This document shows positions 1-64,000 of a stretch of DNA of 64,000 nucleotides, one piece after another (the stretch's first letter is position 1; every line of letters starts with the position of its first letter). The DNA comes from Cupriavidus taiwanensis (GTDB taxonomy: Bacteria > Pseudomonadota > Gammaproteobacteria > Burkholderiales > Burkholderiaceae): the NCBI RefSeq assembly GCF_900249755.1, contig NZ_LT976853.1, positions 2,205,274 to 2,269,273 of the forward strand. Reading direction: 5' to 3'. The notes under the pieces were generated by a model that saw nothing but the letters and a program-made list of their open reading frames with translations, was not told the DNA's origin and made no database searches. Made by a program: the position numbers and the translations under genes.

Positions 1-723
1 TTCCTCGGCGTACTTGATGTCGGTGGCGGACAGCCTGGTGATGCCTTCCACGTGGGCGCGCTCGAACTGCACCGGCATGCCGAAGGCGATCGCGCTCATC
101 AGCGTGACCTTGTGCGCGGCATCGACGCCTTCGATGTCGAAAGTGGGGTCGGCTTCGGCGTAGCCCAGTTGCTGCGCTTCCTTCAGCACCACGTCGAAAT
201 CCAGGCCCTTGTCGCGCATCTCCGACAGGATGAAGTTGGTGGTGCCGTTGATGATGCCGGCGATCCACTGGATGCGGTTGGCGGTCAGCCCTTCGCGCAG
301 CGCCTTGATGATGGGGATGCCGCCGGCCACCGCGGCCTCGAACGCGACGATCACGCCCTTCCTGCGCGCGGCTTCGAAGATCTCGTTGCCGTGCACGGCC
401 AGCAGCGCCTTGTTGGCGGTGACCACGTGCTTGCCGTTCTCGATCGCCTTGAGCACCAGCTCGCGCGCGATGCCGTAGCCGCCGATCAGCTCGATGACGA
501 TGTCGATGTCGGGGCGGTTGACCACCTCGTTGGCATCGCTGACGATCTCCACTTCCCCGTTGGTCAGTTCGCGCGCGCGCTCGGTATTGAGATCGGCCAC
601 CACGGCAATCTCGATGCCGCGGCCGGCGCGGCGACGAATTTCTTCCTGATTGCGCTTGAGCACGTTGAACGTGCCGCTACCGACGGTACCGATGCCGAGC
701 AGGCCGACTTTGATTGGGTTCAT
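1..723 (-). CDS. hom: Homoserine dehydrogenase (N-terminal part, runs off window)
   Basis: Catalyses NAD(P)H-dependent reduction of aspartate semialdehyde to homoserine, the branch point to threonine and methionine, in the cytoplasm. The visible 241 residues begin MNPIKVGLLGIGTVG, which carries the Rossmann nucleotide-binding glycines. They continue through the NAD-binding domain (VTANKALLAVHG) into the catalytic domain (GIINGTTNFILSEM, EADPTFDIEG). The 3' end lies beyond base 1. The start codon at 723 is 48 bases downstream of the aminotransferase stop, so the two are probably cotranscribed; in related genomes thrC usually follows. Identification is secure from the motifs. The C-terminal ACT domain cannot be checked here. 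Confidence 0.95.
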   Translation of the reverse strand, partial: MNPIKVGLLGIGTVGSGTFNVLKRNQEEIRRRAGRGIEIAVVADLNTERARELTNGEVEIVSDANEVVNRPDIDIVIELIGGYGIARELVLKAIENGKHVVTANKALLAVHGNEIFEAARRKGVIVAFEAAVAGGIPIIKALREGLTANRIQWIAGIINGTTNFILSEMRDKGLDFDVVLKEAQQLGYAEADPTFDIEGVDAAHKVTLMSAIAFGMPVQFERAHVEGITRLSATDIKYAEE

Positions 724-771
724 GGAAAATCTTCTCTGTTGCTATGGATGAGTTGCGCGCCGCCGGCGAAA

Positions 772-2022
772 TCAGGCGGCCGCCTTGCCGTGGCGTTTTC
801 GGTACGCCTCGAGGAAGCGCGCGATGCGGCCGATGGCCTCGCGCAGGTCTTCCTCGTGCGGCAGGAACACGATGCGGAAATGGTCGGGCTTGGCCCAGTT
901 GAAGCCCGAGCCCTGCACCAACAGCACCTTGGACTCCTGCAGCAGTTCATAGATGAACTCCTGGTCGTCCTGCACCGGGTACATCGACAGGTCGAGCTTG
1001 GGAAACAGGTACAGCGCCGCCTTGGGCTTGACGCAGGTGACTCCCGGGATCGCGGTGATCAGCTCGTAGGCCAGGTCGCGCTGGCGGCGCAGGCGCCCGC
1101 CTTCGTTGACCAGGTCATTGATGCTCTGGTAGCCGCCCAGCGCGGTCTGGATCGCCCACTGGCCCGGCACGTTGGCGCACAGGCGCATCGACGAGAGCAT
1201 GTTCAGGCCTTCGATGTAGTCGATCGCCGGGCGCTTGTCGCCCGACACCACCATCCAGCCGGCGCGATAGCCGCACGAGCGGTAGTTCTTCGACAGGCCG
1301 TTGAAGGTCACCGTCAGCACGTCGGTCGACAGCGAGGCGATCGAGGTGTGGGTATTGCCGTCGTACAGGACCTTGTCGTAGATCTCGTCGGCAAAGATGA
1401 TCAGCCCATGCTCGCGCGCGATCGCGACGATCTCGAGCAGCAGTTCGTCCGAATACAGCGCCCCGGTCGGGTTGTTCGGGTTGATGATGACGATGGCCTT
1501 GGTATGCGGCGTGATGCGCGCGCGGATATCGGCCGGGTCGGGCATCCATTCGTTGGACTCGTCGCAGATATAGTGCACCGGCGTGCCGCCCGACAGGCTG
1601 ACCGCGGCGGTCCACAGCGGGTAGTCCGGCGCCGGCACCAGCACTTCGTCGCCGGTATTGAGCAGCGCGTTGACCGCCATTACGATCAGCTCGGAGGCGC
1701 CGTTGCCCACATAGATATCGTCCAGGCCGACGCCTTCGATATTTTTTTGCTGGGTATAGTGCATGATCGCCTTGCGCGCGGCGAAAATGCCCTTGGAATC
1801 AGAATAACCTGCCGAATTCGGCAGGTTTCGCATCATGTCCTGCTGAATTTCTTCGGGGGCGTCGAAGCCGAACACGGCCAGGTTGCCGATATTCAGCTTG
1901 ATGATCTTGTGCCCTTCTTCCTCCATCTGCTTGGCCTTTTCCAGCACCGGCCCGCGGATGTCGTAGCAAACGTTATTGAGTTTGTTGGATTTCTGGATGG
2001 GTTTCACGGCGGTGTCGGGCAT
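772..2022 (-). CDS. alaA: Pyridoxal-phosphate aminotransferase, AlaA type (glutamate-pyruvate)
   Basis: Class I/II PLP-dependent aminotransferase of 416 residues. The AlaA group makes alanine from pyruvate with glutamate. Visible features are NPNNPTG (residues 181-187), the cofactor aspartate in ADEIYDK (about 211-217) and the Schiff-base lysine in LSKNYRSCGYRAGW (Lys245). The start is placed at 2022 (MPDTAVKPIQKSNK). The open frame extends upstream to 2112, but those 30 residues are Arg/Pro-rich and unlike the family. It sits directly upstream of hom, so amino-acid synthesis is a consistent context. The exact substrate within the alanine/aspartate transaminase group is inferred from similarity. 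Confidence 0.9.
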   Translation of the reverse strand: MPDTAVKPIQKSNKLNNVCYDIRGPVLEKAKQMEEEGHKIIKLNIGNLAVFGFDAPEEIQQDMMRNLPNSAGYSDSKGIFAARKAIMHYTQQKNIEGVGLDDIYVGNGASELIVMAVNALLNTGDEVLVPAPDYPLWTAAVSLSGGTPVHYICDESNEWMPDPADIRARITPHTKAIVIINPNNPTGALYSDELLLEIVAIAREHGLIIFADEIYDKVLYDGNTHTSIASLSTDVLTVTFNGLSKNYRSCGYRAGWMVVSGDKRPAIDYIEGLNMLSSMRLCANVPGQWAIQTALGGYQSINDLVNEGGRLRRQRDLAYELITAIPGVTCVKPKAALYLFPKLDLSMYPVQDDQEFIYELLQESKVLLVQGSGFNWAKPDHFRIVFLPHEEDLREAIGRIARFLEAYRKRHGKAAA

Positions 2023-2334
2023 GGCGTGCCGCGTCGGCGGCACCGGACTGGGAATCGGGGCGAATCTGACGGAATCTGAAAGAATGCGCGGGCGCCGTCC
2101 GCTGCGATGCAACGCAAACGTGGCAGACAGGGAGGCAAAAGCTATAATTTATCGGATTATGACAGACTTCGGCAGGGATTCTTGCATTGCAGCGTGCGCT
2201 GTCCGCGCGCACCGCGGCCGCCTGCACGCTGTCGTCCATCCGTTGCCCGTCCGTCCATCGCCCGCCCGGCCCGCCGGCCCTCCGCCCCGCGGACCGGCCC
2301 GCCAGCCCGCGGCGGCCACCGCCGAGATCCCCAA
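2023..2334. promoter_or_regulatory. Divergent intergenic region between alaA and the Mth938-like gene
   Basis: About 310 bases separate the two divergent starts. A perfect TATAAT lies at 2143-2148 on the plus strand, but its -35 match about 17 bases upstream is poor. On the minus strand CATAAT (2157-2162) could serve alaA. The downstream part (2190-2330) is very C/G-rich and holds no convincing gene. Open frames running through it are continuations of the flanking frames. Confidence 0.35.
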
Positions 2335-2718
2335 GTGAAACTCCACGCCGACCAGCCCCAGTCGCTCAATACCGTCACCGCCTACGGGCCCGGGTATATC
2401 GAAATCAACCTCGTGCGCCACACCAACTCGGTGCTTGTCATGCCGGAGGGGGAAGTCAAGCCCTGGCCGGTCGACCGCTTCGAAGACCTGGAGGCCGCGC
2501 ATTTCGAGCAGCTGGCCGAACTGGGGCCCGAGGTCGTGCTGCTCGGCACCGGCGCGCGGCTGCGCTTTCCGCACCCGCGCCTGACCGCATCGCTGTCGCG
2601 CCGCCACGTCGGCGTCGACGCGATGGACATGCAGGCCGCTTGCCGCACCTACAACATCCTGATGGCCGAGGGCCGCAAGGTGGCGGCGGTGCTGCTGCTC
2701 GAACCCGAGGCCGCCTGA
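2335..2718 (+). CDS. Mth938-like domain protein (DUF498 family)
   Basis: Small soluble protein of 127 residues in the Mth938-like (DUF498) family, which includes mitochondrial NDUFAF3, a complex I assembly factor; the bacterial role is not established. Typical features are an aromatic-glycine N-terminal segment (YGPGYIEIN), the central VVLLGTGARLRFP strand-turn and the C-terminal VDAMDMQAACRTYNILMAEGRKVAAVLL. A GTG start at 2335 is chosen: it lies 8 bases after a GAG ribosome-binding sequence and matches the usual family length. The longer open frame from 2107 crosses the promoter region. The peroxiredoxin gene follows 143 bases downstream. Confidence 0.85.
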   Translation: MKLHADQPQSLNTVTAYGPGYIEINLVRHTNSVLVMPEGEVKPWPVDRFEDLEAAHFEQLAELGPEVVLLGTGARLRFPHPRLTASLSRRHVGVDAMDMQAACRTYNILMAEGRKVAAVLLLEPEAA

Positions 2719-2861
2719 CGCACCGCCCAAAAAAGTTGAGCGGGCGCCACGCTTGAACTCCGTGCGAGGCGCCCCAATCTGCTCGCGCTGAGGCGGCAGC
2801 CCCCTCTCCCGATTCCAACGATCTCACCGATCCCCTGCCCCTCCCCCAAGGAGCCACAAGC

Positions 2862-3326
2862 ATGACCGTCAGTCTCAACAAGGCCATCCCCGACTTCAGC
2901 GCGCCGATGACCGGCGACGCCACCTTCCGCCTGGCCGACTACCGCGGCAAGACGGTGGTGCTGTACTTCTACCCCAAGGACAACACGCCGGGCTGCACCA
3001 CCGAGGCGATGAACTTCCGCGACCAGTACGAGGATTTCGAGAAGGCCGGCGTGCAGGTGTTCGGCATCTCGCGCGACAGCTTGCGCTCGCATGAAAACTT
3101 CAAGGCCAAGCTCGAACTGCCGTTCGAACTGATCTCCGATGCCGACGAGAATGTGTGCACATTGTTCGATGTCATCAAGATGAAAAAGCTGTATGGCAAG
3201 GAGCACCGCGGCATCGAGCGCAGCACCTTTGTCATCGACGGCAAGGGCATCCTGCGACACGAGCTGCGCGGCATCAAGGTGCCGAACCACGTCGACGAAG
3301 TGCTGGAGATCGTGCGCGGCCTTTGA
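2862..3326 (+). CDS. bcp: Peroxiredoxin, BCP/PrxQ family
   Basis: Thiol peroxidase of 154 residues that reduces hydrogen peroxide and organic hydroperoxides in the cytoplasm. The thioredoxin-fold active site reads FYPKDNTPGCTTEAMNF, with peroxidatic Cys45 in the PGCT motif. The resolving cysteine found at position 50 in E. coli BCP is Met here, so this is the 1-Cys subtype, as described for some betaproteobacterial BCPs. Cys99 is retained. A good ribosome-binding site (AAGGAG) precedes the ATG. Nothing links it functionally to the following phoH gene, which has a 440-base gap in front of it. Confidence 0.92.
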   Translation: MTVSLNKAIPDFSAPMTGDATFRLADYRGKTVVLYFYPKDNTPGCTTEAMNFRDQYEDFEKAGVQVFGISRDSLRSHENFKAKLELPFELISDADENVCTLFDVIKMKKLYGKEHRGIERSTFVIDGKGILRHELRGIKVPNHVDEVLEIVRGL

Positions 3327-3419
3327 AGCATCGCCGGCGTTGCCCGTAACGGATTCGATCCGGACGCGCCGTGGCAACGATGGCAAAGAGACGATGTGAA
3401 AGCCCGCCGGGAAACCCAA

Positions 3420-3448
3420 TTGCCAAACCCGAAACCTTCGGATACATT
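3420..3448 (+). promoter_or_regulatory. Sigma70-type promoter
   Basis: TTGCCA (3420-3425), a 17-base spacer and TACATT (3443-3448) make a good sigma70 match about 95 bases after the bcp stop. A start near 3455 would give a short transcript reaching the intrinsic terminator at 3558-3596, and phoH lies beyond it. Confidence 0.55.
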
Positions 3449-3528
3449 GGCCCGTAATGAGTTCAGATTCCGGATGCCACGCTGTTTCGACTCCCCGGCC
3501 CAGGCGCTTCCTGCCACGGGCCGGTAGC

Positions 3529-3550
3529 GGACCTGCCGTGTCGGCAGTCC
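3529..3550 (+). ncRNA. Hairpin inside a possible small RNA or phoH leader
   Basis: GGA-C-CTGCCG / CGGCAG-TCC forms a 9-pair hairpin with one bulged C and a 3-base loop. It lies between the promoter at 3420 and the terminator at 3558. Together these three elements look like an independent transcript of about 140 nt, or an attenuated 5' leader of phoH. I do not recognise the RNA family. Confidence 0.4.
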
Positions 3551-3557
3551 GCCAAAG

Positions 3558-3596
3558 AGCCGCCAACCCTGTTCCGCAGGCATGGCGGCTTTTTTG
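3558..3596 (+). terminator. Intrinsic terminator upstream of phoH
   Basis: AGCCGCCA (3558-3565) pairs with TGGCGGCT (3583-3590), followed by a run of T (3590-3595). It is oriented for plus-strand transcripts and lies 172 bases before the phoH start. Confidence 0.7.
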
Positions 3597-3767
3597 TTTG
3601 CAGCCGCGTCTGTGCTCATGCCTGTCCGCGCCGGGTGCCTCGCGCATGCATGCCCCGGCCCGCGGTCGTCACGCCGTCTCGCACACGCCGGACTCGGCCG
3701 ACGCGGCGCGGCGCGGCGCACCGGACATCCCCGCCCCCTTCTTGTCCCCCTGAAAGGAAAGCCAAGC

Positions 3768-5471
3768 ATGCCGCTGCCTACCATGCCCGCCAAGCCTGCC
3801 CAATTGCTGGACCCGAGCGAGTTTGCTCCGGTTTCCGCGGTGCCTAAGGCCAAAGCCGCCACACAGGGCAAGAAACCTGTGCCGGCGCTCGAGCGTGTGG
3901 CATTGCTGGAAACCGGCGATACGCAGGTGCCTGAAGTCCAGGACCGCGCCGCCGGCGGCACCCGCGCCCGCAGCACCGAGACGCCGGCAGTATCGACGCC
4001 GCCCGTCACCGCCGCGCCGGTGAGCCTGGTCAAGCCGTCGACCGGCACCACGCGCCGCGCGCGCAAGTCCGAAGGCCCGAGCAAGCTGTTCGTGCTCGAC
4101 ACCAACGTGCTGATGCACGACCCGGCCTCGCTGTTCCGCTTCGAGGAGCACGACATCTATCTGCCGATGATGACGCTCGAGGAACTGGACAACCACAAGA
4201 AGGGCATGAGCGAAGTCGCGCGCAACGCGCGCATGGTCAGCCGCACGCTCGACTCTCTGGTGGGCGGCACCGACGGCGTGCTCGACGAAGGCCTGCCGCT
4301 GGCGCGGCTGGGCAACCGCGACGCGCAGGGCAAGCTGTTCTTCCAGACCCGCCTGAACGACATCAAGCTGCCCGAGGGCCTGCCGCAGGGCAAGGCCGAC
4401 AACCAGATCCTGGGCGTGGTCAGCGCGCTGCAGCAGCAGTATCCCGAGCGCCAGGTCGTGCTGGTGTCGAAAGACATCAACATGCGCATCAAGGCGCGCG
4501 CGCTGGGCCTGCCGGCCGAAGACTACTTCAACGACCAGGTCCTGGAAGACAAGGACCTGCTCTACGCGGGCGTGATGCAGCTGCCCGGCGACTTCTGGGC
4601 CAAGCACGGCAAGGGTGTCGAAAGCTGGCAGGACCCCAAGTCCGGCGCCATGTTCTACCGGCTCACCGGCCCGCTGGTGCCGTCGTTCCTGGTCAACCAG
4701 TTCGTCTACCTGGAACCGGTCGACGGCAGCCTGCCGCTCTATGCGCAGGTCAAGGAGATCAACGGCAAGACCGCGCTGCTGCAGACGCTGAAGGACTACA
4801 CGCACCACAAGAACAATGTGTGGAGCGTGACCGCGCGCAACCGCGAGCAGAACTTCGCGCTGAACCTGCTGATGAACCCGGACATCGACTTCGTCACGCT
4901 GCTGGGCCAGGCCGGCACCGGCAAGACGCTGCTGGCGCTGGCGGCGGGCCTGGAACAGGTGCTGGACCAGAAGCTCTACAACGAGATCATCGTCACCCGC
5001 GCGACCGTGCCGGTGGGCGAGGACATCGGCTTCCTGCCCGGCACCGAGGAAGAGAAGATGCAGCCGTGGATGGGCGCCTTCGACGACAACCTCGAAGTGC
5101 TGCAGAAGAGCGACGACAGCGCCGGCGACTGGGGCCGCGCCGCGACGCAGGAGCTGATCCGCTCGCGCATCAAGGTCAAGAGCATGAACTTCATGCGCGG
5201 CCGCACCTTCGTCAACAAATTCGTCATCATCGACGAGGGGCAGAACCTGACGCCGAAGCAGATGAAGACGCTGGTGACGCGCGCCGGCCCCGGCACCAAG
5301 ATCATCTGCCTGGGCAATATCGCGCAGATCGACACGCCCTACCTGACCGAGGGCTCGTCGGGCCTGACCTACGTGGTCGACCGCTTCAAGGGCTGGAGCC
5401 ACAGCGGCCATATCACTCTGGCGCGCGGCGAGCGCTCGCGCCTGGCCGACCACGCCGGCGACGTGCTCTGA
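3768..5471 (+). CDS. PhoH-family ATPase with N-terminal PIN domain
   Basis: 567-residue protein combining a PIN nuclease-like domain (about residues 105-250, starting KLFVLDTNVLMHDP with acidic residues in LEELDNHKKG) and a PhoH P-loop ATPase domain. Walker A is GQAGTGKT (about 380) and Walker B is FVIIDEGQNL (about 485). Mycobacterial PIN-PhoH proteins unwind and cleave RNA, so an RNA-processing role is the best inference. The first 100 residues are Ala/Pro-rich, probably disordered, and not part of the family core. The ATG at 3768 has an AAAGGA ribosome-binding site 9 bases upstream; the longer frame to 3582 would start inside the terminator hairpin. The plain PhoH paralogue seen near ybeY elsewhere is not in this window. 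Confidence 0.88.
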   Translation: MPLPTMPAKPAQLLDPSEFAPVSAVPKAKAATQGKKPVPALERVALLETGDTQVPEVQDRAAGGTRARSTETPAVSTPPVTAAPVSLVKPSTGTTRRARKSEGPSKLFVLDTNVLMHDPASLFRFEEHDIYLPMMTLEELDNHKKGMSEVARNARMVSRTLDSLVGGTDGVLDEGLPLARLGNRDAQGKLFFQTRLNDIKLPEGLPQGKADNQILGVVSALQQQYPERQVVLVSKDINMRIKARALGLPAEDYFNDQVLEDKDLLYAGVMQLPGDFWAKHGKGVESWQDPKSGAMFYRLTGPLVPSFLVNQFVYLEPVDGSLPLYAQVKEINGKTALLQTLKDYTHHKNNVWSVTARNREQNFALNLLMNPDIDFVTLLGQAGTGKTLLALAAGLEQVLDQKLYNEIIVTRATVPVGEDIGFLPGTEEEKMQPWMGAFDDNLEVLQKSDDSAGDWGRAATQELIRSRIKVKSMNFMRGRTFVNKFVIIDEGQNLTPKQMKTLVTRAGPGTKIICLGNIAQIDTPYLTEGSSGLTYVVDRFKGWSHSGHITLARGERSRLADHAGDVL

Positions 5472-5599
5472 CGCGGGCGGCAGCCCGGGCACCCTGCCAT
5501 GCGGCGGGGGCCCGGGCCCGCTGCCGTGATCGGCAAGCGCAATGCGGCTATGATGTCCGCAACTGCGCTTGTTGTCCCGCATCCCCACTGGAGGCGTCG

Positions 5600-6007
5600 A
5601 TGAACCCACAGCATCTCCGCCTGGCCGCGCTGATCAGCGCCGCCATGTTCCTCGCCAGCGCGCTGCAGGCGCGCGCCGCGGCTGACAACCTGGTGATCCG
5701 CACCATGGGCCCGGTCAGCTATGTCTGCGGCGGTGTCGCCGACGACGAGCGCCAGGCGCTGGCCGCGAAGGAAAAGGACTTCAACATGGGCATCCTGTTC
5801 ACGCAGGGCGCGAACGGTGAATTCCTGTCGGACGTGGCGGTCAGGCTGGTGCGCGACGAGCAGGAAGTCGCCAGCTTCCGCGCCGCCGGCCCGCGCTGCC
5901 TGATACGTGCGCCCGAAGGCAGCTACAATATCGAGGCCAGTTACAAGGGCCAGCCCAAGTCCATCAAGGTCAGCACCGGTACGCGCAACGCCCAGCTACG
6001 CTGGTAG
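5600..6007 (+). CDS. Secreted protein of unknown function, carboxypeptidase-regulatory-like fold
   Basis: 135 residues with a clear signal peptide (hydrophobic LAALISAAMFLASAL, cleavage expected after ALQARA). The mature part is short. Its C-terminal half (APEGSYNIEASYKGQPKSIKVSTG) resembles the beta-sandwich turn of carboxypeptidase regulatory-like domains, where PxGxYxI is typical. That suggests a small periplasmic binding or structural module, not an enzyme. A GGAGG ribosome-binding site lies 6 bases before the ATG. It is followed 47 bases later by the NlpC/P60 lipoprotein, so the pair may be cotranscribed in an envelope context. No specific function can be assigned. Confidence 0.75.
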   Translation: MNPQHLRLAALISAAMFLASALQARAAADNLVIRTMGPVSYVCGGVADDERQALAAKEKDFNMGILFTQGANGEFLSDVAVRLVRDEQEVASFRAAGPRCLIRAPEGSYNIEASYKGQPKSIKVSTGTRNAQLRW

Positions 6008-6054
6008 CGGCAAGGCTTCCGGTGCGCCGGCAGGCCGGCGACCGGAATCCCACG

Positions 6055-6729
6055 ATGCCATTGCGCCGTATCCCCAGCACTTCCAGCCCTTCCGCACTGC
6101 CCGGCCCGCTTGCCCGGGCCGGCCTGCCGCTGCTCTGCGCCGCCGCACTGCTGCTGGCAGCGTGCGCCAGTTCCCCACCCGCACGCCATGGCAGCTTGCC
6201 GCGTACGCCCGGCAAGCCCATGACCGATCCCAGCGCCGGGTTGGAGGAAATCTCGATCCAGGCGATGTCTCTGGTCGGCACGCCCTACCGCTACGGCGGC
6301 AACACGCCGGATGCCGGTTTCGACTGCAGCGGGCTGGTGCGCTATGTGGTGGCGCGCGCGGCCAACGTCAATTTGCCGCGCACCACCGAGGCCATGGGCA
6401 CGCGCGGCAGCTCGCTCGACCGCAGCGAAGTCGCTTCCGGTGACCTGGTGTTCTTCAACACCACCGGGCGCGCCAACTCGCACGTCGGCATCTACGTCGG
6501 CCAGAACCGCTTCGTCCATGCGCCCTCGTCCGGCGGCACCGTGCGGCTGGAGGACATGGGCAAGCCGTACTGGGCCTCGCGCTACAACGGCGCGCGGCGG
6601 GTGGTTGCCGGCGCGGTCAACCTGCCGCCGGCGCCGGCGACACCGGTGCCCGCGCCCGCACCGTTGGTGCCGGAACCGGCCCCACTGCCCGACGACGACG
6701 ATCCCATCGCCGCCTTCGCCAACCGCTGA
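6055..6729 (+). CDS. NlpC/P60 (C40) peptidoglycan endopeptidase lipoprotein
   Basis: 224 residues. The N-terminal signal ends in a lipobox (LLLAACASS), so it should be an outer-membrane lipoprotein. The NlpC/P60 domain follows, with nucleophile Cys in FDCSGLVRY, His in NSHVGIYVG and a third polar His in FVHAPSSGG. This is the full catalytic set of gamma-D-Glu-diaminopimelate endopeptidases such as E. coli MepS/Spr. The C-terminal 40 residues are Pro/Ala-rich and end in an acidic stretch. The start at 6055 places the signal peptide correctly; an in-frame ATG at 6022 would add 11 charged residues. A strong terminator follows at 6751. Confidence 0.9.
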   Translation: MPLRRIPSTSSPSALPGPLARAGLPLLCAAALLLAACASSPPARHGSLPRTPGKPMTDPSAGLEEISIQAMSLVGTPYRYGGNTPDAGFDCSGLVRYVVARAANVNLPRTTEAMGTRGSSLDRSEVASGDLVFFNTTGRANSHVGIYVGQNRFVHAPSSGGTVRLEDMGKPYWASRYNGARRVVAGAVNLPPAPATPVPAPAPLVPEPAPLPDDDDPIAAFANR

Positions 6730-6750
6730 ACGCGTGGCGTGCGGGCAAAC

Positions 6751-6778
6751 AAAAAGCCAGGCAAATGCCTGGCTTTTT
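6751..6778. terminator. Bidirectional intrinsic terminator
   Basis: AAAAAGCCAGGCA / TGCCTGGCTTTTT is a near-perfect hairpin with T runs on both strands. It sits between the convergent NlpC/P60 and phosphate transporter genes and can end both transcripts. Confidence 0.9.
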
Positions 6779-6799
6779 GCATCAGCAGTTGATCCCGCG

Positions 6800-7807
6800 T
6801 TACAGGATATGGCGCCCGATCCACCATGCGATCGCCGCCATGAAGGCCGACGCCGGAATCGTCAGCACCCAGGCCCACACGATATTGCCGGCCACGCCCC
6901 AGCGCACCGCCGACATCTTCTGCGACGAGCCCACGCCGACGATGGCGCCGGTGATCGTGTGCGTGGTCGACACCGGCACGCCCAGCGCCGAGGCGAAGAA
7001 CAGCGTCATGGCCCCGCCGGTCTCGGCGCAGAAGCCGCCCACGGGCTTGAGCTTGGTGATCTTCTGGCCCATGGTGCGCACGATGCGCCAGCCGCCGAAC
7101 AGCGTGCCCATGCCGATGGCCACGTAGCAGCTGACGATCACCCAGGTCGGCGGCGGATCGCCGGCCAGCACATGGCCGCTGGCGATCAGCAGCATCCAGA
7201 TGATGCCGATGGTCTTCTGCGCATCATTGCCGCCATGCCCCAGGCTGTACAGCGAGGCCGAGACCAGCTGCAGCCGCCGGAACCATCGGTCGACCCGGGA
7301 TGGCGGTGTGCGGAAGAAAGTCCAGCCGACGATGACCATCATCAGCGACCCGAGCAGGAAGCCGAGGAAAGGCGACACCAGGATGAACGCCACCGTCTTC
7401 AGCAGCCCGCTGGCGACCAGCGCGCCGGTGCCGGCCTTGGCCACCGCCGCGCCCACCAGCCCGCCGATCAGCGCATGCGACGACGACGACGGAATGCCGT
7501 AGTACCAGGTGATGACGTTCCACGCGATCGCCCCGACCAGCGCGCCGAAGATGACATAGTGGTCGACGACACCGCCCTGGATGGTGCCGGTGCCGACCGT
7601 GGCCGCCACCTTCAGGTGGAATACGAAAATCGCGACGACGTTGCACATCGCCGCCATCGCCACCGCATGGTGCGGCTTGAGCACGCCCGTGGACACTACC
7701 GTGGCGATCGAGTTGGCCGCGTCGTGGAAGCCGTTCATGAAGTCGAACAGCAATGCCAGCGCCACCAGCAAGGCGATCACCCACAGGCTCATTTGTATGG
7801 TCTGCAT
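6800..7807 (-). CDS. pit: Low-affinity inorganic phosphate transporter, PiT family
   Basis: 335-residue integral membrane protein importing phosphate (as metal-phosphate with protons) across the inner membrane. Both PiT signature repeats are present: GFHDAANSIATVVSTG near the N-terminus and GHGGNDAQKTIGII in the middle, with about ten hydrophobic segments. It is shorter than E. coli PitA (499 residues) but typical of the short bacterial PiT proteins paired with a DUF47 partner. That partner gene lies 13 bases upstream in the same operon, which supports the assignment. Confidence 0.93.
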   Translation of the reverse strand: MQTIQMSLWVIALLVALALLFDFMNGFHDAANSIATVVSTGVLKPHHAVAMAAMCNVVAIFVFHLKVAATVGTGTIQGGVVDHYVIFGALVGAIAWNVITWYYGIPSSSSHALIGGLVGAAVAKAGTGALVASGLLKTVAFILVSPFLGFLLGSLMMVIVGWTFFRTPPSRVDRWFRRLQLVSASLYSLGHGGNDAQKTIGIIWMLLIASGHVLAGDPPPTWVIVSCYVAIGMGTLFGGWRIVRTMGQKITKLKPVGGFCAETGGAMTLFFASALGVPVSTTHTITGAIVGVGSSQKMSAVRWGVAGNIVWAWVLTIPASAFMAAIAWWIGRHIL

Positions 7808-7820
7808 GCCGATTGCCGCC

Positions 7821-8447
7821 TCAGGCGTTTTCCAGGACGATGCCTTCGATGATGTTGGCGACGTCCTCGCACTTGTCGGTGATCGTCTCGAGCTGCTCGT
7901 AGATCGCCTTCAGCTTGATCAGGCGCTTGACGTCGGTCTCGTCGCGGAACAGCTTGGACATTGCCGAGCGCATCACGCGGTCGGCCTCGGATTCCAGCTG
8001 GTCGATCTGCTGCGCGGTCTTCAGGATGGTGCTGGCGTTGCCCATGTCCTCCAGCAAGCCCACGGCGATCTTGACCTGGTCGCAGCACTGCACGCAGATC
8101 GCGGCCAGGCGCAGCGCCTCGTCGGTCAGGTTGGTCACGTCGTACAGCGAGATGGTCTCGGCCACGTCTTCCATCAGGTCCAGGATGTCGTCCATGGTCG
8201 TGATGAGCTTGTGGATCTCGTCGCGGTCCAGCGGCGTGATGAAGGTCTTGTGCAGCAGGTCGATGGTGTCGTGCGTGATGCGGTCGGCCTTCTTTTCAGT
8301 GGCCTGGACGCGCCGGGCGTGGGCCTCGGCGTTGGGCAGGTCGTTGACCAGGGCCTGCAGTTCATGGGCGGCGGTCACCGCGCAGTCGGCGTGCTGGTTG
8401 AAATATTCGAAGAACTTGCCCTCGGTGGGCATGAATCGGCCGAACAT
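7821..8447 (-). CDS. DUF47 family protein, PhoU-like partner of the PiT transporter
   Basis: 208-residue all-helical protein of the DUF47/PhoU-like family (TIDLLHKTFITPLDRDEIHKLITTMDDILDLMEDVAE). Members are encoded next to PiT transporters and are thought to control phosphate uptake; regulation of the adjacent Pit is known in Sinorhizobium and Shewanella-type systems. The start at 8447 has an AAGGAAC ribosome-binding site. The open frame reaches back to 8594 but gains only Arg/Pro-rich residues. It is the first gene of the two-gene operon. Confidence 0.9.
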   Translation of the reverse strand: MFGRFMPTEGKFFEYFNQHADCAVTAAHELQALVNDLPNAEAHARRVQATEKKADRITHDTIDLLHKTFITPLDRDEIHKLITTMDDILDLMEDVAETISLYDVTNLTDEALRLAAICVQCCDQVKIAVGLLEDMGNASTILKTAQQIDQLESEADRVMRSAMSKLFRDETDVKRLIKLKAIYEQLETITDKCEDVANIIEGIVLENA

Positions 8448-8638
8448 GGAATGTTCCTTGTGGCAGCGTGGTGTCGCTGCGGATGGTGTTGCGAGGTTAA
8501 GCGGACGGTGTGCATGACGGCCGCGGATGGCGGCTGTCATCAAAGCGCAATATTTTACAGGGTTACCGGGACATTGCCCGCGTATTTGGCACAAACGAGA
8601 CGGGCAGGCACGGCGGATCGCCGCCCCGCTTGACTTCG

Positions 8639-10030
8639 TCAGGTGTCGTTGTCGAAGAAGGCCGGGCCGCCGCTGAAGTTGTCGAACTTCGTGAACTGGC
8701 CGAGGAAGGTCAGCCGCACCGTGCCGATCGGGCCGTTACGCTGCTTGCCGATGATGATTTCCGCGGTGCCCTTGTCCTGCGAGTCGGCGTTATAGACTTC
8801 GTCGCGGTAGATGAACAGGATCACGTCGGCATCCTGTTCGATGGCGCCGGATTCGCGCAGGTCTGACATCACCGGGCGCTTGTTGGGACGCTGTTCCAGG
8901 CTTCGGTTCAGCTGCGACAGCGCGATCACCGGGCAATTCAGTTCCTTCGCCAGGCCCTTGAGGGAACGGGAGATTTCTGAAATTTCCGTGGCGCGGTTCT
9001 CGCCGCCGCCGGAGCCCGACATCAGCTGCAGGTAATCGATGATGATCAGGCCAAGCTGCCCGCACTGGCGCGCCAGGCGCCGCGAACGGGCGCGCAGCTC
9101 CATCGGGTTCAGCGCCGGCGTTTCGTCGATAAACAGCTGGGTGTCGTTCATGCGCTGAATCGCATGCGTCAGCCGCGGCCAGTCCTCGTCGAGCAGGCGC
9201 CCGGTACGCAGCCGGTGCTGGTCGAGGCGGCCAACCGAGCCCAGCATACGCATGGCCAGCTGCGTGCCCGCCATTTCCATCGAGAACACGGCGACCGGCA
9301 AGCCCTGCTCCACCGCCACGTGCTCGCCGATATTCAGCGAGAACGCGGTCTTGCCCATCGACGGGCGGCCGGCGACGATGACCAGGTCGCCCGGCTGCAT
9401 GCCGCTGGTCATCTTGTCCAGGTCGATGAAGCCGGTCGGCACGCCGGTGACATCGGTGGTCGAATCGCGGTGATACAGCTCGTCGATGCGCTCCACCACC
9501 TGCGTCAGCAGCGGCTGGATTTCCTGGAAGCCCTTCTGACCGCGCGAGCCCTCTTCGGCAATCGCAAAGACCTTGGATTCGGCTTCATCAAGCAGCTCGC
9601 GCACCTCGCGCCCCTTGGGCGCGAAGGCGGCCGAGGCGATATCGTCGGCCACCGTGACCAGCTTGCGCAGCACCGAGCGCTCGCGCACGATTTCCGCGTA
9701 GCGGCGGATATTGGCCGCGCTGGGGGTGTTCTGCGCCAGCGAGTTCAGGTACGCCAGCCCGCCCACCTCTTCGGCCTTGCCGGCCACCTGCAGCATCTCG
9801 TAGACCGTGATCACGTCGGCCGGCTTGGTCGCCGAGATCAGCCGGGCGATGCTCTGGAAGATCATCCGGTGGTCGAAACGGTAGAAATCCGCCTCGGAAA
9901 GAAAATCCGCGATGCGGTCCCAGGCGGCATTGTCCAACAGCAGGCCACCCAGCACCGATTGCTCGGCTTCGATGGAGTGCGGCGGGACCTTGAGGTTATC
10001 GAGTTGGGGGTCGGCGACGGGCGCGTTCAT
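8639..10030 (-). CDS. dnaB: Replicative DNA helicase DnaB
   Basis: 463 residues, the usual length of the hexameric 5'-3' helicase that unwinds the replication fork. It has the N-terminal DnaB domain (SIEAEQSVLGGLLLDN), then the RecA-like ATPase with Walker A in VAGRPSMGKTAF, LIIIDYLQLM (Walker B/H3 region) and ALSQLNRSLEQRPNKRPVMSDLRESGAIEQDAD (split by the DnaB L1/L2 loops). No intein interrupts it. It lies downstream of rplI but is separated by the terminator at 10109, so it likely has its own promoter in 10031-10105. Confidence 0.97.
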   Translation of the reverse strand: MNAPVADPQLDNLKVPPHSIEAEQSVLGGLLLDNAAWDRIADFLSEADFYRFDHRMIFQSIARLISATKPADVITVYEMLQVAGKAEEVGGLAYLNSLAQNTPSAANIRRYAEIVRERSVLRKLVTVADDIASAAFAPKGREVRELLDEAESKVFAIAEEGSRGQKGFQEIQPLLTQVVERIDELYHRDSTTDVTGVPTGFIDLDKMTSGMQPGDLVIVAGRPSMGKTAFSLNIGEHVAVEQGLPVAVFSMEMAGTQLAMRMLGSVGRLDQHRLRTGRLLDEDWPRLTHAIQRMNDTQLFIDETPALNPMELRARSRRLARQCGQLGLIIIDYLQLMSGSGGGENRATEISEISRSLKGLAKELNCPVIALSQLNRSLEQRPNKRPVMSDLRESGAIEQDADVILFIYRDEVYNADSQDKGTAEIIIGKQRNGPIGTVRLTFLGQFTKFDNFSGGPAFFDNDT

Positions 10031-10107
10031 GGGGAGGGATTATAACGGCGGGCGGACACACTTCGCCGGACATTTGGCGACTGCGCCGTCAAGGGCAGGC
10101 GGGCAAC

Positions 10108-10139
10108 AAAAAAGGCAGGAGCCAAAGCTCCTGCCTTTT
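10108..10139 (-). terminator. Terminator of the rpsF-rplI operon
   Basis: AAAAGGCAGGAGC / GCTCCTGCCTTTT with a 4-base loop. The A run at 10108-10113 becomes a U tract on minus-strand RNA. It lies 57 bases past the rplI stop, and the symmetrical T run also allows plus-strand termination. Confidence 0.85.
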
Positions 10140-10195
10140 CTGCAATGCTTGCGGGGCTCCGGCCGGCGCGCTGCGCCGGCCGGGGCGGCGCGTCG

Positions 10196-10648
10196 TCAGA
10201 CGCTCTCGCCCACCACCGACACGGTCACGTCGACCACGACGTCCGTGTGCAGCGCAACGCTGACCGGGTGGTCGCCCACCGTCTTCAGCGGGCCGTTCGG
10301 CATGCGAACCTGGGCCTTCTCCAGCTTGTAGCCTTGGCCAGCCAGGGCTTCAGCGATATCGGCGTTGGTCACCGAACCGAACAGGCGGCCGTCGACACCC
10401 GACTTCTGGGCGATCTGGACGGTCAGGCCGTTCAGCTTCTCGCCTTCGGCTTGCGCGGCGGCCAGCTTCTCGGCAGCGGCCTTTTCCAGCTCGGCGCGCT
10501 TGACTTCGAATTCGGCGATCGCGGATTGCGTGGCGCGGCGGGCCTTCTTGCCCGGGATCAGGAAGTTACGGGCGTAACCGTCCTTCACCTTGACGATGTC
10601 ACCCAGGTTGCCCAGGTTGACGACTTTTTCCAGCAGAATGATTTGCAT
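10196..10648 (-). CDS. rplI: 50S ribosomal protein L9
   Basis: 150 residues, binds 23S rRNA near the L1 stalk. It has the N-terminal L9 domain ([35 protein letters not shown]), a long charged connecting helix and a C-terminal domain ([16 protein letters not shown]). It is the last gene of rpsF-priB-rpsR-rplI, 32 bases after rpsR, with an AAGGAGAG ribosome-binding site. Confidence 0.98.
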
Positions 10649-10680
10649 CGTGTTCTCTCCTTGACGGACCTAGGGCCTGA

Positions 10681-10959
10681 TCAGTTCTTGTGCAGGTCGG
10701 TGTACGGCATCAGCGCCAGAAAACGCGCGCGCTTGATGGCCGTATCGAGCTGACGCTGATAGTGGGCCTTGGTACCGGTCAGGCGGGCCGGCGTGATCTT
10801 GCCGTTGTCGCCGATGAAGTCCTTCAGGGTGTCCAGATCCTTGTAGTCGATCTGTTCGACGCCAGCCACGGTGAAGCGGCAGAAGCGCTTGCGCTTGAAC
10901 AGCGGGTTCTGTTGCTGGAAGCGCTTCTTGTTCTTGTTGTCACGTTTGACGAATGCCAT
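10681..10959 (-). CDS. rpsR: 30S ribosomal protein S18
   Basis: 92 residues. The S18 core is clear ([55 protein letters not shown], split around residue 55). A basic, Asn/Lys/Gln-rich N-terminal tail of about 20 residues is longer than in E. coli S18 (75 residues), as is common in betaproteobacteria. It partners with S6 on the small-subunit platform; its start is 3 bases after the priB stop. Confidence 0.97.
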
Positions 10960-10962
10960 GAT

Positions 10963-11262
10963 TCAATCCTTTTCGAATGCTTTACATCCAGTGATGTGAA
11001 AGACGAGAGCCTTGCTGTTGCGGTGCTTGCGGGCCAGGAATCCTTCGCAGTCGAGCAGCGTGCCGAGCGGCAGCCGCTCCAGACGCTGGCCAACCTGGCC
11101 GATCCCCATCGCAGCGATTGCAAACTCGACCTGTCGCGGCGTCTGCGCCTCGACGGCCTCGCCGCTGTACTGCAGGATGCAGTTCACGACGGGGACCCCG
11201 GCCGGGGTATAGCGCAGGGCATCGCGTTCCGCCAGGGTGGCGGCAAGCCGAAGCTGGTTCAA
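10963..11262 (-). CDS. priB: Primosomal replication protein N (PriB)
   Basis: 99-residue single-strand DNA-binding OB-fold protein that helps PriA reload DnaB at stalled forks. Family features are NQLRLAATLAERDALRYTPAGVPV at the N-terminus and GQRLERLPLGTLLDCEGFLARK near the middle. A TTG start at 11262 is chosen: it has AAGAGG 7 bases upstream and matches the family N-terminus. The next upstream TTG (11286) adds 8 residues and has no ribosome-binding site. Its place between rpsF and rpsR is the conserved arrangement. Confidence 0.9.
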   Translation of the reverse strand: MNQLRLAATLAERDALRYTPAGVPVVNCILQYSGEAVEAQTPRQVEFAIAAMGIGQVGQRLERLPLGTLLDCEGFLARKHRNSKALVFHITGCKAFEKD

Positions 11263-11351
11263 CGCGGGGCCTCTTGCTGGTTGCAATCGTTGCGGTTTCC
11301 GCCCGTGCCCTGGCCGACGCTGTCAGCCACGGCGCGCACCGCAGTCCGCAC

Positions 11352-11726
11352 TCAGGCGGCCTGGCCTTCGGTGGTCGTTTGCGCGGCCTTGCGGGCTTCT
11401 TCGCGCTGCACTTCCTTCATCATCGGCGAAGGTGCGGTCTCGGCCTTCTTGGTCTGCACGATCAGGTGGCGCAGGACGGCGTCGTTGAACTTGAACGCGT
11501 GTTCCAGTTCAGCCAGCGTTTCCTTGCCGCATTCGATGTTGAGGCAAACGTAGTGAGCCTTGGCCAGCTTCTGGATCATGTAAGCCATCTGGCGACGGCC
11601 CCAGTCTTCCACGCGGTGAACGTTGCCGTTCTGCGAGGTCACGAGCTGCTTGTAGCGCTCGATCATGGCCGGCACTTGTTCGCTCTGGTCCGGGTGGACG
11701 ATGAAGACGATTTCGTAATGACGCAT
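11352..11726 (-). CDS. rpsF: 30S ribosomal protein S6
   Basis: 124 residues starting [19 protein letters not shown], the S6 signature. The RNA- and S18-binding surface includes [20 protein letters not shown]. The C-terminus is an Ala/Thr/Glu-rich tail. The start at 11726 has AAAAGGAGC upstream. It is the first gene of the operon, with a promoter at 11795-11824. Confidence 0.98.
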
Positions 11727-11794
11727 TGACGCTCCTTTTGGGATTAGCCACCCGGGCGTCACGAGTCCGGTGTGGCAAGGTTGAATAGCCTTAG

Positions 11795-11824
11795 ATTATA
11801 GCCCGCACCACGGCAACAGCGCAA
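11795..11824 (-). promoter_or_regulatory. Promoter of the rpsF operon
   Basis: On the minus strand TTGCGC (11819-11824), an 18-base spacer and a perfect TATAAT (11795-11800). It lies about 70 bases upstream of the rpsF start, with no competing gene. Confidence 0.7.
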
Positions 11825-11845
11825 GGCACTGATTTCACGGGCAAA

Positions 11846-12838
11846 TCAGGCGCTGGCAAACACCGCCTGCAGCCGGCCGGGATCGCGCGCCAGCCCGGCA
11901 TCCGCCGCCAGCGCCACGGCCAGCAGCACGCGCGCCTTATAGGGATTGAGGTCCGCCGCCGACACGAAGACCCCGTCGGCAGGACTGGCTTGCGGCGGGA
12001 TCGCCACATGCCCGGCGCCGGTGCGCGAACTGCGCACCACCGCGACCCCGGCCGCCGCGGCGTCGGCCAGGGCCGCTGCCAGCACCTCATGGACCGAGCC
12101 ATTGCCGGAGGCGGCCACGACCAGCCCGGCGACGCCGGCCCGCACCAGCGCGTCCACCGCCACCCGGCCGGGCTGGGCGTAGCTGGCGACGATCTCCACC
12201 ACCGGCCAGGCCGCCGGCATCGGGCCGATGGTCCACGCGGCGCGGGGGGACCGGGTAAAGCGCACGTAGTCGTCCTGGACGAAACCCAGCGGCCCGCACG
12301 GCGAGACAAAGGCATCGACCGCCGACGTATGCGCCTTGGCCACATCCCTTGCTGCATGGATCTGCTGGTTCAATACGACCAGCACGCCCTTGCCGCGCGC
12401 ATCCGGATGGGCGGCGACGCGCACCGCGTCCAGCAGGTTCAGCGGCCCGTCCGCCGACAGCGACGTCGACGGCCGCATCGCCGCGGTCAGCACCACGGGC
12501 ACCGGGCACGACTGCGTCAGGTGCAGCGCCATCGCGGTTTCTTCCAGCGTGTCGGTGCCGTGCGTGATCACGATGCCCGCAACGCCGGGCTGCGCAGACC
12601 AGTACTCCACCCGCGCCGCCAGCGTCTGCCAGAGCGCGAAGGTCATGTCCTTGCTGTCGACCTGCGCCACCTGTTCGGCCTCGATCCGGGCCACCGTCTG
12701 CAGCGGCGGCACGGCGGCCAGCAAGGTCGCCACCGGCACGGTCGCCGCCTGGTAGCGAGCGCTGCTGGCGGCGCTGCCGGCCGCGCCGGCAATGGTGCCG
12801 CCGGTGGCCAATACGACGATGCGAGGCAATTGGGTCAT
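11846..12838 (-). CDS. L-asparaginase
   Basis: 330 residues, hydrolyses asparagine to aspartate and ammonia. Both catalytic threonine motifs are present: VLATGGTIAG near the N-terminus and ITHGTDTLEETA around residue 90; substrate-binding SKDMTF also fits. The start is put at 12838 (MTQLPRIVVLATGG). The frame extends to 12952 but those residues are not a credible signal peptide, so the enzyme is probably cytoplasmic despite type II-like motifs. It is a stand-alone gene, divergent from lexA across 269 bases. The affinity class (AnsA or AnsB) is not certain. Confidence 0.9.
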   Translation of the reverse strand: MTQLPRIVVLATGGTIAGAAGSAASSARYQAATVPVATLLAAVPPLQTVARIEAEQVAQVDSKDMTFALWQTLAARVEYWSAQPGVAGIVITHGTDTLEETAMALHLTQSCPVPVVLTAAMRPSTSLSADGPLNLLDAVRVAAHPDARGKGVLVVLNQQIHAARDVAKAHTSAVDAFVSPCGPLGFVQDDYVRFTRSPRAAWTIGPMPAAWPVVEIVASYAQPGRVAVDALVRAGVAGLVVAASGNGSVHEVLAAALADAAAAGVAVVRSSRTGAGHVAIPPQASPADGVFVSAADLNPYKARVLLAVALAADAGLARDPGRLQAVFASA

Positions 12839-12974
12839 GGGAGCGCGCAAGGATGTTGTTCTGAAAATGCAGCCGCGAGGAAACGCGATTGGATTGTAGC
12901 GGGCGCACGCGGCTTGCCGCAGCCGGGATCCGCCGCCCTGGCCGGTGTCCATGCGACACGCCTCAAAATTCTGC

Positions 12975-13027
12975 TTGCACTGACGCCGATACTGTATAAA
13001 ATCACAGCATACTGTTTAAACATACAG
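12975..13027 (+). promoter_or_regulatory. lexA promoter with two SOS (LexA) boxes
   Basis: Two perfect CTGT-N8-ACAG sites at 12992-13007 and 13012-13027, with centres 20 bases (two helical turns) apart on the same DNA face. A likely promoter is TTGCAC (12975-12980), 16 bases, TAAAAT (12997-13002), so box 1 covers the -10. Autorepression of lexA follows from the known mechanism. Confidence 0.93.
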
Positions 13028-13107
13028 TGCCCGGCCCGCCGGATACTGGATAACGGACGATAGCCTCCGTCATCCATGCCAGCGGCCCTGCACGGAACGG
13101 CGATCCC

Positions 13108-13761
13108 ATGGCGACCCTGACACCCCGGCAGCAGCAGATTTTCGATCTGATCCGCAACACGATCCGCCGCACCGGCTTTCCGCCCACTCGCGCCGAGATC
13201 GCAGCGGAGTTCGGCTTCTCCTCGCCCAATGCCGCCGAAGAACATCTGCGGGCGCTGGCGCGCAAGGGCGTGATCGAACTGACGCCGGGCGCGTCGCGCG
13301 GCATCCGCCTGAAGGTGTCGCGCAGCGATTCGGAACTGCCGGACCAGTTCTCGTTGCCGATGGCCGGCGTAATGCAGCTGACGCTGCCGCTGGTAGGCCG
13401 CGTGGCGGCAGGCAGCCCCATCCTGGCCGCCGAGCATATCGACCGCCAGTACCAGGTCGACGCCTCGGTCTTCGATGAACGTCCGGATTACCTGCTGCGC
13501 GTGCGCGGGCTGAGCATGCGCGACGCCGGCATCCTCGACGGCGACCTGCTCGCCGTGCGCCGCGCCAGCGAAGCCGCCAACGGCAAGATCGTGGTGGCAC
13601 GACTGGGCGACGACGTCACCGTCAAGCGCCTGCAGCGGCGCGGCGGCCATATCGAACTGATTGCCGAGAACCCGGACTTCACCAACATCATCGTCGAGCC
13701 CGGTGAAGAGTTCTCGCTGGAAGGCATCGCCGTCGGGCTGATCCGTTCTTCCGGCTTCTAG
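13108..13761 (+). CDS. lexA: LexA repressor
   Basis: 217-residue SOS repressor. The N-terminal winged helix ([28 protein letters not shown]) binds the boxes upstream. The C-terminal peptidase S24 domain has the cleavage site Ala101-Gly102 (GRVAAGSP), nucleophile Ser136 (RGLSMRD) and Lys173 (DVTVK), each exactly 17 residues later than in E. coli LexA because of an insertion in the linker (about residues 68-95). RecA-dependent self-cleavage is therefore intact. The double LexA box at 12992-13027 implies tight autoregulation. Confidence 0.98.
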
Positions 13762-13875
13762 CCGGGCACCATCGCGGGGTTCATCCCGCGCGGGCCCACC
13801 CGCTTCCCTTGCTTTGCAGACGCCGCCCGGCTTGCCGGGTGTTGACCCCGCTTTGCCTAAAAAAGAGGTGCCACC

Positions 13876-14046
13876 ATGCCGCAAATCCACCACGTCGCCG
13901 CCCGTCGTCCGGTCAAGCCCGTGCCGTTTCGCCAGAGCAAGGGCGTACGCGTCTATCAGGGTACGCAGCGCCGCACCATGGTCGGCAGCATGGCGGCAAT
14001 CTGCCGCATGCTGGAACTGGAAACCACCGAAAAGCTGGCCGCCTGA
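13876..14046 (+). CDS. Small basic protein of unknown function
   Basis: 56 residues, ATG at 13876 with an AAAGAGG ribosome-binding site 8 bases upstream. The sequence opens MPQIHHVAARRPVKPVPFR and ends with a predicted helix (SMAAICRMLELETTEKLAA). The first 35 residues are rich in Arg, Lys and His, so nucleic-acid contact is possible but unproven. It lies 114 bases downstream of lexA on the same strand with no terminator visible between, so it may share the SOS-controlled transcript. I do not recognise the family. Codon use (strong G/C third positions) looks like a real gene. Confidence 0.6.
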   Translation: MPQIHHVAARRPVKPVPFRQSKGVRVYQGTQRRTMVGSMAAICRMLELETTEKLAA

Positions 14047-14087
14047 TATTCGCGGGCACCGTCCCGCGGCCGGGACTTCGCTGCCGC

Positions 14088-14465
14088 TCAGCTACGCGCG
14101 CACGCCTTGGCTTCGGCTTCCAGTTCCGTCGGCGTCAGCTGGGGAAACCAGGTATCGGTCTTGCGCAATTCCAGCGCCGTGCCGTCGGCCTGCGCCGTCA
14201 GAGAGATCAGGTAGGCGTACTGGTATTGCCCGTTTGCCGCGATCTGGCCGATGCGGATCTCGGTCTGGTTTTTCGCCGGCAGCTGGACCAGCGTAGCTTC
14301 ATCGCCGAGATTATTGCGCAGGCATTTCGCAACATCGGCCATCTTGGCCTGCGTCAGCAGGCGCATCGGCGGGCGTGCGCGGATATCCTTCTCGGAAGTA
14401 CCGGTGGCACACCCTGCCACCAGGGTTGCCATCGCTGCGCCAATCAGTGCCGTTCGAACCAACAT
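14088..14465 (-). CDS. Predicted lipoprotein, unknown function
   Basis: 125 residues with an N-terminal signal and lipobox (ATLVAGCATG, lipidated Cys19), so it should be membrane-anchored on the periplasmic side. The mature part contains one further Cys pair (Cys52 region KCLRNN and the C-terminal ACARS) and a predicted beta-rich middle (TEIRIGQIAANGQYQYAYLISL). The start at 14465 places the signal peptide; the frame to 14552 adds basic residues only. No domain is recognised. Its convergent neighbour is the 56-residue protein. Confidence 0.75.
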   Translation of the reverse strand: MLVRTALIGAAMATLVAGCATGTSEKDIRARPPMRLLTQAKMADVAKCLRNNLGDEATLVQLPAKNQTEIRIGQIAANGQYQYAYLISLTAQADGTALELRKTDTWFPQLTPTELEAEAKACARS

Positions 14466-14614
14466 ACCACCCCCGGGGAATGCAAAACGGCGCCCTTTGA
14501 CGTGCAGGTATTGTGGGCGCCGGGTGCGGATTTTAACCCGCGCAAGGGCCACGCGCCATCTCGACCTTTGCCATCAGCCAGCAACGGCGTTTGGCATGGC
14601 AAGGCGCTTACCAG

Positions 14615-14911
14615 TTACCAGCGCTTGCACTCGATCTTCTCTTCGAATTCCCCGTCGCGCTTCCACTCGCGCTCGATCAGGCAAGGGCCTTCGCGATATT
14701 TCTGCTTCTGCTCATAACCGCGCGGCCCGCCCTTGCACTTGCGCTCCTCTTTGTATTCACCATCGCGCTTTTGCTCGCGCTCGACCTCGCAGCCGCCGCT
14801 ACGGAACTTCTCCTTGTACTCGCCACGGCGATAATCGCGATCGTCGGCCTGCACCAGCGATGGCGTCATCAGACACAACAAGGAAACAGTAGCGGCGAGC
14901 GTCCGGAGCAT
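14615..14911 (-). CDS. Small secreted protein with four 18-residue Cys repeats
   Basis: 98 residues. The signal peptide is MLRTLAATVSLLCLMTPSLV with cleavage likely after QA. The mature part is a tandem array of four 18-residue units (about 26-43, 44-61, 62-79, 80-97), each with one Cys at the same place: Cys41, 59, 77 and 95, exactly 18 apart. Units 2 and 4 share ER-x-KRDGE-x-x-E; units 1 and 3 share Gly-x-Cys. It is highly charged (Arg, Lys, Glu) and would be exported to the oxidising periplasm, where the four Cys could pair. No family is recognised. The start at 14911 is preferred to the TTG at 14950. Confidence 0.7.
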   Translation of the reverse strand: MLRTLAATVSLLCLMTPSLVQADDRDYRRGEYKEKFRSGGCEVEREQKRDGEYKEERKCKGGPRGYEQKQKYREGPCLIEREWKRDGEFEEKIECKRW

Positions 14912-15098
14912 AGGGAAAATTCGGGAAGCAGAATGCGGCGAGCATAGCAACCGGGGTCGCCGGCCGCTGCATCAAAGCGTTACGCAGTAGCCGGGCGGAT
15001 TGCGTATGCGCGCATGGTGGCGAAGGTCTATGACCGCCGGAGGGAGCGGTAGTGAAGGCGACCCGCCGTGCCCCAAACCCTGACCGGGTCCGGAAAGC

Positions 15099-15126
15099 AA
15101 AACGGCGCCTGAATCAGGCGCCGTTT
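15099..15126 (-). terminator. Terminator downstream of tRNA-His
   Basis: AAAACGGCGCCTGA / TCAGGCGCCGTTTT, a perfect inverted repeat with T runs in both directions. It lies 13 bases past the tRNA 3' end on the minus strand. Confidence 0.8.
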
Positions 15127-15138
15127 TGCGTGGAATCT

Positions 15139-15215
15139 TGGGGTGGCTGATGGGACTCGAACCCACGACGACAGGAATCACAATCCTGGACTCTACCAAC
15201 TGAGCTACAGCCACC
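15139..15215 (-). tRNA. tRNA-His (anticodon GTG)
   Basis: 77 nt including an encoded CCA. The minus strand starts GGTGGCTGTAGCTCAG and has a GTTCGAGTCCC T-arm. The anticodon loop holds GTG within the CAGGA/TCCTG stem. The 5' end carries the extra G(-1) opposite C73 that marks tRNA-His in bacteria. A TATAAT at 15256-15261 (minus strand) is a likely -10 box, and a terminator follows at 15099. Confidence 0.98.
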
Positions 15216-15313
15216 GTAGAGGTCATCAGCGAAGCGCTGATCGACGAAAAACAAGATTATACAAACAGATTTCCGAGATGGCTAGTATCCCGCACAAAAA
15301 ATTTTGGTCATCG

Positions 15314-15592
15314 CTAGGACCGGGGCGGGCTCCACTTGGCCTCGAGCAGCACCGCCTGCTTGATCGCTGCGATGGTTTCGGCTTCGGTATCGAACTGGCC
15401 CAGCAGCCGGCGCGACTTGCCGTTCAGCACCGCCTCCTGCAACGCCTTGCCTGCAGCTTCCGAGGTGCCGGGGTGCCAGCAGTAGCGCGCCGTCCATTTG
15501 CCATCCTGGAGTTGCTCGGCCACCCAGATCACCCTGAAGTCTTCATAGACCACGCCGAAAGGCGCTTCTTTTTCCACGTTGTCTTTGCCCAT
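15314..15592 (-). CDS. Conserved-looking small soluble protein, unknown function
   Basis: 92 residues, no signal peptide or membrane segment. It has an ordinary globular composition with three Trp (RVIWVAEQ, GKWTARYCWHPG, AKWSPPRS) and a predicted helix pair at the C-terminus (TEAETIAAIKQAVLLEAKW). The start has an excellent GGGAGG ribosome-binding site 7 bases upstream. It lies upstream of the tRNA-His gene on the same strand with an independent-looking unit. I do not recognise a family; coding bias supports a real gene. Confidence 0.7.
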   Translation of the reverse strand: MGKDNVEKEAPFGVVYEDFRVIWVAEQLQDGKWTARYCWHPGTSEAAGKALQEAVLNGKSRRLLGQFDTEAETIAAIKQAVLLEAKWSPPRS

Positions 15593-15943
15593 GCTGCCTC
15601 CCCTGCCGGCACGGTCCGCATACCGCGCCTGATCTCGCCTGGGGAGCGTGTGGAAATCGTATCACGGGTCCTGGATGACTTCCGGCCACGCCCGCCTGCC
15701 GAATATGCCTCGCACAGCCCCTACCTCTGCAGGGTTCATGCGGTACGTGCCCGAAGCGATACTCCAGTCAGAGGGACATTGACCCCCCTCGACCTTCCCG
15801 TCAGGTGGCCCGCCCCAATGGGCCGCCTGCCTCTTTTTCCCTTCCTCTGGGCATTCGACGTTTCCATGCCGCACCATGCCTGCAATGGAACCTCTGGACC
15901 CCGCGCGAGCCCAACCGACGTGATCGAACGTCGGGAACAGACC
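15593..15943. other. Intergenic region, no gene seen
   Basis: 351 bases between two divergent small genes. Open frames here are Arg/Pro/Ser-rich and lack start signals. It presumably holds the promoters of both neighbours, but I see no convincing -10/-35 pair. Confidence 0.5.
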
Positions 15944-16099
15944 ATGCAGAACAAGTGTAGATGGAGGACGGGGGTTCTTGCGGCAGTGGCACTGGCGGCC
16001 TTGCTTGGCGGATGCGCTGCAGGCGGCGGTGCCGACGGCAGGGAATCGAGCATCACGACTTACGGCACGCTGGACATCGGCGTCAGCCATACGCGATAG
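15944..16099 (+). CDS. Tiny predicted lipoprotein with porin-like C-terminal motif
   Basis: 51 residues. A typical lipoprotein signal (Arg-rich n-region, LAAVALAALLGGC lipobox, Cys24) is followed by a Gly-rich linker. The last 15 residues, SITTYGTLDIGVSHT, closely resemble the first beta-strand of betaproteobacterial trimeric porins (usual form SVTLYGxxDAGV). The stop codon follows directly and no porin body follows in any frame, so this is either a genuine mini-lipoprotein or a relic. Similar tiny lipoproteins ending in this motif occur, as far as I recall, in Ralstonia and Burkholderia. The function is unknown. Confidence 0.55.
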   Translation: MQNKCRWRTGVLAAVALAALLGGCAAGGGADGRESSITTYGTLDIGVSHTR

Positions 16100-16206
16100 C
16101 CGCCGCACTGCTTGTCCCGCGGAATCCAATTTTCGCGTGACCGATGGAACGCTTGGCCGCAAGGCTGGTCAAACCCGTTCATCCAGGTGGTGCCAGGCGA
16201 GCGCGC

Positions 16207-16234
16207 AAAAAAAGAGTCCGCAGCGCGGACTCTT
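16207..16234 (-). terminator. Intrinsic terminator (minus strand)
   Basis: AAGAGTCCGC / GCGGACTCTT with a 3-base loop. The run of seven A at 16207-16213 gives a U7 tract on minus-strand RNA. Plus-strand RNA lacks a clean U tract here. Confidence 0.75.
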
Positions 16235-16353
16235 AAATTTAGCGATCTCAAATGCCCTGAAGGCCGTTGCACTGTAACTGCCGGCCGGGGAATGCACCAT
16301 TCGGGTAAACGAAGATCGAAGCGCGCAATGCTGGCAGCAGCAGCGTGCCGACG

Positions 16354-16379
16354 AAAAAAAAGCCCGCCGGAGCGGGCTA
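16354..16379 (-). terminator. Intrinsic terminator downstream of dusA
   Basis: AGCCCGCC-GGA-GCGGGCT hairpin. Eight A at 16354-16361 make a U8 tract in minus-strand RNA. It lies about 210 bases past the dusA stop. Confidence 0.8.
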
Positions 16380-16589
16380 ATAATCAGTTGAAGAAAGCCC
16401 TGTATTCGAGGGCAGGCACAGTGTAAGAAAGTGCCCTGCCTCAGCGAATTAGGGGAATCCCTTTCCGGATGCCGGTTTCCGGGCGATCCGGCATCTCATG
16501 TGCGGCGCGCGGAACCCGCGTGCCGACATGCATATTTTCACGATTCGAAGTTAGAGCGCAGCCTCGGCATGGCACGAGGCAATGCATGC

Positions 16590-17603
16590 TTACGCGGCCA
16601 GCGGCTCTTGCGTGTGCGGGCGCAAATGCGTGCGCGCTTCGTCGAACAGCGCCTCCACATCGGTCCGCGTGCGTGCCGCATGCATGCGCTTCGCATCGGA
16701 CAGCACGCGGCGCCAGCCACGTCCGCCGGCGATGCCGCGATGCAGGCCGAGCATGTGCCGTGTCACGGCACCCATATATCCGCCCTGCTCAACGAAGTCG
16801 CCGATATAACGCTGCATCGCCAGTTCAACGTCGAGCCGCGACGGCACCGGCGCACTGGCATCGCCATAGAAGCGCGCGTCCATCTCGGCCAGGAAATACG
16901 GTTGGTGATACGCCTCGCGTCCGATCATGACGCCGTCGACATGCTCGAGATGAGCAGCGATTTCGTCATGGCTGACGATGCCGCCGTTGATCAGGATTTC
17001 CAGGTCGGGAAATTCCCGCTTCAGCTGGTATGCCACCTCATAGCGCAGCGGCGGAATCTCGCGGTTTTCCTTCGGGCTCAGGCCCTTCAGGATCGCATTG
17101 CGCGCATGCACGATAAACGTGCCGCAACCCGCCTGCGCCACCTTGCCGACAAAATCGCGCACGAAATCGTAGTGCTCGATCTTGTCGATGCCGATGCGAT
17201 GCTTCACGGTCACCGGAATTTCCACCGCGTCGCGCATCGCCTTCACGCAGTCGGCCACCAGTTGCGGCTCCGCCATCAGGCAGGCACCGAAGGCGCCGCG
17301 CTGCACGCGCTCGGACGGGCAGCCGCAGTTCAGGTTGATTTCCGCATAGCCCCACTGCTGGCCCAGCTTCGCCGCCATGGCGAGGTCTGCCGGCTCGCTG
17401 CCGCCCAGCTGCAGCGCGACCGGGTGCTCGGCCGCATCGAAGTCGAGGTGGCGCGGCACGTCGCCATGCAGCAGCGCGCCGGTGGTCACCATCTCGGTAT
17501 ACAGCCAGGTGTGGCGGCTGAGCTGGCGGTGGAACATGCGGCAATGACGGTCGGTCCAGTCCATCATCGGCGCAACCGAAATGCGGCGGGGATTTACGTT
17601 CAT
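16590..17603 (-). CDS. dusA: tRNA-dihydrouridine(20/20a) synthase DusA
   Basis: 337-residue FMN enzyme that reduces uridines 20/20a in the tRNA D-loop. The TIM-barrel start ISVAPMMDWTDRHCR is the DusA signature, and the catalytic Cys is Cys93 in INLNCGCPSERV. FMN-binding VKHRIGID and INGGIVSHDE motifs are also present. The start at 17603 (MNVNPRRISVAPMM) fits the family; the frame to 17648 has no supporting ribosome-binding site. It is a single gene with a terminator at 16354. Confidence 0.95.
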   Translation of the reverse strand: MNVNPRRISVAPMMDWTDRHCRMFHRQLSRHTWLYTEMVTTGALLHGDVPRHLDFDAAEHPVALQLGGSEPADLAMAAKLGQQWGYAEINLNCGCPSERVQRGAFGACLMAEPQLVADCVKAMRDAVEIPVTVKHRIGIDKIEHYDFVRDFVGKVAQAGCGTFIVHARNAILKGLSPKENREIPPLRYEVAYQLKREFPDLEILINGGIVSHDEIAAHLEHVDGVMIGREAYHQPYFLAEMDARFYGDASAPVPSRLDVELAMQRYIGDFVEQGGYMGAVTRHMLGLHRGIAGGRGWRRVLSDAKRMHAARTRTDVEALFDEARTHLRPHTQEPLAA

Positions 17604-17769
17604 GGAAATACAGCAGTTGGAGACGGGCCGGACGCGGCAGCGTCGCAAGTCCAGGCAGGCGGCGCCGTGTCATATGCAGATCACGGCACCCCCAAGGGCC
17701 GCAGGGGCCCGCGCGAAGACGTGAGTATAGGCTACCGCGCCAGGCTCTGCTGCCCCCGCTGACTAGGGC

Positions 17770-18327
17770 TCAGCGCGGCGCGGTGCGCTCGATCCACGCG
17801 GCAAACGTGGTCAGTAACTTGCCAAGGAAGCCCTTGGTCGACTCATTGGCAATCCCGCCCTGTTCGTCGAACAACTTGTCGACACCGCTGATATACGCTT
17901 CGTGCTGCAGGATCGGGACATTCAGGAACACCAGCGACTGGCGCAGGTGGTGATTGGCACCGAAGCCGCCGATGGCTCCCGGCGATGCGCTGATGATGGC
18001 GCCGGGCTTGCCGTCCCAGACGCTGCTGCCATAGGGGCGCGAGCCCACGTCGATGGCGTTCTTCAGCGGCGCCGGCACCGAGCGGTTGTATTCCGGGGTC
18101 ACGAACAGCACCGCGTCGGCGCGGCGGATGCGGTCGCGGAACGCGGTCCAGGCCTGGGTCGGCTTGTCGTCGAGGTCCTGGTTGTACAGCTCCAGGCTGC
18201 CGATCTCGACGATCTCCAGCTTGAGCTGCGCCGGCGCGAGCGCGATCAGCGCCTTGGCCAGCTTGCGGCTGTATGACTCCTTGCGCAGGCTTCCTACCAG
18301 AACAACGACATCACGAGGATCACTCAT
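17770..18327 (-). CDS. NADPH-dependent FMN reductase (ChrR/YieF-like)
   Basis: 185-residue flavodoxin-like oxidoreductase. Residues VVVLVGSLRKESYSRKLA bind the FMN phosphate (GSxRxxSxxxxLA) and FVTPEYNRSVPAPLKNAIDVGSR is the second flavin loop of the family. Members reduce quinones, chromate or azo dyes with NAD(P)H; the natural substrate here is not evident. The start at 18327 has AAAGGAGC at ideal spacing. It is transcribed after the HIBYL-CoA hydrolase gene, 128 bases upstream, possibly as one unit. Confidence 0.9.
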   Translation of the reverse strand: MSDPRDVVVLVGSLRKESYSRKLAKALIALAPAQLKLEIVEIGSLELYNQDLDDKPTQAWTAFRDRIRRADAVLFVTPEYNRSVPAPLKNAIDVGSRPYGSSVWDGKPGAIISASPGAIGGFGANHHLRQSLVFLNVPILQHEAYISGVDKLFDEQGGIANESTKGFLGKLLTTFAAWIERTAPR

Positions 18328-18455
18328 TGCGGCTCCTTTGACGGTGTGGACGGAATGGCACAGGCGGCGCCCGCGCACGGCATGGCCGCGCAACGGGCGC
18401 CAGAACCTGTCGTCACTCTACCCGAGTCGGCGCCGGCGTGTTCCGTGCGGCGAGG

Positions 18456-19544
18456 TCAGGCGCGCTTGCCCAGCGCCGCCAGCGGGTGTTCCTCCGGGCG
18501 CCACGGGCTGTCGAAGAACGACAGTGCCTTCTCGCGGCTTACCTCGTCGAGCCGTGCGTACTGCCAGCGCGGCTTGTGGTCCTTGTCGACCGCCAGCGCG
18601 CGGATGCCTTCGACGCCGTCGCCCTTGCGGAACACGTAGTACATCATGTCCAGCTCCATGCGCAGCTCGTCTTCCAGCGACATGCCGCGCGCGCGGCGGA
18701 TCTGCTCGAGCGTGACGCACAGCATCAGCGGCGAGCGGCTGCGCAGCATGGCGGCGGTCTGCGCGGCCCAGTCGCCGGGGGCGTCGCTGACCGCGGCGAG
18801 GATGTCCTGCGCGGTATTGCCGGCGAACAGCTGGTCGATCTGCCCGGCAAGCCCGGCCAGCGTGCTTTGCGCCGGCACGCAATCCGCGCGGTGCGCGGCG
18901 GTGAAGGTGTCGATATGCGCCAGCACCGCATCGCCGCTGCCAAACTGCTGCGCGCGCAGGGAATCGACCAGCTCCGCTAGGCGGTTGCCCGGCAGGTAAG
19001 CGTCGGCCAGGCCTGCGTACAAGGCGTCGGCGGCGTGGATCACGGTCCCGGTCAGGCCCAGGTATTCGCCGATGCGTCCGGAGGTGCGCGCCAGGAACCA
19101 GCCGCCACCCACATCCGGGAACAGCCCGATATTGGTTTCGGGCATGGCCATCCTGGTGCGATCGGTAACCAGCCGCAGGCGCGCGCCCTGCGAGATGCCC
19201 ATGCCGCCGCCCATCACCACGCCGTCCATCAGCGCGATATAGGGCTTGGCGTAGCGATGGATCAGGAAATTGAGCGCGTATTCCTCGACGAAGAACTGGT
19301 CGAGCAGCGGATCGCCCGCATGCGCGGCCTGGTGGAAATAGCGGATATCGCCGCCGGCGCAGAATGCCTTGCCGCCGGCACCGGCCACCACCACGGCTGC
19401 CACCTCGGGGGCGGCGGACCAGTCCTGCAGCGCCTGCGTGATGGCGCGGATCATGTCGAGCGACAGGGCGTTGAGCGCCTGCGGGCGGTTCAGCGTCAGG
19501 TACCCGATGCCACCGCGGACCTCGGTCGTGACGAATTCAGTCAT
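18456..19544 (-). CDS. 3-hydroxyisobutyryl-CoA hydrolase (crotonase fold)
   Basis: 362 residues, longer than ordinary enoyl-CoA hydratases (about 260) and typical of 3-hydroxyisobutyryl-CoA hydrolases of valine breakdown. Crotonase oxyanion-hole motifs are GKAFCAGGDIRYFHQ and GVVMGGGMGISQGARLRLV. The catalytic Glu/Asp region reads MPETNIGLFPDVGGGWFL, and the C-terminal ECH_2 part contains FRKGDGVEGIRALAVDKDHKPRW. The start at 19544 has GGAGGAG upstream. No other valine-pathway gene lies in the window. Confidence 0.9.
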   Translation of the reverse strand: MTEFVTTEVRGGIGYLTLNRPQALNALSLDMIRAITQALQDWSAAPEVAAVVVAGAGGKAFCAGGDIRYFHQAAHAGDPLLDQFFVEEYALNFLIHRYAKPYIALMDGVVMGGGMGISQGARLRLVTDRTRMAMPETNIGLFPDVGGGWFLARTSGRIGEYLGLTGTVIHAADALYAGLADAYLPGNRLAELVDSLRAQQFGSGDAVLAHIDTFTAAHRADCVPAQSTLAGLAGQIDQLFAGNTAQDILAAVSDAPGDWAAQTAAMLRSRSPLMLCVTLEQIRRARGMSLEDELRMELDMMYYVFRKGDGVEGIRALAVDKDHKPRWQYARLDEVSREKALSFFDSPWRPEEHPLAALGKRA

Positions 19545-19649
19545 GTCGTACTCCTCCAATGCAACTGGCGATTTTACGCCAGTCACCCTGGCCAGCGCAC
19601 GCCCATGGGCCGCTTGCGGCGCATGCGGACACGCATGCGCCCTGCCCGC

Positions 19650-21215
19650 TCAGGCCAGCCGGAACGTCGCCACCAGCGAGGTGAGGCGCTGCGCCTGCTC
19701 TTCCAGAGAGGCCGCGGCGGCCGCGGCCTGCTCGACCAGCGCGGCATTCTGCTGCGTCATGCTGTCCATCTGCGACACGGCAACGTTGACCTGCTCGATG
19801 CCGTTGGACTGCTCGTCCGACGCCGCGCTGATATCGCCGATGATGGCGCTGACGCGCTGCACCGCATCGACGATGTCCTGCATCGCGCGCCCCGCCTCAT
19901 CGACCAGCCCCGAGCCTTCGCGCACATTGGCCACCGAGGCGCCGATCAGCGCGCGGATTTCCTTCGAGGCACCGGCGCAGCGCTGCGCCAGGTCGCGCAC
20001 GTCGCCCGCCACCACGGCAAAGCCGCGGCCATGCTCGCCGGCACGCGCGGCTTCCACCGCGGCGTTCAGCGCGAGGATATTGGTCTGGAATGCGATCTTC
20101 TCGATCACGTCGATGATGTCGACGATCTTGCCCGAGCTGGCGTCGATCGACTGCATGGTATTGACCACGCGCAGCACGGCATCGCTGCCGCGCCCGGCCA
20201 GCGTGGCGGCATCGGTGGCGAGTGCGCGGGCCTCGCGGGCGCTGTCGGCATTCTGGCGCACGGTGCTGGTCAGTTCTTCCATGCTGGAAGCGGTCTCCTC
20301 CAGCGACGCCGCCTGCTGCTCGGTGCGCTGCGACAGGTCGGCATTGCCGCTGGCAATCTGCTTGCTGGCCGCTGCGATCGAGTCGGCACCGCCGCGCACG
20401 TCGCCCACCATGGCCACCAGGCTGGCCTGCATCCGGCCCAGCATGCCGAGCATGCGCGCGGTCTCGCTGCGTGCGGCCTCATCGGCCTGCACGTCGGCGC
20501 CGGACGCGGCAACGCTGAGGTCACCGCCGGCAATTGTCTCGAAGCGCGCAATCGCGGTATCCAGCGGCTGCACGATCGAACGGCGCAGGCGCCATGCCAC
20601 CACCGTGCTGAACAGCAGCCCCACGGCCAGCACGCAGACGGACAGCGTGAACAGGTTGCGGTAGCGCTGCTGCGAAGCCTCGTAGACCTGCTTCGCGCTC
20701 GCCACCTGCAGCTTGTTCAGTTCGGTATTGACGGCAGTGAAGGCGATATCGAGCTGCGGAATGGTTTCCAGCACGGCCTTCATCACGCCGTCGCGATCGC
20801 CGGCATGCAGCGCGGCAATCATGGGCGCGACACCCTGTTTGAACAGCGCATCGCGCTTGGCGGTCACGTCTTCGACGACCCTGGCTTCGTCGGCCGAACG
20901 CGGCAGCGCCAGATAGGCCTTCCAGGCCTGCTCCGAATCGCGCGCAAAGCCTTCCGCGGTCGCGGCGCGCGCCTTGGCATCGGCCGGATCGGCGGCGAAG
21001 GTAGCCTGGTCCAGCAGCACACGCACCAGCAACTGGTTCGAGCGCGCTTCGGCCAGGTGGACCGCGGCCGACAGCTGCTGCTCATAGATCTGGTGCGTCG
21101 CCTCGTTGCTGCGCGACATGCCAAGCCAGCCGACGGCGCCGACAATCAGCAACAACACATTAATGACGATCGTGAAAAACCACAATCGGGCGCCGATGGT
21201 CGTGTTCCTGAACAT
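19650..21215 (-). CDS. Methyl-accepting chemotaxis protein
   Basis: 521-residue inner-membrane chemoreceptor. TM1 is at about residues 10-30 and TM2 at about 190-210, flanking a mostly helical four-helix-bundle-type periplasmic sensor. Then come HAMP (VAWRLRRSIVQPLDTAIARFETIAGGD) and the signalling domain with the conserved hairpin tip EKIAFQTNILALNAAVEAARAG. It ends in SLVATFRLA and lacks a C-terminal NWETF-type pentapeptide, so it cannot tether CheR in the Tar/Tsr way. The ligand is unknown. Start at 21215; the 29-residue upstream extension is Arg-rich and unlikely. Confidence 0.93.
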   Translation of the reverse strand: MFRNTTIGARLWFFTIVINVLLLIVGAVGWLGMSRSNEATHQIYEQQLSAAVHLAEARSNQLLVRVLLDQATFAADPADAKARAATAEGFARDSEQAWKAYLALPRSADEARVVEDVTAKRDALFKQGVAPMIAALHAGDRDGVMKAVLETIPQLDIAFTAVNTELNKLQVASAKQVYEASQQRYRNLFTLSVCVLAVGLLFSTVVAWRLRRSIVQPLDTAIARFETIAGGDLSVAASGADVQADEAARSETARMLGMLGRMQASLVAMVGDVRGGADSIAAASKQIASGNADLSQRTEQQAASLEETASSMEELTSTVRQNADSAREARALATDAATLAGRGSDAVLRVVNTMQSIDASSGKIVDIIDVIEKIAFQTNILALNAAVEAARAGEHGRGFAVVAGDVRDLAQRCAGASKEIRALIGASVANVREGSGLVDEAGRAMQDIVDAVQRVSAIIGDISAASDEQSNGIEQVNVAVSQMDSMTQQNAALVEQAAAAAASLEEQAQRLTSLVATFRLA

Positions 21216-21446
21216 GGATGAGGCTCCGGGGAAAAGAGGAAACTGGAATGAAGGCGGCGCGCCGCGCCGCTGCCCTGTCCATCTACGGCGCCGTCGCCGC
21301 ATCCTTTACCGGTATTGGTGGCCTTCACACGCGTGACAGAATTGCGCGGTAGTACAGCATCCCCATTAAGTGGCGGATGCGGCGCGCATCGCGCGTTTGG
21401 AGGAAGCCCTCGTGGCAATTTCGCGGCGAACGGGCAAACTGCCGGG

Positions 21447-22310
21447 ATGAACCCCGCCTCGCTCGATCCCGGACTCGTGCTGCTGGCCTTCGCGCCGGTC
21501 TTCGTGCTGACCATCGGCGCCGAAGCGTGGTACTGGGCGCGCCGCGACCCTGCCGTCTACAGCCTGCGCGACACGCTCTCCAACGCGGCGCTGGCGCTGA
21601 TGCACCAGGCTTCGGACGCGTTCTTCCTCTGGCTGATGGTCCGCACCGTCTATACGTGGTGCTACCAGCACGGCCTGCAGGCCATGCCGCAGACGCTGTG
21701 GTCGTTCGCGCTGCTGCTGTTGCTGCAGGACTTCCTCTACTACTGGTTCCATCGCGCCAGCCACCGCGTGCGCTGGCTGTGGGCCTCGCACGTGACGCAT
21801 CATTCGTCGGAGGGCATGAACTTCTCGACCGCGTTCCGGCAGAGCCTGACCTACCCGCTATCCGGCATGTGGCTGTTCTGGATTCCGCTGGCGTATCTGG
21901 GTTTCTCGCCGGACTGGGTGATCCTGGCGGTGGGCCTGAACCTGGCCTTCCAGTTCTTTGTCCATACGCGGCTCGGGCCACGCTGGCCGCGGGTCGAGCG
22001 GCTGCTGAACACGCCTTCGGTCCATCGCGTCCATCATGCGAAGAACCCGCAGTACATCGACCGCAACTATGCCGGCGTGCTGACGATCTGGGACCGCCTG
22101 TTCGGCACCTTCGTGCCCGAGCGCGAGGCGCCGGTCTACGGCATCACCCGCCAGGTGCGCAGCCATGACCCGCTGACGCTGACCTTCCACGAATGGCGCG
22201 ATATGTTCGCGGACGCCTGGCGCGACCGCGACCTGCGCTACCTGTGGAAGCCGCCGGAATGGCGCAGCCCGCGTGCCGCCGTGCCGGCGACGCAGCCGGG
22301 CACGCAATAA
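21447..22310 (+). CDS. Sterol desaturase / fatty acid hydroxylase family protein
   Basis: 287-residue integral membrane di-iron enzyme. Its histidine clusters match the superfamily: WFHRASHRVRWLWASHVTHHS (HxxxH and HxxHH) and VHRVHHAKNPQYIDRNYAG (HxxHH), with further His near the C-terminus. Four or so hydrophobic segments surround them. The reaction would be O2-dependent hydroxylation or desaturation of a lipid; the substrate is unknown. ATG at 21447 with CGGGA upstream; longer in-frame starts are not supported. Divergent from the chemoreceptor gene. Confidence 0.88.
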   Translation: MNPASLDPGLVLLAFAPVFVLTIGAEAWYWARRDPAVYSLRDTLSNAALALMHQASDAFFLWLMVRTVYTWCYQHGLQAMPQTLWSFALLLLLQDFLYYWFHRASHRVRWLWASHVTHHSSEGMNFSTAFRQSLTYPLSGMWLFWIPLAYLGFSPDWVILAVGLNLAFQFFVHTRLGPRWPRVERLLNTPSVHRVHHAKNPQYIDRNYAGVLTIWDRLFGTFVPEREAPVYGITRQVRSHDPLTLTFHEWRDMFADAWRDRDLRYLWKPPEWRSPRAAVPATQPGTQ

Positions 22311-22343
22311 AAAAAACCGCGCCGGGCAGGCGCGGTTTTTTTT
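22308..22343. terminator. Bidirectional terminator between hydroxylase gene and typA
   Basis: AAAAAACCGCGCC / GGCGCGGTTTTTTTT with a 5-base loop. A and T runs on both sides allow termination of both converging genes. Confidence 0.9.
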
Positions 22344-22360
22344 GACCAGTGCTCGAGCGC

Positions 22361-24181
22361 TTATGCGCCTTCGCGGGCAGCACGCTTGCGCTCGTGCTCC
22401 TTAAGGTGGCGCTTGCGCAGGCGGATGCTCTTGGGCGTCAGTTCGACCAGTTCGTCGTCGGCGATGAATTCCACCGCGTATTCGAGCGACATCTGGATCG
22501 GCGGCACCAGGCGCACGGCTTCGTCGGTACCCGAGGCGCGCACGTTGGTCAGCTGCTTGCCCTTGATCGGGTTCACGACCAGGTCGTTGTCGCGGCTGTG
22601 GATGCCGATGATCATGCCTTCATACAGCGCATCGCCCGGCTTGACGAACATGCGGCCGCGGTCCTGCAGCTTCCACAGCGCGTAGGCCACGGCATCGCCG
22701 TCGTCCTGCGAGATCAGCACGCCGTTGTGGCGCTCGCCCAGGCCGCCTTCGCGCACCGGTGCGTAGTCGTCGAAGATATGGCTGATCAGGCCGGTGCCGC
22801 GCGTCAGCGTCAGGAATTCGCCCTGGAAGCCGATCAGGCCGCGGGCCGGGATGCGGTATTCCAGGCGGGTGCGGCCCTTGCCGTCCGACGCCATGTCGAG
22901 CAGCTCGCCCTTGCGGCGGCCCAGCTCTTCCATCACGCCGCCCTGGTGGCCGTCTTCGACGTCCACGGTCAGCAGCTCATACGGCTCGCACTTGACGCCG
23001 TCGATTTCCTTGAACACCACGCGCGGACGCGACACGGCCAGCTCGTAGCCCTCGCGGCGCATGTTTTCCAGCAGGATGGTCAGGTGCAGTTCGCCGCGGC
23101 CCGACACCTCGAAGATGGTGTCGTCGCCGGTATCGGCCACGCGCAGCGCCACGTTGGACTTCAGCTCGCGATCCAGGCGCTCGCGCAGCTGGCGGCTGGT
23201 GACGAACTTGCCTTCGCGGCCGGCCAGCGGCGAGGTGTTGACGCAGAAGTTCATGGTCAGCGTCGGCTCGTCGACCTTCAGCATCGGCAGCGCGTCCTGG
23301 GCTTCCGGCGCGCACACGGTGCAGCCGATCCCCAGTTCTTCGATGCCGTTGATCAGCACGATGTCGCCGGCCTCGGCTTCCTGCACGATCTCGCGCTCCA
23401 GGCCCTGGAACTTCAGCACCTGGTTGATGCGGCCCTTGATCGGGTTGCCTTCGGGGCCGAACTTGACCACCACGTCCTGCAGCGGGCGGGCGCGGCCGCG
23501 CGAAATGCGGCCCACGCCGATCTTGCCGACGTAGCTGGAGTAGTCCAGCGAGATGATCTGCAGCTGCAGCGGGCCGTCGCGGTCGTCGTCACGCACCGGC
23601 ACCTTGTCCAGCACGGTCTCGAACAGCGGCTTCATGTCGCCGTCGCGCACGTCTTCGGTCAGGCCGGCAAAGCCGTTCAGGCCCGAGGCGTAGATCACCG
23701 GGAAGTCGAGCTGCTCGTCGGTCGCGCCCAGCTTGTCGAACAGGTCGAAGGTCTGGTTGATGACCCAGTCCGGGCGCGCGCCCGGGCGGTCGATCTTGTT
23801 GACCACCACGATCGGCTTCAGGCCCAGCGCCAGCGCCTTGCGCGTGACGAAGCGGGTCTGCGGCATCGGGCCTTCGACCGCATCGACCAGCAGCAGCACG
23901 CCGTCGACCATCGACAGCACGCGCTCCACTTCACCGCCGAAGTCGGCGTGGCCCGGGGTGTCGACGATATTGATATGGGTGCCGTTGTACTCGACGGCAC
24001 AGTTCTTCGCGAGAATCGTGATCCCGCGTTCCTTTTCCAGGTCGTTCGAGTCCATCACCCGTTCGGCGACTTGCTGGTTGTCGCGGAAGGTGCCTGCCTG
24101 GCGCAGGAGCTGGTCGACCAGGGTGGTCTTGCCATGATCGACGTGGGCGATGATGGCGATGTTTCGGATGGCGCGGGTCAT
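22361..24181 (-). CDS. typA: Translational GTPase TypA/BipA
   Basis: 606-residue ribosome-binding GTPase related to EF-G, involved in 50S assembly and stress or low-temperature growth. G1 [15 protein letters not shown], the switch-region RGITI, G3 [14 protein letters not shown] and G4 [13 protein letters not shown] are all present. The C-terminal TypA domain follows ([23 protein letters not shown]), and the tail is basic. The start at 24181 ([17 protein letters not shown]) is the family start. It is divergent from the MarR gene. Confidence 0.97.
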
Positions 24182-24279
24182 TGCTGCGTCTCGCTTGGAG
24201 AATCTGAGGTAACCCGACATTCTAGCATGTTGCGGCGCAAGATGCGTTGACCGGAACCGCCGCAGGCATAGGGAAAATC

Positions 24280-24367
24280 ATTGCAGATTCCGCAATAACA
24301 AATTTCCGTTCTTGCGGATCGTTAAACGTGAGCATATATTTGCCTCAGCAAAGATTGCAAAGGCAAA
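24280..24367 (+). promoter_or_regulatory. MarR-gene promoter with palindromic operator candidates
   Basis: Promoter TTGCGG (24312-24317), 17 bases, TATATT (24335-24340). Several inverted repeats overlap it: ATTGC-N7-GCAAT at 24280-24296, CCGCAA...TTGCGG spanning 24290-24317, TTTGC-N4-GCAAA at 24339-24352, and TTTGCCT...AGGCAAA at 24339-24367. The last pair runs up to the start codon. They are likely binding sites for the MarR protein or another regulator. Confidence 0.6.
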
Positions 24368-24368
24368 G

Positions 24369-24854
24369 ATGTCACGACCACCCGCTTCCGTTCCGCCCGC
24401 TCCTGCGGCCGGTTCGTTCGATCCCGCCGAGTACCAGATGTGCGACAGCGTCGGCTACCTGATGCAGCGCGCCAAGAACATGCTGGCGCACGGCGTCGAG
24501 CAGGAGGTCGGCAGCCTGGACATCACGCAGGCCCAGGCCAGCTGCCTGATGATGCTCGCGACCGGGCGCGCGTCGACCGTCACCGATCTCGGCCGCGAAC
24601 TGAATACCGACATGGGTTCGGTCACCCGGCTGCTCAGCCGCATGGAAAAACGCGGCCTGATCGAGCGCCGGCGCCGCGATGCCGACCGTCGCGTGGTCGA
24701 CCTGTCGGTGACGCCGCAGGGCCAGGAACTGGTGCAGCAACTGCCCGCCATCTTCTGCAAGGTCCTCGCGCACCACTTCCGTGGCTTTTCCGAGGACGAG
24801 ATCCAGCTGCTGCGCAGCATGCTGCGGCGGGTCATCGACAACAACAGCGGGTAG
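24369..24854 (+). CDS. MarR-family transcriptional regulator
   Basis: 161-residue winged-helix regulator. The core is ITQAQASCLMMLATGRASTVTDLGREL, then the recognition helix NTDMGSVTRLLSRMEKRGLIERRRRDADRRVVDLSVT, which is the MarR wing. Such proteins usually repress a neighbouring efflux operon and release DNA when a phenolic or drug ligand binds. The next three genes on the same strand encode a complete tripartite pump, which supports that role. ATG at 24369; the frame to 24312 would run through the operator. Confidence 0.93.
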   Translation: MSRPPASVPPAPAAGSFDPAEYQMCDSVGYLMQRAKNMLAHGVEQEVGSLDITQAQASCLMMLATGRASTVTDLGRELNTDMGSVTRLLSRMEKRGLIERRRRDADRRVVDLSVTPQGQELVQQLPAIFCKVLAHHFRGFSEDEIQLLRSMLRRVIDNNSG

Positions 24855-24963
24855 CGGGCAGCGCGCCGGCCTTCCGGCACGCCAGATCGTCAGGCCTGGC
24901 CAGGCCAGCCCGACACCGTACCAGCCCGTAGAAACCGTATGGCTCCGGCCACGGAGCAACACC

Positions 24964-26508
24964 ATGAAACCAGTTCTGTCTTTCCGATTTTCCCAGCCTG
25001 CCAGCTCCCGCGAACTGGCGCGCCGTGCCGGCACGCTGGCGCTGACCGCGATCGCTGCCGCGGTGCTGGCCGGCTGCGCCGCGCTCGGCAATTCGCACAG
25101 CACGCAGACCATGGCGGATCCGGCCGCGATGGCCACCGCGCAAACCCTGCCCGACGAACACGGCCAGTGGCCGTCGCAGGACTGGGTCAGCCAGTTCCGG
25201 GACCCGCAGCTGAACGCGCTGGTCGACGAGGCAATCCAGGACAGCCCAAACCTGCAGGCGGCGTTTGCCCGCGTGGAGGCCTCGCGCGCCATGGCCGAGG
25301 CCACGCGCAGCGCGCTGTATCCGCACCTGGAGTTCGAAGGCAGCCTGCTGCGCCAGCGCTTCTCCAACAACGACCTGTTCGAGGGCACGCCGCTGGCGGG
25401 CTCGTGGCAGAACCAGTCGCGCCTGCAGGTGGGCCTGTCCTACGACTTCGACTTCTGGGGCAAGAACCGCGACGCGCTCGAGGCCGCGCTGTCCGACGAC
25501 CGCGCCGCCGAGGCCGAAAGCCAGGCCGCGCGCCTGATCCTGGCGACGTCGATCTCGCGCAACTACGCGCGGCTGGCCGCGCTGTATGCGCAGCGCGACG
25601 TGGCCGAGCGCGCCATCGCCCAGCGCCGCGACCTGACCGAGCTGTCGCGCCAGCGCCTGGCCGCCGGCCTGGACACCCAGGTGGAAACCACCCAGGCGCG
25701 CGGCACGGTGGCGGCTTCGCAGACCGACCTGCAGCGCGTCGATGAAGAGATCGCGCTGGCCCGCAACCAGCTGGCGGCGCTGCTCGGCAAGGGCCCGGAC
25801 CGCGGCCTGCAGATCCAGCGCCCGGTGCTGCTGGCGCAGGCCACGCCGACGCTGCCCGACAACCTGACCATCGGCCTGCTGGGCCGCCGGCCCGACCTGG
25901 TCGCGGCGCGCTGGCGCGTCGAGGCCGCGTCGAAGGACATCAACGTCGCCAAGAAGGAATTCCTGCCCGACGTCAGCCTGAGCGCGTTTGCGGGCCTGGC
26001 CGCGCTGGACCCGTCCAAGCTGCTGATGGGCATCAGCCGCACCTTCGGCATCGGCCCGACCATCCGGCTGCCGATCTTCGAAGGCGGCAAGCTGCGCGCC
26101 AACCTGAAGGGCAAGTACGCCGGCTACGACATCGCCGTGGCCAACTACAACCAGGCGCTGGTCGATGCGCTGCGCGAGACCGCCGACACCATGACCAGCA
26201 TCCGCAGCGTCGACAAGCAGATCCAGACCCAGCGCGAAGCCCTGGACCTGGCCGAACACGCCTACGCGCTGGCCACCACGCGCTACAAGGCCGGGCTGGG
26301 CACGCAGCTGACCGTGCTCAACGCGGAAAGCAACGTGCTGCAGCAGCGCCGCCTGGCGACCGACCTGCAGGCGCGCCGGCTGGACCTGCAGATGGGCCTG
26401 ATGAAGGCGCTCGGCGGCGGCTACCAGGAGCCCGCCGAGGGCCACGACAGCGTCGCCCACGGCCAGGCGCAGCAACCGGCCAACCCCCAGGCGGGCGCCC
26501 GCGGCTGA
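24964..26508 (+). CDS. Outer-membrane factor lipoprotein of a tripartite efflux pump (NodT type)
   Basis: 514 residues. The signal ends in lipobox VLAGCAAL (Cys38), so it is lipid-anchored in the outer membrane. Two OEP (TolC-like) repeats follow: the first around QDSPNLQAAFARVEASRA and the second around GRRPDLVAARWRVEAASKDINVAKKEFLPDVSLS, with LPIFEGGKLRANL as the repeat-2 hallmark. The C-terminus is Gln/Pro-rich. It forms the exit duct for the EmrA-EmrB pair encoded 44 bases downstream. Start at 24964, as the frame upstream overlaps the MarR gene. Confidence 0.92.
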   Translation: MKPVLSFRFSQPASSRELARRAGTLALTAIAAAVLAGCAALGNSHSTQTMADPAAMATAQTLPDEHGQWPSQDWVSQFRDPQLNALVDEAIQDSPNLQAAFARVEASRAMAEATRSALYPHLEFEGSLLRQRFSNNDLFEGTPLAGSWQNQSRLQVGLSYDFDFWGKNRDALEAALSDDRAAEAESQAARLILATSISRNYARLAALYAQRDVAERAIAQRRDLTELSRQRLAAGLDTQVETTQARGTVAASQTDLQRVDEEIALARNQLAALLGKGPDRGLQIQRPVLLAQATPTLPDNLTIGLLGRRPDLVAARWRVEAASKDINVAKKEFLPDVSLSAFAGLAALDPSKLLMGISRTFGIGPTIRLPIFEGGKLRANLKGKYAGYDIAVANYNQALVDALRETADTMTSIRSVDKQIQTQREALDLAEHAYALATTRYKAGLGTQLTVLNAESNVLQQRRLATDLQARRLDLQMGLMKALGGGYQEPAEGHDSVAHGQAQQPANPQAGARG

Positions 26509-26552
26509 GCCGCGCACCCAGTGATCGCAGACCAGATTATCCAGAAGACATC

Positions 26553-27806
26553 ATGAGCAACAACCAGCAAGCCGCCGGCACCAACACCCCCCAGCAAGCC
26601 ACGGCCACCCCTGCCAACGGCAAGCGCAAGCGCATGCTGCTGTCGCTGACCGCGGCGATCGTCGTCGCCGGCATCGGCTACGGCGTGTACTGGGGGCTGT
26701 ATGCCCGCCATTTCGAAAGCACCGACGATGCCTATGTCGCCGGCAACGTGGTCCAGGTCACGCCGCTGGTGGCCGGCACGGTGATCTCGATCGCCGCCGA
26801 CGACACGCAACTGGTCACCGCCGGCCAGCCGCTGATCCAGCTCGACCGCGCCGATACGCAGGTGGCGCTGGAACAGGCCGAGGCCCAGCTGGCCCAGGCC
26901 GTGCGCGAAGTGCGCACGCTGTACGTCAACAACGGCTCGCTCGCCGCCAACGTGGCGCTGCGCGAAGCCGACGTCGCCAAGGCCCGCGACGACCTGCGCC
27001 GGCGCCAGGCCATCGCCGGCTCGGGCGCGGTGTCGAATGAAGAGATCTCGCACGCGCAGGCCGCGCTCAAGGGCGCCGAGTCGGCGCTGCTGGCCGCGCG
27101 CGAGCAGCTCGCGTCGAACAAGGTGCTGACCGACCAGACCACGGTCGAGAAGCATCCCAACGTGCAGCGCGCCGCCGCCAACCTGCGTTCGGCCTACCTG
27201 TCGTTCGCGCGCTCGACCCTGCCCGCGCCGGTGACCGGCTACGTCGCCAAGCGCTCGGTGCAGGTCGGCCAGCGCGTCGCCGCCGGCGCGCCGCTGATGG
27301 CGGTGGTGCCGCTGGACCAGGTCTGGGTCGACGCCAACTTCAAGGAAGTGCAGATCACGCATATGCGCATCGGCCAGCCCGTGACGCTGGAAGCCGACGT
27401 CTATGGCTCCAAGGTCGAATACCACGGCAAGGTCGCGGGCTTCTCGGCCGGCACCGGTTCGGCGTTTTCGCTGCTGCCGGCGCAGAACGCCACCGGCAAC
27501 TGGATCAAGGTGGTGCAGCGCCTGCCGGTGCGCATCGCGCTGGACCCGCAGCAATTGAAGGACCATCCGCTGCGCGTGGGCCTGTCGATGACAGTCAAGG
27601 TCGACGTGCGCCGCGAGGAAGGCGCGGCCATGGCCGCCGCCGCGCCGGCCCGGCCGATGCAGACCGACGTCTATGACAAGGTGGCGCAGGATGCCGACCA
27701 GCTGATCGCGCGCATCATCGCCGCCAACAACGGCGGCCGCGGTGCCGGCGTGTCCTCGGCCAGCGCCGCCGCCCACGCCAAACCTGCCAAGCCCGCCAAC
27801 ACCTGA
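26553..27806 (+). CDS. emrA: Periplasmic adaptor (membrane fusion) protein, EmrA/HlyD family
   Basis: 417 residues. A cytoplasmic Asn/Gln/Thr-rich tail leads to one membrane anchor (about residues 27-47). The biotinyl-lipoyl-like half motif follows (FESTDDAYVAGNVVQVTPLVAGTV), then a long coiled-coil hairpin (about 110-215) and a beta-barrel domain (VDANFKEVQITHMRIGQPV). It bridges the inner-membrane MFS pump and the outer-membrane factor. The C-terminal extension (about 355-417) is Ala-rich and unusual for EmrA but common in betaproteobacteria. The next gene starts 2 bases after the stop. Confidence 0.93.
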   Translation: MSNNQQAAGTNTPQQATATPANGKRKRMLLSLTAAIVVAGIGYGVYWGLYARHFESTDDAYVAGNVVQVTPLVAGTVISIAADDTQLVTAGQPLIQLDRADTQVALEQAEAQLAQAVREVRTLYVNNGSLAANVALREADVAKARDDLRRRQAIAGSGAVSNEEISHAQAALKGAESALLAAREQLASNKVLTDQTTVEKHPNVQRAAANLRSAYLSFARSTLPAPVTGYVAKRSVQVGQRVAAGAPLMAVVPLDQVWVDANFKEVQITHMRIGQPVTLEADVYGSKVEYHGKVAGFSAGTGSAFSLLPAQNATGNWIKVVQRLPVRIALDPQQLKDHPLRVGLSMTVKVDVRREEGAAMAAAAPARPMQTDVYDKVAQDADQLIARIIAANNGGRGAGVSSASAAAHAKPAKPANT

Positions 27807-27808
27807 TC

Positions 27809-29416
27809 ATGGCAACTTCCCCTTCCGCCGCGCCGGCCGCGCCCGGCGCCACCCCGGCGCCGGCGCGGGCCCTGCCCCAGCAGCCGCAGCCGCTGACCGG
27901 CGGCAAGCTGGTGCTGGGCACCATCGCGCTGTCGCTGGCCACGTTCATGAACGTGCTGGACTCGTCGATCGCCAACGTGTCGATCCCGGCGATCTCGGGC
28001 GACCTGGGCGTGGCGCCCAACCAGGGCACCTGGGTCATCACCTCGTTCGCGGTGGCCAATGCGATCTCGGTGCCGCTGACCGGCTGGCTGACCACGCGCT
28101 TCGGCGCGGTGCGGCTGTTCATCACCTCGATCCTGCTGTTCGTGCTGGCGTCGTGGCTGTGCGGCGTCGCGCCCAACCTGGAGACGCTGCTGGCCGCGCG
28201 CGTGCTGCAGGGGGCGGTGGCCGGGCCGATGATCCCGCTGTCGCAGTCCTTGCTGCTGTCGAGCTATCCGCCCGCGAAAAGCACCATGGCGCTGGCGCTG
28301 TGGGGCATGACCACGCTGGTGGCGCCCATCATGGGCCCGCTGCTGGGCGGCTGGATCTCGGACAACATGACCTGGCCGTGGATCTTCTACATCAACGTGC
28401 CGGTGGGCATCGTCACCGCCTACGCCACCTGGGCCATCTACAAGGACCGCGAGACCCCGACCAAGATCCTGCCGATCGACCGCATCGGCCTGGCCCTGCT
28501 GGTGATCTGGGTGGGCTCGATGCAGCTGATGCTGGACAAGGGCAAGGAGCTGGACTGGTTCCACTCGACCGAGATCGTGGTGCTGACGCTGGTGGCGATC
28601 GTCGGTTTCCTGTTCTTCCTGGCATGGGAGACCTTTGAGAAGCATCCCATTGTCGATATCAGCCTGTTCAAGGGCCGCAACTTCAGCTCCGGCGTGGTGG
28701 CGATCTCGGTGGCGTACGGGTTGTTCTTCGGCAACCTGGTGATACTGCCGCTGTGGCTGCAGACCATCGTCGGCTATACCGCGACCGACGCCGGCATCGT
28801 GATGGCGCCGGTCGGCATTTTCGCGATCCTGCTGTCGCCGGTGATCGGGCGCAACCTGCCGAAGATGGATGCGCGCTGGGTGGCCACCGCGGCCTTTATC
28901 ACCTTCGGCATCGTCAGCCTGATGCGCGCGGGCTTCACCACGCAGGTCGACACCTGGACGCTGATGGTGCCCACGCTGATCCAGGGCGCGGCGATGGCGC
29001 TGTTCTTCATCCCGCTGACCTCGATCATCCTGTCGGGCCAGCCCGCGGAAAAGATCCCGGCCGCGTCGGGCTTGTCGAACTTCGTGCGGATCACCTTCGG
29101 CGGCATCGGCGCGTCGATCTCGACCACGGTGTGGGAGAACCGTTCGGCCCTGCACCACGCGCAACTGGTGGAGCAGGTCAACCCGTACAACCCGGTCTAC
29201 CACGAACAGCTCAACCACCTGATGCAGATGGGCATGAGCCAGGCGCAGGCGGTCGGCGTGATCGAGCGCAATATCACCCAGCAGGCGGCCATGCTCGGCG
29301 CCAACGACATCTTCTGGATTTCGGGCATGCTGTTCTTCGTGCTGATCGGCTTTGTCTGGCTGACGCGGCCGGCCAGGGGCGGCGGCGGCTCGGCGGACGC
29401 GATGGCGGCGCACTGA
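27809..29416 (+). CDS. emrB: Drug efflux MFS transporter, DHA2 (EmrB/QacA) family
   Basis: 535-residue inner-membrane proton antiporter with 14 predicted membrane segments. Motif D1-like LATFMNVLDSSIANVSIPAI, motif A (GWLTTRFGAVRLF) and motif C region (GPLLGGWISDNMTWPWIFYINVPVG) place it in DHA2/EmrB. A Pro/Ala-rich N-terminal tail of about 35 residues is extra. It ends the MarR-OMF-EmrA-EmrB operon, with a strong terminator at 29441. The drug range cannot be told from sequence. Confidence 0.95.
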   Translation: MATSPSAAPAAPGATPAPARALPQQPQPLTGGKLVLGTIALSLATFMNVLDSSIANVSIPAISGDLGVAPNQGTWVITSFAVANAISVPLTGWLTTRFGAVRLFITSILLFVLASWLCGVAPNLETLLAARVLQGAVAGPMIPLSQSLLLSSYPPAKSTMALALWGMTTLVAPIMGPLLGGWISDNMTWPWIFYINVPVGIVTAYATWAIYKDRETPTKILPIDRIGLALLVIWVGSMQLMLDKGKELDWFHSTEIVVLTLVAIVGFLFFLAWETFEKHPIVDISLFKGRNFSSGVVAISVAYGLFFGNLVILPLWLQTIVGYTATDAGIVMAPVGIFAILLSPVIGRNLPKMDARWVATAAFITFGIVSLMRAGFTTQVDTWTLMVPTLIQGAAMALFFIPLTSIILSGQPAEKIPAASGLSNFVRITFGGIGASISTTVWENRSALHHAQLVEQVNPYNPVYHEQLNHLMQMGMSQAQAVGVIERNITQQAAMLGANDIFWISGMLFFVLIGFVWLTRPARGGGGSADAMAAH

Positions 29417-29440
29417 GGCTACACGGCCACTTGAGCACCA

Positions 29441-29468
29441 AGGGACGCCTGCGGGCGTCCCTTTTTTT
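29441..29468 (+). terminator. Terminator of the efflux operon
   Basis: AGGGACGCC-TGCG-GGCGTCCCTTTTTTT, a 9-pair hairpin with a T7 run, 24 bases past the emrB stop. Confidence 0.93.
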
Positions 29469-29487
29469 GTCTTGTTGCCGCGCCCCC

Positions 29488-29558
29488 TTGAATTCCGGCC
29501 CGGTCCGGCCTATGATCTCCAAACCGATTTACGGAACCGAGGTTCCAAAAAACGGAAC
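29488..29558 (+). promoter_or_regulatory. Promoter and putative autoregulatory operator of the IclR gene
   Basis: TTGAAT (29488-29493), 17 bases, TATGAT (29511-29516) is a strong sigma70 match. Just downstream is the perfect palindrome GGAACCGAGGTTCC (29533-29546), and a third half-site CGGAAC at 29553-29558 makes GTTCC-N7-GGAAC. GGAAC/GTTCC arms are typical of IclR-family sites. Binding here would block transcription start or elongation. Confidence 0.7.
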
Positions 29559-29586
29559 TTACAGAGAAATCAGACGGAGCGACGGT

Positions 29587-30375
29587 GTGAGCATTCTCGA
29601 AGGCGTGGAAAGCGTGCTGGCCATGTTCGAGCACGGCCGGCACGAGGTTACGTTCAACGACGTCATCGACGAACTCGGCCTGGCCAAGAGCTCGGCTTCG
29701 CGGCTGCTGGCGCAGATGGTGCGCTACCGGCTGCTGGAACTGCAGCCGTCGACGCGCCGCTACCGCCCCGGCACGCTCTTGATCCGCGCCGCCCAGGCGG
29801 CGACGCAGGCGCATCCGTTCGACGAGCAATGCCGCGCCATCCTGGCCGCGCTGTCGGACTCCACCGGCTTCACCGCCTACCTGTCGATGCTCGACGGCAC
29901 CGACACCGTGGTGCTGCAGCGCCTGAACGGCAGCAACCCGGTGCAGGTGCTGTCGCCGCCGGGCGCGCGCCGGCCCGCTTTCACCACGGCGATGGGCCGG
30001 GTGCTGCTGTCGCGCCTGCCGGCAGCCGAATTCAGCGCACGCTATGGCACTTCCGGCGCGCGCAAGCTGCCAGAGGCGCCGGCCGGCTGCCCCGCCACCG
30101 TGGCCGAACTGGCCGAGCGCGTGGCCAGCGCCAGCCGCGAGCGCAGCGCCATCGCGGTGAACGAAGGCATGCCAGGCATCGGCGCGGTGGCCACCACGCT
30201 GGCCGACCCGCTGTCCGGCGATGTGCGCGGCCTGTGCCTGTCCTTCACCGCGATGCAGGTCAGCCAGGCGCAGGCCCAGGCGCTGCGCGAGACGCTGGTG
30301 CAGGCGGTGGCGCCGGTCGGGCAGCGCCTCGGCGATCCGCTCTGGCTCCAGCCCGGCGACAGCGCCGCCAAATAG
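29587..30375 (+). CDS. IclR-family transcriptional regulator
   Basis: 262 residues. The N-terminal winged helix is SILEGVESVLAMFEHGRHEVTFNDVIDELGLAKSSASRLLAQM, then an IclR effector domain (about 85-255), including GTDTVVLQRLNGSNPVQV and the family's SxRERxxAIAxNEGMPGIGAVATTLADP region. A GTG start at 29587 is chosen. It has GGAG 8 bases upstream, whereas the in-frame ATG at 29512 is part of the TATGAT -10 box and has no ribosome-binding site. It heads a same-strand run of peptidase E, DUF1177, AroM and Bug genes, which it probably controls. The effector is unknown. Confidence 0.88.
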   Translation: MSILEGVESVLAMFEHGRHEVTFNDVIDELGLAKSSASRLLAQMVRYRLLELQPSTRRYRPGTLLIRAAQAATQAHPFDEQCRAILAALSDSTGFTAYLSMLDGTDTVVLQRLNGSNPVQVLSPPGARRPAFTTAMGRVLLSRLPAAEFSARYGTSGARKLPEAPAGCPATVAELAERVASASRERSAIAVNEGMPGIGAVATTLADPLSGDVRGLCLSFTAMQVSQAQAQALRETLVQAVAPVGQRLGDPLWLQPGDSAAK

Positions 30376-30397
30376 TCATCCCGGCAGCTTGAATCCC

Positions 30398-31114
30398 ATG
30401 GAACTCCTGTTACTCAGCAACTCCTCCAGCGACGCGGGCTACCTCGTCCATGCCCACGACGCGATCCGCGAACTGGCCGGCGGGCGCACCCGCGCCTGCT
30501 TCCTGCCGTTCGCCGGCGTCACGCGCGACTGGGACAGCTATGAGGCGCTGGTGCGCGAGGCCCTGGCCCCGGCCGGCATCGCAGCGCACTCGCCGCACCG
30601 GCTCTCCGATGCCGACTGCGTGCGCGCGGTGGCTGCGGCCGAACTGATCGTCATCGGCGGCGGCAACACCTTCCGCCTGCTGCAATGCCTGCGCGAGCGC
30701 GGCCTGCTGCCGGTGATTGCGCGCCAGGTGGCCGCCGGCGCCGCGCGCTATATCGGCTGGAGCGCCGGCACCAACGTGGCCTGCCCGACCATCCGCACCA
30801 CCAACGACATGCCGGTGGCCGACCCCGGCGGGCTCGATGCGCTGGCGCTGGTGCCGTTCCAGATCAACCCGCACTACTTCAACCTGGTGGTGCCGGGTTT
30901 CCGCGGCGAAACGCGCGACCAGCGGCTGGCCGAGTTCACCGCGCTGCAGCCGCAGATGCCGGTGCTGGGACTGCCCGAAGGCAACTGGGTGCGGGTATCA
31001 GGCGATCGCATGGAGATGGGCGGCGCGCATGGCGCGCGCTGGTTCCTTGGCCCGGAGATCGTGAACGTCGCGCCTGGCGCGTTGTCCGTGCCGGCTCCCA
31101 GCACGGCCAGCTGA
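30398..31114 (+). CDS. pepE: Peptidase E (alpha-aspartyl dipeptidase), S51 family
   Basis: 238-residue serine peptidase that cleaves Asp-X dipeptides. The catalytic triad matches E. coli PepE with a two-residue shift: Ser122 in YIGWSAGTNVACP, Asp137 in TTNDMPV and His159 in INPHYFN. The GGGNTFRLL loop is also conserved. It lacks a signal peptide, so it acts in the cytoplasm on imported or endogenous dipeptides. It starts 22 bases after the IclR stop and is followed by DUF1177 40 bases later, so it is part of the same transcript. Confidence 0.93.
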   Translation: MELLLLSNSSSDAGYLVHAHDAIRELAGGRTRACFLPFAGVTRDWDSYEALVREALAPAGIAAHSPHRLSDADCVRAVAAAELIVIGGGNTFRLLQCLRERGLLPVIARQVAAGAARYIGWSAGTNVACPTIRTTNDMPVADPGGLDALALVPFQINPHYFNLVVPGFRGETRDQRLAEFTALQPQMPVLGLPEGNWVRVSGDRMEMGGAHGARWFLGPEIVNVAPGALSVPAPSTAS

Positions 31115-31154
31115 GCCCTCGCCTTACCGTCAAGCAAGCAAGGAACCAAGCAAG

Positions 31155-32078
31155 ATGTCCCTCAAGCAGGTGATTGAATCGATCGAGCTGCTGTCCGCAG
31201 CCAACGTCGACGGCGAAGCCGTTGCCGCTGTGCTGCGCGCGCGCGGCATCCGCGACGTCACGGTGACGCGCGTCGAAGAAAACGGCCTCTACACCGACTT
31301 CCTCGCCTGCACCCTGCCCGGCCGCAACCCCGACGCGCCCGCGCTGGGCGTGGTCGGCCGCCTCGGCGGCGTGGGCGCGCGCCCGGCCGTGACCGGGCTG
31401 GTGTCCGATGCCGACGGCGCCATCGTCGCCGTCGCCACCGCGCTGAAGCTCGCCGACATGGCCGCCGGCGGCGACGTGCTGGCCGGCCCGGTGCGCATCC
31501 ACACGCATATCTGCCCGCACGCCGCCACCCGCCCGCACCAGCCGGTGCCGATGATGAAGTCGCCCTTCGCCATGCGCACGATGATGTCGCACGAAGTCCA
31601 TCCCCAGATGGCGGCGATCCTGTCGGTCGACACCACGCGCGGCAACCGCTTCGTCAACCGGCGCGGCGTCGCGCTGACGCCGGTGGCCAAGCAGGGCTGG
31701 CTGCTGCGGCTGCCCGAACGCATGCTCGACCTGATCGGCTGGGTCAGCGGCGAGCTGCCCGTGGTGCTGCCGCTGACCACGCAGGACATCACGCCTTACG
31801 AGAACGGGCTGTGGCATGTCAATTCGATCATGCAGCCGGCCATCGTCACCGACGCGCCGGTGGTCGGCGTCGCACTGACCGCGCAGACCACGGTGCCGGG
31901 CTGCGCCACCGGCGTGACCAACGCCCATGACCTGGACGTGGCCACGCGCTTCTGTATCGAGGCCGCCAAGCTGTTCGGCCAGGGCCAGTGCCCGTTCTAC
32001 GATGTGGACGAGTTTGCCGAGCTGCAACGGCGCTACGGCTCGCTGGCGCACCTGCAGACGGTCGGGGTGGCGCCATGA
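31155..32078 (+). CDS. DUF1177 family protein
   Basis: 307 residues of the uncharacterised DUF1177 family, soluble and without signal peptide. Notable features are a His/Cys cluster IHTHICPHAATRPH (residues 115-128), a second site MSHEVHP (144-150) and acidic residues (VDTTRGN). Together these look like a metal-binding hydrolase centre, though that is inference. The Gly-rich LGVVGRLGGVGARPAVTGLVSDADGAIVAVATALKLADM part resembles peptidase-like folds. Its 3' end overlaps the AroM start by 4 bases (ATGA), showing tight coupling. AAGCAAGGAACC supplies the ribosome-binding site. Confidence 0.85.
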   Translation: MSLKQVIESIELLSAANVDGEAVAAVLRARGIRDVTVTRVEENGLYTDFLACTLPGRNPDAPALGVVGRLGGVGARPAVTGLVSDADGAIVAVATALKLADMAAGGDVLAGPVRIHTHICPHAATRPHQPVPMMKSPFAMRTMMSHEVHPQMAAILSVDTTRGNRFVNRRGVALTPVAKQGWLLRLPERMLDLIGWVSGELPVVLPLTTQDITPYENGLWHVNSIMQPAIVTDAPVVGVALTAQTTVPGCATGVTNAHDLDVATRFCIEAAKLFGQGQCPFYDVDEFAELQRRYGSLAHLQTVGVAP

Positions 32079-32782
32079 CCGCCAGCGCCGCACGCCTGCC
32101 GCGCGTGGCCTTCGTCACCATCGGCCAGTCGCCGCGGACCGACGTGGTGCCGCAGATGCTGGATGACCTGGGCGTGCCGGTGGCGGCCGAAGAATTCGGC
32201 ATCCTCGACGGCCTCGGCGCCGATGCCATCGCCGCGCTCGCCCCCGCCGCCGGCGAATACCGCTTTGCCAGCCGCCTGCGCGACGGCTCGCAGGCGGTGA
32301 TGGGCAAGCCGGTCGCCGAAGCCATGCTGGCGCGGCTGATGGCCTCGCTCGACGATGGCCGCTTCGACGCGCTGGTGCCGCTGTGCACGGGCACCGCGCT
32401 GCCGCCGCTGCGCACGCTGGTGATCGAGCCGCAGCAGGTGGTGGATCGCCTGACCGCCGCGCTGGCCCACGGCTGCAGGCGGCTCGGCATCGTGCTGCCG
32501 CTCGAAGGCCAGGTCGGCAGCTTTCACCTGATCGAGCCGGTGTCGTGCGAACTGCGCGTGACGCACGCCTCGCCTTATACCGACATGGGCACCGGGCGCT
32601 TCGCCGAGGCCGGCGAAGCGCTGCGCGGCTGTGACCTGATCGTGATGCATTGCATGGGCTACACCGAGGCGATGCGTGCCGAAGTCGCGCGCCATGCCGG
32701 CGCGCCGGTGCTGCTGTCGAACCGGATGGTGGCCACGCTGCTGGGCCAGGTACTGGATGGCCGCGGCGGACGCGGCCTGTGA
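32075..32782 (+). CDS. aroM: AroM family protein, Asp/Glu-racemase-like
   Basis: 235 residues of the AroM family, whose E. coli member lies in the aroL operon and has no proven function. The start RVAFVTIGQSPRTDVVPQM is the family signature. Cys104 (VPLCTGTALP) and Cys193 (MHCMGYTEAM) sit where the two catalytic Cys of aspartate/glutamate racemases lie in each half of that fold. Racemase activity is therefore plausible but not shown. Translationally coupled to DUF1177 by an ATGA overlap. There is no aromatic-pathway neighbour, so a role outside shikimate synthesis is likely. Confidence 0.85.
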   Translation: MTASAARLPRVAFVTIGQSPRTDVVPQMLDDLGVPVAAEEFGILDGLGADAIAALAPAAGEYRFASRLRDGSQAVMGKPVAEAMLARLMASLDDGRFDALVPLCTGTALPPLRTLVIEPQQVVDRLTAALAHGCRRLGIVLPLEGQVGSFHLIEPVSCELRVTHASPYTDMGTGRFAEAGEALRGCDLIVMHCMGYTEAMRAEVARHAGAPVLLSNRMVATLLGQVLDGRGGRGL

Positions 32783-32849
32783 TATGGCTTACGGGTAAAG
32801 GCAAGCCCGCTGACAGATTGCCTGTGACACTGCTGGAGTGGGAGTAACG

Positions 32850-33842
32850 ATGGAAAAGGTGGCGAAGTGGATGGGGCCGCTGCTGCGCGGCATGGTGTGC
32901 ATGAGCCTGGGCGCGGTAGCGGCCACCGGCGCGCATGCGCAGGAATGGAAGCCGTCGAAGCCGGTGCGGCTGCTGGTCGGCTTTGCGCCGGGCGGCTCCG
33001 CCGACCTGCTGGCACGGCTGGTGCAAGCGCCGTTGTCGGAAAGCCTGGGCGTGCCGGTGGTGGTCGAAAACGTGCCGGGCGCGGGCGGCAATATCGCCGC
33101 CGACAAGCTGGCCAAGGCGGCGCCGGACGGCTATACCATCGGCATGGGCGCGGCCGGCGCGATGGCGGTGACCCACGTGCTCAACCCCAAGGGCACGCCG
33201 TACAAGGCCGATGACTTTACCCCGATCGCCATGCTGGCAACGCAGCCCAACGTGGTGATCATCAACCCGGCGCTGCCGGTCAAGACCATGGCGGACTTCA
33301 CCGCGTACGTGAAAAAGACGCCGCAGGTCACCTATGGCACCGCGGGCGTCGGCACCTCCAACCACCTGATCGCCGAGACCATGCTGCATCGCCTGGGCAT
33401 CGACATGGTCCACGCGCCGTACAAGGGCGCCACGCCGGTGATCACCGACCTGATGGGCGGCCATATCGCCATGACCGTCGACAACATCACCACGGCCGCA
33501 GCGCTGGCCAAGTCCGGCAAGGTGCGCGCCATCGCCGTCACCGGCAGCAAGCGCGCGGCGCTGTTGCCCGACGTGCCGACGCTGGCCGAAAGCGGCCTGA
33601 AGGACTTCAACATGCCGACCTGGCAAGGGATCTTCGGCCCCAAGGACTTGCCCAAGCCGATCGTGGCGCGCTACAACCAGGCACTGGTGAAGGCGCTGGC
33701 GAATCCGGAAGTAAAGAAGAAGATGGCAGAGTTCGGCTCGGAGCCGGTCGGCGACACGCCCGAGCACTTCGCCGGCTTCCTGGCGCAGGACCGCAAGATG
33801 TGGGCCGACGTGATCAAGACGGCGAAGATCACGCTCGAGTAA
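32850..33842 (+). CDS. Tripartite tricarboxylate transporter substrate-binding protein (Bug family)
   Basis: 330 residues. The signal peptide ends in AATGAHAQ, and the mature periplasmic domain begins WKPSKPVRLLVGFAPGGSADLLARLV, the Bug signature. GAGGNIAADKLAKAAPDGYTI and the MADFTAYVKKTPQVTYGTAGVGTSNHL ligand loop follow. Bug proteins bind small carboxylates or amino acids, often Asp/Glu or their derivatives. No TctA/TctB membrane subunits lie next to it, as is common for orphan Bug genes in Cupriavidus and Bordetella. It is the last gene of the IclR cassette, 67 bases after AroM. The start at 32850 has GGAG at good spacing. Confidence 0.92.
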   Translation: MEKVAKWMGPLLRGMVCMSLGAVAATGAHAQEWKPSKPVRLLVGFAPGGSADLLARLVQAPLSESLGVPVVVENVPGAGGNIAADKLAKAAPDGYTIGMGAAGAMAVTHVLNPKGTPYKADDFTPIAMLATQPNVVIINPALPVKTMADFTAYVKKTPQVTYGTAGVGTSNHLIAETMLHRLGIDMVHAPYKGATPVITDLMGGHIAMTVDNITTAAALAKSGKVRAIAVTGSKRAALLPDVPTLAESGLKDFNMPTWQGIFGPKDLPKPIVARYNQALVKALANPEVKKKMAEFGSEPVGDTPEHFAGFLAQDRKMWADVIKTAKITLE

Positions 33843-33856
33843 TTGCTGCATGAGAT

Positions 33857-33878
33857 AACGGGCCCGGCGGGCCCGTTT
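33857..33878 (+). terminator. Probable terminator of the IclR cassette
   Basis: AACGGGCCC-GGC-GGGCCCGTT is a perfect 9-pair hairpin 15 bases after the Bug stop. Only three T follow, so efficiency is uncertain. Confidence 0.55.
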
Positions 33879-33903
33879 CCCTGACGGTCCGGCGCTGCCT
33901 GCG

Positions 33904-34086
33904 CTAGCAGCCCTTGCCGAACAGCCGATACGCCGGGCAATAGCCCATCACGCCGGTCAGCAAAGGCACCAGCCCGATCCAGCCCCATAGCGTCCCGGGC
34001 CTGACGAAGACCAGTGCGATCAGCGCGGCACCGACCACGATCCGCAGGACACGGTCCACAACACCAACGTTTTTGCAGAACAACAT
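33904..34086 (-). CDS. Small inner-membrane protein, DUF2892 (YgaP-like membrane part)
   Basis: 60 residues with two predicted membrane helices (RVLRIVVGAALIALVFV and WIGLVPLLTGVMGYCPAYRLFG). The pattern NVGVVDRVLRIVVG...GYCPAYRLFG is that of DUF2892, which in E. coli YgaP is fused to a rhodanese domain. Here it stands alone. Conserved Cys in GYCPAY and at the C-terminus (GKGC) hint at sulfur or redox chemistry, but no function is known. AACAGGAGC gives a good ribosome-binding site for the 34086 start. Confidence 0.85.
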   Translation of the reverse strand: MLFCKNVGVVDRVLRIVVGAALIALVFVRPGTLWGWIGLVPLLTGVMGYCPAYRLFGKGC

Positions 34087-34212
34087 CGCTTGCTCCTGTT
34101 TGCCAAGTAAACAGGGCGAGCTTGCGCCGGGTCTCTGCGGAAGTCTTTGACCAGACCACAACTGGCTCCGCATTCGATACAGGCCCCTGCGCGTCCCGGG
34201 TCGCGAAAAAAC

Positions 34213-34258
34213 AAAAAGGCCACGTGCCCCGATCGATCCGGGCCCACGTGGCCTTTTT
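34213..34258. terminator. Bidirectional terminator downstream of truB
   Basis: AAAAAGGCCACGTG / CACGTGGCCTTTTT arms of 14 bases around a second inner GC-rich stem. T runs on both strands serve the rimP-truB operon on the minus strand. Confidence 0.9.
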
Positions 34259-34277
34259 GCTGCCGGCAGGGCGCTGC

Positions 34278-35225
34278 CTACAGTTTCACCAGTCGCTCGG
34301 GCCGCAGCGCGCCCTCGCGCATGCGCGCGACGCCAAGCAGCCGCGCCGGCTCGCCGGCATAGACGCGCGCCAGCGCTTCCTCGGCCAGTTCGGTAGCCGC
34401 CGGCAGGTCGCGCCGGGCGATGCGCTGGCCTTGCAGGAAACGCCCCGCCGCGGCTTGGTCCAGATGTACCGGCACACACTTCTGCAGCAAGGCATCCACC
34501 GGCGCCAGCATCGCCGGGCGCTGCGCATCATCCTGGAGCCCAATCTGCTCCAGCGTGACGGCGCCATCCAGCGTCAGGTCGCCCACCGCGATGCGGCGCA
34601 ATCCGGTCAGGTGCGCGCCGCAGCCCAGCGCCTCGCCGATGTCCTCGGCCAGCGTGCGGATATAGGTGCCCTTGCTGCAGGTCACGCGCATCGTGAACGA
34701 CGGGGCCTCGGGCAAGGCGCAGGCCAGCAGCGCGATCGAGCGGATGGTGACGCGGCGCGCGGCGCGCTCCACGGTTTGCCCGGCGCGCGCGTATTCGTAC
34801 AGCGGACGGCCGTCCTTCTTCAGCGCCGAATGCATCGGCGGCACCTGTTCGATGTCGCCGACAAAACTTGCCAGCACGCGCTCGACCGCGGCGCGGTCGC
34901 AGGTGACCGGGCGCACGTCAAGCAGTTCACCCTCGGCGTCGCCGGTGCTGGAGCGCGCGCCCAGGCGCACCTCGGCATCATAGGTCTTGTCCGCTTCCAG
35001 CAGGTCCTGCGAAAACTTGGTGGCTTCGCCGAAGCACAGCGGCAGCAGCCCCGTGGCCAGCGGATCGAGCGTGCCGGTATGGCCGGCCTTGGCCGCGCGC
35101 AGCAGGCGCTTGGCGCGCACCAGGGCGTCGTTGGACGACAGCCCCAGCGGCTTGTCGAGCAGCAGCACACCATGGACCTCGCGGCGCGGCAGGCGCGGCG
35201 GACGGTTGGCGTTGGAATCGGTCAT
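34278..35225 (-). CDS. truB: tRNA pseudouridine(55) synthase TruB
   Basis: 315 residues. It makes the universal pseudouridine 55 in the tRNA T-loop. Catalytic Asp54 lies in AGHTGTLDPLATGLLPLC, with the N-terminal GVLLLDKPLGLSSND and the KTYDAEVRLG region of the family. A C-terminal PUA-like part is present. The start at 35225 (MTDSNANRPPRLPRREVHG) is preferred to 35276, whose extra residues are basic and unlike the family. It is the last gene of rimP-nusA-infB-rbfA-truB. Confidence 0.96.
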   Translation of the reverse strand: MTDSNANRPPRLPRREVHGVLLLDKPLGLSSNDALVRAKRLLRAAKAGHTGTLDPLATGLLPLCFGEATKFSQDLLEADKTYDAEVRLGARSSTGDAEGELLDVRPVTCDRAAVERVLASFVGDIEQVPPMHSALKKDGRPLYEYARAGQTVERAARRVTIRSIALLACALPEAPSFTMRVTCSKGTYIRTLAEDIGEALGCGAHLTGLRRIAVGDLTLDGAVTLEQIGLQDDAQRPAMLAPVDALLQKCVPVHLDQAAAGRFLQGQRIARRDLPAATELAEEALARVYAGEPARLLGVARMREGALRPERLVKL

Positions 35226-35306
35226 CGGGGAAAAAGCAGGGCGGCGATGCGGAACGCGCGGCGACCGTGCCAGCAAGCCCCACGCCTTCCGGCATGGGCG
35301 CCGGCA

Positions 35307-35678
35307 TCAGTCTTCGTCTTTCGAACGCGTGGCGTTGGCTTCGTTGATCAGCCGGGACATCTCGATCGCGTGTTCGACCGAGGTGTCGTGGTGGAAATGC
35401 AGCGTCGGCACGGTATGGATATGCAGGCGCTTGAACAGCAGCGAGTGCAGGTAGCCGGCCTTCTCGTTCAGGATGGCTTCGGCTGCGGCGGCCTCGGCGC
35501 CCAGCACGGTGAAGTACACCTTGGCGTGCGCGTAGTCGGGCGTCAGCGTGACCGACTGCAGCGTGACCAGGCCAAGGCGCGGGTCGCGCAGTTCGCGCTG
35601 GATCATCTCGGCCAGGTCCTTCTGGATCTGGTCGGAGATGCGGAGATTGCGGGAGGAGATATTGCCTTTTTTGGCCAT
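35307..35678 (-). CDS. rbfA: Ribosome-binding factor A
   Basis: 123-residue KH-fold factor for late 30S maturation, needed at low temperature. Family sequence [51 protein letters not shown] (spread over residues 9-60) and [20 protein letters not shown] are clear. The tail is short and acidic. It lies 60 bases downstream of infB and 81 upstream of truB. Confidence 0.96.
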
Positions 35679-35738
35679 TCAATACAGTCTGGTCGAGATG
35701 ACAACGGCAGGCCGAAGCCTGCCGTTGCTTGCGACGCC

Positions 35739-38630
35739 TTACAGCGTGCGCGCCACCTCTGTGATTTCGTACACCTCGAGCTGGTCGCCTTCCTGAACAT
35801 CGTTGAAGTTCTTGATCGACAGACCGCACTCGAAGCCTTGCTTGACTTCCTTGACGTCATCCTTGAAGCGCTTGAGCGAATCCAGCTCGCCGTCGTGGAT
35901 GACCAGGTTGTTGCGCAGCACGCGCACCAGCGAGTTGCGCTTGACCAGGCCGTCGGTAACCATACAGCCGGCCACCGCACCGATCTTCGGCACGCGGAAC
36001 ACCTGGCGTACCTCGACCTGGCCGATGGTGGTTTCGCGCTTCTCCGGCGCCAGCATGCCCGACATCGCCGCCTTGATCTCGTCCACCGCATCGTAAATGA
36101 TGCTGTAGTAGCGGATATCGATGCCGTTGTGCTCGGCCAGCTTGCGCGCACCGGCATCGGCACGCACGTTGAAGCCGATGATGACCGCCTTCGAAGCCGT
36201 CGCCAGGTTGACGTCGGACTCGGAGATGCCGCCCACGCCGCCGTGCACGATCTGCACGCGCACTTCGGCGGTCGACAGCTTCTGCAGCGACTGCACCAGC
36301 GCTTCCTGCGAACCCTGCACGTCGGCCTTGACGATCAGCGGCAGCGTCTGCACTTCGCCTTCGGCCATCTGCTCGAGCATGTTCTCCAGCTTGGCGGCCT
36401 GTTGCTTGGCCAGCTTCACGTCGCGGAACTTGCCCTGGCGGAACAGCGCGATTTCACGGGCCTTGCGCTCGTCCGGCAGCACCAGCACTTCTTCACCGGC
36501 GGCAGGCACTTCCGACAGACCCTGGATTTCCACCGGGATCGACGGGCCGGCTTCCTTGGTGGTCTTGCCGTTCTCGTCCAGCATGGCGCGCACGCGGCCG
36601 TAGGCGCTGCCGGCCAGCACCACATCGCCACGCTTGAGCGTGCCGCTGCTGACCAGGATGGTTGCGATCGGGCCCTTGCCCTTGTCGAGCTGGGCTTCCA
36701 CCACCAGGCCCTTGGCCGGGGCATCCACCGGTGCCTTCAGTTCCAGCACTTCGGCTTGCAGCAGCACTTGCTCGAGCAGGTCTTCCACGCCGGTACCCAT
36801 CTTGGCGGAAACCGGCACGAACGGCGAATCGCCGCCGTATTCTTCCGGCACCACCTGCTCCGCCACCAGTTCCTGCTTGACGCGGTCGGGGTTGGCATCG
36901 GGCTTGTCGATCTTGTTGATCGCCACCACGATGGGGACGCCGGCAGCCTTGGCATGCGCGATCGCTTCCTTGGTCTGCGGCATCACGCCGTCGTCGGCCG
37001 CGACCACCAGGATCACGATGTCGGTGGCCTTGGCACCGCGGGCACGCATGGCCGTGAAGGCCTCGTGGCCCGGGGTATCCAGGAAGGTGATCACGCCGCG
37101 GTCGGTTTCCACATGGTAGGCACCGATATGCTGCGTAATGCCGCCGGCTTCGCCCGCGGCCACCTTGGTGCGGCGGATGTAGTCCAGCAGCGAGGTCTTG
37201 CCGTGGTCGACGTGACCCATCACGGTCACCACCGGCGGGCGCGGCAGCAGCTCGGCGTCTTCGTGCTCTTCGCCGTCGACCACCAGCAGCGCTTCCGGAT
37301 CGTCCAGCTTGGCGGCATACGCCTTGTGGCCCATTTCTTCCACCACGATCATGGCGGTTTCCTGGTCCAGCACCTGGTTGATCGTCACCATCTGGCCGAG
37401 CTTCATCATCTGCTTGATGACTTCGGAAGCCTTCACCGCCATCTTGTGGGCGAGATCCGCCACCGAGATGGTTTCCGGCACGTGCACTTCGCGCACCACC
37501 GGTTCGGTCGGCGCCTGGAAGTTGCTGCGGCTGTCGTCATGCTGCTGCTGACGGCCGCCACGGCCGCGTGGGCCACCGCGCCAGCCGCCCACGCCGCCCG
37601 ACGAATCGCCGCGCGTCTTCAGGCCGCTGCCCTTCTTGCGGCTGCCTTCGTCCTGCCACGTCGACGAAGTGCCGGTCTTGACGACCTTGCCCTTCTTGTC
37701 GGCAGTGGTGGTCGCGGTGGCGGTCACCGGCTTTTTCTCGCCCGGCTTGGCTTCGGCGCCGGCCGGCTTGACCGGCTTGTGCAGCGTGCCGGTTTGTTCG
37801 GCCTTCTTTTCCTCGGCCTTGCGCTCGGACGGCGCCTTCAGCACGCGTGCCGGCGCGTTCAGCATCTGCTGGATCGCGCGGGCTTCGGCTTCGGCAGCCT
37901 CGCGGCGCTTGCGCGCGGCGACTTCCTGCTCGGCACGGGCCTTGTCGGCGGCGGCCTTGGCCTCGTCGGCGGCCTTCTGCGCCTCGGCGCGTTCGGCGGC
38001 GACGCGGGCCTTCTCGTCCTCGGCCTTCTTGCGCGAGGAGTCCTCGTTGGCTTCGGTCACGGCGCGCGATGCGGCAGCCTCCTCCTCGGCCTTGCGGGCG
38101 GCGAGTTCGGCCTGGCGGCGCTGTTCGGCCTCGAGTGCTTCCTGGCGGGCGCGGCGCTCGGCTTCCTCGCGTTCGGCGGCCTCGCGGGCGGCCTTGGCTT
38201 CGGCTTCCTGGCGCGCCAGCTGTTCGGCCTGGCGGCGCTCTTCCTCTTCGCGGCGCGCCTCCTCGGCAGCGTCGACGACCGGGGCATGCGCCTCGGCGCC
38301 GTCGGCCTGTGCGTCAGGCGCAGCGTCGTCGCGCTTGATCAGCACGCGCTTCTTGCGTACTTCCACCTGGACCGTACGGGTCTTGCCGGTGGCGTCCGAC
38401 TGGCGGATCTCGGAGGTTTCGCGCTTGGTCAGTGTGATCTTCTTGCGGGCGCTGTCGTCGGACTGGCCGTGCGAGCGCTTCAGATAATCCAGCAGCCTGG
38501 TCTTATCCGATTCCGTGATGATGTCTTCTGGCGTCGCTTTGCCCACCCCAGCCGCCTGCAATTGTTCCAGCAGGGCAGCTGCGCTGCGACTCAGTTCTGC
38601 GGCCAGTTGGGCAACTGTTGTGCTTGCCAT
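35739..38630 (-). CDS. infB: Translation initiation factor IF-2
   Basis: 963 residues. It places initiator tRNA on the 30S subunit and promotes subunit joining. It begins with an IF2_N domain ([24 protein letters not shown]), then has a long Ala/Glu/Arg-rich helical linker (about 95-270) and a basic Gly-rich stretch (about 325-365). A second IF2_N segment and the G domain follow, with [23 protein letters not shown] near residue 475, DTPGHEAF and [13 protein letters not shown]. Domains II-IV complete it. The linker's repetitive codons are translated repeats and should not be read as a DNA repeat array. Confidence 0.98.
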
Positions 38631-38720
38631 TCAAACCCTTTCAATGCTTGGTTTCTACGTCGGGACAGATTGATGCGGAAAGCGCGCCCGGGCTGGCCTT
38701 GGCCGGCCCGGGCGTGTCCC

Positions 38721-40196
38721 TCAGTTGAACCAATGTTCCCGTGCTTTCATGATCAGCGACTTGGCTTCTTCCTCGCTGACACCGGTCATCTCGACCAGCT
38801 CGTCCACAGCCAGTTCGGCCAGGTCGTCACGCGTATGGATATCGCCTTCGGCCAGCTTGCCGATCAGTTCCGGGTTGAGGCCGTCGAGCGAGCGCAGGTC
38901 CTGCGACACCTCTTCCACCTTTTCTTCCCGGGCCAGTTCCATCGTCAGGAGCGCATCACGCGCGCGATTGCGCAGCTCGTTGACGGTGTCTTCGTCAAAG
39001 GCCTCGATCTCCATCATTTCACTGATGGGGACATAAGCCACTTCTTCCAGCGTGGAGAAGCCTTCCTCGATCAGGATGTCCGCGACTTCCTCATCCACGT
39101 CCAGCTTGGACATGAACAGCTTGCGCACGACATCGCTTTCTTCGGCCTGCTTCTGCGCCGATTCTTCCTGCGTCATGATGTTGATCTGCCAGCCGGTCAG
39201 CTCGGACGCCAGGCGCACGTTCTGACCACTGCGGCCGATGGCGACGGCGAGGTTTTCCTCGTCGACCACCACGTCCATGCTGTGCTTTTCTTCATCGACC
39301 ACAATCGACTGCACTTGTGCCGGCGCCAGCGCGCCGATCACGAATTGCGCCGGGTCTTCCGACCACAGCACGATATCCACTGCCTCGCCGCCGATCTCGT
39401 TGCGCACCGCGGTGACGCGCGTACCGCGCACGCCCACGCAGGTGCCGATCGGGTCGATGCGCTTGTCATGCGCCACCACCGCGATCTTGGCACGCACGCC
39501 CGGGTCGCGGGCAGCCGCCTTGATCTCCAGCAGGCCCTGTTCCATTTCCGGCACTTCGTTTTCGAAGAGCTTGATCAGGAAGTCGGGCGCGGTGCGCGAC
39601 AGCTCGATCTGCGGGCCGCGCGCGGCGCGGTCCACGTTGAGGATATAGGCGCACACACGGTCGCCGGTGCGCAGGTTTTCCTTCGGGATGATCTGGTCGC
39701 GGGCCAGCAGCGCCTCGACGCGGCCGGACTCAACGATCAGGCCCTTCTTGTCGGCGCGCTTGACCGTGCCGGTCATGATCTTCTCGCCGCGATCGAGGTA
39801 GTCGTTCAGGATCTGCTCGCGCTCGGCATCGCGGATGCGTTGCAGGATCACCTGCTTGGCGGCCTGCGCGCCGATGCGGCCGAACTCGACCGACTCGATC
39901 TGCTGCTCGATATAGTCGCCCAGCTCGATGCTGGGATTTTCCTCGCGGGCCTCGAACAGCAGGATCTGCTTGTCCGGCTCCTGCAGGCCCAGTTCGTCGG
40001 GAACGACCAGCCAGCGGCGGAAGGTTTCATGCTCGCCCGACTCGCGATCGATCGCGACCCGGATATCCACGTCTTCCTCGAAACGCTTCTTGGTGGCCGA
40101 GGCGAGCGCCGCCTCCAGGGCACCGAATACCACATCCTTGTCGACGTTCTTCTCACGCGCAAGCGCATCGACGAGCAACAGAACTTCGCGGCTCAT
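38721..40196 (-). CDS. nusA: Transcription termination/antitermination factor NusA
   Basis: 491 residues. The N-terminal RNA-polymerase-binding domain, S1 domain ([25 protein letters not shown] region), KH1 and KH2 ([54 protein letters not shown]) and two C-terminal acidic helix-hairpin repeats (about 360-490) are all visible. It promotes pausing and hairpin-dependent termination, which may matter for the hairpin in its own operon leader at 40815. It overlaps the rimP stop by 4 bases. Confidence 0.97.
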
Positions 40197-40681
40197 TGCT
40201 TGTTCCCTTTTCTTTGATTTCCTTTGAAGTCGATCACCGGCACCAGGCGTGCCTTGTCGACATCGGATACGGCAAATTCCAGCAGCGCCGGGCCATCCTT
40301 GCCCTCGAACTCCAGGCCGATCTTCTCCTCGCCCGCGGCGCCGGTCGGCTCGCGCAGGATGCCTGTGAAGTTCTTCTGTCCGTTGACGGGCAGGCGCAGC
40401 GTCACGCGCGCCTCCGCGCCGGCAAAGCGGATGAAGTCGGCCAGCTTATTTAGCGGCCGGTCCAGTCCGGGCGACGAGACCTCGAGGCGTTCATAGTCGA
40501 CGTTCTCGACCGTAAACACGTGGGTGAGCTGGCGGCTCACCTTTTCACAATCCTCGATGGCAATGCCGGTTTCAGGCTGATCGATATAGACACGCAGCAA
40601 TCCGGCCGGGGCACGCTCGAGCTCGACCAGCTCATATCCCATGCCGCCTAGGGTGGTTTCGATCAAATCTGCCAGATGCAC
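40193..40681 (-). CDS. rimP: Ribosome maturation factor RimP
   Basis: 162 residues. It supports 30S assembly. Family motifs include [41 protein letters not shown] (residues 15-55) and [18 protein letters not shown]. The C-terminal SH3-like part ends in a basic tail ([12 protein letters not shown]). It is the first gene of the operon; the start at 40681 lies about 200 bases downstream of the promoter at 40884-40912, behind a leader with a terminator-like hairpin. Confidence 0.95.
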
Positions 40682-40805
40682 TGTTATCCCGAGTAATGGC
40701 CATCAACACCGTGGCAGGCAAACCCGCCGGTGCCGTCCGGGACGACCCTGCTGCAGCGCTGCCTGTCCGCCAACCCGTTCCGCCCCAGCGGAACCACCGA
40801 AAACG

Positions 40806-40848
40806 GGCGAACCAAAAAAAAATGGGCGCAATGCCCATCATTCGCCCA
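40806..40848 (-). terminator. Terminator hairpin in the rimP-nusA leader (attenuator candidate)
   Basis: Minus-strand RNA forms ATGGGC/GCCCAT (40823-40839) followed by a U9 tract (40815-40823). An outer 7-pair stem (GGGCGAA at 40842-40848 with TTCGCCC at 40806-40812, minus sense) closes around it. It lies about 40 nt after the expected start of the rimP operon transcript and 130 nt before the rimP ATG. It could also be the rluB terminator. Confidence 0.7.
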
Positions 40849-40883
40849 CCCTCGGACGAGGATGGCTTTTTGAATAGACTTGA

Positions 40884-40912
40884 ATTATACGCGGATTATG
40901 TCGAAAAGGCAA
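40884..40912 (-). promoter_or_regulatory. Promoter of the rimP-nusA-infB operon
   Basis: On the minus strand TTGCCT (40907-40912), exactly 17 bases, TATAAT (40884-40889). This is the best promoter match in the window. Start expected near 40877, just upstream of the hairpin at 40806-40848. Confidence 0.75.
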
Positions 40913-40985
40913 AAGCCAGACATTTGCCGCGGACTGCAGGCGGCGCCTGCCGGGCGAAACGCCCGCCGTGCGCCGCATGCAGCAC

Positions 40986-42884
40986 TTAGCGATTGCCGCC
41001 GCGGTTGCCGCCGCGATTGCCACCACCACCACCGCCACTGCCACCGCCACGCGGCGAACGGTTGCCGCCCGGCTTGGCTGCCTTCGGCATCACGTTGCCA
41101 TTGGCCTCGCCGCCGCCGCGGCGGGGCTTGCCCTGCCCCTGGCCGGCCTGGCCCCGGGCTCCGCCCATGCCACCGATGCCACCCATGCCCGCGCCGCCGC
41201 GCCCCTGGCGCGCACCGGTGCCGCGCCCGCCGCCCAGGTTGGCGGCGTGCGAGGTCAGCAGCGTCGGCCCGTGGCTGATATAGCCCATCGACGTCTTCAT
41301 CGGATCCGGCTGGCTGCTGCGGCTGCCGCCGCTGCCACCCCGCGGGCCGCCCTGGTCAAAGCGCGGCAGGCCGTCCATGCCCGTGGGCATCGGCATGCCG
41401 GCAATCGCCGCCTCGGTGCGCTGCTTGCGCCCGCCCACCTTGGTGGCGCCCTTGGGCGCCTGCTCGCCCTTGCCGGGCACCTTCAGGCCGACGCTGGTCA
41501 TCAGCGCCTTGACGTCATTCGGCTCCACTTCCTGCCAGCGGCCACGCTTGAGGCCGCGCGGCAGCAGGAACTGGCCATAGCGGGTACGGATCAGGCGCGA
41601 CACGGTCAGGCCAACCGCCTCGAACATGCGGCGCACTTCCCGGTTGCGGCCTTCGGTCAGGGCCACGTGGTACCAGTGGTTGACGCCTTCACCGCCACCG
41701 TCGGCAATGCGCAGGAAGTTGGCCTCGCCGTCATCGAGCTTGATGCCGTGCAGCAGGCGCTGGCGGTCGGCTTCGGCCAGCTCGCCCAGCGTGCGCACCG
41801 CGTATTCGCGCTCGACGCCGTAGCGCGGATGCATGAACCGGTTGGCGATATCACCCGAGGTGGTGAAGATCAGCAGGCCTTCGGTGTTGAAGTCCAGGCG
41901 GCCCACCGCGACCCACTTGCCGGTCTTGATGCGCGGCAGGTTGTCGAACACGGTCGGACGGCCTTCCGGATCGGACTGGCTGACGATTTCGCCGGCAGGC
42001 TTGTGATACAGCAGCACGCGCGGCGGCTTGGTCGACACTTTGCGGTGGATCAGCTTGCCGTTGACGCGGACCTGGTCGGCCGGCAGGATGCGCTGGCCGA
42101 TATGCGCCGGCAGCCCGTTGACCGAGACTCGGCCCTGCAGGATCAGCTCTTCCATTTCGCGGCGCGAGCCGAGGCCGCCCTCGGCCAGCACCTTGTGCAG
42201 CTTGGGCGCGTCGTCATCGGCGGACAGCTCGCGCACGGGCTTGGCCTTGGTGCGCGGGATGACGGTGTCTTCGCTGTCGTACTGCTCGGAGATCACGAAG
42301 CGGAACAGGTCTTCGCTGCCTGCCGCGGTCTTGTCGGCGCCGGCCGGTCCCTTGCGGGGTGCCTGCGGCTTGCCGCCATCCTTGCGCCGGCCCTGCTGGC
42401 GCGCGCCGGCGCCCTGGGCTTCGCCGGGAGTCGCCGGCTTGCCGCTGCGCGGGCCCTGCTTGCGCTTGCGGCCAGGCTGCTCCGGCTTGTCGGCACCCTC
42501 CGCCCGCGCGGCGCGGTCGATCTTGTCTGCCTTGCTGTTGCCCTGGCCGCCCTGCCCGCCTTCGCCCTGGCCCGTCTTGCGCTTGCCGCGGCCGCGCTGG
42601 CCGCCGCGCCCGGCACCCGCGGCGCCCGCACTTGCGGCGGCGCCCGCCTCGGCGGCATCGCCCTGGCCGGCCGCGCCGGCGCCTTCGGCGCCCTCGGCGC
42701 GGTCCTGCGTCGCCTGGCGGCGCGATGCCACCAGGTTCCTCAGACCACGGCGCAAGCCCTTGCGGCGGGGCGCGGCGTCGCTGCCCGATCCGGGTTCTGC
42801 GGCGCCGGTGTCGGCGGATGCGCCCGCATGGCGGGCGTCTTGCTCAACGGAATCAGACAAGATATTCACTATCGGATGTTGCAT
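40986..42884 (-). CDS. rluB: 23S rRNA pseudouridine synthase RluB with long low-complexity tails
   Basis: 632 residues, about twice the usual RluB length. The core (about 215-470) has an S4 RNA-binding domain ([29 protein letters not shown]) and the RsuA/RluB catalytic motif ([30 protein letters not shown], catalytic Asp in GRLDFNTEG). The first 210 residues are Lys/Gly/Gln/Ala-rich and the last 130 are Gly/Arg/Asn-rich, ending in repeated NRGGNRGG. Both tails are probably disordered RNA-binding segments. It modifies U2605 (E. coli numbering). It starts 5 bases after the scpB stop, a conserved pair. Confidence 0.94.
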
Positions 42885-42889
42885 GTTAT

Positions 42890-43744
42890 TCAGTTCGGCA
42901 CGCGCTCGTCGTGCTCGCTCGGGTGCGGCGGGGTGCCGTCGTGCGGCAGTTCGTCCCGCGCCCCGTCCGGAGGGGGTGCGGCGGGTTCGGTTGCATCGTC
43001 CGAACCTGCCTCGGCAGCCGCCGGGGGCAGCGGCTGCGCGTCAAAGCCATTGGCGCTGTCTTCGGGCGAGGTGTCGTCTTCCTGCACGGCTGCAGCCTCG
43101 CCCGCTGCCGATGTGTCGGCCGGGGTGGCCGGCTCGGCAAAGGCTTCTTCATCGGCGCTGGCCGGCTTGTTCGCCGCCAGGTCTTCGAAATTGATCGCCT
43201 GCTGTTCCAGCAGGGCGGCTTGCGCCTGCGCCTGGGCGTCTTCCAGCGGCGGCAGTTCGTCCAGCGTGCGCAGGCCAAGGTCGTCCAGGAATGCCTTGGT
43301 GGTGGCATACAGCGCCGGGCGCCCCGGCACGTCGCGGTGGCCGATCACCTCGATCCAGCTGCGGTCCTCGAGTTTCTTGATCACTTCCGTGCTGACCGTC
43401 ACGCCGCGGATTTCCTCGATATCGCCGCGCGTCACCGGCTGGCGGTAGGCAATGATCGCCAGGGTCTCCATCACGGCCCGCGAGTATTTTGGCGGTTTTT
43501 CCGGATTCAGGCGGTCGAGGTATTCCCGCATTTCGGGCCGGCTCTGGAAGCGCCAGCCACTGGCCAGCGCCACCAGTTCCACGCCGCGCGGCCGCCAGTC
43601 CTGCCGCAGCTCGTCCAGCAGCACGCGGATCGTGTCCGCGCCGACGTCATCGTCAAACAGGCGGCGCAGATCGTTGACGCGCAACGGTTCCTGCGCGCAG
43701 ATCAGCGCCGTCTCGAGGACGATCTTCGCCTCTTGGGTATTCAT
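42890..43744 (-). CDS. scpB: Segregation and condensation protein B
   Basis: 284 residues. It is the kleisin-associated winged-helix subunit of the SMC-ScpAB condensin. Core motifs are [57 protein letters not shown] and [25 protein letters not shown] (residues 5-180). The C-terminal 100 residues are acidic and Ala/Pro-rich, longer than in most ScpB proteins. It lies directly upstream of rluB. No scpA gene lies in this window. Confidence 0.96.
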
Positions 43745-44329
43745 GTTGATGGTGTGCAGCCTGTCTTTGCACCTGCTCCCGGACGGATCCGGGGCACCGG
43801 AGATTTTGGATACAGCGGTGCCAAAGCCACCGCCATCTCATTGCGCAGCGAGCCGGATACCTGCTGCATCCAAGCCGTGCACTTCCCTTTCTTTGCATCG
43901 AGTTGCCGGGTGGTTCCGGCAGGAGATCGTCCGCATGCCGTCATGGACCGGCCAGCGGACCTCTTGCGTCGCTCGTCCAAAAGCGGACATCGCGGTCGGC
44001 GAACTGAACGCCTCGGACGCAAGAAAATACGGGTATCGGGAGCAAGGCCGGCATCTACCACGCCGCAGCGCCAACCGGACTTTTGAACCAGATCTTTTGA
44101 ACCGGATGGACCGCGGGGGCCGGCGATCATCGAAAGCCTTCCGCTTCCTGTGTCCCGGGCGCGCCTTCGGGTATGAAGGCTGCCAGGCGCTGCTCGCCGC
44201 TGCTTTCCGCAGCCTGTCTGACTCCGCGCGATACCGCAATGCTGGCGATTGTATGGCATTCCCGCCTCCGCCTGCAACCATCATCCTGCCTGCGCGCGGC
44301 GCCAACGCCGCACCAGGCGCCGCTCGGCA
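43745..44329. other. 585-base intergenic region, no gene identified
   Basis: Lies between the scpB start and the SafE stop. Overlapping open frames on both strands are Arg-rich, lack ribosome-binding sites and resemble no known protein. Base composition is a little lower in GC than the flanking genes. It presumably includes the scpB promoter. I see no tRNA, repeat array or terminator. Confidence 0.5.
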
Positions 44330-45088
44330 TCAAAAAACCAGGCAGAAGCCCTGCTCCGCCAGAGAATGTGGCAGCAGCACCGCTCGCGCGATGCCAAGGC
44401 CACCGAACGCCATCACGGCAAGACCTGCGCCCAGGCGCACGCCAGGGCGTCGCGACCACAGCCTGAGATAGCCCGACAGCCCGGACAGCACCAGCAGGTT
44501 CGGCAGCGTGCCAAGCCCGAACACGCCCATGACCAGCGCGCCCGAGCCGGCATTGCCCGCCAGCAGCGCCAGCGTCAGCGCGCCGTAGATCATGCCGCAC
44601 GGCACCAGGCCCCACGCCAGGCCCACACCATAACGCCGCGCCAGCCCGCCCCGCGCCCGCACGAAGGCAGGCAGCGCGCCGGCGAGGCCGCCCATGCGCC
44701 CGGCCACGGCAGTGCCGGCGCGCGCCGCCAGCCGCTCCAGCCAGTTGACGGTGAAGGTGCTGCCGCGCAGCAAGCGCCAGCCCGACCACAGCAGCATCAC
44801 GCTGCCCGCGCCGAACAGCCAGCGCTGCACCGGCAGGTAGTCCTGCTTCCAGGCCGTGGCGCCGGCGGCGCCCAGCGCGGCGCCAAGCAGCATATAGGTG
44901 GAAATCCTGCCAAGGTGCATCACCAATATCTCGCCAAGCCAGGCCGTCCGGCTGCGCACCAGGCTGACCGGCGCCGCCGTGCCGCGCCGCTGCTCTACCG
45001 CCAGCGCCACGCCGCCGCACATCGCCGCGCAGTGCACGCCGCCCAGCAAAGCGAGCAGGAAAACGCTGATCAATACACCAAATGTCAA
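44330..45088 (-). CDS. Sulfite exporter TauE/SafE family membrane protein (CcoH/FixI-cluster type)
   Basis: 252 residues with six or seven membrane segments. The start FGVLISVFLLALLGGVHCAAMCGGVALAVEQRR carries the CxAMCGG motif of the subgroup found beside cbb3 oxidase genes (often called YtkA/SafE or CcoS-linked), where a role in copper or oxidase assembly is proposed. GVGLAWGLVPCGMIYGALTLALLAGNAGSGALVMGVFGLGTLPNLL is the second repeat. It is divergent from fnr across 35 bases, in line with a cbb3-related task. The true substrate is unknown. Confidence 0.85.
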   Translation of the reverse strand: MTFGVLISVFLLALLGGVHCAAMCGGVALAVEQRRGTAAPVSLVRSRTAWLGEILVMHLGRISTYMLLGAALGAAGATAWKQDYLPVQRWLFGAGSVMLLWSGWRLLRGSTFTVNWLERLAARAGTAVAGRMGGLAGALPAFVRARGGLARRYGVGLAWGLVPCGMIYGALTLALLAGNAGSGALVMGVFGLGTLPNLLVLSGLSGYLRLWSRRPGVRLGAGLAVMAFGGLGIARAVLLPHSLAEQGFCLVF

Positions 45089-45123
45089 TTCTGTCTCCCT
45101 GCCGCATCACATCGCACGGTAAA

Positions 45124-45891
45124 ATGTCCATATCGTGCCCCGCTGCCATTTCTAGCAGGTTCCAATTGCTCACTTCCATCCCCATTACCGAGATGTCGCC
45201 CCGCTGCTCCACCTGTGCGATGGGACAGCTGTGCCTTCCGGTTGGCATGTCGCAGCAGGACCTTGCCAAGATCGACACGCTGGTGCAGGAACGCATCCGC
45301 GTGCACAAGGGGGAAACCCTCTACCGCATGGGCGACCCGCTCACCGCGGTCTACGCCATCCGCTTCGGTACGCTCAAGACGCATGTCACTACCGAAGACG
45401 GGCGCTCGCAGATTACCGGTTTCCACCTGCCCGGTGAAATCGTCGGCCTCGACGGCCTGGGCGAGATGCAGCATGCATCCGATGCAACCGCGCTCGAAGA
45501 TACCGAGGTATGCGTGGTCCGCATGAACGACCTGCAATCGCTGTCGGCCGACCTGCCTTCGCTGCAGCAGCAGTTCCTGCGCCTGATGGGCAAGGAAATC
45601 ACGCACGACCAGCTGATGCTGGTCACGCTCGGCTCGATGCGCGCAGAGGAGCGCCTGGCCGCCTTCCTGATCAATCTGTCGGAGCGCCTGTCGGCGCGCG
45701 GTTATTCGGCCTCCGAATTCGTGATGCGCATGAGCCGCGAAGAAATCGGCAGCTACCTCGGGCTGAAGCTCGAGACCGTCAGCCGGCTGTTCTCGCGCTT
45801 TGCCGAGGCCGGACTGATCCAGATCCGCCAGCGGCATGTCAAGCTGATCGACATCGACGGCATCAAGCAACTCTACAGCCGCACCTGCTGA
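45124..45891 (+). CDS. fnr: Oxygen-sensing FNR-type transcriptional activator
   Basis: 255-residue CRP/FNR protein. Cysteines for an O2-labile [4Fe-4S] cluster are present: Cys28, Cys31, Cys37 (CSTCAMGQLC) and Cys130 (EDTEVCVVR), the same pattern as E. coli FNR (20, 23, 29, 122). The recognition helix EEIGSYLGLKLETVSRLFSRF carries E--SR, which reads TTGAT half-sites. Perfect TTGAT-N4-ATCAA sites lie upstream of ccoN and ccoI in this window, so these are likely targets. The start at 45124 is used; an in-frame ATG at 45082 is possible but overlaps the SafE gene start region. Confidence 0.95.
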   Translation: MSISCPAAISSRFQLLTSIPITEMSPRCSTCAMGQLCLPVGMSQQDLAKIDTLVQERIRVHKGETLYRMGDPLTAVYAIRFGTLKTHVTTEDGRSQITGFHLPGEIVGLDGLGEMQHASDATALEDTEVCVVRMNDLQSLSADLPSLQQQFLRLMGKEITHDQLMLVTLGSMRAEERLAAFLINLSERLSARGYSASEFVMRMSREEIGSYLGLKLETVSRLFSRFAEAGLIQIRQRHVKLIDIDGIKQLYSRTC

Positions 45892-45940
45892 CCCACCGCG
45901 GCGTTGCCGCGCCGCGTGCGGCGCCGGCAACGCGGTGGGC
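45892..45940. terminator. Large GC-rich stem-loop between fnr and the cco cluster
   Basis: CCCACCGCG-GCGTTGCCG and CGGCAACG-CGGTGGG pair over about 15 bases with a 3-base bulge, starting one base after the fnr stop. It sits between converging genes and may end both transcripts, but lacks a T run. Confidence 0.4.
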
Positions 45941-45957
45941 CCGTTCCTGCTCCCTTC

Positions 45958-46203
45958 CTATTCCAGCTCGTCCGTATCCGCCAGCCGGGTCGGCATGGTG
46001 TACAGCGTCAGCCCGCTGGACAACGCGCAGAACACCCACGCCAGCAGGAAACCAACGGTATAGACCGACTCGCGCGACGATTCGATCGGATGGCCGAAGA
46101 ATTTCAGGTCGCCCGGATCGACGACGGAAAACACCGTCGCCGTCGCCAGGCCCGCCATCAGGAAGCCCGGCCACAGCACCCACATCAGCCAGCGCAACCT
46201 CAT
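45958..46203 (-). CDS. Small two-helix membrane protein at the end of the cco operon
   Basis: 81 residues with two membrane segments (LRWLMWVLWPGFLMAGLATATVFSV and VYTVGFLLAWVFCALSSGLTLYTM). The central DPGDLKFFGHPIESSRESVYTVGF pattern recurs in small proteins next to cbb3 oxidase genes in betaproteobacteria as far as I recall. No function is known; oxidase assembly is a guess from position. Its start overlaps the stop of the CcoH-like gene by 4 bases (ATGA), so it is cotranslated with it. Confidence 0.8.
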   Translation of the reverse strand: MRLRWLMWVLWPGFLMAGLATATVFSVVDPGDLKFFGHPIESSRESVYTVGFLLAWVFCALSSGLTLYTMPTRLADTDELE

Positions 46204-46409
46204 GGCTGCCTCGCTGCCGCGGACCTGGGCGGCACGGCTCCAACCTTCTCCACCACCAGGCCATGCCGCGTTGCGCCCTGCACCGGCATGTCGGGGTGCA
46301 CCGACGCCAGCCAGATCGTCACGCCGCACGCCACCATGGCCGCCAGCGGACCGGCCATCAGCAGCCACGGCCACGGTTCCTTCCACCACGGATTGCCTTG
46401 CTGATTCAT
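46200..46409 (-). CDS. ccoH: CcoH/FixH-like protein, short form
   Basis: 69 residues. PWWKEPWPWLLMAGPLAAMVACGVTIWLA is the FixH membrane anchor. Full FixH/CcoH proteins are about 150-170 residues and have a periplasmic Ig-like domain; here only about 25 residues follow the helix (ATRHGLVVEKV resembles the DxYYKxGLxxN motif position). CcoH is needed for stable cbb3 oxidase assembly. The position directly after ccoG supports the name, but the truncation means function may be partial or differ. AGGGGG precedes the 46409 start. Confidence 0.75.
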   Translation of the reverse strand: MNQQGNPWWKEPWPWLLMAGPLAAMVACGVTIWLASVHPDMPVQGATRHGLVVEKVGAVPPRSAAARQP

Positions 46410-46452
46410 CTTGCCCCCTTCATCCTGGCGACGACCTACGAGTCGCCTAGCT

Positions 46453-47925
46453 TCACAATTCGCGCGGCACGATAAAACTGGTGGATTGCCGGATTTCGGC
46501 ATGCCCCTGCTCCGTGCCTTCGCTCGTTACCGTTACGTTGATCTTGTGCGTGCCCTGCGTGGCGGCCTCGATCGGCACACGGATGCGGATCGGCAGCAAC
46601 CGGTTCGAGGTTGGCGCCAGCGATTCGGCCTGCTTGTCGTATTCGACCGTCAGGTCCTTCAGCTCATCGCTGTCGGCGCGCACGCGGATCTGCATCGGCG
46701 CTTCGGTGGTGTTGATCAGCTGCAACCGATAGACGTTCTCGATCCAGCGCCCTTCCACTTCCCGGCCCAGCGCGCCACGGTCGCGGATGATGTCGACCTT
46801 CAACGGGGTGCGCAGCATGATCGAAGCCATGAAGCCGGCCAGCAGCGCCCCCCAGATCACCGAGTAGATGATGACGCGCGGACGCAGCAGGCGCTTGCGC
46901 GATGCCGCGGCGGACAGGCCCTTGCGCATCGCGTTTTCCGAAGTGTACCGGATCAGCCCGCGCGGGTACGCCATCTTGTCCATGACCTGGTTGCAGGCAT
47001 CGATGCAGGCGCCGCAGCCGATGCACTCGTACTGCAGGCCATCGCGGATGTCGATGCCGGTCGGGCACACCTGCACGCAGATGCTGCAGTTGACGCAATC
47101 GCCCAGCCCGGCCTGGTGATGGTCGGTCTTGCGCGAGCGGCTGCCGCGCGGCTCGCCGCGGCCGACGTCGTAGGTCACGACATAGGTGTCGCGGTCCACC
47201 ATCACGCTCTGGAAGCGTGCGTACGGGCACATGTACTTGCATACCTGTTCGCGCATAAAGCCCGCATTGCCCCACGTGGCGAACGCATAGAACAGCATCC
47301 AGAACGCCTGCCACGGTCCCAGCGACAGCGCCAGCACCTCGCCGCCCAGTTCGCGGATCGGCGCAAAGTAGCCGATGAAGGTGAAGCCGGTCCAGAGCGC
47401 GATCAGTATCCAAAGGAAATGCTTGGTCGCCTTGATGCGGAGTTTGCGCAGGCTCCACGGATCCCCGTCGAGGCGGATGCGCGCGATGCGGTCGCCTTCG
47501 ACCCGCCGCTCGATCCACATGAAGATCTCGGTATAGACCGTTTGCGGGCACGCGTAGCCGCAGAACAGCCGCCCCGCGATCGCCGTGAACAGGAACAGCG
47601 CCAGCGCCGAGATGACCAGCAGCACGGCCAGGTAGATGACGTCCTGCGGCCACAGCACCAGCCCGAAGATATAGAACTTGCGCTCGCCAAGGTCAAACAG
47701 CACGGCCTGGCGTCCGTTCCACTGGAGCCAGGGCGTGCCGTAGTAGATCAGCTGGGTCAGGATCACCAGCCAGACGCGCCAGCTGGAGAACGCGCCCTTC
47801 ACCGAGCGGGGATAGATTTTGCGGCGGACCTCGTAGAGGGTTTCTTCCGAGGTCTCGCCCGGCGCAGCGGCCGACCTTTGCAGGTCGGCCGCCCGGGCCA
47901 CTTCTTCGGTCCCGGGCGCGTTCAT
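46453..47925 (-). CDS. ccoG: Cytochrome oxidase accessory protein CcoG (RdxA/FixG)
   Basis: 490 residues. Inner-membrane polyferredoxin-like protein that reduces Cu(II) for cbb3 oxidase maturation. Several membrane segments in the N-terminal half include FCGYACPQTVYTEIFMWIER. Two 4Fe-4S motifs are CVNCSICVQVCPTGIDIRDG and ECIGCGACIDACNQVMDKM, and the C-terminal Ig-like FixG domain (about 375-490) is present. It follows ccoP by 49 bases in the ccoNOQPGH order. Confidence 0.96.
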   Translation of the reverse strand: MNAPGTEEVARAADLQRSAAAPGETSEETLYEVRRKIYPRSVKGAFSSWRVWLVILTQLIYYGTPWLQWNGRQAVLFDLGERKFYIFGLVLWPQDVIYLAVLLVISALALFLFTAIAGRLFCGYACPQTVYTEIFMWIERRVEGDRIARIRLDGDPWSLRKLRIKATKHFLWILIALWTGFTFIGYFAPIRELGGEVLALSLGPWQAFWMLFYAFATWGNAGFMREQVCKYMCPYARFQSVMVDRDTYVVTYDVGRGEPRGSRSRKTDHHQAGLGDCVNCSICVQVCPTGIDIRDGLQYECIGCGACIDACNQVMDKMAYPRGLIRYTSENAMRKGLSAAASRKRLLRPRVIIYSVIWGALLAGFMASIMLRTPLKVDIIRDRGALGREVEGRWIENVYRLQLINTTEAPMQIRVRADSDELKDLTVEYDKQAESLAPTSNRLLPIRIRVPIEAATQGTHKINVTVTSEGTEQGHAEIRQSTSFIVPREL

Positions 47926-47974
47926 GGGCGAGTTCTCCGGCGAGCCACGAGCGCTCGCTCACATGAGTCGTCGA

Positions 47975-48892
47975 TCATTGCCCGGCTCCGCCTCCCGTAT
48001 TGGACAAGCCCCACACATAGGCCGTCAGCATGCGGATGCGCTCGGGCGTCAGGATTTCCTCGTGGGCCGGCATATGGTTGTTGTGGCCCTTCAGGATGGC
48101 CTCGACGATGCTGGCTTCCGAGCTGCCATAGAGCCAGACGTTGTCCGACAGGTTCGGCGCGCCGAGCGCTTGGTTGCCCTTGCCGCCTGAACCATGGCAT
48201 GCCACGCAGGTGGTCTTGAACGTGCCCTCGCCGCGCGATGCACGGATCGGATCCGACGACAGCCCGGACAGCGAGCGCACATACTGCGCCACGTCGCCCG
48301 CCTGCTTGGCGTCGATCGAGGCGCCGAACGGCGGCATCACGCCGTTGCGGCCCTTGGTGATGGTCTGGCTGATGGTTTCGGGGTCGCCACCGTACAGCCA
48401 ATCGTTATCGGTCAGGTTGGGGAAGCCCCGGCTGCCGCGCGCATCCGAGCCGTGGCACTGTGCACAGTAGTTCAGGAACAGGCGCTGGCCGATCTCGCGC
48501 GCCTGCGGGTCCGCTGCCACCTGCTTGACGTCCATCTTCAGGTATTTGGCGTAGATCTCGTTCTGCATGCGCTCCTGCGCCGCGCGGTGCGCGGCCAACT
48601 CGCCCTGCGTGGAGAATTTCAGCACGCCGGCGTATGAGCCCAGGCCCGGATACAGCACGAGATAAGCCAGACCGAAAATGCAGGCCAGCAGGAACATCCA
48701 CATCCACCAGCGCGGCAGCGGGTTGTTCAGCTCGCGCAGGTCGCCGTCCCAGACGTGGCCGGTATCTTCGGTGCCACCGGGGGTCTTGGTGATCTTGCGT
48801 TGCGAGAACAGCAGCCATACGCACCAGATAATGCCGATGAGCGCGATGGCGGCAATGTAGTAACTCCAGAATTCGGAAATGAAATCGCTCAT
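47975..48892 (-). CDS. ccoP: cbb3-type cytochrome c oxidase subunit III (di-heme CcoP)
   Basis: 305 residues. The N-terminal FixP_N region has two membrane helices (about 10-30 and 62-82) and the WDGDLRELNNPLPRWWMWMF motif. Two c-type heme sites follow: Cys143-x2-Cys146-His147 and Cys229-x2-Cys232-His233, with axial-ligand methionines later in each domain (for example MPPFG and MPAHEE). It passes electrons from cytochrome c to CcoO and CcoN on the periplasmic face. Confidence 0.97.
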   Translation of the reverse strand: MSDFISEFWSYYIAAIALIGIIWCVWLLFSQRKITKTPGGTEDTGHVWDGDLRELNNPLPRWWMWMFLLACIFGLAYLVLYPGLGSYAGVLKFSTQGELAAHRAAQERMQNEIYAKYLKMDVKQVAADPQAREIGQRLFLNYCAQCHGSDARGSRGFPNLTDNDWLYGGDPETISQTITKGRNGVMPPFGASIDAKQAGDVAQYVRSLSGLSSDPIRASRGEGTFKTTCVACHGSGGKGNQALGAPNLSDNVWLYGSSEASIVEAILKGHNNHMPAHEEILTPERIRMLTAYVWGLSNTGGGAGQ

Positions 48893-48894
48893 GG

Positions 48895-49059
48895 CTAGGG
48901 GTTCCGGCTCGATGTTGTCGTGGTTTCGTCAGGCAGCGCGAACGGCAGCATGGCCGATTCTCGGTTGGCGGCCTGGCGGCCGGCGGACCAGGCCCACCAG
49001 CAGATGCCGAGGAAGACAACCATGGACACGACGGTCGCAATGGCGGTGATCATGGCCAT
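48895..49059 (-). CDS. ccoQ: cbb3-type cytochrome c oxidase subunit IV (CcoQ)
   Basis: 54 residues. One membrane helix (TAIATVVSMVVFLGICWWAWSAG) is followed by a short polar tail (MLPFALPDETTTTS), the CcoQ pattern FxxxxxWAxSxxR...F-LP. It stabilises the oxidase complex. It lies between ccoO (3 bases upstream) and ccoP (2 bases downstream). Confidence 0.9.
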   Translation of the reverse strand: MAMITAIATVVSMVVFLGICWWAWSAGRQAANRESAMLPFALPDETTTTSSRNP

Positions 49060-49062
49060 GGC

Positions 49063-49722
49063 TTACTCCTTCGGGGCCGCGGCGGCGGCATCGACGCGGA
49101 CGTTGCGGCGGTTGGTGCCAAGCCCTTGCAGGTAGGCCACCAGCGCGTCCTCTTCGGTCTTGCCTTTCAGTTCTTCCGGCGCCTTCGCAATCTCGGCGTC
49201 GGTGTACGGCACGCCCAGCCTGACCAGCGCACGCATGCGCGCCTGGATATCGTTGGTCGGCAGCTCGGCCTTCTCCAGCCACGGGTACGACGGCATCACG
49301 GATTCCGGCACCACGTCGCGCGGGTTGCGCAGGTGGATGCGCTGCCAGTCGTCGGAGTAGCGCCCGCCCACGCGCGCCAGATCAGGGCCGGTACGCTTGG
49401 AGCCCCACAGGAACGGATGGTCGTAGACCGATTCCCCTGCGGTGGAGTAGTGGCCGTAGCGCTCGGTCTCGGCTTGCAGCGTACGCACCTGCTGCGAGTG
49501 GCAGCCGACGCAGCCTTCGCGGATATAGATATCGCGCCCCATCAGCCGCAGCGGCGAATACGGCGTGATGCCCGGATCCGGCTCGGTGGTGGAGTGCTGG
49601 AAGAACAGCGGCACGATCTGGACCAGGCCTGCGATGCTGACCACGAGGATCGTGCAGATGATCAGCCAGCCGATGTTCTTCTCCAGCGTTTCGTGGGAAA
49701 AGAAGCGTTGTTTGTCGGACAT
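49063..49722 (-). CDS. ccoO: cbb3-type cytochrome c oxidase subunit II (mono-heme CcoO)
   Basis: 219 residues. One N-terminal membrane anchor ([25 protein letters not shown]) is followed by a periplasmic cytochrome c domain with Cys71-x2-Cys74-His75 ([13 protein letters not shown]). The ligand methionine lies in [13 protein letters not shown]. Typical CcoO motifs [40 protein letters not shown] are intact. It starts 18 bases after the ccoN stop. Confidence 0.97.
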
Positions 49723-49740
49723 CTTTCTATCCTGGATTGA

Positions 49741-51189
49741 TCAGTGGGCAGAGGCGGCGATGCTGGCCGGAATCGGCGCATCGACGGCGGGCTTGCCGGC
49801 AATGGTCTTGACGATGTTGTAGGCCATCAGCAGCATGCCGGACAGGAAGCACATGCCACCCAGCAGGCGAATCAGGTAGAACGGATACTTGGCCTTGACC
49901 GCTTCGACGAAGGCGTAGGTCAGCGTGCCGTCAGGCTGCGTGGCGCGCCACATCAGTCCTTCCATGACCCCGGCGATCCACATCGAGGCGATATACAGCA
50001 CCACGCCGATGGTCGCGATCCAGAAGTGCCACTCGATCAGGCGCACGCTGTACATCTGCTTCTCGCCGAACAGCCGGGGGATCAGGTAGTACAGCGAGCC
50101 GATCGAGATCATCGCGACCCAGCCCAGCGCGCCGGAGTGCACGTGGCCGATGGTCCAGTCGGTGTAGTGCGACAGTGCGTTGACGGTCTTGATCGACATC
50201 ATCGAGCCTTCGAACGTGGACATGCCATAGAACGACAGAGCCACCACCAGGAACTTCAGGATGGGGTCGGTGCGCAGCTTGTGCCAGGCGCCTGACAGCG
50301 TCATGATGCCGTTGATCATGCCGCCCCAGGAGGGTGCCAGCAGGATCAGCGAGAACACCATGCCCAGCGACTGCGCCCAGTCCGGCAGCGCGGTGTACTG
50401 CAGGTGGTGCGGGCCGGCCCACATGTAGGTGAAGTTCAGCGCCCAGAAATGGACGATGGACAGGCGGTAGGAAAAGATCGGGCGCTCCGCCTGCTTGGGA
50501 ATGAAGTAGTACATCATCCCCAGGAAGCTGGTGGTCAGGAAGAAGCCGACGGCGTTATGGCCGTACCACCACTGGATCATTGCGTCCTGCACGCCGGCAT
50601 AGGCCGAGTAGGACTTCCACAGCGACACCGGCATCTCGATGTTGTTGACGATGTGCAGCAGCGCGATGGTCAGGATGTAGGCGCCGAAGAACCAGTTGGC
50701 GACGTAGATATGCCGGGTCTTGCGCTTGACGATGGTGCCGAAGAACACGATGGCGTAGGCCACCCAGACCGCGGTGATCAGCAGGTCGATGGGCCATTCG
50801 AGTTCGGCGTATTCCTTGGAGCTGGTGATGCCCAGCGGCAGCGTGATGGCGGCCGCGACGATGACCAGTTGCCAGCCCCAGAACGTGAACGCGGCCAGCG
50901 GGCCGCAGAACAGCCGCGCCTGGCAGGTGCGCTGGACCACGTAATACGAGGTGGCGAACAGCGCGCTGCCGCCGAAGGCGAAGATCACCGCATTGGTATG
51001 CAGCGGTCGCAGCCGGCCGAACGACAGCCAGGGTGTATTGAAATTGAGCTCGGGCCAGATCAGCTGTGCTGCCAGCAGCACGCCGACGGCCATGCCGACG
51101 ATCCCCCAGACTACCGTCATGACAGCGAACTGTCTTACGACGCCGTAATTGAAGGTGTCGACGCGTGATGACGCGGCAGTGACATCCAT
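49741..51189 (-). CDS. ccoN: cbb3-type cytochrome c oxidase subunit I (CcoN)
   Basis: 482 residues, 12 membrane helices. Catalytic subunit of the high-affinity oxygen reductase. It carries heme and CuB histidines, for example in [53 protein letters not shown] and [17 protein letters not shown]. The cbb3 class lacks the His-Tyr pair of aa3 oxidases in the usual place, which fits. It is the first gene of ccoNOQPGH and is preceded by a perfect FNR box at 51265-51278. Confidence 0.98.
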
Positions 51190-51237
51190 TCAGACCCCCA
51201 AAGCTTAGAGAAAATAAAAAACCTACTGACAGTGTGA

Positions 51238-51278
51238 CTTTAGAAAAACCATGCCGCGGGTGCGTTGATCTTTATCAA
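51238..51278 (-). promoter_or_regulatory. FNR-dependent promoter of the ccoN operon
   Basis: TTGATCTTTATCAA at 51265-51278 is a perfect TTGAT-N4-ATCAA site. A TCTAAA -10 candidate (about 51238-51243, minus sense) lies at the spacing expected for a class II site centred at -41.5. The ccoN start is 75 bases downstream of the site. Confidence 0.92.
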
Positions 51279-51340
51279 GCGGCTCCGGGCACGTCTTGAA
51301 CCTGCGCGCGCGGCTCCGGTCCGAGGCACGCGCCGCAGGC

Positions 51341-51487
51341 TCACGGCTTGTCGTTGTCCAGCAGGATCGATTCGGCAGGCCGGTCCAGGTCGTCGTATTG
51401 CCCGGCATGAAGCGCCCACCACAGCGCGCCCGCGATGACCACCACGAGCACCAGGCTCATCGGCACCAGCAGGTAAAGCGTTTCCAT
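51341..51487 (-). CDS. ccoS: cbb3 oxidase maturation protein CcoS
   Basis: 48 residues. One membrane helix (LYLLVPMSLVLVVVIAGALWWAL) is followed by the CcoS signature GQYDDLDRPAESILLDND. It is needed for heme or copper insertion into CcoN. It starts 2 bases after the ccoI stop and lies just upstream of the ccoN operon. Confidence 0.93.
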   Translation of the reverse strand: METLYLLVPMSLVLVVVIAGALWWALHAGQYDDLDRPAESILLDNDKP

Positions 51488-51489
51488 CG

Positions 51490-54069
51490 TCAGGCTCCGT
51501 GATGCAGCGACTTGTGCCGCGACTTGCCGGCGCGCAGCAGCCGCCAGGCGTTCGCGACCACCAGCAGCGACGACAGCGACATGCCGATGCCGGCCATCCA
51601 CGCCGTCACCAGCCCGGTCGCCGCCAGCGGAATGGCGACCACGTTGTAGAAGAAGGCCCAGCCCAGGTTCTGCCGCACCACGCGGCGGGTCTTGCGCGAC
51701 ACGGCCAGCGCGGTCGCGATCTCGGCCACGCCGCCGTGCGTCAGCACCGCGTCCGCGCCGGCCTGGGCCAGCGGCGCGCCGCTGCCGATGGCAATCGACA
51801 CCTGCGCCTGGGCCAGCACGGGGGCGTCGTTGATGCCATCACCGACTGCGAGCACCACCGCCCCGCCCTGCTGCAGCCGCGCCACGTAGTCGCGCTTGCC
51901 TTCGGGCGTGACCTCGCCGGCCACGCGGTCGATACCGAAGTGCGCGGCCCACCAGTGCACCGCGGCCGTGTTGTCGCCCGATACCAGGTGGCAGCGCACG
52001 CCCAGTTCGCGCAGCCGCGCCAGCAGCGCCGGGGTCTCCTGGCGCTCGACGTCGGCCAGCACGAAGCGCGCCAGCGGTCCGGTCTCGGCGCCGAGCCAGA
52101 CCACCGTGGCGCCGGGATGCATCGGGTGGTCCGCTGCTGCCGGCGCTGGTCCGTCGTCGTTACTGAATGCACAGACAAAACCGGCGCGGCCGAGGCGCAG
52201 GCGGCGGCCCGCGACCACCGCCTCCAGGCCCTGGCCGGGCACGTTGCGCATGTCGCTGACCTGCAGCGGCTGGCCGGCGTGATCCGGCGCCGCCGCCACC
52301 AGCGCGCGCGCGATTGGGTGCTCGCCGCCGCGCTCCATCGCCGCGGCCAGGGCCAGGCAGCGGGCAGAATCGGCTTCAGCCAGCGGCTCGACCGCCGCCA
52401 CGGCAAAGCGGCCTTCGGTCAGCGTGCCGGTCTTGTCGAGCACCACGTCCGTGACACGCGCGAGCGTTTCCAGTGCATGGCCGCGCGCCAGCAGCACACC
52501 ACGCCGCGACAGCGCCGCGCCGGCCGCGGCCAGCGCAACGGGCGTGGCCAGCGACAACGCGCACGGGCAACTGACCACCAGCACCGCAATCGTCACCAGC
52601 AGGGCCCGCGACGGATCGATCCAGAGGCCCCAGACCATGCCGGTCAATGCCGCCAGCCCAAGCAGCGTCGCCACGAACCAGCCCGCAACGCGGTCGGCCA
52701 GCGTGGCAAGGCGCGGCTTCTCCGCCAGCGCGCGGTCCAGCACCGCGACGATCTCGGCCAGGCGGGTGGCGGCGCCGACGCGGGCCACGCGCAGTTCCAG
52801 CGGGCTGGCCGTATTGAAGCTGCCGGCCAGCACGGTGTCGCCGGCGCTGCGGCGCACCGGGCGGCTTTCGCCGGTCAGCATGGATTCATCGAGTTCGCTG
52901 GCGCCGGCAGTCACCGCGCCATCCGCCGGGACGATCTCGCCCGCCTTGACGCGGATGAGATCACCCGCGCGCAGGCGCGCCACCGGGATGCGATCGCCCG
53001 CTGCGCCGGCCGCTGACAGCCGCTCGCAAGTGGCGGGCAACTGGCGCGCCAGCATCTCGGCACCGCTGCGCGAGGCCTGGCGCACGCGCAGTTCCAGGTA
53101 GCGGGCCAGCAGCAGGAACGCGACGAACATCGTCACCGAGTCGAAATAGACCTCGCCCACGCCGCGCACGGTGGCCAGCGCACTGGCGGCAAAGCCCGCG
53201 GCGACGCCGATCGCCACCGGCACGTCCATGCCCATATGGCGCTGGCGCAGGCTGCGCCAGGCACCGGCGAAGATTGGCGAGGCGGCGTAGCACACCACCG
53301 GCAAGGTCAGCGCGAAGCTGGCCCAGCGCATCAGCTGGAGCTGGCCGGGGTCGATGGTGGCCTCGTGGGTGTAGATCGGCCACGCGTACATCATGACCTG
53401 CATCATGCCGAGCATGGCCACCGCCATGCGCATCAGCAACCCGCGCCGGGCGCGGCGGTCCTGCTGGTCGGTGCGCGAGACTTCGAAGGGCCAGGCCATG
53501 TAGCCGATGCCTGCCAGCGCGGCGAGCAGCCCCGACACCGTCTGCGCGCCGTCGCGCCAGCGCACCACCACGCGCCGCGTGGCGACGTTGGCCACCGCGG
53601 ACTCGACCCCCGGCTGGCGGGACAGGTGCTGCTCGATCAGCCACGCGCACGCGGCGCAGCGGATGCTATCCGGAGCCAGCGTGATTTCACAGCGCCCGTC
53701 GTCGAGCGGGCGAACGAACTGCGCGCGCAGTTCCGGGGCATCGTAGGCGGCCCAGACCGGCTCGGCTTCGCGCCGGGCGTCGTCGTCGATGGGCCGGGCG
53801 AAGCGGGCTTCGTCGCCGTACAGGTGGGCAAAGCCGGCGGCGTGGAGGGTCTGTGCCAGGGCCTGGCAGCCGCCGCAGCAGAATACGCGGCGGCTGCCGT
53901 CCAGGTCGGCGCTGAGCGGCTTGGCGTCGGTGACAGGCAAGCCGCAATGGAAGCAGGCCAGCGGTGCGGCAGCGCCGCGCGCAGCCGTGTCGGCGCCATC
54001 GCGCCCGGCGGGCGGCGGGAATGGCGCCAGCATGCTGGCGGAAGGACTGGTGGCTGGGGGCGGCGACAT
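51490..54069 (-). CDS. ccoI: Copper-transporting P1B-ATPase CcoI/FixI
   Basis: 859 residues. It exports copper for cbb3 oxidase assembly. The N-terminal Cys-rich metal-binding domain has CFHCGLPV and FCCGGCQAL (about residues 39-75). An HMA domain with RCAACAWLIEQHL follows (about 137-150). The membrane CPC motif is in VVSCPCALSLATPVAL, with phosphorylation site DKTGTLTEG, and the late GDGINDAPVLAQAQVSIAIG hinge. Eight membrane helices are expected. It starts a short ccoI-ccoS unit with its own FNR box at 54121. Confidence 0.95.
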   Translation of the reverse strand: MSPPPATSPSASMLAPFPPPAGRDGADTAARGAAAPLACFHCGLPVTDAKPLSADLDGSRRVFCCGGCQALAQTLHAAGFAHLYGDEARFARPIDDDARREAEPVWAAYDAPELRAQFVRPLDDGRCEITLAPDSIRCAACAWLIEQHLSRQPGVESAVANVATRRVVVRWRDGAQTVSGLLAALAGIGYMAWPFEVSRTDQQDRRARRGLLMRMAVAMLGMMQVMMYAWPIYTHEATIDPGQLQLMRWASFALTLPVVCYAASPIFAGAWRSLRQRHMGMDVPVAIGVAAGFAASALATVRGVGEVYFDSVTMFVAFLLLARYLELRVRQASRSGAEMLARQLPATCERLSAAGAAGDRIPVARLRAGDLIRVKAGEIVPADGAVTAGASELDESMLTGESRPVRRSAGDTVLAGSFNTASPLELRVARVGAATRLAEIVAVLDRALAEKPRLATLADRVAGWFVATLLGLAALTGMVWGLWIDPSRALLVTIAVLVVSCPCALSLATPVALAAAGAALSRRGVLLARGHALETLARVTDVVLDKTGTLTEGRFAVAAVEPLAEADSARCLALAAAMERGGEHPIARALVAAAPDHAGQPLQVSDMRNVPGQGLEAVVAGRRLRLGRAGFVCAFSNDDGPAPAAADHPMHPGATVVWLGAETGPLARFVLADVERQETPALLARLRELGVRCHLVSGDNTAAVHWWAAHFGIDRVAGEVTPEGKRDYVARLQQGGAVVLAVGDGINDAPVLAQAQVSIAIGSGAPLAQAGADAVLTHGGVAEIATALAVSRKTRRVVRQNLGWAFFYNVVAIPLAATGLVTAWMAGIGMSLSSLLVVANAWRLLRAGKSRHKSLHHGA

Positions 54070-54094
54070 GGGGACCTTTTTCTACCCGGTCGAG

Positions 54095-54134
54095 GATATA
54101 GGCCGGCCCCCGGTTTCAACTTGATATTAATCAA
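54095..54134 (-). promoter_or_regulatory. FNR-dependent promoter of ccoI
   Basis: TTGATATTAATCAA at 54121-54134 is a perfect FNR site. TATATC at 54095-54100 (minus sense) is a -10 candidate at the class II spacing. The ccoI start at 54069 would leave a short leader of under 20 nt. Confidence 0.9.
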
Positions 54135-54172
54135 GGCGGCCCGGATACGTCGCCCCGGGCCCGAAACACCGC

Positions 54173-55270
54173 TCAGGTGAGCGTCGTATCCATGGTGCGG
54201 CGCTCGGATTCCAGGTATTCGCGCGACTGCATCTCGATGATGCGCGACACGGTGCGATGGAATTCGCCGGCCATCTGGCCTTCGGTGTAAAGCTCGTCGG
54301 CAGGCACTTCCGCCGACATCAGCAGCTTGACCTTGTGGTCGTAGAAGACGTCGATCAGCCAGGTGAAGCGGCGTGCCTCGGACGACATGCGCGGCGTCAT
54401 GCGCGGCACGTCGGACAGGATCACCGTATGGAATTGCGCGGCCAGTTCCAGGTAATCGTTCTGCGAGCGCGGGCCGCCGCACAGCGTGGCGAAGTCGAAC
54501 CACACCACGCCGTTGGCCTTGCGCAGCGCGCGCAGTTCGCGGTGCTCGATATGCAGCAGCGGGGACTCGTCGGCAACGCCGGCAATCGAGGTGAAGGCAT
54601 CCCGCAGCGCCGAGTTGGCCTTGGCGTCCAGCGGCGTGTGGTAGGCCTGCACCTGCTCCAGCGCGCGCTTGCGGTAGTCGATGCCGGCATCGACATTGAG
54701 CACGTCCAGCTTCTGCTGCAGCAGCGCGATCGCGGGCAGCACGCGGTCGCGGTGCAGCCCGTCCGGGTACAGCAGGTCCGGGCGGTAGTTGGAGGTCATC
54801 ACGAACTGCACGCCGTTGTCGAACAGCTGCTGCAGCAGGCGATGCAGGATCATCGCGTCGGCGACGTCGCTGACGTGGAATTCATCGAAGCAGATCAGGC
54901 GGAAACGGCGCGCGATGCGCCTGGCCAGTTCGTCCAGCGGATCGGGACGGCCGCGCAGCTCTTCCAGCTGGCGGTGCACCTCGCGCATGAATTCATGGAA
55001 ATGCAGCCGCGTCTTGCGCACCACCGGCACGCAGGTATAGAAGCTGTCCATCAGGAACGACTTGCCGCGCCCCACCCCGCCCCACATGTAGACGCCCTGC
55101 GGCACGTCGGGGCGCACCAGCAGCTTTTTCAGCGCGTTGTTGCGGCGTCCCTTGTAGGCGACCCATTCGTCGTAGCACTGCTGCAGCCGGGCCACGGCGC
55201 GCAGCTGGGCCTCGTCGGACTGGTAGCCGCGCTCCTTCAGTTCCTTCTCGTAGTACTCGGTGACGTTCAT
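54173..55270 (-). CDS. zapE: Cell division ATPase ZapE (AFG1 family)
   Basis: 365-residue AAA-type ATPase. Walker A is in MWGGVGRGKSFLMDSFY (about residue 63), Walker B is in LICFDEFHVSDVADAMIL, with arginine in the family's SNYRPDLLYPDGLHRDRVLPAI region. In E. coli ZapE binds FtsZ and matters under stress and low oxygen; the mitochondrial relative is AFG1. It follows the lpd gene on the same strand by 87 bases, as is common in betaproteobacteria. Confidence 0.93.
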   Translation of the reverse strand: MNVTEYYEKELKERGYQSDEAQLRAVARLQQCYDEWVAYKGRRNNALKKLLVRPDVPQGVYMWGGVGRGKSFLMDSFYTCVPVVRKTRLHFHEFMREVHRQLEELRGRPDPLDELARRIARRFRLICFDEFHVSDVADAMILHRLLQQLFDNGVQFVMTSNYRPDLLYPDGLHRDRVLPAIALLQQKLDVLNVDAGIDYRKRALEQVQAYHTPLDAKANSALRDAFTSIAGVADESPLLHIEHRELRALRKANGVVWFDFATLCGGPRSQNDYLELAAQFHTVILSDVPRMTPRMSSEARRFTWLIDVFYDHKVKLLMSAEVPADELYTEGQMAGEFHRTVSRIIEMQSREYLESERRTMDTTLT

Positions 55271-55357
55271 GCTCGGGGCTCACGCGGCACGGGCCGCAAG
55301 TGAAAACGGCGCGCCGCAGAGCGGCGCGCCGGTATCAGGCAACGGTAGACACGCGCC

Positions 55358-56782
55358 TTACATGTTGAGTTGACGCTTGTCGACGGCCAGCGCGGCTTCG
55401 CGCATGACTTCCGACATCGACGGGTGCGGATGGCAGACACGGCCGATATCTTCGCTGGCGGCCTTGAATTCCATCGCCACCACGGCTTCGGCGATCAGGT
55501 CCGACGCGTTGGCGGCCACGATGTGCACGCCGAGGATCTCGTCGGTCTTGGCGTCGGCCAGCATTTTGACGAAGCCGTCGGCATGGCCCATGCCCAGCGC
55601 ACGGCCGTTGGCCATGAACGGGAACTGGCCGGCCTTGTACTCGCGGCCTTCTGCCTTGAGCTGGGCTTCGGTCTTGCCGACCCATGCGATTTCCGGGAAG
55701 GTGTAGATCACCCACGGAATGCAGTTGTAGTCGATATGCGGCTTCTGGCCGGCGATGCGCTCGGCCACGGCCACGCCTTCGTCCTCGGCCTTGTGCGCCA
55801 GCATCGGGCCGCGCACCACGTCGCCGATGGCCCACAGGCCCGGCACCTTGGTGGCGCAATGGTCGTCCACCTCGATAAAGCCGCGCTGGTCGACCGCCAG
55901 GCCGACTGCGTCCAGGCCCAGGTTGTCGGTATTCGGGACGCGGCCGACCGACACGATCAGGCGGTCGACTTCCAGCGTCTGGGCCTTGCCGTCCTTGTCG
56001 GTGTACTTGACCGTCACGCCGTTCTTGGCGGTGGTCACCTCGTCAACCTTCACGCCAAGGCTGAACTTCAGGCCCTGCTTGGTCAGCTGCTTCTGCGCTT
56101 CCTTGGCGACGCCCTCGTCGGCGGCACCCAGGAACGCGGGCAGCGCTTCCAGCACGGTCACTTCGGAACCCAGGCGGCGCCACACCGAGCCCAGTTCCAG
56201 GCCGATCACGCCGGCGCCGATCACGCCCAGCTTCTTCGGCACGGACGGGAACTTGAGCGCGCCTTCGTTATCGCTGACCAGGTCGTTGTCGACGGTGATG
56301 CCGGGCAGGTGGCGGGCCTTGGAACCGGTGGCGATGATGACCTGCTTGGCCGTCACCACTTCACCTGCGATCTCGACCTGGAAGCCTTCGGCGGTCTTGC
56401 CGACGAACTTGCCGTAGCCCTTGAGCAGCGTCACCTTGTTCTTGCGGAACAGGAACTCGATGCCCTTGGTCATCTTGCCGACGATATCGTCCTTGCGCTT
56501 GAGCATCTTGGCCACGTCGACCTTGACGTCGCCCACGGTGATGCCATGGTCGCCCAGGTGGTGCTGGACGTTCTCGAACTCTTCCGAGGAAGCCAGCAGC
56601 GCCTTGGAGGGGATGCAGCCCACGTTCAGGCAGGTGCCGCCCAGGCGGGCTTCGCCCTTGGGATCGTCATACGCATTGCCTTCGCAGCAGGCCACGTTCA
56701 GGCCCAGCTGGCCGGCACGGATGGCGGCGATATAGCCGCCGGGGCCGGCGCCGATCACCAGCACGTCGAATTGTTTGCTCAT
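55358..56782 (-). CDS. lpd: Dihydrolipoyl dehydrogenase (E3) of the 2-oxoglutarate dehydrogenase operon
   Basis: 474-residue FAD enzyme that reoxidises dihydrolipoamide with NAD+. FAD-binding [22 protein letters not shown], the redox disulfide in [16 protein letters not shown], an NAD-binding GxGxxG ([21 protein letters not shown]) and the C-terminal His-Glu base in [15 protein letters not shown] are present. No lipoyl domain is fused. It is the third gene of odhA-odhB-lpd. Confidence 0.97.
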
Positions 56783-56884
56783 GGAAATTCCTTGTTGGAC
56801 GCCGGCGGCAACTTGTGCCGGCGCGCCGTGATCACGGGAGCGCGCTCCCCGCGCACGCCAGCGCGTGCGCGGAGGGACCGGCTG

Positions 56885-58135
56885 TTACAGGTCCAGCAGC
56901 AGGCGCGCCGGATCTTCCAGTGCGTCCTTCATGGCGACCAGGCCCAGCACGGCTTCGCGGCCGTCGATGATGCGGTGGTCGTAGGACATCGCCAGGTAGT
57001 TCATCGGGCGGATCACGATCTGGCCGTCTTCCACCACCGGACGGTCCTTGGTCGCGTGCACGCCCAGGATGGCCGATTGCGGCGGGTTGATGATCGGGGT
57101 CGACAGCATCGAGCCGAACACGCCGCCGTTGGAGATCGAGAACGTACCGCCGCTCAGCTCTTCCAGCGACAGCTTGCCGTCACGGGCCTTGACGCCGAAC
57201 TCGGCGATCTTCTTCTCGATGTCGGCCAGGCTCATCTGGTCGGCGTTGCGCAGGATCGGCACCACCAGGCCGCGCGGCGAACCGACGGCGATACCGATGT
57301 CGAAGTAGCCGTGGTAGACGATGTCGTTGCCGTCGATCGAGGCGTTGATCAGCGGGAACTTCTTCAGCGCGTGCACCGCCGCCTTGACGAAGAACGACAT
57401 GAAGCCCAGCTTCACGCCGTGTTCCTTCTCGAAGCGGTCCTTGTACTTGTTGCGCAGGTCCATCACCGGCTTCATGTTGACTTCATTGAAGGTGGTGAGG
57501 ATGGCGTTGGTGGCTTGCGACTGCAGCAGGCGCTCGGCGATGCGGGCACGCAGGCGGCTCATCGGCACGCGCTCTTCCGGGCGGTCGCCCAGCGCGGCGA
57601 AGTCGACCGGCGCCGAAACCTGCTGCAGCGCGGGCTTGGCGGCCGGGGCCGGGGCGGCCTTGGCGGCGGGAGCCGGCGCGGCGGCCGCGCCCAGCACGTC
57701 GCCCTTGGTGATGCGGCCGTCCTTGCCGGTGCCGGCAACCTGGCCAGCCGACAGGCCGGCTTCGGCCATCAGCTTGGCGGCCGACGGCATTGCCACGGCG
57801 CCGGCGGCAGCCGGAGCGGCAGCAGCGGCCGGGGCCGGCGCGGCGGCAGCCGGGGCCGGCGCAGCAGCGGCCGGGGCGGCGGCGCCCGCGGTGGCTTCGG
57901 TGTCGATCTTGGCGATGATTTCATCGGCCACGACGGTGTCGCCATCGTTCTTGACGATCTGCGACAGCACACCGGCCGACGGGGCCGGCACTTCCAGCAC
58001 GACCTTGTCGGTTTCGATCTCGATCAGGATCTCGTCCTGGGCAACGGCTTCGCCTGGCTTCTTCTTCCAGTTGAGCATGGTCGCTTCGGCGACCGATTCG
58101 GAGAGTTGCGGAACCTTGACGTCAACGATAGCCAT
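56885..58135 (-). CDS. odhB: Dihydrolipoyllysine succinyltransferase (E2) of 2-oxoglutarate dehydrogenase
   Basis: 416 residues. One N-terminal lipoyl domain (lysine in [14 protein letters not shown]), an Ala/Pro-rich hinge (about 78-115), a peripheral-subunit-binding domain ([31 protein letters not shown], about 118-150), a second hinge and the catalytic domain with [14 protein letters not shown] near the C-terminus are all present. It transfers the succinyl group to CoA. It lies 87 bases after odhA and 102 before lpd. Confidence 0.97.
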
Positions 58136-58222
58136 GGTGGTGAATTCCTCGTGTTATGCGTGTTGTCTGGTGGCTGGCGATGCCACGGCGCGCCTGCGCG
58201 TGCGGCCGTGGCTGCCGACTGA

Positions 58223-61075
58223 TTACTTGGTCAGGACAAAGCCCTTGAGCTTGGCGAAGGCAGCGTCCAGCAGCGCCTTCTGTTGCTCGTTGTGCTTTGC
58301 GTAGTAGCCCACCGCCGGCGAAGCCGAAGCGGGGCGACCGGCATAACCGAGCTTCTGGCCGTCCGTCATGTTTTCCATGATGTAGTGCTGCACGAAGAAC
58401 CAGGCGCCCTGGTTCTGCGGCTCGTCCTGGCACCACAGGATTTCGTTGGCGTTCGGGTACTTCTTCAGTTCCGCGGCCACGGCCTTGTGCGGGAACGGGT
58501 ACAGCTGTTCCAGGCGGATGATCGCGGTGTCGTTGGCCTCGCGTTCCTTGCGCGTGTTGACCAGGTCGTAGTAGACCTTGCCCGAGCACATGATGACGCG
58601 CTTGACCTTGCTGGCGTTCAGTTCCTCGTGATCAGGGATCACGGTTTCGAAGTGGCCCTTGGCCAGGTCGGACAGCGGCGACACCGCATCCTTGTTACGC
58701 AGCAGCGACTTCGGCGTCATGATCACCAGCGGCTTGCGGAACAGGCGGATCATCTGGCGGCGCAGCAGGTGGAAGATCTGGGCCGGCGTGGTCGGCTGGC
58801 AGACCTGCATGTTGTGGTCCGCGCACAGCTGCAGGAAGCGCTCGATGCGCGCCGAGCTGTGTTCCGGACCCTGGCCTTCGTAGCCGTGCGGCAGCATCAG
58901 CGTCAGGCCCGAGGCACGGCCCCACTTCACTTCACCCGACGAGATGAACTGGTCGATCACCACCTGGGCGCCGTTGACGAAGTCGCCGAACTGGGCTTCC
59001 CAGATCACCAGCGCGTTCGGTTCGGCGGTGGAGTAGCCGTATTCGAAGCCGAGCACGGCTTCTTCGGACAGCACCGAGTCGATCACCGTGAACGGGGCCT
59101 GGTTTTCCGACACGTTCTGCAGCGGCACGTAGCTGCCGGCATCCCAGCGCTCGCGGTTCTGGTCGTGCAGCACGGCGTGGCGGTGGGTGAAGGTGCCGCG
59201 GCCGGCGTCCTGGCCGGTGATGCGCACCGGGTAGCCCGAGGCCACCAGCGAGGCGAAGGCCAGGTGCTCGCCCATGCCCCAGTCCAGCGGCTGGTCGCCG
59301 CGGCCCATGTTGGCGCGGTCCTTGACGACCTTCTCGACCAGCGGGTGCAGCTTCAGGTGTTCCGGGATCGCGGTGATGCGTTCGGCCAGGCGCTTGAGCT
59401 CGGTCACCGGCACGGCGGTGTCGGCGGCGTCGGTCCACTTGCGGTTCAGGAACGGCATCCAGTCGACCGCGAACTTGTTCTTGAAGTTCGACAGCACCGG
59501 ATCGGCGGTGTGCTTGCCGGCGTCCATCGCGGCGCGGTATTCCTTGACCTTCTCGTCGCCGAAGTCAGCCGGGACCAGGTTCTGCGCGGCCAGCTTGTCG
59601 GCGTACAGCTTGCGCGTGCCGGGGTGCTGGGCGATCTTCTTGTACATCAGCGGCTGCGTGACCGCGGGGGTGTCCTGCTCGTTGTGGCCCAGCTTGCGGA
59701 AGCAGATGATGTCGACCACGACATCCTTCTTGAACTCCATGCGGAAGTCCACCGCCAGCTGCATGGCGTACACCACGGCTTCGGGATCGTCGCCGTTCAC
59801 GTGCAGCACCGGGGCCTCGATCATCTTGACCACGTCCGTGCAATACAGCGTCGAGCGCGCGTCGCGCGGATCGGAGGTGGTGAAGCCGATCTGGTTGTTG
59901 ATGACGATGTGCATCGTGCCGCCCGTGCCGTAGCCGCGGGTCTGCGCGAGGTTCAGCGTCTCCATCACCACGCCCTGGCCGGCAAAGGCGGCATCGCCGT
60001 GCACCTGCACCGGCAGCACTTCCATGTTGCCGACCGCGCCGCGGCGTTCCTGGCGCGCCTTGGCCGAGCCCTCGACCACCGGGTTGACGATTTCCAGGTG
60101 CGACGGGTTGAATGCCAGCGACAGGTGGATCGGGCCGCCTTCGGTCGAGACGTCGCTCGAGAAGCCCTTGTGGTACTTGACGTCGCCGGCCGGCAGGTCG
60201 TCGACGTGCTTGCCTTCGAACTCGGCGAACAGGTCGGCGGGCATCTTGCCCAGGGTGTTGACCAGCACGTTCAGGCGGCCGCGGTGGGCCATGCCGATCA
60301 CGATTTCCTGCACGCCCTTGCTGCCGGCGTGCTGGATCAGTTCGTCCATGGCGGCGATGAAGCTTTCGCCGCCTTCCAGCGAGAAGCGCTTCTGGCCGAC
60401 GTACTTGGTGTGCAGGAAGCGCTCCAGGCCTTCGGCCGCGGTCAGGCGGTCAAGGATGTGCTTCTTCTTTTCCAGCGTGAACACCGGCTTGGAACGCGTG
60501 GTTTCCAGGCGCTCCTGCCACCAGCGCTTCTGCGCCTGGTCGCTCACGTACATGAATTCGAAGCCGATGGTGCCGCAGTACGTTTCGCGCAGGTTGTTGA
60601 GCAGCTCGCGCAGGCTCATCGACTCCTTGCCGAAGTAGGTATTGCTGGCGTTGAAGACGATATCGAGATCGGCTTCGGAAAAACCGTAGAAGGCGGGGTC
60701 CAGGTCCGGCAGCGGCGGACGCTCCTGGCGCTTGAGCGGGTCCAGGTCGGCCCAGTGCGAACCGATGTTGCGGTAGGCGGCGATCAGCTGGGTGGCAGCG
60801 ACGCGCTTGCGGCCCATGTCGGAATCGGCCGAGGCAACGATGGTGCGGATGGGGCCCTGCTTGGCGCGCTCGGCGAACGAGGCAACGATGGGAGCGTGGG
60901 GGATATCCCGGCCGTTCGAGCCGTCGGCGGCGGGAACGTTCTGCATGGCGTCGAAGTACGCGCGCCAATTGTCGGGAACCGAGGCGGGGTTCTGGAGATA
61001 GGCTTCGTACAGTTCTTCGACATAGGGGGCGTTACCGCCGAAGAGGTACGAATTGCTCTGATACTGCTGCATCAT
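58223..61075 (-). CDS. odhA: 2-oxoglutarate dehydrogenase E1 component
   Basis: 950 residues. Thiamine-diphosphate enzyme that decarboxylates 2-oxoglutarate in the TCA cycle. It has an N-terminal E2-binding helix (NSYLFGGNAPYVEELYEAYL). The ThDP-binding region includes GMAHRGRLNVLVNTLGK and GDAAFAGQGVVMETLNLAQ, and the C-terminal transketolase-like part ends with WCQDEPQNQGAWFFVQHYI. Length and order fit SucA/OdhA. It is the first gene of the operon, with a structured leader at 61076-61290. Confidence 0.97.
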   Translation of the reverse strand: MMQQYQSNSYLFGGNAPYVEELYEAYLQNPASVPDNWRAYFDAMQNVPAADGSNGRDIPHAPIVASFAERAKQGPIRTIVASADSDMGRKRVAATQLIAAYRNIGSHWADLDPLKRQERPPLPDLDPAFYGFSEADLDIVFNASNTYFGKESMSLRELLNNLRETYCGTIGFEFMYVSDQAQKRWWQERLETTRSKPVFTLEKKKHILDRLTAAEGLERFLHTKYVGQKRFSLEGGESFIAAMDELIQHAGSKGVQEIVIGMAHRGRLNVLVNTLGKMPADLFAEFEGKHVDDLPAGDVKYHKGFSSDVSTEGGPIHLSLAFNPSHLEIVNPVVEGSAKARQERRGAVGNMEVLPVQVHGDAAFAGQGVVMETLNLAQTRGYGTGGTMHIVINNQIGFTTSDPRDARSTLYCTDVVKMIEAPVLHVNGDDPEAVVYAMQLAVDFRMEFKKDVVVDIICFRKLGHNEQDTPAVTQPLMYKKIAQHPGTRKLYADKLAAQNLVPADFGDEKVKEYRAAMDAGKHTADPVLSNFKNKFAVDWMPFLNRKWTDAADTAVPVTELKRLAERITAIPEHLKLHPLVEKVVKDRANMGRGDQPLDWGMGEHLAFASLVASGYPVRITGQDAGRGTFTHRHAVLHDQNRERWDAGSYVPLQNVSENQAPFTVIDSVLSEEAVLGFEYGYSTAEPNALVIWEAQFGDFVNGAQVVIDQFISSGEVKWGRASGLTLMLPHGYEGQGPEHSSARIERFLQLCADHNMQVCQPTTPAQIFHLLRRQMIRLFRKPLVIMTPKSLLRNKDAVSPLSDLAKGHFETVIPDHEELNASKVKRVIMCSGKVYYDLVNTRKEREANDTAIIRLEQLYPFPHKAVAAELKKYPNANEILWCQDEPQNQGAWFFVQHYIMENMTDGQKLGYAGRPASASPAVGYYAKHNEQQKALLDAAFAKLKGFVLTK

Positions 61076-61290
61076 GGGACGCTCACTTTTCTCCGGGTCT
61101 GCCGGAGTTCAGCGGGTTATTCAACCTTCCGCGACACGGCTTGACCGGTTAGCGGATCGCAAACAACTCTTGGGAGCCAGGCGGGGGCGCTTACGCAAAC
61201 GGCACCGCGAGGGTGCCGCATGTGATTGCCGCCTCACAAGGCCCGAAAGGGCAAGTTGTGCGGGGAAGGACCTTAAGTCTTCACGGCGGT
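61076..61290 (-). promoter_or_regulatory. Structured 5' leader of odhA (sucA RNA motif candidate)
   Basis: On the minus strand CTCCGG-CAGAC-CCGGAG (61091-61107) forms a tight hairpin whose 3' arm contains the purine-rich GGAG just upstream of the start codon. Further upstream are GGCACC-CTCGC-GGTGCC (around 61203-61219) and a GCCC-TTTC-GGGC hairpin (around 61240-61251). A sucA leader RNA with a structure overlapping the ribosome-binding site is described in Burkholderiales; position and host fit, but a covariance search is needed. Confidence 0.55.
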
Positions 61291-61291
61291 A

Positions 61292-61319
61292 AGGATAGCA
61301 CGGATTGCGTTTGATCAAT
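61292..61319 (-). promoter_or_regulatory. Possible odhA operon promoter
   Basis: Minus-strand ATTGAT (61314-61319), 16 bases, TATCCT (61292-61297). A moderate match, placed so that transcription would begin just upstream of the structured leader. Confidence 0.35.
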
Positions 61320-61404
61320 GTGGACTTTTCGCGATATGAAACACACCGGCGCGACAATTCCACATGGATTCAGCGAATTCGCAACACCCGCACAACAATT
61401 TGCG

Positions 61405-62151
61405 TCACGGGGCGATCTGGTCGACGGCATCGGTGATCACCCCGTCCAGCCCCCAGGCCAGTAGCTGCGCCGCCCGTGCCGGATCGTTGACGGTGTACGC
61501 CAGCACGCGCAGGCCGGCCGCATGGGCGGCGGCGATCACGCCAGCATCGAGCTCGCGATGGTTCGCGTCGAGCGCCACGCAGTCCAGCCGGCGCACCCGC
61601 TCCAGCCAGTCCGCCGGCAGCTTGTCGAGCAGCAGCGCGCGCGGCAGGCCGGGCGCGACATGCGCCGCGGCGGCGAGCGCCTCTTCCGAAAACGACGACA
61701 GCAGCGGCGGCACCTCGGCGCCGGCCCACAGCGACTGGGCATCGATGGCCACGGCGGCGCCGGTGCGTGCCTCGGTGCCGGGCACGGGCTTGATCTCGAT
61801 ATTGACCAGAAAGCCGTTGGCCCGCGTGTAGCGCGCGATCGCCGCCAGCGTCGGCACCGGCTCGCCGGCAAAGGCGGGGCCGTGCCAGCTGCCGGCGTCG
61901 AGCAACGCCAGCTCTCCCAGCGTCAGCGCATCCACCCTGCCCTGGCCGCTGGTGGTGCGGTCCAGCGTGGCATCGTGCATTAGCACCGGCTTGCCGTCGG
62001 CCGACAGCTTCACGTCGAACTCGAACATCCGGTAGCCAAAGCCGGCGCCGTGGCGGAACGCGGCCAGCGTGTTTTCCGGCGCCAGCTTGCCGGCGCCGCG
62101 GTGGGCGATGTGGCTGGGGTAGCGCCAGACGAAGTCAGTCGCAGTGGTCAT
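61405..62151 (-). CDS. ugpQ: Glycerophosphodiester phosphodiesterase
   Basis: 248-residue cytoplasmic TIM-barrel enzyme that splits glycerophosphodiesters to glycerol-3-phosphate and an alcohol. Catalytic motifs are IAHRGAGKLAPENTLAAF (His and Arg), MFEFDVKLSADGKPVLMHDATLDRTT (Glu, Asp, His), and VNIEIKP. It has no signal peptide, so it is the UgpQ rather than GlpQ type. It starts 1 base after the ugpC stop, in the standard ugp order. Confidence 0.95.
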   Translation of the reverse strand: MTTATDFVWRYPSHIAHRGAGKLAPENTLAAFRHGAGFGYRMFEFDVKLSADGKPVLMHDATLDRTTSGQGRVDALTLGELALLDAGSWHGPAFAGEPVPTLAAIARYTRANGFLVNIEIKPVPGTEARTGAAVAIDAQSLWAGAEVPPLLSSFSEEALAAAAHVAPGLPRALLLDKLPADWLERVRRLDCVALDANHRELDAGVIAAAHAAGLRVLAYTVNDPARAAQLLAWGLDGVITDAVDQIAP

Positions 62152-62152
62152 G

Positions 62153-63253
<1,101 letters not shown>

Positions 63254-63263
63254 TGTGTTCCGC

Positions 63264-64000
63264 TTATTTCTCGGTTTCGACCAGGCCCTTGACGAACCAC
63301 TTCTGCATCAGCACCACCACCACCGCGGGCGGGATCATCGCCAGCATCACCGTCGCCATCACCAGGTTCCAGTCGGTGGCGGCATCGCCCGAGCGCGAGA
63401 TCATCTGCGTCACCCCCACCACCACCGGCGTCATCGACTTCTGCGTGGTGATCAGCAGCGGCCACAGGTACTGGTTCCAGCCGTAGATGAACTGGATCAC
63501 GAACAGCGCCGCGATGCTGGTGCGCGACAGCGGCAGCACCACGTCCCAGAAGAAACGCAGCGGCCCGGCGCCGTCGATGCGCGCGGCCTCGGCCAGCTCG
63601 TCGGGAATGGTCAGGAAGAACTGGCGGAACAGGAAGGTGGCGGTGGCCGACGCGATGATCGGAATGGTCAGCCCGAAATAACTGTCGAGCAGCCCGAGGT
63701 CCGACACCACCTTGTAGGTCGGCAGGATGCGCACCTCCACCGGCAGCATCAGCGTGATGAAGATCAGCCAGAAGAAGGTCTTGCGCAGCGGGAACTTGAA
63801 ATAGACGATGGCAAAGGCCGAGATGATCGAGATCGCGATCTTGCCCAGCGCAATGCCCAGCGCCATGATCAGGCTGTTCTTCATCATGGTCGAGACCGGC
63901 GAGGCGGCCTCGCCCACGCCCTGGAACAGCACGGTGCGATAGTTGTCGATCAGGTGGCTGCCCGGGATCAGCGTCATCGGCGCGTCCAGCACCTCTTCGG
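63264..64000 (-). CDS. ugpE: sn-glycerol-3-phosphate ABC transporter permease UgpE (5' end off window)
   Basis: At least 245 residues are visible; the reading frame continues past base 64000, so the N-terminus is missing. It is a MalG-type permease with several membrane segments and the EAA loop [27 protein letters not shown] that docks on UgpC. It ends [14 protein letters not shown], with ugpC starting 10 bases later. ugpA and ugpB are expected beyond the edge. Confidence 0.92.

Follow-up and report, generated by a model that had tools for sequence, protein, structure and literature searches.

A putatively exported two-cysteine-module protein encoded at tRNA-linked sites in Cupriavidus

The gene at positions 14615-14911 of the window (the complete analysed stretch of 64,000 nt from Cupriavidus taiwanensis) is a real gene under purifying selection, and its product consists of a module of about 31 residues with one C-x17-C pair, which is present twice with a period of 36 residues and a short linker. 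The two-module gene sits at tRNA-linked sites, where it may either move with integrating elements or just be displaced by them. Most likely, the protein is an inducible envelope-binding accessory protein. The following features of the window are referred to throughout.

14615..14911, minus strand, two-cysteine-module gene (98 codons plus stop, ATG at 14911)
14846..14911, minus strand, putative signal peptide, residues 1-22 (cleavage site placed after VQA by eye)
14732..14824, minus strand, module 1, residues 30-60, with Cys41 and Cys59
14624..14716, minus strand, module 2, residues 66-96, with Cys77 and Cys95
14941..14949, minus strand, extended -10-like element TGCTATGCT
14967..14983, minus strand, upstream box GTAACGCTTTGATGCAG
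15139..15214, minus strand, tRNA-His(GTG), co-directional, 228 nt upstream of the ATG

Gene and coding status

In 11 of the 12 comparisons of the window gene with its orthologues, dN (0.05-0.22) is well below dS (0.39-2.06), with values of 0.05 and 0.39, respectively, for the orthologue nearest by dS; therefore the frame is constrained and coding. For the twelfth comparison dN is 0.26 and dS was not computable. An alternative longer frame with a TTG start reaches 14950. Due to the fact that this frame would include the -10-like element and that M1 of the two-module protein is invariant in alignment A1, the ATG at 14911 is considered as the start.

The N-terminus, composed of MLRT, a hydrophobic stretch and VQA, resembles a signal peptide as judged by eye. 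Except for Cys13 within this signal peptide, the cysteines are located at positions 41, 59, 77 and 95. With 58% D/E/K/R, a pI of 8.4 and a C-x17-C pair that is kept, the original prediction of an exported, highly charged and disulfide-capable protein is borne out at the sequence level. An assignment as bacterial lipoprotein was rejected, since the residues ahead of Cys13 are SLL and this cysteine is not strictly conserved among the copies (it is W in the L003 protein); here, the lipobox was judged by eye.

The antisense frame of the two-module gene is likewise open and hydrophobic, which we take as a mechanical effect of Lys/Glu-rich codons read in reverse. Shine-Dalgarno-like motifs (AGGA, GGAG or GAGG) are absent from the 20 nt 5' of the ATG at 14911 and at the 12 orthologous loci (13 out of 13), and a pyrimidine-rich leader (60-95%) precedes the ATG in 13 of 13 two-module loci.

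Repeat unit and cysteine spacing

Four units of 18 residues had been proposed for this protein. Equal spacing of Cys41, Cys59, Cys77 and Cys95, which was obtained in 0.08% of draws upon random placement of four cysteines in the 75 residues used, and the similarity of the 18-residue segments 2 and 4 (10 of 18 residues identical) as well as 1 and 3 (7 of 18) were confirmed, but the 18-residue unit itself was rejected: identity at lag 18 amounts to 9%, which is equalled or exceeded by 78% of shuffles. The duplication history suggested alongside, an 18-residue duplication followed by one of 36 residues, finds no support in the low identity of neighbouring segments (2, 2 and 1 of 18 residues for the pairs 1/2, 2/3 and 3/4, and 2 for the pair 1/4) and in an identity of 9% at lag 18 versus 46% at lag 36. 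The window protein fits a single duplication of one C-x17-C module, the two copies of which agree at 18 of 36 residues and, in the register used, at 67% of nucleotides.

Identities over the 31 residues of the module were counted on strings aligned by hand. When three other two-module proteins are compared with window module 1, 20, 21 and 26 positions are identical in their module 1 and 17-19 in their module 2; for window module 2, the numbers are 16, 22 and 24 in module 2 and 15-19 in module 1 of the same proteins. The two window modules agree with each other at 17 of 31 positions. Five single-module relatives have 18-21 of 31 residues in common with window module 1 and 12-17 with module 2. 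These identities suggest that the duplication may be old. Across 13 module rows, K, G, C, R, G, E, and C make up the seven invariant columns.

Cysteine intervals of 18/18/18 were observed in all 15 two-module copies of Cupriavidus. The expectation that homologues share this regular spacing failed for three two-module relatives of other genera, in which the intervals are 18/24/18 and 18/24/17 (glycine-zipper proteins) and 17/21/17 (Variovorax). In case of single-module proteins, the intramodule interval is 18 in 36 of 37 rows and 17 in one, with repeat fetches of the same gene included and only frames recognised by the search pattern counted. The Rhizobium single module has an intramodule interval of 17, and one of 15 is found in a divergent second copy in an alphaproteobacteria-like genome from the phylum search. 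Since 18/18/18 occurs only in the Cupriavidus copies, the intramodule pair is regarded as the widely kept feature and the middle interval as linker length.

Predicted structure and disulfides

AlphaFold2 modelling of the mature window protein, using an alignment of 8 rows in all (7 relatives as fragments; two rows are single modules), resulted in a mean pLDDT of 81.9 and a pTM of 0.61. Four of the five models lie at a mean pLDDT of 79.8-81.9 and the fifth at 65.8. Three strands per module are predicted, comprising residues 31-38, 41-47, and 53-60, and residues 68-74, 77-83, and 88-95. For one Advenella module with its tail the same three strands were obtained (pLDDT of 80-85 in the module and below 50 in the tail) in a model that is weak overall, with a mean pLDDT of 63 and a pTM of 0.41.

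The first hairpin turn lies between residues 47 and 53, and as their sum equals that of 41 and 59, Cys41 is placed opposite Cys59; in the second hairpin the sums 83 + 88 and 77 + 95 differ by one, the facing of cysteines being read in both cases from strand boundaries only. Due to this placement of each cysteine pair across a hairpin in the model, intramodule disulfides 41-59 and 77-95 are likely.

A Foldseek search against the PDB returned 661 matches at E ≤ 10 and none at E ≤ 0.001. The best VIA match is RseB, with a Z score of 6.9 in a range labelled common by the VIA output. The C-terminal part of RseB/MucB, at most a candidate fold relative, aligns with the model of the window protein in an antiparallel sheet (68 aligned residues, rmsd 4.0), at an identity of 10% and as part of a much larger protein.

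A role in metal handling or metal stress in the periplasm, in which the cysteines would act as ligands, has to be considered at this point. According to PMC7380067, PrsQ1 and PrsQ2 of C. metallidurans are predicted small periplasmic proteins whose deletion leads to loss of silver resistance, and by this description these CopQ-like proteins resemble the window protein in size, genus and predicted compartment. However, the upstream box of the two-module gene differs by eye from the regulator box of PrsQ1/PrsQ2, for which the same paper gives the AgrR consensus ATKACANNNNTGTMAT, and membership in the AgrR regulon was rejected on this comparison. Metal binding by the cysteines is also less likely because these are predicted to pair across the hairpin and the mature part is devoid of histidine. 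Altogether, we hold a metal-related role for quite improbable.

Relatives and distribution

For the window protein, 0 families were found in Pfam, NCBIfam, PHROGs, and PADLOC. A PDB sequence search yielded only two SEC13 chains at the chance level of E = 1, and the A1 profile found none. Thus, for these libraries, the earlier remark that no family is known for the protein still holds. Three single-module relatives gave no NCBIfam match and only Pfam matches below cut-off, namely Mfp-3 (E 0.043, residues 7-65), PXPV (E 0.0005, in the tail) and Defensin_propep (E 0.12, in the signal peptide). The module of the window protein is alignable to A3, its paired cysteines are 18 apart (17-18 in the group as defined here), and it follows a signal-peptide-like start; on these features the protein is assigned to the two-cysteine module group.

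PF13488 and PF05433 were matched above cut-off, and PF16998 (17 kDa antigen) below it, in two other Burkholderiales two-module proteins (L056 and L058), while neither a glycine zipper nor a 17 kDa antigen was matched by Pfam in the window protein. Similar to the window protein, both carry two C-x16/17-C modules after a signal-peptide-like start; in contrast to them, the window protein lacks a glycine zipper and terminates with module 2, and its interval between the modules is 18 instead of 24. Single-module proteins of Cupriavidus, Advenella, Variovorax, Rhizobium, and relatives have the same module and a signal-peptide-like start, but differ by containing one module only, by a Pro/Tyr-rich tail in Cupriavidus and, in several cases, by a start with ADPWKDESG. 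The occurrence of the module with proline/tyrosine-rich tails and with a glycine-zipper domain, as well as the charged composition, would be compatible with a passive structural or charge-buffering envelope protein that has no specific ligand. On the other hand, aligning seven two-module proteins yields 44 invariant columns, which together with the conserved upstream box suggest a specific, regulated role, and we consider a passive function unlikely.

A search of 60 Cupriavidus genomes gave matches at E ≤ 0.01 in 29 of them. The full two-module gene is present in 15 genomes and a single-module relative in 21, with some having both; these counts were made from match rows, and due to the two-module query single-module genes may be undercounted. 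One single-module gene of this set (G078) was left out of the fetched loci. Among 60 relatives sampled across the order, 17 had a match, all being Cupriavidus. With the module profile, and with the own genome counted at each level, the numbers of matching genomes are 13 out of 200 at family level (all Cupriavidus), 9 out of 399 at order level, 3 out of 369 at class level (one at E 0.008, likely a chance match), and 5 out of 299 at phylum level. Named carriers are Cupriavidus and Advenella (8 loci), three Variovorax plasmids, and one Rhizobium plasmid. The single-module gene is also present on two contigs filed as viral (L114 and L115); no phage genes were recognised on inspection of the ORFs listed around it, and the surroundings are not clearly phage.

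The two-module gene is lost in places. Decayed copies occur in two genomes, with a disrupted frame in G075 and a remnant of module 2 in G082 (L099 and L100), and both genomes are devoid of the upstream 16-mer described below.

Location at tRNA genes

Comparison of the flanks of 14 of the 15 two-module loci by blastn (L096 left out, one genome entered twice) revealed four contexts without shared flanking DNA, thus no fixed operon partner is apparent. A small lipoprotein-like gene is located downstream on the same strand (14088-14465), in a region common to one of these contexts only.

An intact tRNA gene was found within 250 nt in 7 of 15 two-module loci. Those for tRNA-His (2), tRNA-Pro (3), and tRNA-Ser (1) are all co-directional and upstream of the two-module gene, and the one for tRNA-Arg (1) is downstream on the opposite strand. 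For three further loci a tRNA-His gene is 2.6-3.0 kb off, and for five no tRNA was called in the roughly 12 kb fetched. In case of L088 and L092, the last 50 and 45 nt, respectively, of the same tRNA-Pro are situated about 145 nt upstream, a remnant of the kind expected from integration at a tRNA gene. Including fragments, a tRNA sequence occurs near the gene in 9 of 15 loci (window 14615-15214, L048, L088-L093, and L095), and no fragment is near it in L046, L047, and L096. Fragments of the 3' part of tRNA-His are located downstream of the gene in L045 and L095, two are kilobases or about 1 kb away in L046, and in the window none exceeds 10-nt matches.

As 55 tRNA matches were counted in 5.95 Mb, the share of the genome situated no more than 250 nt from a tRNA is 0.46% at most. 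The chance that four of five contexts have a member near a tRNA is about 2e-9, provided that the contexts are independent, that L096, the flanks of which are uncompared, is a fifth context by assumption, and given a distance limit set after seeing the data; the Variovorax locus L065 is outside the tRNA counts. Among the distinct single-module Cupriavidus genes fetched, 7 of 22 are within 250 nt of tRNA-Leu (6) or tRNA-Phe (1), compared to 1 of 14 loci checked in other genera. The single-module genes at tRNA-Leu, tRNA-Phe, or tRNA-Cys within this distance are those of L012, L015-L017, L022, L023, L028, and L052.

Patchy distribution at integration sites would be explained if the protein were a secreted or periplasmic inhibitor or immunity-type protein, with its modules binding to an incoming enzyme or toxin and thereby blocking it. 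The gene is present in 15 of 60 genomes of the genus and decayed in two others, is often adjacent to tRNA genes, where accessory DNA collects, and encodes a small, secreted, disulfide-capable protein. No match to a defence or other curated family was obtained, however, and the four contexts differ in flanking DNA with no fixed toxin partner apparent from the blastn comparison, so that we regard this explanation as conceivable but doubtful.

Upstream box and promoter

The sequence GTAACGCTTTGATACAGC is common to 13 aligned two-module loci with few changes and starts 70-76 nt upstream of the ATG. The distance from the box start to a subsequent TGnTATGCT-like element is 34 nt in 12 of these 13 loci and 35 nt in one. 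With up to one mismatch, the 16-mer box occurs once each, just upstream of the gene, in 14 of the 15 genomes with the two-module gene and in none of the 45 Cupriavidus genomes without it, compared to two places in 60 genomes for the reversed control; the pattern was derived from the same two-module genes on which it was counted. The window copy has one mismatch, and the fifteenth carrier (G034) contains GTAACCATTTGATACA instead.

Allowing up to 3 mismatches, the 17-mer matches 5 places in the own genome versus 4 for the reversed control, and thus a wide regulon was rejected; of the 5 places, just that at the two-module gene is down to 1 mismatch. A sigma-70 -35/-10 pair was rejected as well, since the 23 nt that separate TTGATA/TTGATG in the box from TATGCT are too many. 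A promoter scan of 14400-15300 predicted one site, upstream of the tRNA, and none at the two-module gene. At the locus, a terminator scan gave no hit and Rfam the tRNA only; a GC-rich hairpin followed by only four T is visible after the tRNA. Neither the box sequence nor four module peptides were matched in the text of the papers searched.

A related element is present upstream of some single-module Cupriavidus genes and missing from others, e.g., the second single-module gene of G080. A search of 5 genomes with its pattern gave a single match in each, located at such a single-module gene (control 0); as the pattern was made from the same genes, this shows only its rarity. OmpR-type tandem half-sites may be considered as a lead for the box element. 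A scan of 31 upstream regions detected the half-site pair in 8 of 9 two-module rows (that of the window was missed owing to GATGC) and in 5 of 9 single-module Cupriavidus rows (for L021 a different pair), but in none of the 13 rows of other genera, with a background of about 1% in 250-nt stretches; in 8 of the 31 regions the pair is followed by a -10-like element. The box itself is absent from several single-module genes and from all 13 rows of other genera.

Proposed function and significance

Considering the constrained gene, its repeated module, the box, and the location, we assign a probability of about 0.5 to a Sec-exported periplasmic protein of two modules with intramodule disulfides that binds the envelope and is expressed as an accessory gene at tRNA-adjacent sites from its own activated promoter. 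The protein would be non-enzymatic and consist of two three-stranded beta-meander modules, in which, after export, a disulfide would form inside each module between the cysteines facing across the second hairpin. Both modules together may constitute a charge-rich six-stranded sheet, which would most likely bind an envelope component or an envelope protein; we infer this role from export, from charge and composition, and from the fusion of the module to a glycine-zipper domain. Transcription would start from the gene's own promoter with an extended -10 and no -35 at normal spacing, and the conserved GTAAC-N5-GATACA box would occupy an activator position. Due to this arrangement the gene is probably induced under certain conditions and not constitutive.

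At clearly lower confidence, one may speculate about a one-gene accessory cassette of about 0.4 kb (box, promoter, and gene) that settled repeatedly beside different tRNA genes in one genus together with its own operator, one regulator serving only this family of secreted modules.

A small secreted two-cysteine module, absent from the curated libraries searched, is herewith defined in single, double, and glycine-zipper-fused forms, and the upstream box provides a testable handle on what switches the two-module gene on. If the tRNA-linked spread is true, it would represent an unusual case of a single small gene located with its own control element at integration hot spots with no obvious mobile element.
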